From assembly GCA_018713045.1 (NCBI GenBank), contig DVFV01000020.1, forward strand, positions 1-36,631: a stretch of DNA of 36,631 nt, read 5' to 3'. The notes beneath the pieces were generated by a model. The model did not search any database and had not been told where the DNA came from. It saw only the letters and a program-made list of their open reading frames with translations. This document shows positions 1 through 36,631 of the stretch, in pieces. Position 1 is the first letter of the stretch, and each line of letters starts with the position of its first letter. Source of the stretch: Candidatus Coprosoma intestinipullorum (GTDB taxonomy: Bacteria; Bacillota_I; Bacilli_A; RF39; UBA660). The translations under genes were made by a program, and so were the position numbers.

Positions 1-11
1 TTAATTAAAAT

Positions 12-731
12 CTAGTTTATTTTTAATTTTCCAAACACATCTCCAAGTTTTTCGTGAATAACCAACTCCGCCATATTATCATAATCTGTCGTATCTCTAT
101 TTATAATAACCAAATGTTTTCCTCTAAAATACCTAATTAAACCACTAGCTGGATAAACCGTTAAACTTGTCCCAGCCACAATTAAAACGTCAGCTTGTTT
201 TATATAATTAATCGCCTGCATCATCGTAAAATCATTCAAAGCCTCCTCATATAAAACCACATCTGGTTTTATTATTCCCCCACATTCACAATAAGTAACG
301 CCCTCACTATTAAACACATATTCTGCACTATATTCTCTTCCGCATTCCATACAGTGATTTTTATAAATCGTCCCGTGAAGTTCTAAAACATTCTTACTCC
401 CTGCTTTAGTATGAAGGCCGTCAATATTTTGGGTAATAACCGCTCTAAGCTTACCAGCCTTTTCTAGCTTTGCTAAAAACTTATGTGAAACATTAGGTAA
501 AACATTTAAACTGTTCATCTTATCTTTGTAAAACCTATAAAACTCATCTAGATTATCCATAAAAAATGAATGACTTAAAATCTCCTCTGGTGGAAACTTA
601 TATTTCATATGATAAAGACCATCTTTACTGCGAAAATCCGGAATTCCACTTTCCGTCGAAACTCCTGCCCCTCCAAAAAACACGATATTATTACTTTTAT
701 CGATAATCTCTTGTAACTTTTCTATTTCCAT
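12..731 (-). CDS. cobB: Sir2-family NAD-dependent protein deacylase (sirtuin)
   Basis: Sirtuins remove acetyl or other acyl groups from lysines using NAD, in the cytoplasm. The protein shows the family signatures in order: the NAD-binding GGAGVSTESGIPDFRS near residue 20, TQNIDGLH with HGT (catalytic His) around residues 100-120, a zinc site formed by CMEC and CEC cysteines, and GTSLTVYPAS. Its length (about 239 aa) is normal for bacterial CobB. The ORF track begins at a GTG three codons upstream; I prefer the ATG because AGGTG lies about 6 nt before it. It sits 41 bp downstream of the NatB-like permease on the same strand and may be the last gene of that operon. Family assignment is secure; the substrate is unknown. 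Confidence 0.95.
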   Translation of the reverse strand: MEIEKLQEIIDKSNNIVFFGGAGVSTESGIPDFRSKDGLYHMKYKFPPEEILSHSFFMDNLDEFYRFYKDKMNSLNVLPNVSHKFLAKLEKAGKLRAVITQNIDGLHTKAGSKNVLELHGTIYKNHCMECGREYSAEYVFNSEGVTYCECGGIIKPDVVLYEEALNDFTMMQAINYIKQADVLIVAGTSLTVYPASGLIRYFRGKHLVIINRDTTDYDNMAELVIHEKLGDVFGKLKIN

Positions 732-772
732 ATTTATCACCTAAAACCATTATACAACAAAAAAAGATATTA

Positions 773-1915
773 TTAATTTGAAAATAATACCTTTTCAGAT
801 TTATACTGTTTAATTATTATTCCAAGCACAATTCCAATAATTACTATCGTTGAAACAAACATCAAAATAACCTGTAAAATATCGGCGTTACCATTTATAA
901 TGCCGTCGAATATTAAAGTATAATTGACAAACGGAATCATTGAAAGTAAAGTCGTTGACTGAATATCGATCATAAAAGCAATCATTCCCGGAAAAAGTGA
1001 AATAAACGTCAGTGGCGTTAAAGCACTCTGTGCCTCTTTAAATGTTTTACATTTACTCGCAATAGCGATACACAAACCACTTATCAAGAAGGAATAAGCA
1101 ATAATTACCATAACTGTAAATAAAATACTCATAGGTGAAAGCATCAAATTGACACCATCGTAAATCTTAAACATTCCATTTACTAAATAAAGTGACCCAA
1201 GCATCAAGAGTAAACTGAAAATTCCCGTAATTATTGAAGATAAAGTTACACTCAAAAACTTTCCAATAATTATATCCTTACTTTTAATTGGAAAAGTAAG
1301 TAAGGTTTCCAAAGTACCTCTCTCCTTCTCACCAGCTGTCGTATCTGTGGCTGGATAAGTAGCTGATACTGTAATTGCCATTATCAAAAACAAAAATGCA
1401 TAATTTATAATATAATTGGCAAAATAATTCTCTTCTTCACTAATATTTTCCTTGACCGTTATAATATTTAAAACATCAGAATCGATATTGTTACTTGCCA
1501 AATAATTTCTCTGCAACATCTCTTTATAAGTACTAAAATAAGAATTAACAAGTGACAAAGCATAACTAGTTGTATCATTATCGTCGCCATTTAAAACATA
1601 TTCGTTTTTATTTTTAACGACATATAAATCAATATCGCCATTCTCATAGTCCTCTTTAAGTTCCTTCTCTGTTCCTGAAATAACCTTAATATCCATCTCT
1701 TTAGCTAACGCTTCTTCCTTCGCACTTAAATCATAACTAAATCCAATTCGATTATATTCATTAACATCTTTATTAACCTGTGATTCAAATAAAGCTGACA
1801 TTCCAAAAACTAAAAGTGGAATAAAGATTGGAATAATAAGCATCATCGAAAGTGACTTTTTATCTCTAAATACTTCCTTTAACTCTTTCTTTAAAATACA
1901 CATTAAACTATTCAT
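773..1915 (-). CDS. ABC-2 type transporter permease (NatB-like)
   Basis: This is the membrane subunit of an ABC exporter of the NatB / ABC-2 family. One hydrophobic segment lies at about residues 22-45, followed by an extracytoplasmic region to about residue 165, then roughly five membrane segments to the C terminus. Between them is the typical cytoplasmic motif AGEKERGTLETLLTFP near residue 195, characteristic of NatB-like permeases. Its ATG overlaps the end of the ATPase gene by 8 bases, and GGAGG precedes it, so the two are translationally coupled. The family exports sodium, peptides or drugs; the substrate cannot be read from the sequence. Confidence 0.9.
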   Translation of the reverse strand: MNSLMCILKKELKEVFRDKKSLSMMLIIPIFIPLLVFGMSALFESQVNKDVNEYNRIGFSYDLSAKEEALAKEMDIKVISGTEKELKEDYENGDIDLYVVKNKNEYVLNGDDNDTTSYALSLVNSYFSTYKEMLQRNYLASNNIDSDVLNIITVKENISEEENYFANYIINYAFLFLIMAITVSATYPATDTTAGEKERGTLETLLTFPIKSKDIIIGKFLSVTLSSIITGIFSLLLMLGSLYLVNGMFKIYDGVNLMLSPMSILFTVMVIIAYSFLISGLCIAIASKCKTFKEAQSALTPLTFISLFPGMIAFMIDIQSTTLLSMIPFVNYTLIFDGIINGNADILQVILMFVSTIVIIGIVLGIIIKQYKSEKVLFSN

Positions 1916-2660
1916 GCTTACCTCCTATAAGTTTGAAAAACGCATCTCTTAAATTAGAAGTTTTTGTATCTTTTTTAACCTCATCAGGCGTTCCTTCTTT
2001 AATAACCACACCTTTATTTATCATAATAACCCTATCACAAATATTTTCAGCCTCTTCCATATAATGAGTCGAATACAAAATCGTTTTACCTTTTTTCTTT
2101 TCTTCTTTAATAAAATCTAAAATAATTTGACTTGAAATAATATCAAGACCAGAAGTTGCCTCGTCTAAAATATAATACTTAGGATCATGAATCAAACATC
2201 TTGCAATATTAACCCTCTGAGTTTGTCCGGTTGATAAATTTTCAATTCTATTATATAAAAAATCATCCATCTCGAATCTCTTTGAAATATCCTTAATTCT
2301 TTTTTCTAATAAGTCCTTATCGACACCATAAATATCCCCGCACATCTCTAAAAGCTCATAAGTTGAAAGATAATTATATATCTTCGTATTACCTGACAAA
2401 TATGCAATACTCTTTTTTATTTCAATTTCATTATCTTTATAATTCATAGAATCGAAAGCAATACTTCCACTTGTCGATTCTAAAATTCCTGCAATCATTC
2501 TAAGTAAAGTTGTTTTGCCCGCTCCATTAGGACCCAAAATACCAAGAATTTCTCCGTCATTTACTTCAAAACTTATTCCGTTATCCGCATAAAATTCCTC
2601 TCTTTTGTTCTTAGCTATAAATCTAACAAATTTTTTCTTTAAATCCTTTACTTTTAACAT
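1908..2660 (-). CDS. ABC transporter ATP-binding protein (NatA-like)
   Basis: This is the ATPase partner of the permease that follows it. It carries Walker A GPNGAGKTT near residue 45, the signature STGQTQRVNIAR (STGQ in place of SGGQ), Walker B YILDEATSGLD and the switch histidine in STHYMEEAE. About 250 aa is usual for NatA-like subunits. Upstream lies an extended -10 promoter and AGAGG before the ATG. It is the first gene of a likely three-gene operon with the permease and the sirtuin. Function as an exporter ATPase is well supported; the substrate is unknown. Confidence 0.92.
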   Translation of the reverse strand: MLKVKDLKKKFVRFIAKNKREEFYADNGISFEVNDGEILGILGPNGAGKTTLLRMIAGILESTSGSIAFDSMNYKDNEIEIKKSIAYLSGNTKIYNYLSTYELLEMCGDIYGVDKDLLEKRIKDISKRFEMDDFLYNRIENLSTGQTQRVNIARCLIHDPKYYILDEATSGLDIISSQIILDFIKEEKKKGKTILYSTHYMEEAENICDRVIMINKGVVIKEGTPDEVKKDTKTSNLRDAFFKLIGGKHE

Positions 2661-2683
2661 AAATTCCTCTCGCTTTCCTCTAC

Positions 2684-2692
2684 ATTATATCA
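2684..2692 (-). promoter_or_regulatory. Extended -10 promoter of the ABC exporter operon
   Basis: On the minus strand TGATATAAT is a textbook extended -10 (TG-N-TATAAT), about 24 nt upstream of the ATPase start codon. A weak -35 (TTAGGA) lies 18 nt upstream of the hexamer. Read directly from sequence; activity not tested. Confidence 0.6.
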
Positions 2693-2765
2693 TAGTTTGT
2701 CAGTTTATCCTAACATTTTTAAATATATTAAAAATTGTCTAAATCCATTGATTTATTTAATAAAA

Positions 2766-2845
2766 TATAATACAATTTATGTAGAGGAAGGCCACTAGGC
2801 CAGTCCTTTGATTGGTGTTGACCTAGCTCAAGCTAGGTTTTTTTA
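2766..2845 (+). ncRNA. Candidate antitoxin RNA of a type I toxin-antitoxin locus
   Basis: A TATAAT at 2766-2771 would start a transcript near 2779. It ends at a perfect 16-nt palindrome (CCTAGCTCAAGCTAGG) followed by seven T, giving a predicted RNA of about 67 nt with no ORF. It is convergent with, and overlaps the 3' part of, a short hydrophobic peptide gene on the minus strand. Its start (TAGAGGAAGGC) closely resembles the 5' end of the predicted toxin mRNA (TAGAGGCAGGC). I found no well-spaced -35. The layout matches short convergent antitoxin RNAs such as RNA II of the pAD1 par system, but I see no evident sequence homology. Promoter and role are inferred. Confidence 0.5.
2822..2844 (+). 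terminator. Intrinsic terminator of the small antisense RNA
   Basis: CCTAGCTCAAGCTAGG forms a stem-loop immediately followed by TTTTTTT on the plus strand. On the minus strand the same hairpin lies in the 3' region of the toxin mRNA but has no T-run after it. Confidence 0.8.
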
Positions 2846-2908
2846 TTTTCTCTTTGGACTTTCCCGCAAAAGAAACAGGATTATAACTAATATAGTTAAA
2901 TATTCCAT
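2843..2908 (-). CDS. Candidate type I toxin: 21-aa hydrophobic peptide
   Basis: Too short for the ORF track. The ATG at 2908 opens a 21-codon frame starting MEYLTILVIILFLL and ending in a charged tail (RESPKRK), the layout of small membrane-active toxins. A near-perfect anti-16S match (AAGGAGGTGAT) lies upstream and is masked by a hairpin. A competing ATG at 2915 has better spacing (9 nt, against 16 nt for 2908) and would give a 30-aa non-hydrophobic peptide ending at 2823, so the reading frame is not settled. The peptide is not a recognisable Fst or TxpA homologue. Evidence for a toxin is structural: hydrophobic core, strong but sequestered ribosome site, convergent small RNA, and complementarity between the 5' and 3' regions of the message. 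Confidence 0.45.
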   Translation of the reverse strand: MEYLTILVIILFLLRESPKRK

Positions 2909-2922
2909 ATTCCATTTCTCAT

Positions 2923-2943
2923 CACCTCCTTTTTTAGAAGGTG
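2923..2943 (-). promoter_or_regulatory. Hairpin sequestering the toxin Shine-Dalgarno site
   Basis: On the minus strand CACCTTCT pairs with AGGAGGTG across an AAAAA loop (8 bp, one G-U), burying a very strong ribosome binding site. Further upstream, AAGCTAGGTT in the 5' leader is exactly complementary to AACCTAGCTT near the 3' end of the same transcript. Both are typical control features of type I toxin mRNAs. Confidence 0.6.
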
Positions 2944-3028
2944 GATTTTTCCAAAAGACTTAACCTAGCTTTGCCTGCCTCTATTATATATATACTGTGT
3001 CAACCCTCGATTTCCTTTTAGTTTTAAC

Positions 3029-3056
3029 AAAAAAATGACAAAACCGTCATTTTTTA
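3029..3056 (-). terminator. Bidirectional-looking terminator overlapping the ogt stop codon
   Basis: AAAAATGAC and GTCATTTTT form a stem with a short loop and T-runs on both strands. The ogt TGA stop lies inside the stem. Confidence 0.75.
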
Positions 3057-3532
3057 TTTTTCTCAAACTTAAGCAAATATTCCTTTTTATCCAAGCCCCC
3101 TGCATAACCTGTAAGTCTTCCATCACTTCCCAAAACCCTATGACAAGGAATCATAATTAAAATTGGATTATGAGCAATTGCCCCGCCTACCGCCTGATAA
3201 GAAACTTTTTTTCTAAAACTTAAAATCTTATCACCAATTTCTTTATAAGTAACCGTTTTACCATAAGGAATATCAAGTAAAATATTCCAAACTAAATTCT
3301 GAAAATCAGTACCAGAAAATTTAAACAAACTCTTATCTATTTTAGGATTATTCCCTTTAAAATATCCATCTAACCATTTCGAGACTCTCAAAAATACTTT
3401 TAAATCATCTTTTAAAACAAGCCTATTTAAATTAGGAAAATACTTTTGACCTTTAAAATATAAACCCGTTAAATACTCCCCGTCGCTTACCATAACCATT
3501 TCACCTAAAGGTGAATCATAATAACTATACAT
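3047..3532 (-). CDS. ogt: Methylated-DNA--[protein]-cysteine S-methyltransferase
   Basis: This suicide enzyme repairs O6-alkylguanine (and O4-alkylthymine) by transferring the alkyl group to its own cysteine. The catalytic PCHRV motif lies near residue 130 within IPCHRVLGSDGRLTGYAGG, preceded by the DNA-binding helix region (GKTVTYKEIGD). At 161 aa it is a normal Ogt-type single-domain protein without the AraC-like adaptor region of Ada. Its ATG overlaps the corA stop by one base (TAATG), so the two genes are co-transcribed and probably translationally coupled. It ends in TGA, which shows that UGA is a stop codon here. Confidence 0.95.
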   Translation of the reverse strand: MYSYYDSPLGEMVMVSDGEYLTGLYFKGQKYFPNLNRLVLKDDLKVFLRVSKWLDGYFKGNNPKIDKSLFKFSGTDFQNLVWNILLDIPYGKTVTYKEIGDKILSFRKKVSYQAVGGAIAHNPILIMIPCHRVLGSDGRLTGYAGGLDKKEYLLKFEKNKK

Positions 3533-4473
3533 TAAAACATATCCTTTTTCTTAAGCCAATAAGCAATTATAAATGCGACAACTAAAGAAATTATAACTAA
3601 AATTAAAAATGAAGCTGGATGTGTTGCAAACTTTCCAAGAGGAACATTCATTCCCATAAATGACGCAATCATCGTTGGAATTGAAAAGACAATTGTAATA
3701 GCTGACAAAAACTTCATAATTCCATTTAAATTATTAGAAATCACACTAGCATAAGTCTCCGTTGTACTTGCCATAATCTCTTTATAAATGGTTGCCATTT
3801 CAATCGCTTGACCACACTCAATCATCGCATCCTCAAGCAAATCCGCATCCTCATCGAAAAACGGTAAAATAGTTCCCTTAGAAAGTTTATCTAAAGTTGT
3901 CTTATTATACTTTAAAGCACCCATAAAATAAACCAAACTCTTTTCGATATTAAGCATCTCAAGTAACTCTTGATTTTTCGTTGCTTTAGCTAAAATTCTC
4001 TCTTCCCTTTGAATATCTTGATTCATTTTATTTAAAGCCCTCAAATAGCCCTGTGAAATTCTAAGAAACAGCTGAATAGTAAACCGTGTCTTTTTGCTTG
4101 TATCAAAATTCTTAACTAACCCCTTTTCAAAATCATCGAATAACTTATTCTCTTTAAGTATAATAGTTACAATAAAATTACCCGAACAAATAATGCCGAG
4201 AGGTAAAGTTCTATACTTATTTTTAACCGAATAATCGACCATATAAGGAATATCAGCAACTATTAAAGTAGCCTTTCCTTCACTTTCAATACGTGAAATT
4301 TCTTCCTCATCTAAAACCTTAACAAATAAACTTTTAGCAATACCTGTCTTCTCGCTTACCAAATCTATCTCTTCTTTAGTTGGACGAACCATGTGAATCC
4401 AAGACTGTTCTTGAACCTGCGATATACTATTTAAAATTCCTGTATTTTCGTCAGTTTTATATATTTTGATCAT
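3532..4473 (-). CDS. corA: CorA-family divalent cation transporter
   Basis: CorA proteins form pentameric inner-membrane channels for Mg2+ (also Co2+ and Ni2+). The long N-terminal cytoplasmic region of about 250 aa is followed by two C-terminal membrane helices. Between them is FMGMNVP, the GMN signature that forms the selectivity entrance. The C terminus ends in basic residues (KKKDMF), as usual for the cytoplasmic tail. The length of 313 aa fits the family. It is the first gene of a pair with ogt; the shared operon suggests no clear functional link. Confidence 0.93.
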   Translation of the reverse strand: MIKIYKTDENTGILNSISQVQEQSWIHMVRPTKEEIDLVSEKTGIAKSLFVKVLDEEEISRIESEGKATLIVADIPYMVDYSVKNKYRTLPLGIICSGNFIVTIILKENKLFDDFEKGLVKNFDTSKKTRFTIQLFLRISQGYLRALNKMNQDIQREERILAKATKNQELLEMLNIEKSLVYFMGALKYNKTTLDKLSKGTILPFFDEDADLLEDAMIECGQAIEMATIYKEIMASTTETYASVISNNLNGIMKFLSAITIVFSIPTMIASFMGMNVPLGKFATHPASFLILVIISLVVAFIIAYWLKKKDMF

Positions 4474-4678
4474 CTAAAACTCCTGCCTTTCTTTAGTTTT
4501 TATCTCTAAAATCATATATAACTGTCACCAAAAATTTTTATAAATCTTTTTTACAACCAATTTTATTATAACAATACCATTATAACACCATTTAGAAAAA
4601 TAATTTATATATCGTGAAAATTTACAAACTAAAATTCAAAAAGCTGCGGTATAATTAAATTGAAAGGATTGGTGTTAT

Positions 4679-5137
4679 ATGCATTTTTACGAACTTATAC
4701 AAAAACAAACAAAAAATAAAAAAACGAGAATTTACGTCGATATGGATGGTGTTATTGCCTCATACGATATTGGAAAACCATATGACTTTGAAAACAAAAG
4801 ACCACTTACTACTAATATTAAAACCTTAAGCAAAATTAATAATCTTGAAAATACTGAATTATTTATTTTATCTATATGTAAAAAAGATAGTCAAATAAAA
4901 GAAAAAAATAATTGGTTAGATAAATACGCTCCATTTTTTCAAAAAGATAACCGCATAATTATTTCTAAAGAAAGTAACCCTAACCTCTCATCAAAAGAAT
5001 TAAAATTAAACTATCTAAAATCATTAAAAACTGATAATCAAATTATTCTTATTGACGATGATAATGAAATTATAAAAACCATTAAAGATAATGCCAAAAA
5101 CATAATCTTATATCAAGATTCAGAACTTATTGATTAA
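4679..5137 (+). CDS. HAD-superfamily hydrolase, 5'-nucleotidase-like
   Basis: The N-terminal YVDMDGVIASYD (near residues 19-30) is HAD motif I with the DxD nucleophile and acid. SICKKD near residue 65 resembles motif II, and LIDDDNEI near residue 125 supplies the motif IV acidic residues. At 152 aa it is a small HAD protein of the type related to 5'(3')-deoxyribonucleotidases or phage-type HADs. It stands alone, with AAAGGA 10 nt before the ATG and a TATAAT at 4650-4655. Substrate unknown; family fairly secure. Confidence 0.75.
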   Translation: MHFYELIQKQTKNKKTRIYVDMDGVIASYDIGKPYDFENKRPLTTNIKTLSKINNLENTELFILSICKKDSQIKEKNNWLDKYAPFFQKDNRIIISKESNPNLSSKELKLNYLKSLKTDNQIILIDDDNEIIKTIKDNAKNIILYQDSELID

Positions 5138-5248
5138 AAAAACATCTTTATTAAACAAAAATTATATAAAAAGTAGAAAAATATTATGCAAAATACTTAT
5201 CAAAATATAAATATGTAATGTTGTTATCAAAAAACAAATTATACAATA

Positions 5249-5278
5249 AAAATCCAAACTTTTAAAAGCTTGGATTTT
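5249..5278. terminator. Bidirectional terminator between the HAD gene and tRNA-Val
   Basis: AAAATCCAA pairs with TTGGATTTT in a 9-bp stem. A-rich and T-rich flanks on both sides mean it can serve the plus-strand HAD gene and the minus-strand tRNA. Confidence 0.7.
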
Positions 5279-5290
5279 ATATTTCAAAAA

Positions 5291-5367
5291 TGGTGGGAGA
5301 TACAGGACTCGAACCTGTGACCTCTTGCACGTCAAGCAAACGCTCTAACCAACTGAGCTAATCACCC
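5291..5367 (-). tRNA. tRNA-Val(GAC)
   Basis: This is a complete 77-nt cloverleaf: acceptor GGGTGAT/ATCTCCC with a U4-U69 mismatch, D-stem GCTC/GAGC, anticodon loop TTGACGT (anticodon GAC), T-arm ACAGG-TTCGAGT-CCTGT, discriminator A and encoded CCA. GAC reads GUC/GUU valine codons. It marks the left edge of the interval holding the AlbA_2 regulator, with tRNA-Thr at the right edge. Confidence 0.93.
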
Positions 5368-5592
5368 ATGGTGCCGTTGAGGAAGTTATCTACAACTTTT
5401 TCCAAAAGTAATCGATATATGAACCAATCACTAACAATATTTTAACACATCAATATAGCAAGTGTCTTGTAAAAATAAATAATCTTTTGATAACACATTT
5501 ATTTTTGATATTAATTATAGTATAATCTTATTTGATAAGAAAAATTAAAAAAAGCAAAAAAAGTATATAACCCTTATAAATAAAGGAAATTC

Positions 5593-5614
5593 TTATTTGA
5601 TAGTTATTTGATGG
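5593..5614. repeat. ATTTGAT tandem motif, copy 1 (5' of the AlbA_2 gene)
   Basis: Two ATTTGAT half-sites start 11 bp apart, about one helical turn. The copy overlaps the start of the AlbA_2 gene. Two further copies follow the same gene. Confidence 0.6.
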
Positions 5615-7104
5615 GATGTGTTTTTATGTATACAGTAGAAGAATATAAAGTTTCAGAAGAAGAATTAACTAATTTATTAAAATCTCTATTAAAATTAAAT
5701 ACAGAAAATGAATGGATTGAATTTAAAGTTAATAATGATAATCCTTCAATGATTGGTGAATACATTTCTGCATTGGCAAATTCAGCGGCATTATGCAATA
5801 AAGAACATGCATATCTAATATATGGTGTTGATGACAGGAGTAAAGAAGTAGTAGGAACTGATTTTGATTTCAATAATTCCAAAAAAGGAAATGAGCCATT
5901 ATATAATTGGTTATATAGAAAGTTAAAACCTCAACTTGATTTTACTCCTTATGAAATCCATTATAATACAAAAAGAGTTTTGATAATTGAAATTGATAAA
6001 GCTAAACTTTATCCTATTGAATTTGATAATATTGCCTATATTAGAATTGGACAGCAAAAAAGAAAACTATGTGATTACAAAGAAAAAGAAAAGAAATTAT
6101 GGGACATTTTAAATAAAACATCATTTGAAGAAGAAGTTGCTTTATCTAAATTAGAAATACAAGATATTTTCGAACTACTTGATATAAGTACATATTACAG
6201 AATGCTTGAATTACCTTTGCCAGAAAATAAAGAAAAAATTATAGAAGATTTTAAAGAAGAAGGTTTTCTTAAAGAACTATATGGTAAATTAGCAATTACA
6301 AATTTAGGAGCAATATTGTTTGCTAGAAATATACATCAATTTAAATCAATTACTAGGAAATCGATTAGACTAATTCAATATAAAAATAAAGATAAACTAG
6401 AAACTATAAGAGAAATCAATTATGATAATGGATATGCAATATGCTTTGAGGAAATATTAAAAAATTTGGATCTTTTAACTCCTCAAAATGAGCATATTGG
6501 TCTAGCACTTCGAACTCAGGTAAAAATGTATCCAGAAATTGCACTTAGAGAATTAATTGCTAATGCAATGATTCATCAAGATTTTACAATTGGTGGTACA
6601 AGTATATTAATTGAACTTTTCTCTAATAGAATAGAGATATCTAATCCAGGAACGCCATTGATTAGTATTGATAGGCTTATAGATCACAATCCTATATCGA
6701 GAAACGAAAAATTAGCAAGCATCATGAGACGATTTAAAATTTGTGAAGAAAAAGGCAGTGGGATAGATAAAGTAATTAAATCAATAGAAATATTTCAATT
6801 ACCAGCTCCCAACTTTTTAGAATATGATAGTGGAACTAAAGTTATTATATATTCTTACAAAAAATTGAACGAAATGGACCGTGATGACAAATTAAGAGCA
6901 TGTTATCAACACGCTTGCTTGCAATATGTTTCTGGTGATAAAATGACTAATGAAAGTTTAAGAGCACGATTTAATATCGAAAAGAAAAATGCAGCAATCG
7001 CTTCTAGAATTTTAAGTGATGCAACATTATCTGGATTAATAAAAGAATATCAACCAAACTCTGAATCTAGGAGATATAAAAGTTATTTACCATATTGGGC
7101 TTAG
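5611..7104 (+). CDS. AlbA_2 / HATPase_c_4 putative DNA-binding regulator
   Basis: About 497 aa. The N-terminal AlbA_2 (Schlafen AlbA) domain contains EWIEFKVNND and GEYISALANSAA around residues 35-70. A GHKL-type ATPase region (HATPase_c_4) holds LRELIANAMIHQDF and the ISNPG loop around residues 310-350, and EEKGSGIDKV follows. The C-terminal ~70 aa look winged-helix-like. Such proteins are often labelled RecG-related or transcriptional regulators; their molecular role is poorly known. The start is uncertain: the track uses TTG at 5608, ATG at 5611 is adjacent, and MYTVEEY at 5626 is also plausible; none has a clear Shine-Dalgarno. The gene lies between two tRNA genes and is bracketed by a repeated ATTTGAT motif, which suggests an accessory insertion. 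Confidence 0.8.
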   Translation: MGCVFMYTVEEYKVSEEELTNLLKSLLKLNTENEWIEFKVNNDNPSMIGEYISALANSAALCNKEHAYLIYGVDDRSKEVVGTDFDFNNSKKGNEPLYNWLYRKLKPQLDFTPYEIHYNTKRVLIIEIDKAKLYPIEFDNIAYIRIGQQKRKLCDYKEKEKKLWDILNKTSFEEEVALSKLEIQDIFELLDISTYYRMLELPLPENKEKIIEDFKEEGFLKELYGKLAITNLGAILFARNIHQFKSITRKSIRLIQYKNKDKLETIREINYDNGYAICFEEILKNLDLLTPQNEHIGLALRTQVKMYPEIALRELIANAMIHQDFTIGGTSILIELFSNRIEISNPGTPLISIDRLIDHNPISRNEKLASIMRRFKICEEKGSGIDKVIKSIEIFQLPAPNFLEYDSGTKVIIYSYKKLNEMDRDDKLRACYQHACLQYVSGDKMTNESLRARFNIEKKNAAIASRILSDATLSGLIKEYQPNSESRRYKSYLPYWA

Positions 7105-7106
7105 TT

Positions 7107-7128
7107 TTATTTGATGACTATTTGATTA
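7107..7128. repeat. ATTTGAT tandem motif, copy 2
   Basis: TTATTTGAT followed by TATTTGAT with half-sites 11 bp apart, beginning just after the AlbA_2 stop codon. Confidence 0.6.
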
Positions 7129-7143
7129 CAAATGTAAACATAT

Positions 7144-7177
7144 AAAAAACACTTTAAATATATAGTGTTTTTTTATT
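7144..7177 (+). terminator. Terminator of the AlbA_2 gene
   Basis: AAAACACT and AGTGTTTT form a stem followed by a T-run on the plus strand. Confidence 0.7.
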
Positions 7178-7194
7178 TGATTGCCATTTGATTA
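7173..7194. repeat. ATTTGAT tandem motif, copy 3
   Basis: A third copy with the same 11-bp half-site spacing, overlapping the terminator T-run. The rest of 7195-7328 is AT-rich and shows nothing else I can support. Confidence 0.6.
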
Positions 7195-7328
7195 TTTACA
7201 AATAATATTTAATTTAAATGTATTAAATATAATAAATTATATCAATTTATATTTCTTAGATTTAAATACTTTTTCAGACTCTTAAAACATATAAAAACGA
7301 ACTATCTCTAGTTCGACTAATTTCCCAA

Positions 7329-7402
7329 TGGTGCCGCAACGGAGAATTGAACGCCGATTAAAGCCTTACCATGGCCTCGTAATACCTTTATACTATTGCG
7401 GC
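7329..7402 (-). tRNA. tRNA-Thr(GGT)
   Basis: 74 nt with a perfect acceptor (GCCGCAA/TTGCGGC), discriminator A, encoded CCA, anticodon loop ATGGTAA (anticodon GGT) and T-loop TTCAATT. It carries G1-C72, C2-G71 and GGU, which agree with threonine identity. Irregularities are a short D-stem (three pairs), A at position 32 and a C-U mismatch in the T-stem. Likely functional but somewhat degenerate. Confidence 0.82.
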
Positions 7403-7476
7403 ATGACTTAATTATATAATATTTTATTCATCTTTTCAATAAAAAGTTACAAATAAAAAGAATATATAAACTAAAA

Positions 7477-8847
7477 TTACATATTCTTATTGATTTCATT
7501 CATAAATTCACTTTGAATCTCTTTAAGCCTATCTGTACTCGAAGCCTCAAACCTCACTGTCAAATGTGGTCCAGTATTACTTGACCTAATAAGCGCCCAG
7601 CCATCGTCAAATATAACTCTGATCCCATCGACCAAACTATATTCGTATTTCTTGTCATTCGCATAAGTAATTATTGTCTCGACAATTGATTGCTTCTTCT
7701 CTTCGGGAACTTCGATTTTTATCTCTTCCGTTGAACAATATTTATTAACTCCCTCAAACATTTCGGTAGCCTTCTTATCAGTTCTTGAAAGAAGTTCGAC
7801 AATTCTTAAAATTCCATAAAAACCATCGTCAAAACCTAAAAACTTATCCCTAAAAAATAGATGACCAGAATATTCTCCTCCGAAATCTAAATTATGACCA
7901 TTGACATAAGAACGGCAATAAACGCTTCCTGTTCTATTCATACAAGGTTCAAGTCCAAGCTTTTCGATTTCATCGATTAATGTCTTTGAACATTTAACAT
8001 CAAACACGCCTTTTTTTACTTCCATTTTAGGAGCTAAATCACGGTAAAATAGAAGCATAATCAAATCAGCTGAAATCCATGTTCCGTCCTCTAAAACCAT
8101 GCCACATCTATCACAGTCTCCATCGACAGCAAGACCAACATCATATCCAAGTTCCTTAACCCTCTCGCCTAAATCATGCATATATTCTTTAACTGCTGGA
8201 TCTGGAATATGATTTGGAAAATCAGGATCACTATCACAGTAAAGCAAATCGTATTTTATATTAAACATATTTAAAATATTTTGAACGAAAATACTTCCAG
8301 TTCCATTACCACAATCGACAACTGCCTTAATCTGTCTATCACCTAAATCAATTGACTTTTTAAGTAAATTCAAATAAGCCGGCATTAAATCGTCTTCCGT
8401 AACCATTCCTTTACCATCGGTAAATTCATAACTATCTAAAAATTTCTTAAACTCTCTAAGTTCATCGCCATATAGAGAATCATCCTTCTTCATACTGAAT
8501 TTAAAACCATTATATTCTTTAGGATTGTGACTAGCTGTAACCATTATTCCGCAGTTTATATCGTAATAAAGTTGCGCAAAATGATGCATTGGTGTTGTGA
8601 TCAAACCCAAACTAAGTACATTTACTCCACTATCTAATATTCCTTGCATCAAAGCCGGATATAAGACAGAATGAGACTTTCTATTATCGTGTCCCAAGAC
8701 AACCTTACCCTCACCGCTTCTTCGAGCATAACTACCAAAAGCCTTACCAATAGTATAAGCAACATCTTCGTTTAAATCCTTGCCATACACTGCCCGAACG
8801 TCATATTCTCTGAATATCTCAGGATTAATATCCTTTGTTATTTTCAT
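7477..8847 (-). CDS. Phosphomannomutase / phosphoglucomutase
   Basis: The enzyme interconverts hexose 1- and 6-phosphates through a phosphoserine. TASHNPKEYNGFK near residue 100 carries the catalytic serine, DGDCDRCG near residue 240 binds the metal, and GGEYSGH near residue 320 is the sugar-binding loop. The C-terminal RSSNTGPHLTVRFEA segment is the phosphate-binding domain. About 456 aa matches ManB/AlgC-type enzymes with dual mannose/glucose specificity. I moved the start to the ATG at 8847, with AGGTG about 6 nt upstream, rather than the GTG of the track. It likely feeds nucleotide-sugar synthesis for the cell surface. Confidence 0.93.
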   Translation of the reverse strand: MKITKDINPEIFREYDVRAVYGKDLNEDVAYTIGKAFGSYARRSGEGKVVLGHDNRKSHSVLYPALMQGILDSGVNVLSLGLITTPMHHFAQLYYDINCGIMVTASHNPKEYNGFKFSMKKDDSLYGDELREFKKFLDSYEFTDGKGMVTEDDLMPAYLNLLKKSIDLGDRQIKAVVDCGNGTGSIFVQNILNMFNIKYDLLYCDSDPDFPNHIPDPAVKEYMHDLGERVKELGYDVGLAVDGDCDRCGMVLEDGTWISADLIMLLFYRDLAPKMEVKKGVFDVKCSKTLIDEIEKLGLEPCMNRTGSVYCRSYVNGHNLDFGGEYSGHLFFRDKFLGFDDGFYGILRIVELLSRTDKKATEMFEGVNKYCSTEEIKIEVPEEKKQSIVETIITYANDKKYEYSLVDGIRVIFDDGWALIRSSNTGPHLTVRFEASSTDRLKEIQSEFMNEINKNM

Positions 8848-8910
8848 ATCTATCACCTATTATAATTATAGACTACTTTAACCGAAATAACAATATTCAA
8901 GCCCTTTCAA

Positions 8911-8941
8911 CCCAAAAAAAGACATCTACTTGATATCTTTA
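8911..8941 (-). terminator. Terminator of the kinase-fold gene
   Basis: On the minus strand AAAGATATC pairs with GATGTCTTT (one G-U) around AAGTA and is followed by seven T. It overlaps the stop codon. Confidence 0.75.
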
Positions 8942-9643
8942 AAACCTCATGTGTTCCCTCTTCTTATCTAATTTTCTATAATAATGTTCTAGCTTCTTCC
9001 CCGCACTCTCAAGATAACGATCCGTAACCTTCTTCCTTTTATCAAGATCATAAACACTCTTTCTAATCATTAAAATCTTATCATAAATTTCGTTATAATA
9101 AGGATAAACATTCGCATTAAAATCCAACTTTTTATTGTAATCATTCTCATATCTTCTATTGAACACATCACCGTAATCAATTAAATACGCTCTGTTATTA
9201 TCCTTACCTACATTTTGAAGCTTTATGTCATTCCACACATAACCCTCATCTCTTAAATCGCAGTACAGTCTAGCCAAATCTGCGTAACTCGTACTTTTCA
9301 TATCGAGCTTTCTTTGACCCAAAACCGTAATGACAATTTCCTTATTAAATAAATTTTTAACACCAGTATGATAAGCAATTTCAAAATCAGGCCTTAAAAT
9401 CGAAAAACTATCTTTAAAATAATCGGTAAAACTAAAATTATCCTTTTTCTGCAAAGCTGTAATTTTTATAATTTCTACTCCCATATCTATTACTAAAGAG
9501 TCTTGCGTTCCACTAAACACAGCTACTACCTTATCACCGAAATTATCCTCTATCTTCTTAGTGATAGTCAAAGCTAAATTGTCAGAATTAACTCCAGTTT
9601 TAAAAATTTTAGCTAAATAATTACGAACCTCATTTAAAATCAT
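8939..9643 (-). CDS. Protein-kinase-fold protein, uncharacterised
   Basis: The central WNDIKLQNVG (near residue 145) resembles the kinase catalytic loop (HxDxKxxN), and LIDYGDV near residue 165 resembles the DFG metal-binding segment. EIIKITA near residue 60 may supply the beta-3 lysine. The basic, helical C terminus (DKKREHMRF) is not part of a standard kinase. This places it loosely with RIO or aminoglycoside-phosphotransferase-like kinases. I shortened the track start by 18 codons to MILNEVRN because GGAGGGG lies 5-7 nt before that ATG. It stands alone between phosphomutase and deacetylase. Substrate unknown. Confidence 0.65.
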   Translation of the reverse strand: MILNEVRNYLAKIFKTGVNSDNLALTITKKIEDNFGDKVVAVFSGTQDSLVIDMGVEIIKITALQKKDNFSFTDYFKDSFSILRPDFEIAYHTGVKNLFNKEIVITVLGQRKLDMKSTSYADLARLYCDLRDEGYVWNDIKLQNVGKDNNRAYLIDYGDVFNRRYENDYNKKLDFNANVYPYYNEIYDKILMIRKSVYDLDKRKKVTDRYLESAGKKLEHYYRKLDKKREHMRF

Positions 9644-9747
9644 ATATGCCCCTCCAAAACTGTAAATTATTATACTTAATTTTCTAAAGAGAAGCAAATT
9701 TGCATAGTTTATTACCCATTTTCGTATAATCTATTAAGAGGTGTTTT

Positions 9748-10803
9748 ATGAAAAAATATCTAAAAATAATTATTAAAATTATCCCTTTAATTATTCTGAT
9801 AATTATTCTCTACTTTACACTTTTTTCCAAAGATGAAGAAAGCGAAAAATTTTATATTAAATTAAAAGGTCAAAATATAATTACCATAAATACAAACCAA
9901 ACATATGAAGAACCCGGATTTATCGCTTATGACAATGTCGATGGAAACCTCAAAGACAAAGTAAAAATCACCGGCACAGTTAAAAATAAACAAGGAACCT
10001 ATGAACTTACCTACACCGTTAAAAACTCTAAAGGACTAACCGCTAAAGCCCACCGCTTTGTTAAAGTCGAAAGGTCAAAAAAAATAACCTATAATAAAGC
10101 CTACGATAAACTCGATAATACCTCACGCGGCTGGTGGAGCGGCAACAAAAAAGATGGAACCAGACCATCAGGCGGAGCTGACATTAACGAACTAAAAAAA
10201 TTAAATGCCTACTTTCTAGGACCAAATGAAAAAGTAATTTACTTAACTTTCGATGAAGGCGCCTATGATACATACGTTGAAGAAATCGTCGATGTATTAA
10301 ACAAAAATGACGTCAAAGCTACATTTTTCCTTTGTTTAAATTACATGAAAAAAAACGCCGATTTAATTAAAGATATGGCCGAAGCTGGACACACTATTGG
10401 CAACCACACAGCATCCCACCTAAATATGCCGTCTCTGGCCACTGAAGAAAACTTCGACAAATACCTAAAAGAAATAACTGAAGTTGAAGAAGCCTATTAT
10501 AAAATAACTGGTGAAACCATGGAAAAAGTCTACCGTGATCCTAGAGGTGAATGGAGCATTCGTGACCTTCAAATCATGAAAGACTTAGGTTATAAAACCT
10601 ACTTTTACAGTGCAGATTACAAGGATTTTGCCGAAGACGTTACTAAAGAATATGCCCTAGCTGAACTTACTAAAAGACTTCATAATGGCGCGATATATTT
10701 AATTCATCCTAAAAACAAAGGAAATTATTTAGCTCTAGATAGTTTTATCAAAGAAGCCAAAAAACAAGGTTACAAATTTGACCTCGTCAAAAACATTGGT
10801 TAA
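9748..10803 (+). CDS. Membrane-anchored polysaccharide deacetylase (PdaA-like) with DUF5011 domain
   Basis: This NodB-fold peptidoglycan deacetylase is exported and anchored by one N-terminal helix (residues about 7-28). A DUF5011-type Ig-like domain (about 37-105) precedes the catalytic domain (about 150-345). The catalytic motifs are TFDEG (motif 1, Glu in place of the second Asp), NHTASH (metal-binding histidines), RDPRGEWS and LIHP. The sequence before the domain (RGWWSGNKKDGTRP) and TFDEG resemble PdaA, the muramic delta-lactam deacetylase of spore formers, but the role here is not proven. AGAGGTG precedes the ATG. It is convergent with the LysM amidase, 10 bp apart, so both act on the wall. 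Confidence 0.85.
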   Translation: MKKYLKIIIKIIPLIILIIILYFTLFSKDEESEKFYIKLKGQNIITINTNQTYEEPGFIAYDNVDGNLKDKVKITGTVKNKQGTYELTYTVKNSKGLTAKAHRFVKVERSKKITYNKAYDKLDNTSRGWWSGNKKDGTRPSGGADINELKKLNAYFLGPNEKVIYLTFDEGAYDTYVEEIVDVLNKNDVKATFFLCLNYMKKNADLIKDMAEAGHTIGNHTASHLNMPSLATEENFDKYLKEITEVEEAYYKITGETMEKVYRDPRGEWSIRDLQIMKDLGYKTYFYSADYKDFAEDVTKEYALAELTKRLHNGAIYLIHPKNKGNYLALDSFIKEAKKQGYKFDLVKNIG

Positions 10804-10813
10804 TCTTGTTTTT

Positions 10814-12172
10814 TTATGGCAAAATAAGCTCTTGACCGATCGTTAAACTATTTGAACTTAAATTATTTAAACTCTTAAGCTCACTTACACTAGTTCCATA
10901 TCTGTTTGCAATACTCCATAAACTATCGCCCGATTTTACAATATAAACATTATTTGAGCTAGGGACATTTAAAACTTGACCGATTTGTAAAACATCACCG
11001 CTTAAATTGTTTAAACTCTTAAGTTCCGCCACACTTATTCCATATCTATTTGCGATATTCCACAAACTGTCACCCGATTTAACTGTATAAGTATTCCCCA
11101 TACTTACACTATTACTAGGTACATTCAAAACTTGACCGATTTGTAAAACATCGCTACTTAAATTGTTTAAACTCTTTAAATTACTAACCGTTGTATTATA
11201 TTTATTCGCAATACTCCACAAACTATCACCTGATTTTACTGTATAAGTATTCCCCGCACTTACACTATTACTAGGAATATTCAAAATCTGACCGATTTGT
11301 AAAGCATCACTACTTAAATTGTTTAAACTCTTGAGTTCACTAACTGTCGTATTGTATTTATTCGCAATACTCCATAGACTATCGCCTGATTTTACTGTAT
11401 AAGTATTTCCACTATCCTCATCACTTGAACTACTAGGTAAAACTAAAATTTGACCAACCTGTAAAATATTACTACTTAAATTATTCAAACTCTTAAGTTC
11501 ATTAACCGTTGTATTGTATTTATTTGCAATACTCCATAAACTATCACCAGACTTAACAGTATAATAATTTCCACCTTGACCACTTGGAATAGTTTGTCCA
11601 TTTGCCGTTGCGATAACTGCATCGACTACCGCATCGACATATTCCTTATAATTAGCTTGAATCCTTGCCAAATCTTCAGGATTATCGATAAAACCATACT
11701 CGACAATTACCGGCTGAGTTTGACTACCAGTATTTCGATGAATAAAATAATAATCCTTCGAAGTATCACTAGGATATCTTCTTTGATAAACCTTTCTCAT
11801 CGTCTGACCCGCATTACCTAAAGCTGTCAAAATATTACTAGCCAGCGTATCATCGTTTCTTAAAGCATAAATAACCTCAGCTCCTTCAGCTCCTTGAATT
11901 CCTGAACCAGCTGCATTAATATGATTAGATATAATTACCACATTCGGATTATCACCATAAGCAGCTAAAATTCTTTGAACTCTCTCTGTCGGTGATATTG
12001 TTTCATCAGTATTTCTAATTAAAGTTACTGGAACTCCTCTCTTTTGAAACTCTTCATACATATATTGCGAAATCATTAAAGTTAAATCTTTTTCTCTAAC
12101 CCCACTACTACTTACCGCACCACTGTCACTACCTCCATGTCCAGCATCAATGACCACCTGTAAATTATTCAT
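10814..12172 (-). CDS. N-acetylmuramoyl-L-alanine amidase with five LysM repeats
   Basis: The N-terminal Amidase_3 domain (about residues 4-190) cleaves the bond between muramic acid and the stem peptide using zinc: DAGHGG (His), REKDL (Glu), SNHINA (His) and VEYGF (Glu) are visible. Five LysM repeats of about 45 aa fill the rest (each with YTVKSGDSLW or a close variant) and bind glycan. The repeats are also very similar in DNA, with a period of about 165 bp. The protein starts directly with MNNLQVVIDAGHGG, preceded by AGGGGTGAGG, so there is no signal peptide. This suggests release by lysis, mother-cell action as in CwlC, or non-classical export. Confidence 0.93.
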   Translation of the reverse strand: MNNLQVVIDAGHGGSDSGAVSSSGVREKDLTLMISQYMYEEFQKRGVPVTLIRNTDETISPTERVQRILAAYGDNPNVVIISNHINAAGSGIQGAEGAEVIYALRNDDTLASNILTALGNAGQTMRKVYQRRYPSDTSKDYYFIHRNTGSQTQPVIVEYGFIDNPEDLARIQANYKEYVDAVVDAVIATANGQTIPSGQGGNYYTVKSGDSLWSIANKYNTTVNELKSLNNLSSNILQVGQILVLPSSSSDEDSGNTYTVKSGDSLWSIANKYNTTVSELKSLNNLSSDALQIGQILNIPSNSVSAGNTYTVKSGDSLWSIANKYNTTVSNLKSLNNLSSDVLQIGQVLNVPSNSVSMGNTYTVKSGDSLWNIANRYGISVAELKSLNNLSGDVLQIGQVLNVPSSNNVYIVKSGDSLWSIANRYGTSVSELKSLNNLSSNSLTIGQELILP

Positions 12173-12220
12173 AACCTCACCCCTACATTAAAATATGAAA
12201 TACTAATAATTTAGTTACAA

Positions 12221-12246
12221 AAAAATAAAAAGATGCCTAGGCACCT
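12221..12246 (-). terminator. Probable terminator downstream of the DUF4143 ATPase
   Basis: On the minus strand GGTGCCTAGGCATC, built on the palindrome TGCCTAGGCA, is followed by TTTTTATTTTTTTT. Confidence 0.5.
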
Positions 12247-12275
12247 AACAAAATGAATATTAAAAACATTATTTT

Positions 12276-13481
12276 TTAATCACTATTTAATAACCAATCA
12301 ATTATATTCATAACTTTTATTCCATTATAATCTTTATTAATTGTTTTATCCATTGTTAATATTATTTTCTCATAATTGTCACTGATACTTTCTAAGCTTC
12401 TAATCTCTCTTTCTTTTACTTCCTCATTTGCTAAAGTTTGTGCAACTTGATAATATTTTATATCATTAGGATTTTCAGCAACAAAATCAACTTCAAAATC
12501 TCCTGATTTTCCAATATTAACACTATATCCTCTTCTAAGTAATTCTAAATAAACAACATTTTCAAGTAAATGACCTTCGTTTATATTTCTAAAACCTAAT
12601 ATAATGTTTCTTATACCAGTATCAGATATATAATATTTTCCTAACGTTTTAAGCAAAGACTTATTTCTTACATCAGTTCGATTTGCCTTATACACAATAA
12701 ATGATTTTTCAAGCATACTCAAATAATTATCAATTGTTTGATGGTTAGATTTTTCTGTAATTTTATTACTATTTAAAAAATCACTAATTTTTTTTGCTGA
12801 TACAGAACTACCAATATTTGTTGCTAAATACTTTATAATATTTTCTAGAAGAGCCACATCTTTTATATTATTTCTATCCACTATATCTTTTTTTACAATT
12901 GTATTATAAATACCATTTAAATAAGATAAAACTAATTCATCATTATCTTTTATTAAAGTAATTGCAGGAAGTCCTCCATATTTTAAATACTCATTAAACT
13001 TATCATCTAAATTAGTATTATCATAATTATTAAATTTTAAAAATTCTTTAAAAGAAAGCGGATACATTTTAATTTCAATATATCTTCCTGATAATAAAGT
13101 AGATAATTCAGATGATAAAAGATAAGCGTTTGAACCCGTAATATAAATATCAATATCAAAATCTACTTTAAAAGAATTAATCGCCTTTTCCCAAGATTTC
13201 ACGTTTTGTATTTCATCTAATAACAAATACACTCTTCCTTTTTTTATTTTTTCTTTTATGTATTTATATAAATCCTTATAATCTTTTATATCATCAAACT
13301 CAGCAGACTCAAAATTAATATATATAATATTATCCTCCTTAATACCATTATTAATTAAATAATCTTTAAACATTAATAAAAGAGTTGATTTACCACTTCT
13401 TCTAACACCCGTTATAACTTTAATAAATTCAGTGTCCTTAGCATCAATCATTTTTTTTAAATAATTTTCTCTTATTATCAT
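12276..13481 (-). CDS. AAA ATPase with C-terminal DUF4143 domain
   Basis: Walker A GVRRSGKSTLL lies near residue 30, Walker B LLLDEIQN near residue 95 and the sensor ITGSNAYLL near residue 120. The C-terminal DUF4143 region contains FEVDFVAE, a PD-(D/E)xK-like core. These proteins are very common in gut Firmicutes and Bacteroidetes, usually in many copies; their role is unclear. The upstream region has a good promoter and two identical palindromes. The transcript start predicted from the promoter leaves only a short leader, so ATG 13481 fits better than the GTG at 13493. A truncated relative lies at 34.5 kb. Confidence 0.85.
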   Translation of the reverse strand: MIIRENYLKKMIDAKDTEFIKVITGVRRSGKSTLLLMFKDYLINNGIKEDNIIYINFESAEFDDIKDYKDLYKYIKEKIKKGRVYLLLDEIQNVKSWEKAINSFKVDFDIDIYITGSNAYLLSSELSTLLSGRYIEIKMYPLSFKEFLKFNNYDNTNLDDKFNEYLKYGGLPAITLIKDNDELVLSYLNGIYNTIVKKDIVDRNNIKDVALLENIIKYLATNIGSSVSAKKISDFLNSNKITEKSNHQTIDNYLSMLEKSFIVYKANRTDVRNKSLLKTLGKYYISDTGIRNIILGFRNINEGHLLENVVYLELLRRGYSVNIGKSGDFEVDFVAENPNDIKYYQVAQTLANEEVKEREIRSLESISDNYEKIILTMDKTINKDYNGIKVMNIIDWLLNSD

Positions 13482-13497
13482 TTGCATCACCACTTAA

Positions 13498-13526
13498 ATA
13501 TTATCATAAATAAAGTAATTTGTAAA
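13498..13526 (-). promoter_or_regulatory. Promoter of the DUF4143 ATPase gene
   Basis: On the minus strand TTTACA and TAATAT are separated by exactly 17 nt. The first palindromic site abuts the -35. Confidence 0.65.
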
Positions 13527-13527
13527 G

Positions 13528-13549
13528 TTTTGCAAATGTACTTGCAAAA
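13528..13549. promoter_or_regulatory. Palindromic operator 1 (TTTTGCAA-N6-TTGCAAAA)
   Basis: Perfect 8-bp arms with a 6-bp spacer, placed directly upstream of the -35 of the ATPase promoter. A second copy starts 39 bp further upstream. Likely binding site of a dimeric regulator. Confidence 0.65.
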
Positions 13550-13566
13550 ATTCAAAAAATTAAAAG

Positions 13567-13588
13567 TTTTGCAAATGAACTTGCAAAA
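13567..13588. promoter_or_regulatory. Palindromic operator 2 (TTTTGCAA-N6-TTGCAAAA)
   Basis: Same arms and spacer length as operator 1, differing only in one spacer base. A third, partial TTTTTTGCAAAAA follows near 13604-13616. Confidence 0.65.
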
Positions 13589-13674
13589 CTTTCACAATTC
13601 TACATTTTTTGCAAAAACATTGTTATTTCAAATTTTGTTAATTTATTTTTTAGCTATCCTTACTTTATTTTACT

Positions 13675-14526
13675 TTAAGCTTTAACCGGTACAATAATTT
13701 CACCAATTATTTTAATAGCATTTATTGTATCAACAAACTCTATTTTTTTTACATATTCGTAGTTATTTTGATAGCTATTCCATAATGATTTTAATCTTGA
13801 ATCATCACTAATTAATTCTATATATTTGCTAGCATTATCAATATAGTCTAACGTTTCACGTCTCTTAGAAGTATTAATAATTGCTTTTCTTAAAGTGTCT
13901 TTATTAATGTCACTCCATTTTAAATTAACAAACATATATAAATCATAGTAATCTTTCATTCTAGTATTATCAATATTTCTACTAATTATCGATTCAAACT
14001 TCTCAGCAACAATAGTTTCATAATTATAAGTCATAATATCAATTGTTTCATTATCAAATAAAGTATTATATTTAAATTCTACTTCTTTATAAGTGATAAC
14101 ATCTCCAGTAGTTATGTCAATCATTAAATTAGTTTTTAAGCCGTCAAATTCTGCTTTTAAATTAACTTCAAATCCGGAATATAATTCTTCTTCTCTGATA
14201 TCTTTAATATTTTCTACTTCAAGTTTTACGTAATCTTCTGCATCGATACTTATAATTTCATTAATAACTTTAGTAATAGTTTCCCTGTCTAGTGGCAATC
14301 CTTTTATAGTAGTATCCAAATCCATAGTACTTCTTAAATTGACACCAAAGATAGATGATAATAAAAGACCACCTTTAATAATAAATTTATCTTTATAAAT
14401 AGACATTGATACTCTTTTTAATAAAGCCTCAAACATAAAGTCTTGGATTAAATATTTATTAGGTATGTTAGTTTTCTTAGATAAGTTATATGCTTTTGCT
14501 TTTAGATTATCTCTATTTTTGATCAT
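13675..14526 (-). CDS. AbiEii/AbiGii-type nucleotidyltransferase toxin
   Basis: This is the toxin of a type IV toxin-antitoxin pair. The family carries a nucleotidyltransferase core: GGLLLSSIFG and RSTMDLDTTI near residues 48-72 give the glycine pair and DxD metal site. AEKFESIISRN and RMKDYYDLYMF near residues 175-205 are the conserved later motifs of AbiEii. Known homologues block growth by modifying tRNA 3' ends or related targets, and some act in abortive phage infection. The ATG overlaps the antitoxin stop (ATGA), typical of AbiE operons. 283 aa is normal. Family assignment is firm; the target here is unknown. Confidence 0.92.
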   Translation of the reverse strand: MIKNRDNLKAKAYNLSKKTNIPNKYLIQDFMFEALLKRVSMSIYKDKFIIKGGLLLSSIFGVNLRSTMDLDTTIKGLPLDRETITKVINEIISIDAEDYVKLEVENIKDIREEELYSGFEVNLKAEFDGLKTNLMIDITTGDVITYKEVEFKYNTLFDNETIDIMTYNYETIVAEKFESIISRNIDNTRMKDYYDLYMFVNLKWSDINKDTLRKAIINTSKRRETLDYIDNASKYIELISDDSRLKSLWNSYQNNYEYVKKIEFVDTINAIKIIGEIIVPVKA

Positions 14527-15116
14527 CCAAGCACCTCAAAAATATCTCTTACTTTATTATAAATATTCATCTTTTTAGCATATTCATACAGTTTTAAAGT
14601 GTTCTTCTTTTTACTATAAAAATATTCTCTAATAGCCTTATTAAAAATTTCAGCATCTACTTTCTTTTTATTTTTAATAATATCACAAATGGTTTTATCT
14701 AAATCGTAAACTCTGATAATATTACCAGAATCAAGTTTATAGTCAATTACTCCTAACTCTAATAATTCTCTTTTTGTATAAAATAAAGTGACATTATCTT
14801 CTTTTTGAAGGGATCCTTTGTAACCACTTTTAACTGTAATATCATATTTAATAGGAATTCGATTAGACAAGCCGTGTAAATAAAGTGCTGTTGCGTTAGA
14901 ATAAATTGCATACTTACTTTTACTTTGTAGAACCATAAATTCATCTACCAAAACATTCTTTTTAATATATACTCCACGGCTTACTCTCTCTATTTTATTT
15001 TCTTTAATAAGTTTAGTAAGATAAGTCCTAGGAATATTATTTTCAGTAACATCTTTGGTAGTCAAATAACCATTTTTAAATAATTTTAAAATTTTACTTT
15101 CATACCCCATATTCAT
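14523..15116 (-). CDS. AbiEi-type antitoxin, winged-helix regulator
   Basis: The N-terminal winged-helix segment (FKNGYLTTKDVTENNIPRTYLTKLIKEN, residues about 8-35, quoted in part only as LTTKDVTE) ends in RVSRGVYI, typical of AbiEi antitoxins. The C-terminal half is the antitoxin domain (VYDLDKTICDII). AbiEi proteins repress their own promoter by binding inverted repeats, and such a repeat overlaps the promoter here. It precedes the toxin with a 4-base overlap. 197 aa is normal. Confidence 0.9.
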   Translation of the reverse strand: MNMGYESKILKLFKNGYLTTKDVTENNIPRTYLTKLIKENKIERVSRGVYIKKNVLVDEFMVLQSKSKYAIYSNATALYLHGLSNRIPIKYDITVKSGYKGSLQKEDNVTLFYTKRELLELGVIDYKLDSGNIIRVYDLDKTICDIIKNKKKVDAEIFNKAIREYFYSKKKNTLKLYEYAKKMNIYNKVRDIFEVLG

Positions 15117-15126
15117 TTTCCTTTCG

Positions 15127-15152
15127 CACTTAAATTATAGCGTATTTAAGTG
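15127..15152. promoter_or_regulatory. AbiE operator overlapping the -10
   Basis: CACTTAAAT and ATTTAAGTG form perfect 9-bp arms 8 bp apart. The minus-strand -10 (TATAAT, 15134-15139) lies inside, so binding would block transcription. A weak -35 (TTTTCA) is 17 nt upstream. Confidence 0.7.
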
Positions 15153-15345
15153 TGCTTGAAAATATATATTCATTCAAATCGATTAAATCTTTCTTCTCGC
15201 TCATTTTTTATTTATACAACAAACATCTATCGTTTTCAAAATAATATAATGTCCTTTCTTACCTATTCGTAAAATTGTTTTTTTATTTATGTTTCTTTAA
15301 AGCAATAGTAATAATCAATTATAAAAAAAGCAATACCTAAAAGCA

Positions 15346-16608
15346 TCACTTCTTTACTCTCTCTTCAATAAGTTCTTCGTCCAAACTCGAATTAACCGTA
15401 TGTGGAATCCTCTCCCAAATCAAATTCTTACTTTTAATAGATAAATAAAGACATTTTACATATCCTGCTAAAAATAATGGATTGTAAAATAAAACCTTTA
15501 ACTTCATTCCTCTATTTAATCTTAAAGAATCTTTTTCTATAAAAAGTAATACCGATGTAAATACAACCAAAACCAAATAAACACTGAACAATATAATTGC
15601 CAAATTATAAACAAACATCCCTATCGGTTTATCGGCAAACGAAGCCATTGAAATATCAAAAATACTTTTTATAATCTCACATAATAAAGCCAAAACTAAT
15701 AAAATGTAAGGCTTAACACCTACAAGTGTTACATAAGTAGATGCATAATTGCTATCCTTATCGGCAAGTTTTTCCCTCAAATCTCTATAATACATCCTTC
15801 TTGCCGTAAAATAACCCTTGATCCATCTAGTTCTTTGCCGAATTGTCACTTCATAACTAACTGGTTGTTCGTCATAATATTTTGCCTCTCTATTGTAAGT
15901 TGTTGAAAGATTGTTTAATACTGCATACAAACTAAACTCGTAATCCTCGGTTAAACTATAAAAAGGATATCCACCTAAGCTTTCTAAAATACTGCCCCTT
16001 ATATAAAAACCAGTACCACTAACTGTAAGCGTTAACCCATGTTTAGCCTTAAAACTATTGCCTAAAGTATTAATCATTGAAAACGTAAGTGAACTTGCTG
16101 CCGCATAAATATTATCATTACCATTTTTAGTATTACGGTAACCTATTCCAACATCATAACCTTTTTTATAACTATCCTTCATCTCCATGAAGAAATCTTT
16201 ATCTAAAACATTATCCGCATCAAATATAAAATAAGCATCATAATGTTTGCCTTCACTTATAATAAGTTTAACCGCTTCATCTAAAGCTCCACCCTTGCAC
16301 TTATAAGTAAAATCACGTCTAACAACTACTCTGTTTCCTCTTTTTAAAGCTATATTATAAGTTGGATCGTTTTTATCTTCGACAATCACATAAATATCAT
16401 TTTTATTAATTTTATACGATTGATTATCTAGACTGCTAAGTAACCCTTCGATAACTGCCGACTCATCTTTGGCCGGAATTAAAACCGCAAAAGTCGGTTC
16501 ATCCGTACTTTTAACAAGCTCTCTCCCTGCTCCCTTTAAAGAAATCAAATACTTCCTCAAAAGAAGCCAAACAGCTATTATTACTAAAATCATTTGAACT
16601 ACTATCAT
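15346..16608 (-). CDS. Membrane glycosyltransferase family 2
   Basis: A processive-type GT2 enzyme resembling the cellulose/hyaluronan synthase and poly-GlcNAc group. It has one N-terminal helix (residues 1-20), a GT-A domain with VIVEDKND, FDADNVL (metal-binding DxD), LTEDYEF and the acceptor-site motif QRTRWIKGYF (QxxRW), then three or more C-terminal helices from about residue 295. At 420 aa it is typical. Its ATG overlaps the stop of the upstream CmpB-like gene (TAATG), so the two membrane proteins are coupled. It probably builds a surface glycan or glycolipid; the sugar is unknown. Confidence 0.88.
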   Translation of the reverse strand: MIVVQMILVIIAVWLLLRKYLISLKGAGRELVKSTDEPTFAVLIPAKDESAVIEGLLSSLDNQSYKINKNDIYVIVEDKNDPTYNIALKRGNRVVVRRDFTYKCKGGALDEAVKLIISEGKHYDAYFIFDADNVLDKDFFMEMKDSYKKGYDVGIGYRNTKNGNDNIYAAASSLTFSMINTLGNSFKAKHGLTLTVSGTGFYIRGSILESLGGYPFYSLTEDYEFSLYAVLNNLSTTYNREAKYYDEQPVSYEVTIRQRTRWIKGYFTARRMYYRDLREKLADKDSNYASTYVTLVGVKPYILLVLALLCEIIKSIFDISMASFADKPIGMFVYNLAIILFSVYLVLVVFTSVLLFIEKDSLRLNRGMKLKVLFYNPLFLAGYVKCLYLSIKSKNLIWERIPHTVNSSLDEELIEERVKK

Positions 16609-17291
16609 TACTTACCACTTACCTTAAAATCCATATTAGGAAAACTTTTTGCCAAAACTGAATCAGGATAAACTTTGTCGTATATCTCCCCAACCGGAGT
16701 AATTGGGTCTATCCCACTACGTCTCATCGCACTTCTAATTAAAGCCGTCCATGAGACAGTCATATCGATAATCAAAAATATCAAAATTATATTAAAACAG
16801 ACATTACCAATATTGATTGGAATCCTCTCAATCCATTTCGATAAAAACGGATAAACAGCTTTCACAAAAACTAAAGTAAATAATCCCCAAACAATCATAT
16901 AAGGAATTGTCGTTCGGCCATTTATATTTAAAAAATAACTAGAATAATCCCAAGATGTTGTATGTGTAAATGTCTCTTGTAAAAAACTAATCGCATACTC
17001 AAATATTCCACCAAACAACGCCCCGTAAATAAAAATTTTCAAATTCGAATAATTTTTTCTTGCAAACAAATACACAATTAAAACCGCACCCGCTCCATAA
17101 ATCGGACTAAACGGACCATATATAACTCCTCTTCGAAGCTCCCAGACGATATCACCTGTTGCTATATAAACCTTAACCAAATTTAAAATCTGTTCATATA
17201 AAGCTCCAAAAATTGAACCAATTACAAATATTAAAAATAATTTCTTGAAGCCAAAACCTTCCGCAAAAACCTTTTCTTTTGCTAAAGTCAT
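16608..17291 (-). CDS. CmpB-like putative ABC-transporter type IV membrane protein (PF06541)
   Basis: Several membrane helices (from about residue 20 onward) and the family motif RRGVIYGPFSPIYGAGA near residue 60 place this in the PF06541 group, labelled 'putative ABC-transporter type IV' without proven transport. A further conserved stretch is GGIFEYAISF. I moved the start nine codons in, to MTLAKEK, because GAGGGG lies 8 nt before that ATG. It precedes and is coupled to the GT2 gene, suggesting a shared role in the cell surface. Function uncertain. Confidence 0.75.
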   Translation of the reverse strand: MTLAKEKVFAEGFGFKKLFLIFVIGSIFGALYEQILNLVKVYIATGDIVWELRRGVIYGPFSPIYGAGAVLIVYLFARKNYSNLKIFIYGALFGGIFEYAISFLQETFTHTTSWDYSSYFLNINGRTTIPYMIVWGLFTLVFVKAVYPFLSKWIERIPINIGNVCFNIILIFLIIDMTVSWTALIRSAMRRSGIDPITPVGEIYDKVYPDSVLAKSFPNMDFKVSGK

Positions 17292-17354
17292 AAAACATAC
17301 CCCTCTTACTTCTAACATATGTAAAAGCTTACAAAATGCTTTTCCAAATTTATG

Positions 17355-17371
17355 TGTGTTATATTAACACA
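17355..17371. promoter_or_regulatory. Palindrome overlapping the promoter of the CmpB-GT2 operon
   Basis: TGTGTTA-TAT-TAACACA has perfect 7-bp arms. On the minus strand it covers the -10 (TAATAT), with TTGCTT 17 nt upstream at 17384-17389. Possible operator. Confidence 0.45.
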
Positions 17372-17390
17372 AACTACCTAAAAAAGCAAA

Positions 17391-18065
17391 TTACTTCAAA
17401 TCAAGTGGTTCGTTTACCAAATCCTTATCGACAAGTTCCTCGTGTAACCTCTCTTCGTCAGTATCCAAAAATACCTCTTCAATTCTATCGACCCTGCACT
17501 TTTCAGCATTGATAATTGCCTCTAATTTACGTGCAGCTTCATCGGCCTTGTCGTTGACAATTACATAATTGTACTTAGGAAGCTCGTTTATCTCCTTATA
17601 AGCCGTTTCAAACCTTTCCATCAACTTCTCTTCAGTCTCCGTCTTTCGCATTCTAAGTCTTCTCTTAAGTTCCTTCATACTAGGCGGAAGTAAAAATACG
17701 AACAACGCTTGAGGAATTTTCTCCTTAATTTGCAATGCTCCTTGAATTTCGATAACCAGTAATACATCTTTTCCGGCATCTAATTGCTTTTGAACACTTT
17801 CTCTCGGTGTACCGTAATAATTTCCGGCAAACTTTGCGTGCTCGAGCATCTTACCCTCTTCGATATTCTTTTCAAATTCTTCCTCGCTGACAAAATAATA
17901 ATCTTTTCCATCGACCTCACCCTTGCGAGGTTTCCTACTCGTCATTGAAACCGATTCCCAAATATTTGGCATAACCTCTTTTGCCATATCACAAACCGTA
18001 TTTTTTCCACTGCCAGACGGACCTGACAAAACTATCAAAAGTCCCTGTTTCTTTGTCTTTATCAC
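17391..18065 (-). CDS. gmk: Guanylate kinase
   Basis: Phosphorylates GMP to GDP with ATP, an essential nucleotide step. Motifs are the P-loop GPSGSGKNTVC near residue 15, the GMP-binding MTSRKPRKGEVDGKDYYFV near residue 45 and LLVIEIQGA near residue 105. The start is GTG, with GGAG 10 nt upstream. At 224 aa it is slightly longer than the usual ~205 aa because of an acidic C-terminal tail. It follows a small unknown gene by 42 bp and a large unknown gene before that; in many Firmicutes rpoZ is the usual neighbour, absent here. Confidence 0.96.
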   Translation of the reverse strand: MIKTKKQGLLIVLSGPSGSGKNTVCDMAKEVMPNIWESVSMTSRKPRKGEVDGKDYYFVSEEEFEKNIEEGKMLEHAKFAGNYYGTPRESVQKQLDAGKDVLLVIEIQGALQIKEKIPQALFVFLLPPSMKELKRRLRMRKTETEEKLMERFETAYKEINELPKYNYVIVNDKADEAARKLEAIINAEKCRVDRIEEVFLDTDEERLHEELVDKDLVNEPLDLK

Positions 18066-18107
18066 CTTTAAACATCTCCTTTTATAAAAATAAGCACTTA
18101 AAAGTGC

Positions 18108-18383
18108 CTATTTAAGTTCTGATAAAAGCTCTGGATTAGCAATATATTTTTTAGCCTCTGGCACTAATAAAGGCACAACATTTTTTAAAATATCCCCATC
18201 AGTTACCTCATCCATATATTTTTCACCATTATCCATAATCACTTTTACAACTTTTTTATCATCTAAAATTTCATCTTCACCTTGATTGACTTTAACAAGA
18301 TAATCATAAGTCTCATCGTTATAAACAGCTTCTGCCACAACTAACCATTTATCAGCTCCTAGTGTTATAACCATATCTTTCAT
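18108..18383 (-). CDS. Small acidic protein, unknown function
   Basis: About 91 aa, acidic, with a predicted mixed alpha/beta pattern (WLVVAEAVYNDETYDYLVKVN) that loosely resembles small Firmicutes proteins of the DUF1292 type. I do not recognise the family. The start was moved to the second ATG, which has AAAGGGG 8 nt upstream; the first ATG is too close. It lies 16 bp after the large coiled-coil gene and 42 bp before gmk, so the three are probably co-transcribed. Confidence 0.6.
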   Translation of the reverse strand: MKDMVITLGADKWLVVAEAVYNDETYDYLVKVNQGEDEILDDKKVVKVIMDNGEKYMDEVTDGDILKNVVPLLVPEAKKYIANPELLSELK

Positions 18384-18399
18384 AAACATATCCCCTTTT

Positions 18400-20424
18400 C
18401 TATTTTTGTATACTTTGAATTAAATCTTGAGCATTCATAAAACCTGAAGCATTTTGCATGCTCTCACCAAACAATACAGCATTATTCGGATCCTGAGCTA
18501 AAGCTTCCAAAGCATCTAAACTAGCTAATTGATCAGCCGTTAAATTTTGATAACTGTGTGTTGCTGTATTATAAACCCCTACTGGAGAATCATATTGGAA
18601 CCATTGATTAGCTGTCTGACCATTTGTTCTACTAGTCGCACTATAAGCATCACTGTAAACATTTAAACCAGAATTTGCAACATCATTGACAACTGATTGA
18701 TAATCTATATTATCACTATTATTTGTCTCCTCAACCTGACTTTTAACACTATCGGAAATTTTATGTTGTTGTGATTCAATTTCTCTTGATTGAGTTACTT
18801 CTTGCTCTGGACCATTAAAACTTCTAACTATATTGCTAATACCAAGTCCAGTTGTTGCAACTACTGCCAAAGTAGCAACTCCTAAAACAATCTTTTTCCA
18901 ATTTTTCTTAAGTTTTGAAAGTAAATTTTTTGAAGCTTCATGCGCATCATCTACTTTTTGAGGAGTACTTTTATTGTTATTCTTTACAGGACTATTATCT
19001 AAACTTAGTGTTGAAGCTTGTTTATCATTTTCAAAATAACTTGCTGCCAAATCTTTATTATCGGAATCTATAAGTTTAATCTTACCATCACCATCTAAAT
19101 TAATTAAAACAGCATGATCGTTATCTAATTTTAAACGGTTCATTCCAGGTTTTAAAGAATTAACAAGCATTATATTATTCGCACCCTCAAGACCAGGAAT
19201 TCCCTTTCTTACCTTATCACTATTTAAATCATTACCAAATACATATTTAACTCCATTGTATTCATATACCGCATAATTTCCAAGTTGATCCTTCTTAACC
19301 TCATCGTAATATTTAGAATTTATCTCTTTACCATCTTTATCTAAAACTGTAATTTTACCACTATCATCGACATTGATTTTTAAACCTTTAGCACTGTAAT
19401 TGTTAATTCCAGGTTTTAACCCACTAAGTAGTACTACATTATCTGACAAAACGCCATCTAAACCTTCCTTAATCAAAGAATCGGTAACCTCATTAGAAAC
19501 TACATAAGTAACTCCATCAAATTCAAACACAGCATAACCCTTTGCCTGAGTCTTACTTGGAATTTCCATAAACTTGCCACCTAAAGCCTTATAATTGTTT
19601 TCTATCTCTTTATAAGCATCTTCGATTTCCTTCTTTAATTCATCTAATTTTTCTTGGGTTGGTAATACTCCATTAGTAGATGCATTTTTTCTTATATTCT
19701 GATATAATTCCATTTTGTCACATAATCGGATATAATAATTGACATCCACCAAAAAATCATTTTCATCTTTTAGCAGACTATACGCATCACTACCTAATTT
19801 CTTTAAAATATTATTGAATTTACCTCTTGCAGAGCTAACTCCTAGCAAAATATCGGAATTGTCTTCGTTTCCCTTTTGAGAACCTTTTTTAATTAAACTC
19901 CAAATTTCTAAAACCGTCTTTCTACCTTCGGCAACTAAATCTTGAACATCTTGTGAAGAAGATTGTGCCTGTCTCTTGCCAAGCCTCTCTTGAATTAAAG
20001 CAATAAAATTGTTAAGTTGTTTTTCTTCGGTATTTAAAGATAAATTACCTATAGTATTATATTTCTTTTCGTTCTCTTCTTTTTGCTTTTTAATCTCTTC
20101 GATTCGCTCGTTAGCAAGCTTTAGCCTTCTCTCAAGCATATCCCTATTTGTTAAACCATCTATATCCCGCATTGAAACATAACTATCTAATTTACTACTA
20201 ACTTTGCCTATTGATTGAGAAATCAACTTTTTCTCATCCTCTAAACTATTCATTTCTGAATAATCTTTAGAATCATTCCTTTTCAAAATATCAAGCTTGT
20301 TATTTGTCTGAAGATAATAAGTTCTAAGTGCCGAAAGACCTCTTAAAGCCTCGTCATAATCATGATCATTTTTTATGTTAATTGATTCTGGGTTGATAAA
20401 ATATTCTAAATACTCTTGATTCAT
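18400..20424 (-). CDS. Large single-pass membrane protein with coiled coils and an internal duplication
   Basis: 674 aa, not recognised. Residues 1-160 are rich in Lys, Glu and Leu and look coiled-coil. Two related repeats follow at about 295-385 and 385-470: YAVFEFDGVTYVVSNEV and YAVYEYNGVKYVFGNDL begin them, and SGLKPG/NSLKPG and DDSGKITV/DGDGKIKL recur. One membrane helix at about residues 510-530 follows a basic KKNWKK segment, so the large N-terminal part is probably cytoplasmic and the ~140-aa Gln/Ser/Asn-rich tail external. AGGAGGGG precedes the ATG. Possibly a cell-envelope or morphology protein; this is a guess. Confidence 0.7.
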   Translation of the reverse strand: MNQEYLEYFINPESINIKNDHDYDEALRGLSALRTYYLQTNNKLDILKRNDSKDYSEMNSLEDEKKLISQSIGKVSSKLDSYVSMRDIDGLTNRDMLERRLKLANERIEEIKKQKEENEKKYNTIGNLSLNTEEKQLNNFIALIQERLGKRQAQSSSQDVQDLVAEGRKTVLEIWSLIKKGSQKGNEDNSDILLGVSSARGKFNNILKKLGSDAYSLLKDENDFLVDVNYYIRLCDKMELYQNIRKNASTNGVLPTQEKLDELKKEIEDAYKEIENNYKALGGKFMEIPSKTQAKGYAVFEFDGVTYVVSNEVTDSLIKEGLDGVLSDNVVLLSGLKPGINNYSAKGLKINVDDSGKITVLDKDGKEINSKYYDEVKKDQLGNYAVYEYNGVKYVFGNDLNSDKVRKGIPGLEGANNIMLVNSLKPGMNRLKLDNDHAVLINLDGDGKIKLIDSDNKDLAASYFENDKQASTLSLDNSPVKNNNKSTPQKVDDAHEASKNLLSKLKKNWKKIVLGVATLAVVATTGLGISNIVRSFNGPEQEVTQSREIESQQHKISDSVKSQVEETNNSDNIDYQSVVNDVANSGLNVYSDAYSATSRTNGQTANQWFQYDSPVGVYNTATHSYQNLTADQLASLDALEALAQDPNNAVLFGESMQNASGFMNAQDLIQSIQK

Positions 20425-20527
20425 AATACCCCTCCTTGGTTATTAAATTCTTACCGTTATTATACCTTCAAATTTCTTTTTGTCAATTTCTATAGTAAGA
20501 CCTATTATCATTATATCACACTTTTAA

Positions 20528-20553
20528 CCAAAAAAAGAAGAAAATTCTTCTTT
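20528..20553 (-). terminator. Terminator of the MarR-ABC exporter operon
   Basis: On the minus strand AAAAGAAG and CTTCTTTT pair around AATTTT and are followed by a T-run. Confidence 0.75.
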
Positions 20554-22892
20554 TATAATTCAAACTGTGAATTGTACAAATCGGCATAAAAGCCACCTTT
20601 AGCCATAAGCTCGTCGTGATTACCTTGCTCGATTATATTTCCGTCCTTCATAACTAAAATTAAATCAGCATTTTTAATCGTTGAAAGTCTATGAGCGATT
20701 ATAAATGAAGTTCTACCTTGCGTAAGCTTATCCATTGCCTCCTGCACAAGTTCCTCAGTTCTTGTATCGACATTACTTGTTGCCTCATCCAAAATAAGGA
20801 ATGGTGTTTTTTGAATCATACCTCTGGCAATCGTAAGTAATTGTCTTTGTCCCGCAGACACACTATCATTATCGGATAAAACTGTATCATAACCCTTAGG
20901 TAACGTTCTTATAAAGTGATTTAAACCAACCTCTTTACAAACCTCGACTACTTCAGCTTTTGATATATTTTCTCTGTTATAAACGATATTCTCCATTACC
21001 GTTCCGTTAAATAACCATGTATCTTGCAAAACCATTGTAAATAAATCGTGAATATTTTTCCTAGAAAGTTCTTTAGTTGAAACTCCATCTATTTTAATAT
21101 CTCCACCATTTATCTCGTAAAATTTCATAAGTAAATTAACCATTGTCGTCTTACCTGCACCAGTCGGTCCGACAATTGCAATCTTTTGACCAGGTAAAGC
21201 CTTAGCAGTAAAGTCATTAATCGTTGGCTTGTCATTACCATCGTACTTAAATGTAACGTGATCAAATTCTATTTCACCGCGAACCTCATCTTTGTTAAGT
21301 ACTTTAGTAATATTACTTTCATCGCTCATCTCTTCCTCGTCGATAAATTCAAATACTCTCTCAGAAGCAGCAGCTGTTGATTGAAGTGAATTTAAAGCCT
21401 GAGCAATTTGACCAAGAGGTGAAGTAAATAATCTAACATAAGTTATAAATGCCACAATAACACCAAATGTAATTGTTCCATTCATCGTCAGTAATGCACC
21501 TACGATACATACAGCCACATATCCGAAGTTACCGATGAACATCATAAGTGGTTGCATCATTCCAGATAAGAATTGACTCTTTCTATTCGCATCACATACT
21601 CTTTGATTATAAACGTCGAACTTCTTATCAGAATCTTCCCTACCATTATAAGTTTTAACGACATTTAAACCTGAATAAATCTCTTCGATGTGACCATTCA
21701 AATTACCAAGTTCCTCTTGTCTAGCAACAAAGTATTTTTGTGACCTAGATAAAATTGCAAACATTCCCACAAATCCAACTAAACTTGCGACAATTGCGGT
21801 TAAAGCCAAAATCCAGTTAGTTACAAACATCATGATTAAAGTTCCAACAAATAAAGTTACACTACTAACTAAAGCTGATAAAGATTGATGCATAGTCTGA
21901 CCGATCATATCGACATCGTTAGTTACTCTTGATAAAATATCACCAATATAATGTTTATCAAAATATTTAAGTGGTAACTTGTTTATCTTAGAAGAAATTC
22001 TACTTCTTAAATTCTTTGAAAATTTAATAGAAACATGAGTCATACAAATTGCTTGAATATAAGTGAAAAGTGCACTACATAAATACATTATAAGTAAGAA
22101 TAAAGCAATTCCTTTAATAACTTTGAAATTCATCGCTGGTTCAATAACTTCTTTTACAGATTCAGGTAAAGTATCTAACTTCTTATAAAGTTCAGTTGAA
22201 TCTGCATCTTTATCCAAACTACCTAAAGTTACAGCAAATTCATATTGTGCATGAGGAGAAATTTTAACACCATCGATTGTTACTTCGTCAAATAAAACGT
22301 TTTGAACACTCTTTGGTAAATCTAAATTATCCTTATCCATCTTAAGTAAAGCAATCTTATCATCTGTACTGATTTTTACTTCTTCATAAGTAGATTCCGG
22401 CAAAATAACTCTCAAAACAGACTCCGGTAATTTTGCCATCTCTTCGCTTATTTCACTTTCGTCCATGCTTTGAAGTTTACTTGTAAATTCTCTAAAAGTA
22501 CTTTTATCTTCCGCACTAATAGAAGAATCACTCATAACTGAAACAATACTTTCATTAGATAAATTAATATCTAACATCTCTGGTATAACTTTACTTAATT
22601 TATCTTCAGAAACACTTTTCTCCACTGTAGTTGAAAGCTTTTCCATATTCTCTTGATTGATAACTAAACCTTCAGAAATCTCATCAGTAAGTTCTGATAA
22701 CTTATCAGGAGCTAGAATTGAAATAACTGAACCAAGTATTGCCAAAACAAAAGCTACGATAACTAAAACTTTATATCTATCAAGTTCTTTTACTAATCTT
22801 TTAATTGCTCCTTTAAAATCTTTTGCGTGCTCTGGTGCGTTCATATTTGCCCCAGGACCATGTTTAGGAGTACTTTTTGCATTATTATTCAC
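20553..22892 (-). CDS. ABC exporter subunit B with a large extracytoplasmic insertion
   Basis: Fused membrane and ATPase half of a heterodimeric exporter. The first helix is at about residues 42-64. An acidic, Ser-rich region of roughly 190 aa separates it from the second helix at about 257-280, which makes the protein 779 aa against the usual ~580-620. The ATPase domain has Walker A GPTGAGKTT, Walker B FLILDEATSNVD and switch AHRLSTI, all canonical, but the signature is VSAGQ, not SGGQ. The start is GTG with AAAGGAGG 9 nt upstream, overlapping its partner by 8 bases. It likely exports drugs or lipids; the insertion may bind a substrate or partner outside the membrane. Confidence 0.9.
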   Translation of the reverse strand: MNNNAKSTPKHGPGANMNAPEHAKDFKGAIKRLVKELDRYKVLVIVAFVLAILGSVISILAPDKLSELTDEISEGLVINQENMEKLSTTVEKSVSEDKLSKVIPEMLDINLSNESIVSVMSDSSISAEDKSTFREFTSKLQSMDESEISEEMAKLPESVLRVILPESTYEEVKISTDDKIALLKMDKDNLDLPKSVQNVLFDEVTIDGVKISPHAQYEFAVTLGSLDKDADSTELYKKLDTLPESVKEVIEPAMNFKVIKGIALFLLIMYLCSALFTYIQAICMTHVSIKFSKNLRSRISSKINKLPLKYFDKHYIGDILSRVTNDVDMIGQTMHQSLSALVSSVTLFVGTLIMMFVTNWILALTAIVASLVGFVGMFAILSRSQKYFVARQEELGNLNGHIEEIYSGLNVVKTYNGREDSDKKFDVYNQRVCDANRKSQFLSGMMQPLMMFIGNFGYVAVCIVGALLTMNGTITFGVIVAFITYVRLFTSPLGQIAQALNSLQSTAAASERVFEFIDEEEMSDESNITKVLNKDEVRGEIEFDHVTFKYDGNDKPTINDFTAKALPGQKIAIVGPTGAGKTTMVNLLMKFYEINGGDIKIDGVSTKELSRKNIHDLFTMVLQDTWLFNGTVMENIVYNRENISKAEVVEVCKEVGLNHFIRTLPKGYDTVLSDNDSVSAGQRQLLTIARGMIQKTPFLILDEATSNVDTRTEELVQEAMDKLTQGRTSFIIAHRLSTIKNADLILVMKDGNIIEQGNHDELMAKGGFYADLYNSQFEL

Positions 22893-24645
22893 GTTCCAAT
22901 TCCTCCTTTGAAAGTTGTGATAAAGCTATTTTTTTATAAACCTCACAATTCTTTAGAAGCTCCCTATGGGTTCCCATACCTACGCATTTACCACTATCTA
23001 AAACTATAATCTTATCAGCGTTCATAATCGTTCCAATTCTCTGAGCAACGATTAAACTAGTCGCATCTTTAGTATAATTTTTAAGTTCACGTCTTAACAC
23101 AGAATCAGTCTTATAATCCAAAGCTGAAAAAGAATCGTCAAAAATATAAATTTCTGGATCTCTAGCAATTGCTCTAGCAATTGCCAGTCTTTGTTTCTGA
23201 CCACCAGACACATTAGTACCACCTTGCGCAATATGTGTCTCGTACTTGTCGTCCATTTTCTCGACAAACTCAGAAGCTTGAGCAACCTTAGCAGCTTCTT
23301 TTATCTTCTTCTCGCTTATTTCACCTTTTCCATTGTCGCCATAAGCAATATTATAATTAACAGTTCCATTAAACATAACTGCCTTTTGTGGTACATAACC
23401 GAGCTTATTGTTTAAAGCTTCCTCAGTATATTCTTTAACATTAACTCCATCGACTAAAACCTCACCATCAGTTGCATCGTAAAATCTCGGAATTAAATTG
23501 ATTAAAGTACTCTTACCACTACCAGTTGATCCAATAAAGGCCACAGTCTCTCCTTTATTTGCCTTAAATGAAATATTTCTAAGTAAATATTCATCCGCAT
23601 CGGGATATCTAAATGAAACATTCTTAAATTCGACAGTCCCAACCTCTTCGGTTTTACCATCGAAGCTTCCCTCTTTAATAGATTCTTTCGTATCTAAAAC
23701 CTCATTAATACGATTAGCCGAAACTTGGGCACGAGGTAAAATCATAAATATCATCGCAAGCATTAAAAAAGACATAATAACTTGCATTGCATAAGAACTA
23801 AATACAACCATATTACCAAATATTGTTATCTTGTCGGCCATTACTGAATTTTCAATCAGATAAGCTCCGACAAAGTAAATAGCTAAAGTGAGACAGTACA
23901 TTATCATGTACATAATTGGTGACATAATAGCAAATTTCTTTTGATTATAAAGCTGTAAATCAGTAAGATCAGTATTTACTTTGTCAAATTTTTTCTCTTG
24001 ATAACCTTCTGCATTAAAAGCCCTAACGACTCTAATGCCAGTTAAATTTTCTCTTGTAACCCCATTTAACTTATCGATAAGTTTCTGAACCTTTTTAAAT
24101 CTCGGAACGACAATTATCATTAAAACAATAATTACTGAAAGTAAAATAACAACTGCAACTCCTGTTAAAGCACTCCATTGCCAGCTCTTGTTAAGAATTT
24201 TTGTAACGGCCCAAATAGCTGTAATTGGAGCTTTAATTAAAAGTTGTAAACCAATCGCAATCAGCATCTCAACTTGTGTAACATCATTAGTTGTTCTCGT
24301 AATTAAACTACTAGTTGAAAAACCTTTAACTTCTTCGGTGTCAATGTTTTCAACTTTATCAAAAATTTCTTTTCTCAAATTTCTTGAAAAATTAGAAGAA
24401 ATTGTTGCCGCTAAATATCCCGCAATAACCGCAAAAGTAAAACTACCTAAGGCACATAAAACCATATAACCACCATTTATTAAAATGTCTTGCATCTTAC
24501 TGCCCTCAGTTTGTACTAGAACTGTTATTTCTGACATATAATCCGGCATTTTTAAATCGAGCCAAACTTGCAATATAATAAAAATAATACATATAATCGC
24601 ATATATAATATCTTTTTTATCTAGTCTTTTTAAAAGTTCAATCAT
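22885..24645 (-). CDS. ABC exporter subunit A (degenerate ATPase site)
   Basis: 586 aa, six helices followed by an ATPase domain with Walker A GSTGSGKST and signature NVSGGQKQR. Walker B reads IFDDSFSALD, with Asp where the catalytic Glu should be, and the switch histidine is Gln (VAQRIGT). This is the inactive half known from heterodimeric exporters such as TM287/288 and LmrCD. The partner downstream has the intact Walker B and histidine but the altered SAGQ signature, so the two form one degenerate and one active site. ATGA overlap with the MarR gene places all three in one operon. Confidence 0.92.
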   Translation of the reverse strand: MIELLKRLDKKDIIYAIICIIFIILQVWLDLKMPDYMSEITVLVQTEGSKMQDILINGGYMVLCALGSFTFAVIAGYLAATISSNFSRNLRKEIFDKVENIDTEEVKGFSTSSLITRTTNDVTQVEMLIAIGLQLLIKAPITAIWAVTKILNKSWQWSALTGVAVVILLSVIIVLMIIVVPRFKKVQKLIDKLNGVTRENLTGIRVVRAFNAEGYQEKKFDKVNTDLTDLQLYNQKKFAIMSPIMYMIMYCLTLAIYFVGAYLIENSVMADKITIFGNMVVFSSYAMQVIMSFLMLAMIFMILPRAQVSANRINEVLDTKESIKEGSFDGKTEEVGTVEFKNVSFRYPDADEYLLRNISFKANKGETVAFIGSTGSGKSTLINLIPRFYDATDGEVLVDGVNVKEYTEEALNNKLGYVPQKAVMFNGTVNYNIAYGDNGKGEISEKKIKEAAKVAQASEFVEKMDDKYETHIAQGGTNVSGGQKQRLAIARAIARDPEIYIFDDSFSALDYKTDSVLRRELKNYTKDATSLIVAQRIGTIMNADKIIVLDSGKCVGMGTHRELLKNCEVYKKIALSQLSKEELERE

Positions 24646-25097
24646 ATTCTCTTCCTTTCCTCTTTAATATATTCAATATTCTCGTGCATTTGTCTAATTA
24701 CTTTCTTAAAAACGTCTAAATCTTCTACTTTAATATCTTTAGTCAAAGCTTTTTCAATATTTTGAAAATACATTTTCTTCTTCTCAAAAATATTTTTTGT
24801 CATCTGATTTAAAACAACTTTTTTCACCCTAGAATCTTCTTCGTAAACCTCTCTTGAAATAAGACCATTTCTCTCCATTGTCTGTAAAACTTCTGATACC
24901 GTCGCCCGGCTAAGTTTTAAAACCTCTTCCAAATCTCTTTGAAAAATATCTTTATCTTGATGATTTAACATATAGCCAATTATCCTCATTTGAGTCGGTG
25001 CCGGCATCTTCTTTTTGTCAACCTCATCTAAATTAAAAAATGTTCGAAATATATCTTGCTCAAGTGATTTAAGCTCATAAAAAATTCCGGATTCCAC
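24642..25097 (-). CDS. MarR-family transcriptional regulator
   Basis: The winged helix-turn-helix is visible as FQRDLEEVLKLSRATVSEVLQ around mid-protein, with the wing (LISREVYEEDSRVKKV) after it. The C-terminal helix mediates dimerisation. The track's ATG at 25163 cannot be used from the promoter seen here because it lies upstream of the expected transcript start. The best in-frame start is GTG at 25097, with GAGG 8 nt upstream; GTG at 25106 is possible. It heads an operon with the two exporter halves, and a 12-bp inverted repeat covers its -35, so autoregulation is likely and a ligand of the exporter may relieve it. Confidence 0.88.
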   Translation of the reverse strand: MESGIFYELKSLEQDIFRTFFNLDEVDKKKMPAPTQMRIIGYMLNHQDKDIFQRDLEEVLKLSRATVSEVLQTMERNGLISREVYEEDSRVKKVVLNQMTKNIFEKKKMYFQNIEKALTKDIKVEDLDVFKKVIRQMHENIEYIKEERKRI

Positions 25098-25134
25098 ATC
25101 ATTCACCTCTTCTCCTACCTCATCACCGTAGTAC

Positions 25135-25163
25135 ATTTTAGTACACAAAAAAATAATTGTCAA
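25135..25163 (-). promoter_or_regulatory. Promoter of the MarR-ABC operon
   Basis: On the minus strand TTGACA (consensus) and TAAAAT are separated by exactly 17 nt. A transcript would begin about 30 nt before the proposed GTG start. Confidence 0.8.
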
Positions 25164-25182
25164 TACCCTTACAATTATTTTT
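25149..25182. promoter_or_regulatory. MarR operator, 12-bp inverted repeat
   Basis: AAAAATAATTGT and ACAATTATTTTT form perfect 12-bp arms 10 bp apart, overlapping the -35 box. Its position suits repression by the MarR protein encoded just downstream. Confidence 0.75.
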
Positions 25183-25270
25183 AAGTAAAAAATTATTTCT
25201 AAAATTATCCGGGTTAAACTTAACTATAAAATAGCATCATAAGTGAATAACCCCAAAAAAAATTATATCC

Positions 25271-26124
25271 CTAATCTATCCTTTCAATCTTATAATTTTG
25301 CGTTCCAACTAAATCTTCTGCATAATCAAGCGTATGAAGACCATTTCTTAATTCAATTATATTGACAAGCTTTTCACCGTCATCCGCACTATATACAAGA
25401 TCTATACAAGCCTTATCTAAAGCCACAAGATCTGTTGAAGCAAGAATTCCAATATCATGCATATCCGGCTCGGCTGAATTACCATCACAATCACAGTCAA
25501 CTGAAAGCCTATTCATCACATTTATATAAACGATATTCTTTCCGTTATCTAAATAATCAGAAACCGCCTTACCAGCTTCAGCCATTGCCTTTAAAAATGA
25601 ATCCTGACTTCCACCATCTTTACCACCTGAATGAATTAAATTCTTCCCTTCACTAGAAACAATACCAATTGAAATATTTTTGATTGCTCCCACATATCCA
25701 GCCATCGCATGACCTTTAAAATGTGAAATAACTAAAAATGAATCATAATTCTTAAAATGCGTTCCAACTAAATCTTTTGTAAGTCTCTTTCCATCCTTAA
25801 CCGGAATTTCCATAGAACCATCCGCATCCATAATATCCACATCGGCAATATCAGTAAAACCATGGTCCCTAGCTACTTGCATATGCATCTTAGTCTCACT
25901 TCTAGAGCCGCCATATGCCGTATTGCATTCTACTATTGTTCATTAACTTGATTTACAACGTCTTTAAGAAGCTGTGGATTTAAATAATTACTAGCTGGTG
26001 GTTCACCGGTAGAAACCTTAACCGCTACCTTCCCTTTAGGACTCCATCCTAAAGCATTATAAATCTTTACTAAACTATCACTATCGATATTTTTGGTCAT
26101 ATAAACAGTTGCCATATCTTTCAT
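25271..26124 (-). pseudogene. DUF362-family gene broken by a one-base frameshift
   Basis: Two ORFs make up one gene. The first (25933-26124) starts MKDMATVYMTKN with AAGGAAGGG upstream and runs through KVAVKVSTGEPP to LKDVVNQVNE, then hits TAG. Shifting one base restores TIVECNTAYGGSRSETKM and continues without a break through SHFKGHAMAGYVGAIKN and the cysteine-containing VDCDCDGN region to the end. The family's usual order is intact across the join, so a single G is missing near 25938-25942. DUF362 proteins are putative iron-sulfur or oxidoreductase-linked proteins of unknown role. Real decay or an assembly error are both possible. Confidence 0.85.
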
Positions 26125-26322
26125 ATTATCCCTTCCTTTTTTATCTTATCATATATATTTTTTTAAAACTTCATCTAATATAAAATTAACAAGTAATATT
26201 ATTAAAATAATTAATATCAATATAATTATTTTCTAACCTTGTCTTATTATCACCACCTATTATAAAAATACCATATAAGCCATACTCTAAGTCAAGTATT
26301 TTTATTAATTTTAAAAATAAAC

Positions 26323-26365
26323 TACATCATACTTTCTAATTTGGCACGATTTTACTTCCTAATTT
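26323..26365. repeat. Flanking direct repeat, copy 1
   Basis: Matches 34716-34757 at 39 of 42 positions in the same orientation. It contains two ACTTYCTAATTT units 23 bp apart separated by GGCAC. On the minus strand it could encode LGSKIVPN followed by a stop, as the second copy does within a real-looking gene. Confidence 0.8.
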
Positions 26366-26447
26366 AGATAAATATTACTTTTTACTCTTTATTTTTGTAA
26401 AACACATTTTAAATATGAAAAAATACATATATTATTTATCCATACAT

Positions 26448-26488
26448 AAAAAGTAAAAGTCAACTTTATTTAAACTTTCACTTTTTCT
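26448..26488 (-). terminator. Terminator after the first GlyRS gene
   Basis: On the minus strand AAAGTGAAAGT pairs with ACTTTTACTTT (one G-U) and is followed by TTTTT. It begins right after the stop codon. Confidence 0.65.
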
Positions 26489-27859
26489 TTAAAATCTTAT
26501 TTTCGGTAAAATAAAATTTTCGATCTCTCCTACTTTTACTTTAACCTGTTCCATTGTTTCAATGTTTCTAATTGTAACTGTATCATTTTCTAGTGTTTCA
26601 TCATCTACGGTTATACAATATGGAGTGCCCATCATATCTTCTCTTCTATATCTCTTACCGATTGACCCACTCTCATCATAGTCACATGCAAATTCTTTCC
26701 TAAGCCTTCTATATAATTCTTTAGCTTTTTCACTATGATATTTTTTTACTAAAGGAAGTACTGCCATCTTATAAGGTGCAATAAAAGGATGAAACATCAT
26801 ATATTCCCTAATCTCACCATTATCCATTTGTTGCACATGATATCCATTAAATAATAAAGCTAAAAATAATCTATCTGCTCCAACTGTTGATTCGATTATA
26901 TAAGGAACAAATTTTTCGTTTGTCTCTGACTCTATAAACTCCATTTTCTCTCCACTGTATTCTTCATGCCTCTTTAAGTCAAAATCAGTCCGATTATGAG
27001 TACCGTTTATCTCTCCAAAACCAAAAGGAAATTTATAATCAATATCGCATGCCTCTTTCGCATAATGTGCAAGCTTCTCATGTGGATGAAATCTCATCAT
27101 CTTCTCAGGTATTCCTAAATCCATAAAATACTTTTTTGCATAATCCTTAAAATACTCATATATCTCATGATCAGTTCCCTGCTTACAAAAAGTTTGATAT
27201 TCCATCTGTTCAAACTCTATCGTTCTAAAAGTAAAATTACCAGGCGTAATTTCATTTCTAAAGGCCTTACCAACCTGTCCAATACTAAATGGTAAATTAC
27301 TTCTAGTTGTTCTTTTTACATTCAAATAATTAACATATTCTCCTTGTGCATTTTCAGGTCTTAAATAAATTGTACTCTGTTTTTCTGAAGTAACACCCCT
27401 ACTAGTTTGAAACATCAAATTAAATTCTCTAAGCGACGTAAAATCACATTTACCACATTTTGGACATGGAACTTTATTTTTTTTTATATATTCCATCATT
27501 TCCTCATCATTCATCGCATCCGCATCTACATCACTACTAAATTCTTCAATTAAATTATCTGCTCTATGACGAGTTTTACAGTTCTTACAGTCTATAAGCG
27601 GATCAGTAAAAGATGCAACATGACCTGAAGCTTCCCACACTCTCGGATGCATAAGTATTGCTGAATCTAGCTCATACGCATTATCCCTCTCTTGAATAAA
27701 TCTTTTCTTCCAAGAAGCTTTTATATTATCCTTCATTAAACTTCCAAGAGGCCCATAATCCCAAGTATTAGCTAAACCCCCATATATTTCACTTCCTTGA
27801 TAAATAAAACCATATTGTTTACAAATATTTACCATATCTTTCATACTAATTTCATCCAT
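26489..27859 (-). CDS. glyS: Glycyl-tRNA synthetase, alpha-2 type (copy 1)
   Basis: Class II synthetase that charges tRNA-Gly. It has the conserved N terminus YGFIYQGSEIYGGLANTWDYGPLG, the cysteine pairs CKNC and CPKCGKC of the insertion, motif 2 FRNEITPGNFTFRTIEFEQME and motif 3 STVGADRLFLALL, then the anticodon-binding domain (about residues 360-456). 456 aa is normal. It has its own promoter (TTGAAT, 18 nt, TATACT at 27902-27931) and a terminator, so it can be expressed independently of the cluster upstream. A second, complete copy lies at 30774-32159. Which is the housekeeping enzyme cannot be settled here, though its separate promoter favours this one. Confidence 0.96.
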   Translation of the reverse strand: MDEISMKDMVNICKQYGFIYQGSEIYGGLANTWDYGPLGSLMKDNIKASWKKRFIQERDNAYELDSAILMHPRVWEASGHVASFTDPLIDCKNCKTRHRADNLIEEFSSDVDADAMNDEEMMEYIKKNKVPCPKCGKCDFTSLREFNLMFQTSRGVTSEKQSTIYLRPENAQGEYVNYLNVKRTTRSNLPFSIGQVGKAFRNEITPGNFTFRTIEFEQMEYQTFCKQGTDHEIYEYFKDYAKKYFMDLGIPEKMMRFHPHEKLAHYAKEACDIDYKFPFGFGEINGTHNRTDFDLKRHEEYSGEKMEFIESETNEKFVPYIIESTVGADRLFLALLFNGYHVQQMDNGEIREYMMFHPFIAPYKMAVLPLVKKYHSEKAKELYRRLRKEFACDYDESGSIGKRYRREDMMGTPYCITVDDETLENDTVTIRNIETMEQVKVKVGEIENFILPKIRF

Positions 27860-27901
27860 ACTATTCCTCCTATTATAGCATTATAAATTTAATACATTAT
27901 A

Positions 27902-27931
27902 AGTATATCATATATAATAATAAGTATTCAA
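27902..27931 (-). promoter_or_regulatory. Promoter of GlyRS copy 1
   Basis: TTGAAT and TATACT with an 18-nt spacer on the minus strand, about 43 nt before the start codon. No T-box leader is visible in the 119-bp gap. Confidence 0.5.
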
Positions 27932-27978
27932 TTGATAAAAGAAAATATATAATTAGAAATATATCATAAGAATTAACT

Positions 27979-28821
27979 TCATTTTACTTTTGCTAAAACA
28001 AATGTCATAAAAGAATATTTTTTTCTTATATCTTTATTAAAATCTAATTCTGCTAAAGTCATACTGTTGATGTCTTTTTTATGAAAATTAATATCTGGGA
28101 ATTTTTCTGCTAAACCTTTATCATATTTATATAGTTTCTCTTTTAATAAATTTATTATTTCAAAATTTTCTTTTGTTTCTTCAGATAAAAAATTTTTTTC
28201 GGACAAAAACATTTGAAAACCATCCACACAAATAATTTCCAAATTTTTTTCTTTCATAATTTTTTCTAAATCATCTGTTGAAAACTTCTTATGCTCTTCA
28301 CCATATTTTTTACTATTTTTTTCGCTCCAAGATACATAATTCTTAAAAAAAATAGATTCTTGGTTAGGAATTGCAATAAAAATATATTTGTTACTTAAAG
28401 AAATACATTTTTCTACAAACTTAACCATCTTTTCATAATTATAATGCTCAATAACACCCAAACTTAAGACCAAATCATATTTACCAATAAAATCAAACAA
28501 ATCTTTTTTATGATAAATAATAGGTATTCTAAGATCTTTAGCAATTTGTTTACCATATTTTACAGCCTTACTAGATTTATCAACAGCAGTAATACTTATA
28601 TTATTATTATAATTATAAATAGATATAGAAAAAGCACAAGAACCAGCTCCAATCTCACATGCTGACCTAATGTCATTAATATACTTACTAATTAATGTAA
28701 CTGCTGAATTGTTTCCAGCCCATCTAGCAGGTTGCCATTCATAATACTTATTATGAGGATTACATTTAATACTATTATATATCTTTATTTGCTCTAACCA
28801 ATATTCCTTTTCTTCATCCAT
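27979..28821 (-). CDS. SAM-dependent methyltransferase
   Basis: A class I methyltransferase with SAM-binding motif I CEIGAGSCAFSISIY near residue 55, the acidic residue ending strand 2 in ITAVDKSSKAV, and DLVLSLGVIEHYNYEKMVKF (motif post-II/III) near residue 125. 280 aa. Seen in such clusters it would methylate a small molecule or peptide, but the substrate is unknown. It is the last gene of the six-gene run, 12 bp after the amidohydrolase, with AGGAG 9 nt before the ATG. No terminator follows, so transcription could run into GlyRS copy 1. Confidence 0.82.
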   Translation of the reverse strand: MDEEKEYWLEQIKIYNSIKCNPHNKYYEWQPARWAGNNSAVTLISKYINDIRSACEIGAGSCAFSISIYNYNNNISITAVDKSSKAVKYGKQIAKDLRIPIIYHKKDLFDFIGKYDLVLSLGVIEHYNYEKMVKFVEKCISLSNKYIFIAIPNQESIFFKNYVSWSEKNSKKYGEEHKKFSTDDLEKIMKEKNLEIICVDGFQMFLSEKNFLSEETKENFEIINLLKEKLYKYDKGLAEKFPDINFHKKDINSMTLAELDFNKDIRKKYSFMTFVLAKVK

Positions 28822-28833
28822 AATATAAATCTC

Positions 28834-29811
28834 CTATAATCTAAAAAATTTTTTTGAATTATCATGTAGTATTTTCTTTTTAGAGGTTTCATCACTTACA
28901 TATTCACAAAATCTATTCAATTGGTTATAGTCGCCTGTATATGTAATTCTATCAGTATAGTTCCAATTATAATCTATATCAAAAGACAAAGTATCTTCAT
29001 CATATAGGTTTAATAAATCTCTTAAATAATTATCTGTATTTTTCATTAATCTTTCAGGTTCATTATTTAATAACAAATCTGGAGAAATTCCCGCTAAAAA
29101 TTGCCCTTTGTTTTGTTTCAAAATATAACTACATTCTTTTGATAACCTACAGCCATGAATCAAATATCCTCTAATATCATATTTACTAAGTAATTTAATC
29201 CAGTTTAATGGATTATTTGCAAAATACAATTTATCGATTCCTGAAGAAATATTATCACAATAATCTGTATGAACAGCTAACGGAACATTACTCTTTGAAA
29301 TAACTTTCAATAAATTAGGATTAATAATATCTAAGTCATACAATCCTGTCGAAATTCCATGAACTTTTAACCCTTTTGGATTATATGATAATAATTCTTC
29401 CAAATAATCTACAGTATCAAAATATAAATTTATAGCTGGGATATATTTAAAATCAACAACAGTTTCAACATTTTTTAAATAATTCATCAACTTTTCGTTA
29501 ACTTCTTTATATGGATTACTTTGTACATCTAATATCTTTATTCTCCCATTATCGACAATTTCACTATAATATTCAAACTTATTATTAACATATTTCCATA
29601 AACAAAATACTTTTGTTACACTTCTCTCTTTATCAATAATCATTGGTGAAGTACAAGGTGCAACCAAAGAAATTCCAATATTATTTTTCTTAGCTATTTT
29701 CTCATATTCATTTATGGTAGGAAGATAAGGCATCATAATATTTTTACCAACTACTTCTTCCTCGGTTTCATAACCAATATGTGAATGACCATCAATTACT
29801 TTATAATTCAT
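28834..29811 (-). CDS. Amidohydrolase family 2 (PF04909-like) metal-dependent hydrolase
   Basis: 325 aa with a TIM-barrel amidohydrolase pattern: DGHSHIG at the N terminus (metal-binding HxH), LKVHGIS near residue 150, PLAVHTDYCD near residue 185, LIHGCR near residue 220, FDIDYNW near residue 275 and the family C terminus ILHDNSKKFFRL. Members hydrolyse or decarboxylate small molecules using Zn or similar metals. The gene overlaps the end of the MccF-like gene by 11 bases, with GGGAGG 7 nt before its ATG. It is probably a tailoring or detoxifying enzyme of the cluster; the reaction is not predictable. Confidence 0.8.
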   Translation of the reverse strand: MNYKVIDGHSHIGYETEEEVVGKNIMMPYLPTINEYEKIAKKNNIGISLVAPCTSPMIIDKERSVTKVFCLWKYVNNKFEYYSEIVDNGRIKILDVQSNPYKEVNEKLMNYLKNVETVVDFKYIPAINLYFDTVDYLEELLSYNPKGLKVHGISTGLYDLDIINPNLLKVISKSNVPLAVHTDYCDNISSGIDKLYFANNPLNWIKLLSKYDIRGYLIHGCRLSKECSYILKQNKGQFLAGISPDLLLNNEPERLMKNTDNYLRDLLNLYDEDTLSFDIDYNWNYTDRITYTGDYNQLNRFCEYVSDETSKKKILHDNSKKFFRL

Positions 29812-30769
29812 TTTCAGACCTCCCTATTATTATTTTAGGTACATTAAACGCTTCTATTCTTGCATATCCCCCAATAGGAAAAGTAAAAATTGGTGTTGTA
29901 TGTCCAAAATTGGCATCCACAAGAATAGGTATCTTATTTAACATCTTTTTGTTTTTTACTAAAAATTTCCATTTTTTTACATTCATATTAGAAACATTCT
30001 GACATATTCCAATAACTATTCCTTTAATAGACGAACCAATCTCAGATTGTAACAGACTTTCTAAATTTCTATCAAATTCTAAAAGAAAATTACCATCTTC
30101 GCCTCCAGAATCCTCTATAAAAAGAATAATTTTTTCTAAATGTGGCATATATTCAGTTCCCTGCAATAAATTTAGCGTGTTTAAATTACCCCCTAATATA
30201 ACACCTTCTGCAACGCCTTTATTTATTATTTTTAAACCATAATTTTTTATCTTGTTAACTTCACTCTGATTCATATACCATGGATCGTCACGATAATATT
30301 GTGATGACTCTATAATTATGCTTTCACCATTTATAGCTTTTAAAAAATAATTCACAGTATAATCAATACCATAAATCATACCAAAACTAGAAAAATGTGG
30401 TCCATAATATGTTATTATTCCTGTTTTTGCATAAATAGCCACTAAAATTGCAGTAACATCAGAAAAACCGCAAATTATCTTAGGATTATTTTTTATTAAA
30501 CTATAATCTATATATGGTAATAATTGATTAGAATTATAACCTCCTATAGCGCTTAAAATAACATCAACATTAGAACTAAAAGCCTCATTTAAATCCTCAA
30601 CTCTATCATCAACACTGCCGCAACAATAATAAAGTTGATTTTTATAAACGTTTTTTGAAAAAATCACTTCATATCCGATAGAATTTAATTTATTAATAGC
30701 GTTTTTTTTTGTATCATTACTAATTACTGACAATGACTTTGAAGGAGCAATAACCATAATTTTTTTCAT
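29801..30769 (-). CDS. S66-family peptidase, MccF-like (LD-carboxypeptidase superfamily)
   Basis: About 322 aa. GGYNSNQLLPYIDYSLI near residue 85 and CGFSDVTAIL (nucleophilic serine) near residue 110 match MccF, as does GGNLNTLNLL; FIEDSGGE and GHTTP (near residue 285) fit the glutamate and histidine positions. MccF cleaves the amide between amino acid and nucleotide in processed microcin C, so producers survive; other S66 members are wall LD-carboxypeptidases. The NSN motif and the synthetase-like neighbours favour the MccF role. I shortened the start by 22 codons to MKKIMVIAP, 4 bp after the GlyRS-2 stop. No signal peptide, so it acts in the cytoplasm. Confidence 0.85.
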   Translation of the reverse strand: MKKIMVIAPSKSLSVISNDTKKNAINKLNSIGYEVIFSKNVYKNQLYYCCGSVDDRVEDLNEAFSSNVDVILSAIGGYNSNQLLPYIDYSLIKNNPKIICGFSDVTAILVAIYAKTGIITYYGPHFSSFGMIYGIDYTVNYFLKAINGESIIIESSQYYRDDPWYMNQSEVNKIKNYGLKIINKGVAEGVILGGNLNTLNLLQGTEYMPHLEKIILFIEDSGGEDGNFLLEFDRNLESLLQSEIGSSIKGIVIGICQNVSNMNVKKWKFLVKNKKMLNKIPILVDANFGHTTPIFTFPIGGYARIEAFNVPKIIIGRSENEL

Positions 30770-30773
30770 ATCT

Positions 30774-32159
30774 TTATCTTCTCTTAACCAATTTCTTACA
30801 CAAAACATTCTCAATATTATCTGCAGATATAACAAATTGATCTCTAGTATCCCTATCCCTTATAGTTACAGTATTATTATTAATTGTCTCTTCATCAACA
30901 CACACAGAATAAGGAGTACCAATAGCATCACTCTTTCTATAACGTTTACCAATATTTCCCTTATCGTCATAATATACCATCAATTTTGTTCTCAAATCTT
31001 TATATATTTTAAAAGCTTTATCTCCATGTTTCTTTCTTTCTAAAGGTAATATACTAACTTTAATAGGAGCTAATTCAGAATTTATTTTAAGAATAGTTCT
31101 TTCTGCTCCATTTACATCAACCTGTTTAGTTAATGATTCACATAATATAGCTAAAGTAATTCTATCAAGGCCATATGTCGATTCAATGATATATGGAATA
31201 TATTTTTCTCTATTTTTTTGATCAAAATAATTCATTTTCTTACCGCTATATTCTTGATGGCGTGAAAGATCAAAATCAGTTCTATTATGTGTTCCATTTA
31301 TTTCCCCCCAACCAAAAGGAAATAAATATTCAATATCACATGCTTCTTTTGCGTAATGAGCCAATTTTTCATGATTTTTATATCTTAATTTATTTTCAGG
31401 CAAACCTAATTTTTCAAGAAATGTCATCCCATACTTCTTGAAAAATTCATATATATCATGATCAGTTCCCGGCTTACAAAAAGTCTGATACTCCATTTGT
31501 TCAAACTCGATTGTTCTAAAAGTAAAATTACCAGGCGTAATCTCATTTCTAAATGCCTTTCCAATCTGACCAATACTAAATGGTATTTGGGCATGCATAC
31601 TACGAAGTATATTCAAATAATTAACATATTCTCCCTGGGCATTTTCAGGTCTCAAGTAAATAACATTCTGTTTTTGGCTAGTAACCCCTCTATTTGTTTG
31701 AAACATTAAATTAAACTCTCTAAGTGGCGTAAAATCACTTTCTCCGCATTTTGGACACGGAACTTTATTAATTTTTATATATTCCATCATTTCATCATCA
31801 GTCATTAAGTCGACATCTAATTCACTATCATAACTTTCTATTAATTTATCAACTCTATATCTAACCTTACATTTTCTACAATCAACTAATGGATCGCTAA
31901 ATGATTTAACATGCCCAGAAGCTTCCCATACTTTAGGATTCATCAAAATATCGGAATCTAATTCATAAGCATTCTCTCTATTTTGAATAAAATAATATCT
32001 CCATTCATCTTTAATATTATTTTTTAATCTAGCACCTAATGGACCATAATCCCATGTATTAGCTAAACCCCCATATATTTCACTTCCTTGATAAATAAAA
32101 CCATATTGTGAACAATATTGAACGATATCCTCCATCTTGATTTCTTTATTTTCTTCCAT
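30774..32159 (-). CDS. Glycyl-tRNA synthetase, second copy
   Basis: 461 aa with all the features of copy 1: QYGFIYQGSEIYGGLANTW, cysteine pairs CRKC and CPKCGES, motif 2 FRNEITPGNFTFRTIEF, motif 3 STYGLDRITLAIL, and the anticodon domain. It therefore looks catalytically intact. The start was moved to MEENKEIK, with GGGGAGG 8 nt upstream, leaving a 14-base overlap with the AlaRS-like gene. The two copies share tracts of identical DNA (54 bp at 32056-32109) within otherwise diverged sequence. Its place between a synthetase-like pair and an MccF-like gene suggests a resistant version of the target of the cluster's product. Confidence 0.93.
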   Translation of the reverse strand: MEENKEIKMEDIVQYCSQYGFIYQGSEIYGGLANTWDYGPLGARLKNNIKDEWRYYFIQNRENAYELDSDILMNPKVWEASGHVKSFSDPLVDCRKCKVRYRVDKLIESYDSELDVDLMTDDEMMEYIKINKVPCPKCGESDFTPLREFNLMFQTNRGVTSQKQNVIYLRPENAQGEYVNYLNILRSMHAQIPFSIGQIGKAFRNEITPGNFTFRTIEFEQMEYQTFCKPGTDHDIYEFFKKYGMTFLEKLGLPENKLRYKNHEKLAHYAKEACDIEYLFPFGWGEINGTHNRTDFDLSRHQEYSGKKMNYFDQKNREKYIPYIIESTYGLDRITLAILCESLTKQVDVNGAERTILKINSELAPIKVSILPLERKKHGDKAFKIYKDLRTKLMVYYDDKGNIGKRYRKSDAIGTPYSVCVDEETINNNTVTIRDRDTRDQFVISADNIENVLCKKLVKRR

Positions 32160-33129
32160 ATTTATAACCTCCCCTAGATAATACTTTATTAACATTGCTA
32201 TTAATTATATTCTCCTCATAATCACCATATTCGAGCAAAATATAATCTTTTATCATTTCAAAAATACGATCATTTGAAATTCCCATAATGTCACCCCATT
32301 GAAAAAGATGACGCAAATATTTTCGATAAAGATAATTAGGACTTCTATCTGACAAACTAGAAACATTTTCATAAGCTAAATTAGAAACCACTGATAAACA
32401 ATCGGCAAACTTAAAATCTTCCGGCGACACCACATTATAAATATCCACAACGCTAGAAGCTTCTATACTAGTATCTAGTTCTAATTTTCTCATTAATATT
32501 GAATTTAAGCCTATAGCACATTCAGCACCATATTTTTTCTCATTAGATTCTATAACAATTATATTACCAATATCTTTATATTTATTATCTTTAACATTTC
32601 TAATAGCTATATTAAAATTTCTACCATAAATTCCCATATCTTGCAAACCATATTTATGCTTATAATAGTTTTGTGGTTTTGAATCAAATTCTATCAAAAC
32701 TTTATCATTAATATTTCTCAACGATTTAATCAAATCTAAATCATCACTAGATATTCTTATCATTATATTTTCATAATCAAATCCAATAATTTTATTCAAA
32801 AACTCAATTGTATCATACACTAACTTTTCTAAATTTGCATATGGTACAAGAATACCTGAAGCATCAAAATAACTTGACCATTCATTCTTTTCAGGAATAT
32901 CAATTCGCTTCAATCCTCTTGTTCTTATAGCACGTTGAATTAAAAAATCACCGGGATTATCAATATCATCGTTTAATAATTTAGGCTTTAAAACACTTAT
33001 TGTTGATCCAACAAATACAACACTTTTATCTATACCAGAAGAAATTTTTACTTCTTTATTTTGCTGATAACCTACTTCTGAAAAAAAATTAATATAATCT
33101 TTTTTTAAATTTTCTATTTCCTTTTTCAT
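32146..33129 (-). CDS. Stand-alone alanyl-tRNA synthetase-like catalytic fragment
   Basis: 327 aa. The N terminus (DYINFFSEVGYQQ) parallels the AlaRS start, ISVLKPKLL and RAIRTRGLKRI follow the pattern of motif 1, and EWSSYFDASGILVPY occupies the place of the motif 2 FFEMLGNFSFGDYF. The C-terminal RSPNYLYRKYLRHLFQWGD resembles the AlaRS helical tRNA-binding region. The editing and C-Ala domains are absent (AlaRS is about 870 aa). Several catalytic residues differ from AlaRS, so amino acid specificity and tRNA use are unknown. It follows the AsnRS-like gene by 17 bp. I infer an amino acid-activating enzyme. Confidence 0.65.
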   Translation of the reverse strand: MKKEIENLKKDYINFFSEVGYQQNKEVKISSGIDKSVVFVGSTISVLKPKLLNDDIDNPGDFLIQRAIRTRGLKRIDIPEKNEWSSYFDASGILVPYANLEKLVYDTIEFLNKIIGFDYENIMIRISSDDLDLIKSLRNINDKVLIEFDSKPQNYYKHKYGLQDMGIYGRNFNIAIRNVKDNKYKDIGNIIVIESNEKKYGAECAIGLNSILMRKLELDTSIEASSVVDIYNVVSPEDFKFADCLSVVSNLAYENVSSLSDRSPNYLYRKYLRHLFQWGDIMGISNDRIFEMIKDYILLEYGDYEENIINSNVNKVLSRGGYKYGRK

Positions 33130-33146
33130 ACAATTTCACCACCCAT

Positions 33147-34172
33147 CTAAGGTACAATATTCCTCCCATTAAATCTCAAACATATCTGCATATTCCTAAT
33201 ATCCTTACACTTTAATACCCACATTAAATATCTTTCAATTCCCATACCAAATCCCGAAGTTTGAAGTGGAAATTTTTTCTTCATCTCAATATACCATTCA
33301 TATTCTTTAGAATTAACATTATGCTCATTTAACGATTTATATAACTCTAAATCTGTTTTATTTCGTTCTCCACAACCAACTGTTTCACCAATTCCCATCA
33401 GCAAATCAGCATTTTTTGCACTTCTTTTATTTTTTTCATCAACTTTTTGATAAAATGGAACCGCCATTTTATCATAATTTGTTACCCAAATAAGCCCATC
33501 ATAAATTTGCATTAATGCTTTTTCACCATCACTAGTTATATTTCTAAAGCCATCATCATAAATGATAAATCTATCTATTTTATCAGGAAATTTTTCCTTT
33601 AGTTTTTTTTCTGCGTCATCAAATGTAATTCTAGGGAATTTTCCTTTATAATTAGCTACCTTTTTTATATGAGTAATATCACCAAGTTCATGTTGCAATA
33701 CTTCACCAAATTCTTCGATTATTTTCCTTGATAAATGTTTTATATATTCTTCAACTAAATCCATTACGTCATTTAAATTCCCAGGTATTTCAGCTTCACT
33801 ATGATAAAACTGGCATAAATGTCTTTCATCAGCTTCTTCTCCTCTAAAAGTTGGCATTATATAATAAACTCCATTTTCTGTTAATCTACAACCATATTCT
33901 AAAAAAAATTGCATTGAATCAGCGAGATAAGTATCTACACCACATATATTTACCTTTACAGGTTTTGAATCACTACCTTTTCCCATAGGACTTGATATTG
34001 ACCCAGTAGTTACAGGTAAATGCATTGTTAATATATTTTTAGAATTATAAAAATAAACTGTTTCCTTAGTAATTAAATTCTCCAATTTCACAAGTAATTT
34101 GTACCAATCACTTTCTAAAACATTCAAATAATAATTACTTTCGTTTTTCCACAAATTAGGTTCTTTTAACAT
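33147..34172 (-). CDS. AsnRS/AS-AR-like class II synthetase core without anticodon domain
   Basis: 341 aa. Class II motif 2 reads FRGEEADERHLCQFYHSEAE near residue 110, and motif 3 GFGMGIERYLMWVL near residue 305, followed by CLRFNGRNIVP, which parallels the AsnRS/AspRS end. DTYLADSMQFFLEYGCRL precedes motif 2. The N-terminal OB-fold that reads the anticodon is missing. Archaeal proteins of this plan (AS-AR) make asparagine, and others activate amino acids in secondary metabolism. It is the first gene of the run, with a promoter about 60 nt upstream and AAGGAGG 5 nt before the ATG. Confidence 0.78.
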   Translation of the reverse strand: MLKEPNLWKNESNYYLNVLESDWYKLLVKLENLITKETVYFYNSKNILTMHLPVTTGSISSPMGKGSDSKPVKVNICGVDTYLADSMQFFLEYGCRLTENGVYYIMPTFRGEEADERHLCQFYHSEAEIPGNLNDVMDLVEEYIKHLSRKIIEEFGEVLQHELGDITHIKKVANYKGKFPRITFDDAEKKLKEKFPDKIDRFIIYDDGFRNITSDGEKALMQIYDGLIWVTNYDKMAVPFYQKVDEKNKRSAKNADLLMGIGETVGCGERNKTDLELYKSLNEHNVNSKEYEWYIEMKKKFPLQTSGFGMGIERYLMWVLKCKDIRNMQICLRFNGRNIVP

Positions 34173-34456
34173 AAAATCCTCCTTGTCTTTTATATATTTT
34201 AAAATATTAATTAATAATATAAATAAAAATTACTTCATATTACAAATAAACTAAGCAAAAAACAATTTACTTGGAAATTCAAACATCTTAATATTTAATA
34301 TTTAATATAAAAGAAAATTTATTTAAACATGCTCTTTAAAATAAAGAATAAATAAACAGAATTATTCTTCATAATATTAATTGATATGTTGTCATGAATA
34401 TTACCACTATTTTTAAACAAATTCAAGTGTTTTTCAAAATAAAAAACTGAAATTAA
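34173..34456. other. Leader and promoter region of the synthetase-like cluster
   Basis: AT-rich, 284 bp. It holds the cluster promoter but no ORF, no tRNA and no T-box that I can see. Confidence 0.5.
34237..34265 (-). promoter_or_regulatory. Promoter of the synthetase-like cluster
   Basis: On the minus strand TTGTTT and TAATAT are separated by 17 nt, about 65 nt upstream of the first start codon. Confidence 0.55.
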
Positions 34457-34723
34457 TCAGCTTCTTAAACAAGTTATAGGTACAACATACACTCCATCAT
34501 CTCTTCTGTAAGCATATTTTGTAGCAGTAAGCACCATTAAAAACGAAGGTTTATTCATTTCATCAGTATCAACAACACTAACAAATTTAAGTAAATTTTT
34601 AGCAGCTGCCTCTATAGAATCTTTAGAGCCGAGTTTAATTTCTATCGCACCCCATCTACCATCGCGTAAATGAACTATTGCATCGCATTCTAAATCATTT
34701 TTATCACGATAAAAATACATCAT
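34457..34723 (-). pseudogene. Truncated DUF4143 ATPase, C-terminal remnant
   Basis: 88 aa: YFYRDKNDLECDAIVHL, GAIEIKLG, FLMVLTATKYAYRRDDGVYVVPI. These are the last motifs of the DUF4143 nuclease-like domain of AAA ATPases (full length about 400 aa). The ATPase domain is missing. In frame, the sequence upstream meets a stop inside the flanking repeat, so the gene was cut at or near that repeat. It is unlike the intact DUF4143 gene at 12.3 kb in its C-terminal sequence, so it derives from a different member. Confidence 0.8.
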
Positions 34724-34757
34724 ACTTCCTAATTTGGCACAATTTTACTTTCTAATT
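34716..34757. repeat. Flanking direct repeat, copy 2
   Basis: 39 of 42 positions match 26323-26364. It lies at the truncation point of the DUF4143 remnant and covers the last codons (SKIVPN) of the small upstream gene. Together the copies enclose the 8.4-kb segment with both GlyRS genes and the synthetase-like cluster. Confidence 0.8.
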
Positions 34758-34956
34758 CTGTATAAAAAAGTTCAATGTCAGTATACCAAGTATTCTTAGA
34801 AGTATCAATTGCTAATTTTAATATCTCAAGATCTTTTTTATTTAAATTTGATATATCAAATATAACTTCTTTATAATCTTCAAATTTTATTAAAGGAACT
34901 TTATACGTAATAACATCATTTGTATGCGCATTTTCTACATCTATCCATGCCATCAT
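34729..34956 (-). CDS. Small protein of unknown function
   Basis: About 75 aa, acidic and hydrophobic mixed, beginning MMAWIDVENAHTND and ending in LESKIVPN. I do not recognise the family. The track start was trimmed by 16 codons because GAAGG lies 8 nt before this ATG. The last residues are encoded by the flanking repeat, so the natural C terminus may have been replaced during rearrangement. It is 19 bp after the ABC-F gene and could be co-transcribed with it. Confidence 0.45.
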   Translation of the reverse strand: MMAWIDVENAHTNDVITYKVPLIKFEDYKEVIFDISNLNKKDLEILKLAIDTSKNTWYTDIELFYTELESKIVPN

Positions 34957-34975
34957 AATTAAAACCTTCTTTCCT

Positions 34976-36583
34976 TTATTTCTTATGCTCCTTATAATAA
35001 TCATAATTACCTAAATAAGAAATCAAATGTTTATCTTCTATATATATAACCCTTTCTGCTATTTTATTTATAAAATATCTGTCGTGTGAAACAAATAATA
35101 AAGTACCTTTATAATTTCCAAGGGCATCCTCGAGAATCTCTCTCGTATCTATATCGATGTGATTAGTCGGTTCATCGAGAATCAAAAAATTCGCGTTTTT
35201 CTGAATTAGTTCAAAGAGTTTAAGTCTGACCTTTTCTCCACCGGACAAAGTTCCAACTCTTTTAAATACATTTTCTCCATAAAATAAAAACTTTGAAAGG
35301 GCCGCCCGAAGATGCGTCTCATCACCGTTAAATACCTTCCGCGAAATATCTAAAACCGTCTTGTTATCATCATCGAAATGTATCTCCTGCGGAATATATC
35401 CAATAGAAACTCGGCTTCCAATTTTAATCCTATCATTTTCATTTCTCAAAATCGCCTTGATAAAAGTCGATTTTCCGCTACCGTTTTTCCCCATTAAACA
35501 AACCTTTTCACCATACTTTAAAATCATAGAAGCTTTATTTAATAACTCTTTATCACCAGCCATCAAATCTAAATCGTCCACCTTTAAAACTTCATTCCCT
35601 GACCTATCATCGATTTCAAAATCCAAAGGAAGCTTCTTTTTTACTTCCGGCTTATCTATCATTTCCATTCTCTCTATTCTTCTTTCGATATTTGCTGCTC
35701 TTCTAAAAAATACCGGATTATCGCCTTCTGTTCCCCACTGCCTAAGTCTCTTGATTGCGGCCCTCATCGCCTCTATCTGTTTTTGTTGATTCTTATAATT
35801 TTCAAACTCAGCCAAAGTCCTTCTTTCACTTTCTTTTAAATAATAAGAATAATTTCCATTATAAACATCTGCCTTACCTTTATCGACAAACACAATTTTA
35901 TTTACAACCTTATCTAAAAAATACCTGTCATGTGAACTTATAATAATCGTTCCTTTATAATTTCCTAAAAACTTCTCAAACCACTCTAAAGTATCAATAT
36001 CCAAATGATTAGTCGGTTCATCCAAAAGTAAAATATCGGGATTTCTAATAATAAGTGAAGCCAAATTTACAATCGTTTTTTCACCACCTGATAAGGCATT
36101 AAAACTTCTCTCTAACATATCATCCGTTATTTTAAAGCCACCGCAGACCTTACTTATCTTTTCATTTATCTCATATCCTCCTAAAGTCTGAAACTCATCT
36201 TGTAGCCTTCCATAACCCTTAAGCGCCTTATCTAACTCTTTAGAAGAAAGAGTCGCAAAACTGTTCTCATATTCCCGCATCCTCTTTTCAATATCAAAGA
36301 GTTTTGAAAAATTTTTAAGTAACATATCTCTTACTTTTAAATCGTCAGAAACCCGAGGAGGAATCTGTGAAAGCAGCCCTAAAGTTGCACCTTTACGAAT
36401 AGAAAGTGTTCCAAAGTCAAGTTTCTCTTCACCGGCAATTATTTTAAAAATAGTTGTCTTTCCGCATCCATTAGGTCCAATCAAACCAATCCTATCGCCA
36501 GTATTTGCCTCAAAGTCAAAGCCATCTAAAACGTTTTTAAACCCAAAACTTCGTTTGGCCTTATTTAAACTTATCTCTATCAC
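34976..36583 (-). CDS. ABC-F family ATPase
   Basis: 535 aa, two ATPase domains and no membrane segments. Site 1: GPNGCGKTT, LSGGEKTIVNLASL and LLLDEPTNHLD. Site 2: GKNGSGKST, LSGGEKVRLKLFEL and LILDEPTNHID. A linker rich in Arg, Lys and Glu (about residues 235-320) joins them, as in ribosome-binding ABC-F proteins. Members act on the ribosome in translation control or protect it from antibiotics; this one lacks a clear resistance-type long linker, so I leave the role open. The start is GTG with AGAGGTG 7 nt upstream. It lies outside the repeat-flanked segment, so a link with the cluster is not implied. Confidence 0.92.
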   Translation of the reverse strand: MIEISLNKAKRSFGFKNVLDGFDFEANTGDRIGLIGPNGCGKTTIFKIIAGEEKLDFGTLSIRKGATLGLLSQIPPRVSDDLKVRDMLLKNFSKLFDIEKRMREYENSFATLSSKELDKALKGYGRLQDEFQTLGGYEINEKISKVCGGFKITDDMLERSFNALSGGEKTIVNLASLIIRNPDILLLDEPTNHLDIDTLEWFEKFLGNYKGTIIISSHDRYFLDKVVNKIVFVDKGKADVYNGNYSYYLKESERRTLAEFENYKNQQKQIEAMRAAIKRLRQWGTEGDNPVFFRRAANIERRIERMEMIDKPEVKKKLPLDFEIDDRSGNEVLKVDDLDLMAGDKELLNKASMILKYGEKVCLMGKNGSGKSTFIKAILRNENDRIKIGSRVSIGYIPQEIHFDDDNKTVLDISRKVFNGDETHLRAALSKFLFYGENVFKRVGTLSGGEKVRLKLFELIQKNANFLILDEPTNHIDIDTREILEDALGNYKGTLLFVSHDRYFINKIAERVIYIEDKHLISYLGNYDYYKEHKK

Positions 36584-36631
36584 TTTAAATCACCTCTCCT
36601 CTTAAAGCATCTACTCTCTTTTTAAATTTAT

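What the first reader, a model, noticed from the sequence alone, without database searches (positions are those of the whole stretch)
2766..3003. Candidate type I toxin-antitoxin locus in a gap of the ORF track
Seen: a 21-aa hydrophobic ORF with basic tail; a near-perfect Shine-Dalgarno masked by an 8-bp hairpin; a 10-nt exact complementarity between 5' leader (AAGCTAGGTT) and 3' end (AACCTAGCTT) of the message; a convergent ~67-nt RNA with a perfect terminator that carries the same AAGCTAGGTT. Both RNAs start with similar sequence (TAGAGG-A/C-AGGC), so the DNA holds an inverted repeat. Fst/par also has convergent RNAs of about this size, but there the shared repeats give complementary 5' ends; here the 5' ends are alike, so the pairing scheme would be different.
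Basis: partly seen in the sequence, partly recalled or inferred. Interest (0 to 1): 0.72.

Follow-up and report, generated by a model that had tools for sequence, protein, structure and literature searches.

The report
Mirror-image toxin and antitoxin RNAs
A 21-amino-acid membrane-type peptide gene and a facing small RNA form what looks like a new, repeatedly copied family of RNA-controlled bacterial toxins found in Bacilli and Clostridia, in which the small RNA's start imitates the start of the toxin's own message.

Summary
On the minus strand (about 2983 to 2782) lies a message for the 21-aa peptide MEYLTILVIILFLLRESPKRK, with a hairpin-masked Shine-Dalgarno. It converges with a 64-nt plus-strand RNA (2782-2845) that ends in a good terminator. 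The same genome holds at least three more copies plus one toxin-less copy of the small RNA. Homologues occur in 11-14 of 44 genomes of the genus and, with entirely different RNA sequences, across Bacilli and Clostridia, including Agathobaculum butyriciproducens DSM 100391. The 21-aa frame is under purifying selection (pN/pS 0.32); the 30-aa frame is not (1.42). In 46 dissimilar loci the message's 5' leader pairs with its own 3' tail far better than with other loci's tails (-47.7 vs -33.0 kcal/mol; 0 of 10,000 permutations). The antisense RNA therefore imitates the leader. The par/Fst arrangement (complementary 5' ends) is only weakly supported, and the Fst signature is absent. No Pfam, NCBIfam, PADLOC or Rfam family covers it. 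Best reading: a new type I toxin-antitoxin family with mirror-image RNAs. Toxicity, transcripts, and whether the 5'-3' closure turns translation on or off are untested.

The parts
2990..3017 (-). Putative message promoter: AAGGAAAT-N14-GTATAT, about 8 nt before the presumed start
   Evidence: Shared by several same-genus copies; exact pattern occurs 4 times in the genome, 3 of them at copies of this locus. Inferred, not measured
2782..2983 (-). Presumed toxin message, about 200 nt if it runs through the small RNA gene; its 3' end is unknown
   Evidence: 5' end from promoter spacing and conserved GAGG start; 201-nt version folds at -69.1 kcal/mol with its ends zipped
2951..2982 (-). 5' leader AGAGGCAGGCAAAGCTAGGTTAAGTCTTTTGG, complementary to the message's 3' tail
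   Evidence: Duplex -39.9 vs -18.0 sd 3.9 for shuffled leaders; cognate-specific across 46 loci
2923..2943 (-). Hairpin CACCTTCT/AGGAGGTG that masks the Shine-Dalgarno
   Evidence: Sequence; SD unpaired probability 0.15 vs 0.43 with shuffled leaders here, 0.32 vs 0.40 over 46 loci, p = 0.001
2843..2908 (-). 21-aa toxin candidate MEYLTILVIILFLLRESPKRK
   Evidence: pN/pS 0.32 over 14 homologues; conserved in Bacilli and Clostridia
2823..2915 (-). Overlapping 30-aa outer frame, at proper distance from the strong SD; possible leader ORF for coupled translation, not itself conserved
   Evidence: pN/pS 1.42; stop in L013; MEV* in L015; outer starts recur in Bacilli
2748..2776 (+). Promoter of the convergent small RNA: TTGATT-N17-TACAAT
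   Evidence: over 46 loci the small-RNA strand has better promoter scores than Markov controls, 9.0 vs 7.9, p = 1e-5
2782..2845 (+). Antitoxin candidate small RNA, about 64 nt
   Evidence: Fold -25.0, z -3.2 for 2781-2847; toxin-less extra copies exist on C134 and in G009 and G011
2782..2815 (+). Small RNA 5' half, near copy of the message leader; its complement is the message 3' tail
2820..2849 (+). Intrinsic terminator of the small RNA; its stem is also the stem after the toxin stop codon
   Evidence: only terminator found in the region

Best explanation
This is a type I toxin-antitoxin locus of an undescribed family with mirror-image RNAs. The message (minus strand) encodes a 21-aa one-helix membrane peptide with a basic tail. 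Its SD is held in a local hairpin, and its 5' leader zips to its own 3' tail. The facing small RNA, from a promoter closer to the sigma-70 consensus, is perfectly antisense to the message's 3' region, and its 5' half is a near copy of the message's leader. It can thus displace the leader from the tail and form a duplex of about 64 bp, which most likely leads to RNase III decay and keeps the peptide unmade. If the small RNA runs out, the message persists and peptide is made. Shown by sequence: parts, conserved frame, covarying leader/tail, masked SD, convergent promoters and terminator. Inferred: transcription, toxicity, displacement, decay, and whether the leader-tail closure silences or stabilises the message.
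For: Purifying selection on the 21-aa frame. Multicopy, tandem and toxin-less copies in the same genome and patchy occurrence are typical of toxin-antitoxin loci. The same layout with unrelated RNA sequence recurs in other genera and in Clostridia. Leader-tail complementarity is locus-specific: -47.7 vs -33.0 kcal/mol, 0 of 10,000 permutations; 26.5 expected pairs vs 10.6 shuffled and 11.3 swapped; it holds inside the genus alone, -41.0 vs -33.0, 0 of 10,000. SD masking, small-RNA-strand terminators in 28 of 46 loci vs 9 shuffled, promoters on both strands. The perfect small RNA/message duplex is favoured, -157 vs -94.1 kcal/mol.
Against: No transcript or toxicity data. In the window's genus the message has no clear terminator, so the tail may not be in the message as drawn. 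Blocking the tail does not change predicted SD access on average (0.29 vs 0.30, p = 0.72), so the regulatory sense of the closure is not explained. A few loci (L112, L115, L056) lack the complementarity; some of these are near contig ends or may be degenerate.
Confidence: 0.7

Rival explanations
1. It is a diverged member of the Fst/par family, working as in par_pAD1: kissing terminators and complementary 5' repeats that block the ribosome site.
For: Convergent RNAs of similar size, a shared terminator stem, and a hairpin-masked SD, all as described for par (PMC7472228). Leader versus small RNA pairing is slightly better than swapped (-35.2 vs -31.8).
Against: The conserved pairing is leader to own 3' tail, not leader to small RNA. 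The peptide lacks the conserved Trp and the PXXXG motif given for Fst/Ldr (vs alignments). The T-run is on one strand only.
Confidence: 0.08
2. An antisense-controlled small membrane peptide that is not a toxin, for example a signal or a partner of a membrane complex.
For: Nothing here measures toxicity; the peptide is more strongly conserved (E2, L4, I6, L7 invariant) than many type I toxins, which could mean a specific partner.
Against: Variable copy number, tandem copies, toxin-less small RNA copies, patchy presence and variable neighbours fit a toxin-antitoxin module better than a housekeeping partner.
Confidence: 0.17
3. hok/aapA-like control: the 5'-3' closure keeps the full-length message silent, and 3' trimming activates it.
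For: A strong 5'-3' closure is predicted and covaries; long-distance silencing is established for aapA and hok (PMC6733600); outer out-of-frame starts recall mok/hok.
Against: In aapA and hok the closure itself masks the SD; here the SD sits in a local hairpin and is equally masked with or without the tail. The antitoxin covers the 3' end.
Confidence: 0.25
4. Chance: unrelated hairpins and a random hydrophobic ORF in AT-rich DNA.
For: Short ORFs and T-rich terminators are common in such genomes; promoter-like sites in this region are no more frequent than in shuffles.
Against: Homologues across Bacilli and Clostridia with pN/pS 0.32 and locus-specific RNA complementarity.
Confidence: 0.02

Closest known systems
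Fst/Ldr family, par_pAD1 of Enterococcus faecalis (PMC7472228)
   Same: Convergent message and small RNA, shared terminator stem, SD masked by an upstream hairpin, 5' end of the message sequestered, short hydrophobic peptide with charged C-terminus
   Different: In par, direct DNA repeats make the RNAs' 5' regions complementary; here an inverted repeat makes them alike. No conserved Trp or PXXXG. 21 aa instead of about 33
aapA/IsoA of Helicobacter pylori and hok/sok (PMC6733600)
   Same: Predicted 5'-3' long-distance pairing of the toxin message; hairpins on the SD; for hok, an overlapping upstream frame (mok, own knowledge)
   Different: There the 3' end masks the SD; here a local hairpin does. 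The antitoxin here is a convergent RNA over the 3' region. No peptide similarity found
Bacillus convergent, 3'-overlapping systems such as yonT/SR6 and bsrG/SR4 (PMC5848175, PMC6563280) and C. difficile CD2517.1/RCd8 (PMC6563280)
   Same: Antisense RNA overlaps the 3' end of the toxin message; decay of the duplex is the proposed route
   Different: Toxins of about 50 aa or more in the C. difficile and yonT cases, no sequence match; no report found there of a leader-like antitoxin 5' half
Ibs/Sib of Escherichia coli
   Same: Very short Val/Ile/Leu-rich peptide; weak sub-threshold Pfam similarity (12.9-14.6 bits, cut-off 27)
   Different: Below cut-off; antisense RNA here does not cover the ORF body; different phylum; charged C-terminus

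Membership tests
Type I toxin-antitoxin (general) | Small hydrophobic peptide gene under real coding constraint | tested here: met
   pN/pS 0.32, second codon positions nearly fixed
Type I toxin-antitoxin (general) | Antisense RNA gene with own promoter and terminator | tested here: met
   By sequence only; transcripts not measured
Type I toxin-antitoxin (general) | Peptide is toxic and the RNA neutralises it | not testable with these tools
   Needs expression experiments
Fst/par | Direct repeats giving complementary 5' regions of the two RNAs | tested here: not met
   Leader/small RNA -35.2 vs -31.8 swapped, against leader/own tail -47.7 vs -33.0
Fst/par | Conserved Trp between membrane helix and charged tail; PXXXG in the helix | tested here: not met
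   Absent in alignments A3 and A4; signature from PMC7472228
Fst/par | Bidirectional terminator | tested here: inconclusive
   Stem shared, T-run only on the small-RNA strand in the window
Fst/par | SD masked by an upstream stem-loop | tested here: met
Ibs/Sib | Pfam Ibs_toxin match above cut-off | tested here: not met
   Best E = 0.034, 14.6 bits vs 27; 6 of 40 diverse members at E <= 1, best 0.12
hok/sok, aapA/IsoA | 5'-3' long-distance pairing of the message | tested here: met
   Predicted and covarying
hok/sok, aapA/IsoA | Long-distance pairing changes SD access | tested here: not met
   0.29 vs 0.30 unpaired with and without tail, p = 0.72
Any Rfam antitoxin or Pfam/NCBIfam/PADLOC toxin family | Match above curated cut-off | tested here: not met

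The most novel reading that the evidence does not exclude
A Bacillota-wide type I toxin-antitoxin family, undescribed so far, in which the antitoxin RNA works by leader mimicry: its 5' half copies the message's own leader and competes with it for the message's 3' tail. RNA sequences turn over completely between lineages while the complementarity and the MEYLVILV peptide are kept.
Probability: 0.42. Interest if true: 0.75.

Novelty: new variant of a known kind. Interest (0 to 1): 0.62.

Why it matters
It would add a toxin-antitoxin family that annotation misses (ORFs of 17-27 aa) and is spread through gut Bacilli and Clostridia. It also comes with a natural covariation experiment: dozens of dissimilar RNA pairs keep the same pairing logic. 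The arrangement, with RNA 5' ends alike rather than complementary, predicts an antitoxin that competes with the message's own leader. That can be tested by compensatory mutation, starting from a cultured commensal that carries the locus.

Tried and rejected
30-aa frame as the real gene: rejected (pN/pS 1.42, stops). Par-like complementary 5' ends: weak. Leader release as a switch that frees or masks the SD: tested by folding with and without the tail, no systematic effect (0.29 vs 0.30, p = 0.72), so left open. Phage or plasmid carriage: tblastn with one Clostridial peptide found none in annotated phage or plasmid records; the viral-contig pattern scan gave four hits, of which two (L147, L148; identical locus) are genuine loci and two are unrelated coding sequence or repeats. 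Peptide strings in the literature: no hits. Rfam: nothing at the locus or at 20 relatives. A SigH- or ECF-type promoter for the message was considered from AAGGAAAT-N14-GTATAT; the pattern is too rare to test (4 in the genome, 3 at copies of this locus), and other genera show ordinary TATAAT boxes. Some small-RNA alignment rows (L006, L014) were mis-placed, and that alignment was not used further.

Full report
What is there. On the minus strand, downstream of an ogt-type methyltransferase gene (3047-3532) and upstream of an ABC-transporter ATPase gene (1908-2660), lies a message starting near 2983: TAGAGGCAGGCAAAGCTAGGTTAAGTCTTTTGG, then a hairpin CACCTTCT/AGGAGGTG that masks the Shine-Dalgarno, then two overlapping frames of 30 aa (2823-2915) and 21 aa (2843-2908, MEYLTILVIILFLLRESPKRK), then the stem AACCTAGCTTGAGCTAGGTT. 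On the plus strand, a promoter TTGATT-N17-TACAAT (2748-2776) precedes TAGAGGAAGGCC...CCTAGCTCAAGCTAGGTTTTTTT (2782-2845), a 64-nt RNA ending in an intrinsic terminator. Folds of both RNAs are stronger than dinucleotide shuffles (z -3.5 and -3.2).

Copies and relatives. The same genome (1.5 Mb, 145 contigs) holds two tandem copies on C129, one on C134 followed by a small RNA without a toxin gene, and a fragment at a contig end on C8. In the genus, 14 of 44 genomes match by DNA and 11 of 44 by peptide profile. Neighbours differ from copy to copy, and the ogt gene occurs in other same-genus genomes with no match to the locus beside it, for example G021, whose own copies lie on other contigs. The closest named record is Candidatus Aphodocola excrementigallinarum, Bacilli, with two tandem copies (L127); the window's own species is therefore inferred to be a relative.

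Which frame. Over 14 homologues the 21-aa frame has pN/pS 0.32, with second codon positions nearly fixed; the 30-aa frame has 1.42, a stop in L013, and is MEV* in L015. Starts are ATG, GTG or TTG. The strong SD lies 12-36 nt upstream of the toxin start in most Bacilli, usually before a short out-of-frame outer start, with a weaker second SD directly in front of the toxin start; in the Clostridia examples (L090, L120, L121) the SD is directly in front. Coupled translation, as in mok/hok, is possible but untested.

Family. A degenerate DNA pattern for the peptide found 62 stretches in GTDB genomes. Almost all are stand-alone ORFs of 17-27 aa (consensus MEYLVILVVILVL + charged tail) in Bacilli MAGs, Acholeplasmatales, Erysipelotrichaceae and Anaeroplasma MAGs, and Clostridia: Agathobaculum butyriciproducens DSM 100391, Butyricicoccus, Peptococcaceae, Ruminococcus, Oscillospiraceae. 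Occurrence is patchy: 14 of 291 genomes in the family, 10 of 395 in the class, 4 of 392 in the phylum sample. The RNA parts share no obvious sequence between distant lineages, yet the layout recurs. Nothing matched Pfam, NCBIfam or PADLOC above cut-off, or Rfam, and no paper in the held library contains the peptide strings. That library is partial, and dedicated type I databases could not be searched.

The mirror design. For 46 dissimilar loci, leader versus own message 3' tail gives a mean duplex energy of -47.7 against -33.0 for swapped tails, and no permutation out of 10,000 reaches it. Leader versus own small RNA (the par/Fst logic) gives -35.2 against -31.8. Most of the signal lies beyond the terminator, in the stretch complementary to the small RNA's 5' half (-36.6 vs -25.7). 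In whole-message partition functions the expected number of leader-tail pairs is 26.5, against 10.6 with shuffled leaders and 11.3 with swapped tails (higher in 41 and 43 of 46). Inside the genus alone the specificity persists (-41.0 vs -33.0, 0 of 10,000). In the window the 201-nt message folds at -69.1 with its ends zipped over about 30 nt, and the leader/tail duplex is -39.9 against -18.0 +/- 3.9 for shuffled leaders. Because the small RNA is antisense to that tail, its 5' half is a near copy of the leader. That is why both RNAs start alike.

How it probably works. The small RNA forms a perfect duplex with the message 3' region (-157 vs -94.1 kcal/mol apart) and must displace the leader to do so. 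Decay of the duplex is the likeliest outcome, as proposed for convergent Clostridium and Bacillus systems (PMC6563280; PMC5848175). It was tested whether displacement changes SD access: it does not, on average (0.29 with the tail, 0.30 without, p = 0.72), and in the window the SD stays in its local hairpin either way. So whether closure silences the message (as in aapA, PMC6733600) or protects its ends (as the upstream helix does in par, PMC7472228) is open. In L044 and L088 a message terminator lies just past the small RNA start; in the window's genus none is clear.

Comparison. [quoted passage not shown] It shares predicted 5'-3' pairing with hok and aapA, but there the 3' end masks the SD. 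Ibs similarity is sub-threshold (14.6 bits vs 27).

Limits. All evidence is from sequence. Representatives are partly related, which tends to make the swapped-tail control conservative; transcript ends are assumed; the toxin label rests on analogy. Different hydrophobic peptides in the genus (L020, L023) appear to use the same RNA design, which hints that the RNA arrangement, not only the peptide, is the recurring unit.

Noticed in passing
L020 (minus strand, ORF starts 1526 and 1880) and L023 (plus strand, 257): A second hydrophobic peptide family (MPKRERFLFDIIFLLFILIFIMLSK; tandem MTKREKSLYAIILLLFILVFVILFK) with a masked SD, whose leader also pairs with its own 3' region better than shuffles (0-6 of 200 reach it): possibly the same RNA design with another peptide.
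   Followed up: partly
G000:C134:525-615 (L010), G009:C34:8565-8655 (L033), G011:C87:21-111 (L014): Copies of the small RNA with promoter and terminator but no toxin gene: possible orphan antitoxins.
   Followed up: partly
L147 and L148 (IMG/VR contigs): An identical Agathobaculum-type member of the family on two contigs classed as viral, so prophage carriage is possible.
   Followed up: no
L015, L016, L022, L027: In one clade of the genus the toxin message reads towards a 396-403-aa secreted-type gene followed by a STAS-like gene resembling an anti-anti-sigma factor (SpoIIAA-like, by eye).
   Followed up: no
window 2990-3017 (-): Message promoters in the genus share AAGGAAAT-N14-GTATAT instead of TTGACA; could be an alternative sigma factor site. 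The genome has six sigma-70 region 2 proteins.
   Followed up: partly
L080, L092, L097, L102, L116: Acholeplasmatales/Erysipelotrichaceae-type members carry two copies of CAGCTCRTTTGT around a GAAAAGRGGATGC hairpin: a variant RNA layout with repeats flanking the terminator.
   Followed up: no
window 13675-14526 (-): AbiEii nucleotidyltransferase (type IV toxin family, Pfam E = 8e-36) with a 197-aa ORF directly upstream (14523-15116) that may be its partner.
   Followed up: no
window 5608-7104 (+): AlbA_2/Schlafen + HATPase_c_4 protein gene between two tRNA genes (5294-5367, 7332-7402), on the strand opposite to most of its neighbours.
   Followed up: no

Follow-up and report, generated by a model that had tools for sequence, protein, structure and literature searches.

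Why would a gut member of the Bacilli with a reduced 1.5 Mb genome carry the gene for an S66-family peptidase directly after that for a duplicate glycyl-tRNA synthetase (GlyRS)? Among antibiotics that imitate an aminoacyl-adenylate, agrocin 84 is the classical one, and its maker has a spare copy of the target enzyme. Within the S66 family, MccF hydrolyses the carboxamide bond of aminoacyl-nucleotides (PMC9239234). In the 36 631-nucleotide stretch of Candidatus Coprosoma intestinipullorum DNA analysed here (the window), a first-pass annotation had proposed that the peptidase is an MccF-like immunity enzyme. We find its gene in an operon headed by a homologue of the agrocin 84 synthetase AgnA, and interpret the locus as an agrocin-84-like cluster, probably directed against GlyRS, in which the S66 protein would serve as hydrolytic immunity enzyme. 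We assign this reading a probability of roughly 0.7.

The S66 protein retains the catalytic residues of MccF

The S66 gene (29801..30769, minus strand; start ATG at 30769, stop at 29801) encodes a protein of 322 aa that contains both Pfam Peptidase_S66 domains (N-terminal, E = 1.4e-34; C-terminal, E = 1.4e-23), in agreement with its first assignment to this family. The closest solved structures are Lmo1638 (PDB 4h1h) and BA_5613 (PDB 4e5s), both matched at E ~1e-87. MccF structures are matched at 1e-46 to 1e-38 (Bacillus anthracis, 1e-46; E. coli, 3e-38) and the murein LdcA structure at 1e-18. Its naming as an MccF-like S66 peptidase draws on these domain and PDB matches together with the residues and the tree described below.

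Aligned with E. coli MccF from plasmid MccC7-H22, the protein keeps the Ser-Glu-His triad, with MccF Ser118, Glu243 and His311 corresponding to Ser103, Glu219 and His290. Trp164 aligns with MccF Trp186, and the loop bearing this tryptophan is kept; the same loop is missing from LdcA-type sequences, an isolated Trp at the loop position in E. coli LdcA being probably an alignment accident. The nucleophile Ser103 lies inside GFSDVTAIL (from residue 101) and the NSN loop occupies residues 79–81. Both motifs had been read as favouring MccF over LdcA. The NSN loop does discriminate between the two, whereas the serine motif does not, because E. coli LdcA carries GHSDFTAI at the same position; the Trp loop separates MccF from LdcA better than the NSN loop. 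The N-terminus (MKKIMVIAPSKS...) leads directly into the enzyme domain and no signal peptide is visible when the sequence is judged by eye, as had been observed before. The window protein thus shares with MccF the fold family, the catalytic residues, the Trp186 equivalent, the NSN loop and the lack of a visible signal peptide.

To place the protein within the family we built a maximum-likelihood tree of S66 sequences and evaluated alternative placements by the AU test. The window protein pairs with its counterpart from a second genus of the same family (support 99/97), and both fall in a group containing BA_5613 and Lmo1638 together with Enterococcus durans and Bradyrhizobium proteins (100/97). 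The deep split of the tree is weakly supported (70/94). Constraining the protein to LdcA is rejected (p-AU 1.5e-4), and identity as an LdcA wall enzyme was set aside on this ground. The AU test likewise rejects a position with E. coli MccF in its clade (p-AU 5e-6). The protein is thus MccF-like, and neither MccF itself nor LdcA. Its group also includes stand-alone genes; the Listeria homologue, unlike the window gene, adjoins no AgnA-like or synthetase gene.

Operon organization

A six-gene operon, whose genes overlap or lie no more than 17 nt apart, runs from 34172 to 27979 on the minus strand. It opens with an AgnA-like enzyme (33147..34172; 341 aa), an AsnRS-type class II catalytic core without an anticodon-binding domain, followed by a free-standing AlaRS-like catalytic core that we call AlaL (32146..33129; 327 aa). 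AlaL gives a weak Pfam match; the best PDB matches of its AlphaFold model (mean pLDDT 84.7) are all AlaRS catalytic domains, at TM ~0.73–0.76. Third is GlyRS2, a spare full-length GlyRS (30774..32159; NCBIfam glycine--tRNA ligase, 599 bits). The S66 gene starts 4 nt past the GlyRS2 stop, so that its reported position directly after a duplicate synthetase is correct, and its last bases are shared with the beginning of the following gene, which encodes an amidohydrolase-like protein (28834..29811; 325 aa; weak match to Pfam Amidohydro_2) with 29–32% identity to proteins of three other AgnA-type clusters (L180, L182 and L183). The last gene encodes a SAM-dependent methyltransferase (27979..28821; 280 aa). 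After a further 119 nt comes GlyRS1, the second island-borne GlyRS (26489..27859), also on the minus strand.

Several other readings of the locus were considered. Pfam found no ThiF domain among the island proteins; the MccB (ThiF) of microcin C clusters thus has no counterpart in the window, and a microcin C cluster was ruled out on this ground. An anti-phage defence island was likewise set aside, as no PADLOC model matched the six operon proteins scanned, and so was control by a T-box or other leader RNA, as an Rfam scan of 25200–35100 returned no match. No exporter, no gene for an uptake-mimicking moiety and no sugar-phosphate gene was recognised in the island.

Comparison with the agrocin 84 cluster

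The first gene of the operon links it to a known antibiotic. Its product is 39% identical over the full length to AgnA, the 'Agrocin84-synthetase' of pAgK84 (E = 5e-82), and agnA has been described as a truncated AsnRS homologue without the anticodon domain (PMC4392301). It is 45–53% identical to proteins on Pantoea, Peribacillus, Exiguobacterium, Xenorhabdus and Streptomyces plasmids. The class II motifs FRGE and GFGMGIER are kept, as are the class II residues of motifs 2 and 3 in all 16 AgnA homologues compared, with RGE of motif 2 invariant.

Downstream of agnA on pAgK84 come a methyltransferase gene, agnB2 (LeuRS) and, further on, agnC5, annotated as MccF-like. AgnB2 is a second, agrocin-resistant LeuRS that protects the agrocin 84 producer (PMC5059758). 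Both clusters therefore bring together a full-length AgnA homologue, a spare synthetase, a SAM methyltransferase and an MccF-like S66 protein. They differ in that the spare synthetase is a LeuRS on pAgK84 and a GlyRS, in two copies, in the window; in the AlaRS-like core that the island adds; and in most of the agnC tailoring genes and the NUDIX and transporter genes of pAgK84, which have no counterpart here. The window methyltransferase belongs to a different subfamily from agn_MT, the usual companion of AgnA, and the island sits in a member of the Bacilli with a tiny genome, unlike the agrocin 84 cluster. The aminoacyl-nucleotide antibiotic suspected from the duplicate synthetase gains strong support from the AgnA homologue and from the repeated presence of S66 genes at AgnA-type loci described below.

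As a separate observation, the Pantoea agglomerans plasmid protein (L207:9464-11059), 53% identical to the AgnA-like protein of the window, has an additional N-terminal part joined to its AgnA-like domain and is annotated as a whole only as a GNAT acetyltransferase; no S66 gene lies nearby.

Spare GlyRS copies

Both GlyRS genes of the window are extra, a point missed by the first-pass annotation. The housekeeping gene lies on another contig (C121) of the same genome and groups with those of congeners in a tree in which the island copies stand apart, which excludes GlyRS1 as the housekeeping gene. One row of this tree (G248) was assigned to the congeners in error through its label; the positions given here are independent of it. 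Three GlyRS genes are present in the window genome (G000) and three in the second genus (G724), compared with at most one match in each of the other family genomes searched. Contamination of the metagenome-assembled genome (MAG) as the source of the copies was ruled out, as contig C10 is native to the genus and a second genome has the same triple.

GlyRS1 and GlyRS2 are 63% identical at the protein level. On a long branch, the window's GlyRS2 pairs with its counterpart in the second genus (SH-aLRT 98), and it deviates at 11 of 145 near-invariant columns. All four island copies have lost a lysine that directly precedes motif 2 and is invariant in 50 other GlyRS, another residue taking its place. 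These substitutions suggest a changed active-site surround and possible resistance, and GlyRS2 is probably a self-immunity copy of the target. The presence of two extra copies and not a single one counts against our reading.

The island as a probable insertion

The genomes are MAGs. Contig C10 is native to the genus, its phosphomannomutase being 99% identical to that of congener G023 and 96% to that of congener G028. In both congeners the MarR gene follows within about 80–180 bp of the ABC-F gene. In the window these genes flank a segment at about 25183..34976 absent from the two congeners, and their adjacency there implies an insertion here or a loss there. Copies of a 46-nt direct repeat (91%) lie just downstream of GlyRS1 (26319..26364) and upstream of the AgnA-like gene (34712..34757), bracketing the genes from GlyRS1 to the AgnA-like gene; both copies are inside the insert, which rules them out as its ends. 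The edge of the insert also holds a C-terminal remnant of a DUF4143 ATPase (34457-34723), and a comparable AAA-ATPase gene, apparently intact, is found elsewhere in the window (12276-13493).

Recurrence of the gene combination

The operon of the second genus (L068) shows 66% identity to the window's for the AgnA-like enzyme, 53% for AlaL, 67% for GlyRS2, 56% for S66 and 50% for the methyltransferase. It too has GlyRS1 after the methyltransferase, giving two GlyRS genes and an S66 gene in the cluster, and an HD hydrolase replaces the amidohydrolase. Another congener, G036, carries an AgnA-like gene (69%) with an AlaL-like protein, an S66 gene and a second LysRS that is 41% identical to the genome's other copy. 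Six further family genomes have AgnA-like genes (62–67%), four of these loci with S66.

On plasmids, the AgnA-type gene is accompanied in Peribacillus by AlaRS, AlaL, a methyltransferase and S66, in Exiguobacterium by AlaRS and AlaL, in Xenorhabdus by LeuRS and S66, and in Streptomyces by S66 and a ProRS-like protein. On pS05J of Bradyrhizobium elkanii an S66 gene (42% to the window's) is directly followed by an AgnA-like gene (37%); unlike the window, the 25 kb covered contain no spare synthetase. Altogether, an S66 gene is found at 12 of 17 AgnA-type loci examined, in tandem at two of them (L184 and L185), and the full synthetase alongside varies (Leu, Ala, Gly, Lys, perhaps Met). We claim no formal probability for this recurrence, as the loci share descent. 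In the tree their S66 genes occupy two or more distinct branches, from which it follows that S66 was recruited more than once.

These clusters hold further genes of interest. At L068, L180, L181, L182 and L185 the AgnA-like gene has a RelA/SpoT-type gene immediately upstream; this gene encodes about 480 aa where complete, in L181 with HD, synthetase and TGS domains, and may represent a dedicated short RelA or mark an insertion site. The LysRS-carrying cluster encodes a free-standing class I synthetase-like core (L159:4623-5720) with PHVGT and KLSKR motifs recognised by eye, possibly a lysine-activating counterpart. One protein recurs in four AgnA-type clusters (L181:9036-10133, L184:9317-10420, L185:9072-10184 and L180:6264-7169); it gives no convincing Pfam match and has a common motif around SPI(N/C)P(L/F)GLN. 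An AgnA-type cluster without S66 encodes an amidohydrolase (L182:4069-5187; Pfam Amidohydro_1) that by eye looks like isoaspartyl dipeptidase and could be another hydrolase for immunity.

AlaL clusters with other candidate immunity hydrolases

AlaL also occurs apart from AgnA. A conserved set of AlaL, a radical SAM-histidine phosphatase fusion (~710 aa) and an S51 peptidase, with no AgnA-like gene, is found at L046, L048/L018, L049, L050/L019 and L051, in gut Bacilli, Alphaproteobacteria and Shapirobacteria. Immunity to microcin C is a known function of both S51 (MccG) and HIT (MccH) hydrolases (PMC9239234, PMC7157772). What these clusters have in common with the window is an AlaRS-like core and a hydrolase of a microcin C immunity family; unlike the window they lack an AgnA-like gene, and have S51 where the window has S66. 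ProRS genes beside AlaL in L051 and L053 were ruled out as spare copies, each genome having only one full ProRS. A search for AlaL in plasmids and viral contigs gave no match.

The closest AlaL outside the family is from Dysgonomonas, and adjoins an extra GlyRS of another type (GlyQS) and a HIT protein. This cluster (L045:8779-14966) comprises an AAA_28 kinase, an HD protein, AlaL, a PurD-like ATP-grasp protein, a HAD-like protein, a free-standing class II core and the HIT protein; the adjoining GlyQS gene is convergent, and the genome also has a dimeric GlyRS.

Proposed function and alternatives

From these homologies we infer a product, a target, an immunity function and an order of chemical steps for the island. 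The island, probably horizontally acquired, would direct the synthesis of a nucleotide antibiotic that is a stable mimic of an aminoacyl-adenylate, glycyl or related. The AgnA-like enzyme with the AlaRS-like core would activate an amino-acid-like acid, and the two cores would form an acyl-amide or phosphoramidate linkage to the nucleotide, while the methyltransferase and the amidohydrolase-like protein may decorate or trim the product. The target would probably be GlyRS, with the spare copies binding the compound poorly and so protecting the producer, as AgnB2 does for LeuRS. The S66 peptidase would, as in MccF, cleave the acyl-nucleotide carboxamide bond of compound released inside the cell. 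Besides the second extra GlyRS, several observations weigh against this reading: neither a dedicated exporter nor a gene for an uptake-mimicking moiety was recognised in the island, the S66 protein falls outside the E. coli MccF clade in a group with stand-alone members, the methyltransferase is not of the agn_MT family, and the genomes are MAGs.

The main rival, which we regard as unlikely, makes the S66 protein a biosynthetic or maturation enzyme that trims or transfers an acyl group, and leaves immunity to the spare GlyRS alone. The location of agnC5 on pAgK84, among the agnC biosynthesis genes and away from agnB2, would suit such a role; the tandem S66 genes of L184 and L185 could have different jobs, and in the literature searched we found no tested role for AgnC5. 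The characterised relative MccF, however, is a degradative immunity enzyme (PMC9239234), whose catalytic triad and Trp loop the window protein keeps, and the S51 and HIT immunity families hold comparable positions in those AlaL clusters that have no S66.

A resistance-only cassette appears less probable still: the product would have been lost, with the S66 protein and the GlyRS copies guarding against a compound made by neighbours. An island that is rare and recently acquired, compact, without an exporter and housed in a reduced genome accords with this idea, yet no role in resistance is apparent for the AgnA-like and AlaRS-like cores, both of which are intact in both genera, the AgnA-like core with its class II motifs retained. 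That the S66 protein is an ordinary wall-turnover LD-carboxypeptidase, in the operon by chance, is very improbable: its sole NCBIfam match is muramoyltetrapeptide carboxypeptidase, far under the cut-off (110.6 of 378 bits), and the literature searched does not fix a substrate for the BA_5613/Lmo1638 group, but LdcA placement is rejected, the Trp loop missing from LdcA-type enzymes is present, and S66 genes stand beside AgnA-like genes at most loci examined, against a total of three S66 genes in the 1.5 Mb host.

Implications

Returning to the agrocin-84-like reading, our literature search, which was not exhaustive, found no description of an agrocin 84 relative in these gut Bacilli, and no agrocin-84-type natural product that targets GlyRS or LysRS. 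More tentatively, at slightly less than even odds in our estimation, AgnA-type clusters may make up a widespread group of modular nucleotide antibiotics, whose target changes when the core that activates the acyl part is exchanged along with the corresponding spare synthetase (Leu, Ala, Gly, Lys, perhaps Met). Within this group, the window cluster would be the member aimed at GlyRS, with S66, S51 and HIT hydrolases as interchangeable immunity parts. If the agrocin-84-like reading is right, the spare synthetase beside each AgnA-like gene would name the target of the compound before its isolation, and the S66 gene would offer a direct assay for the compound of an AgnA-type cluster.
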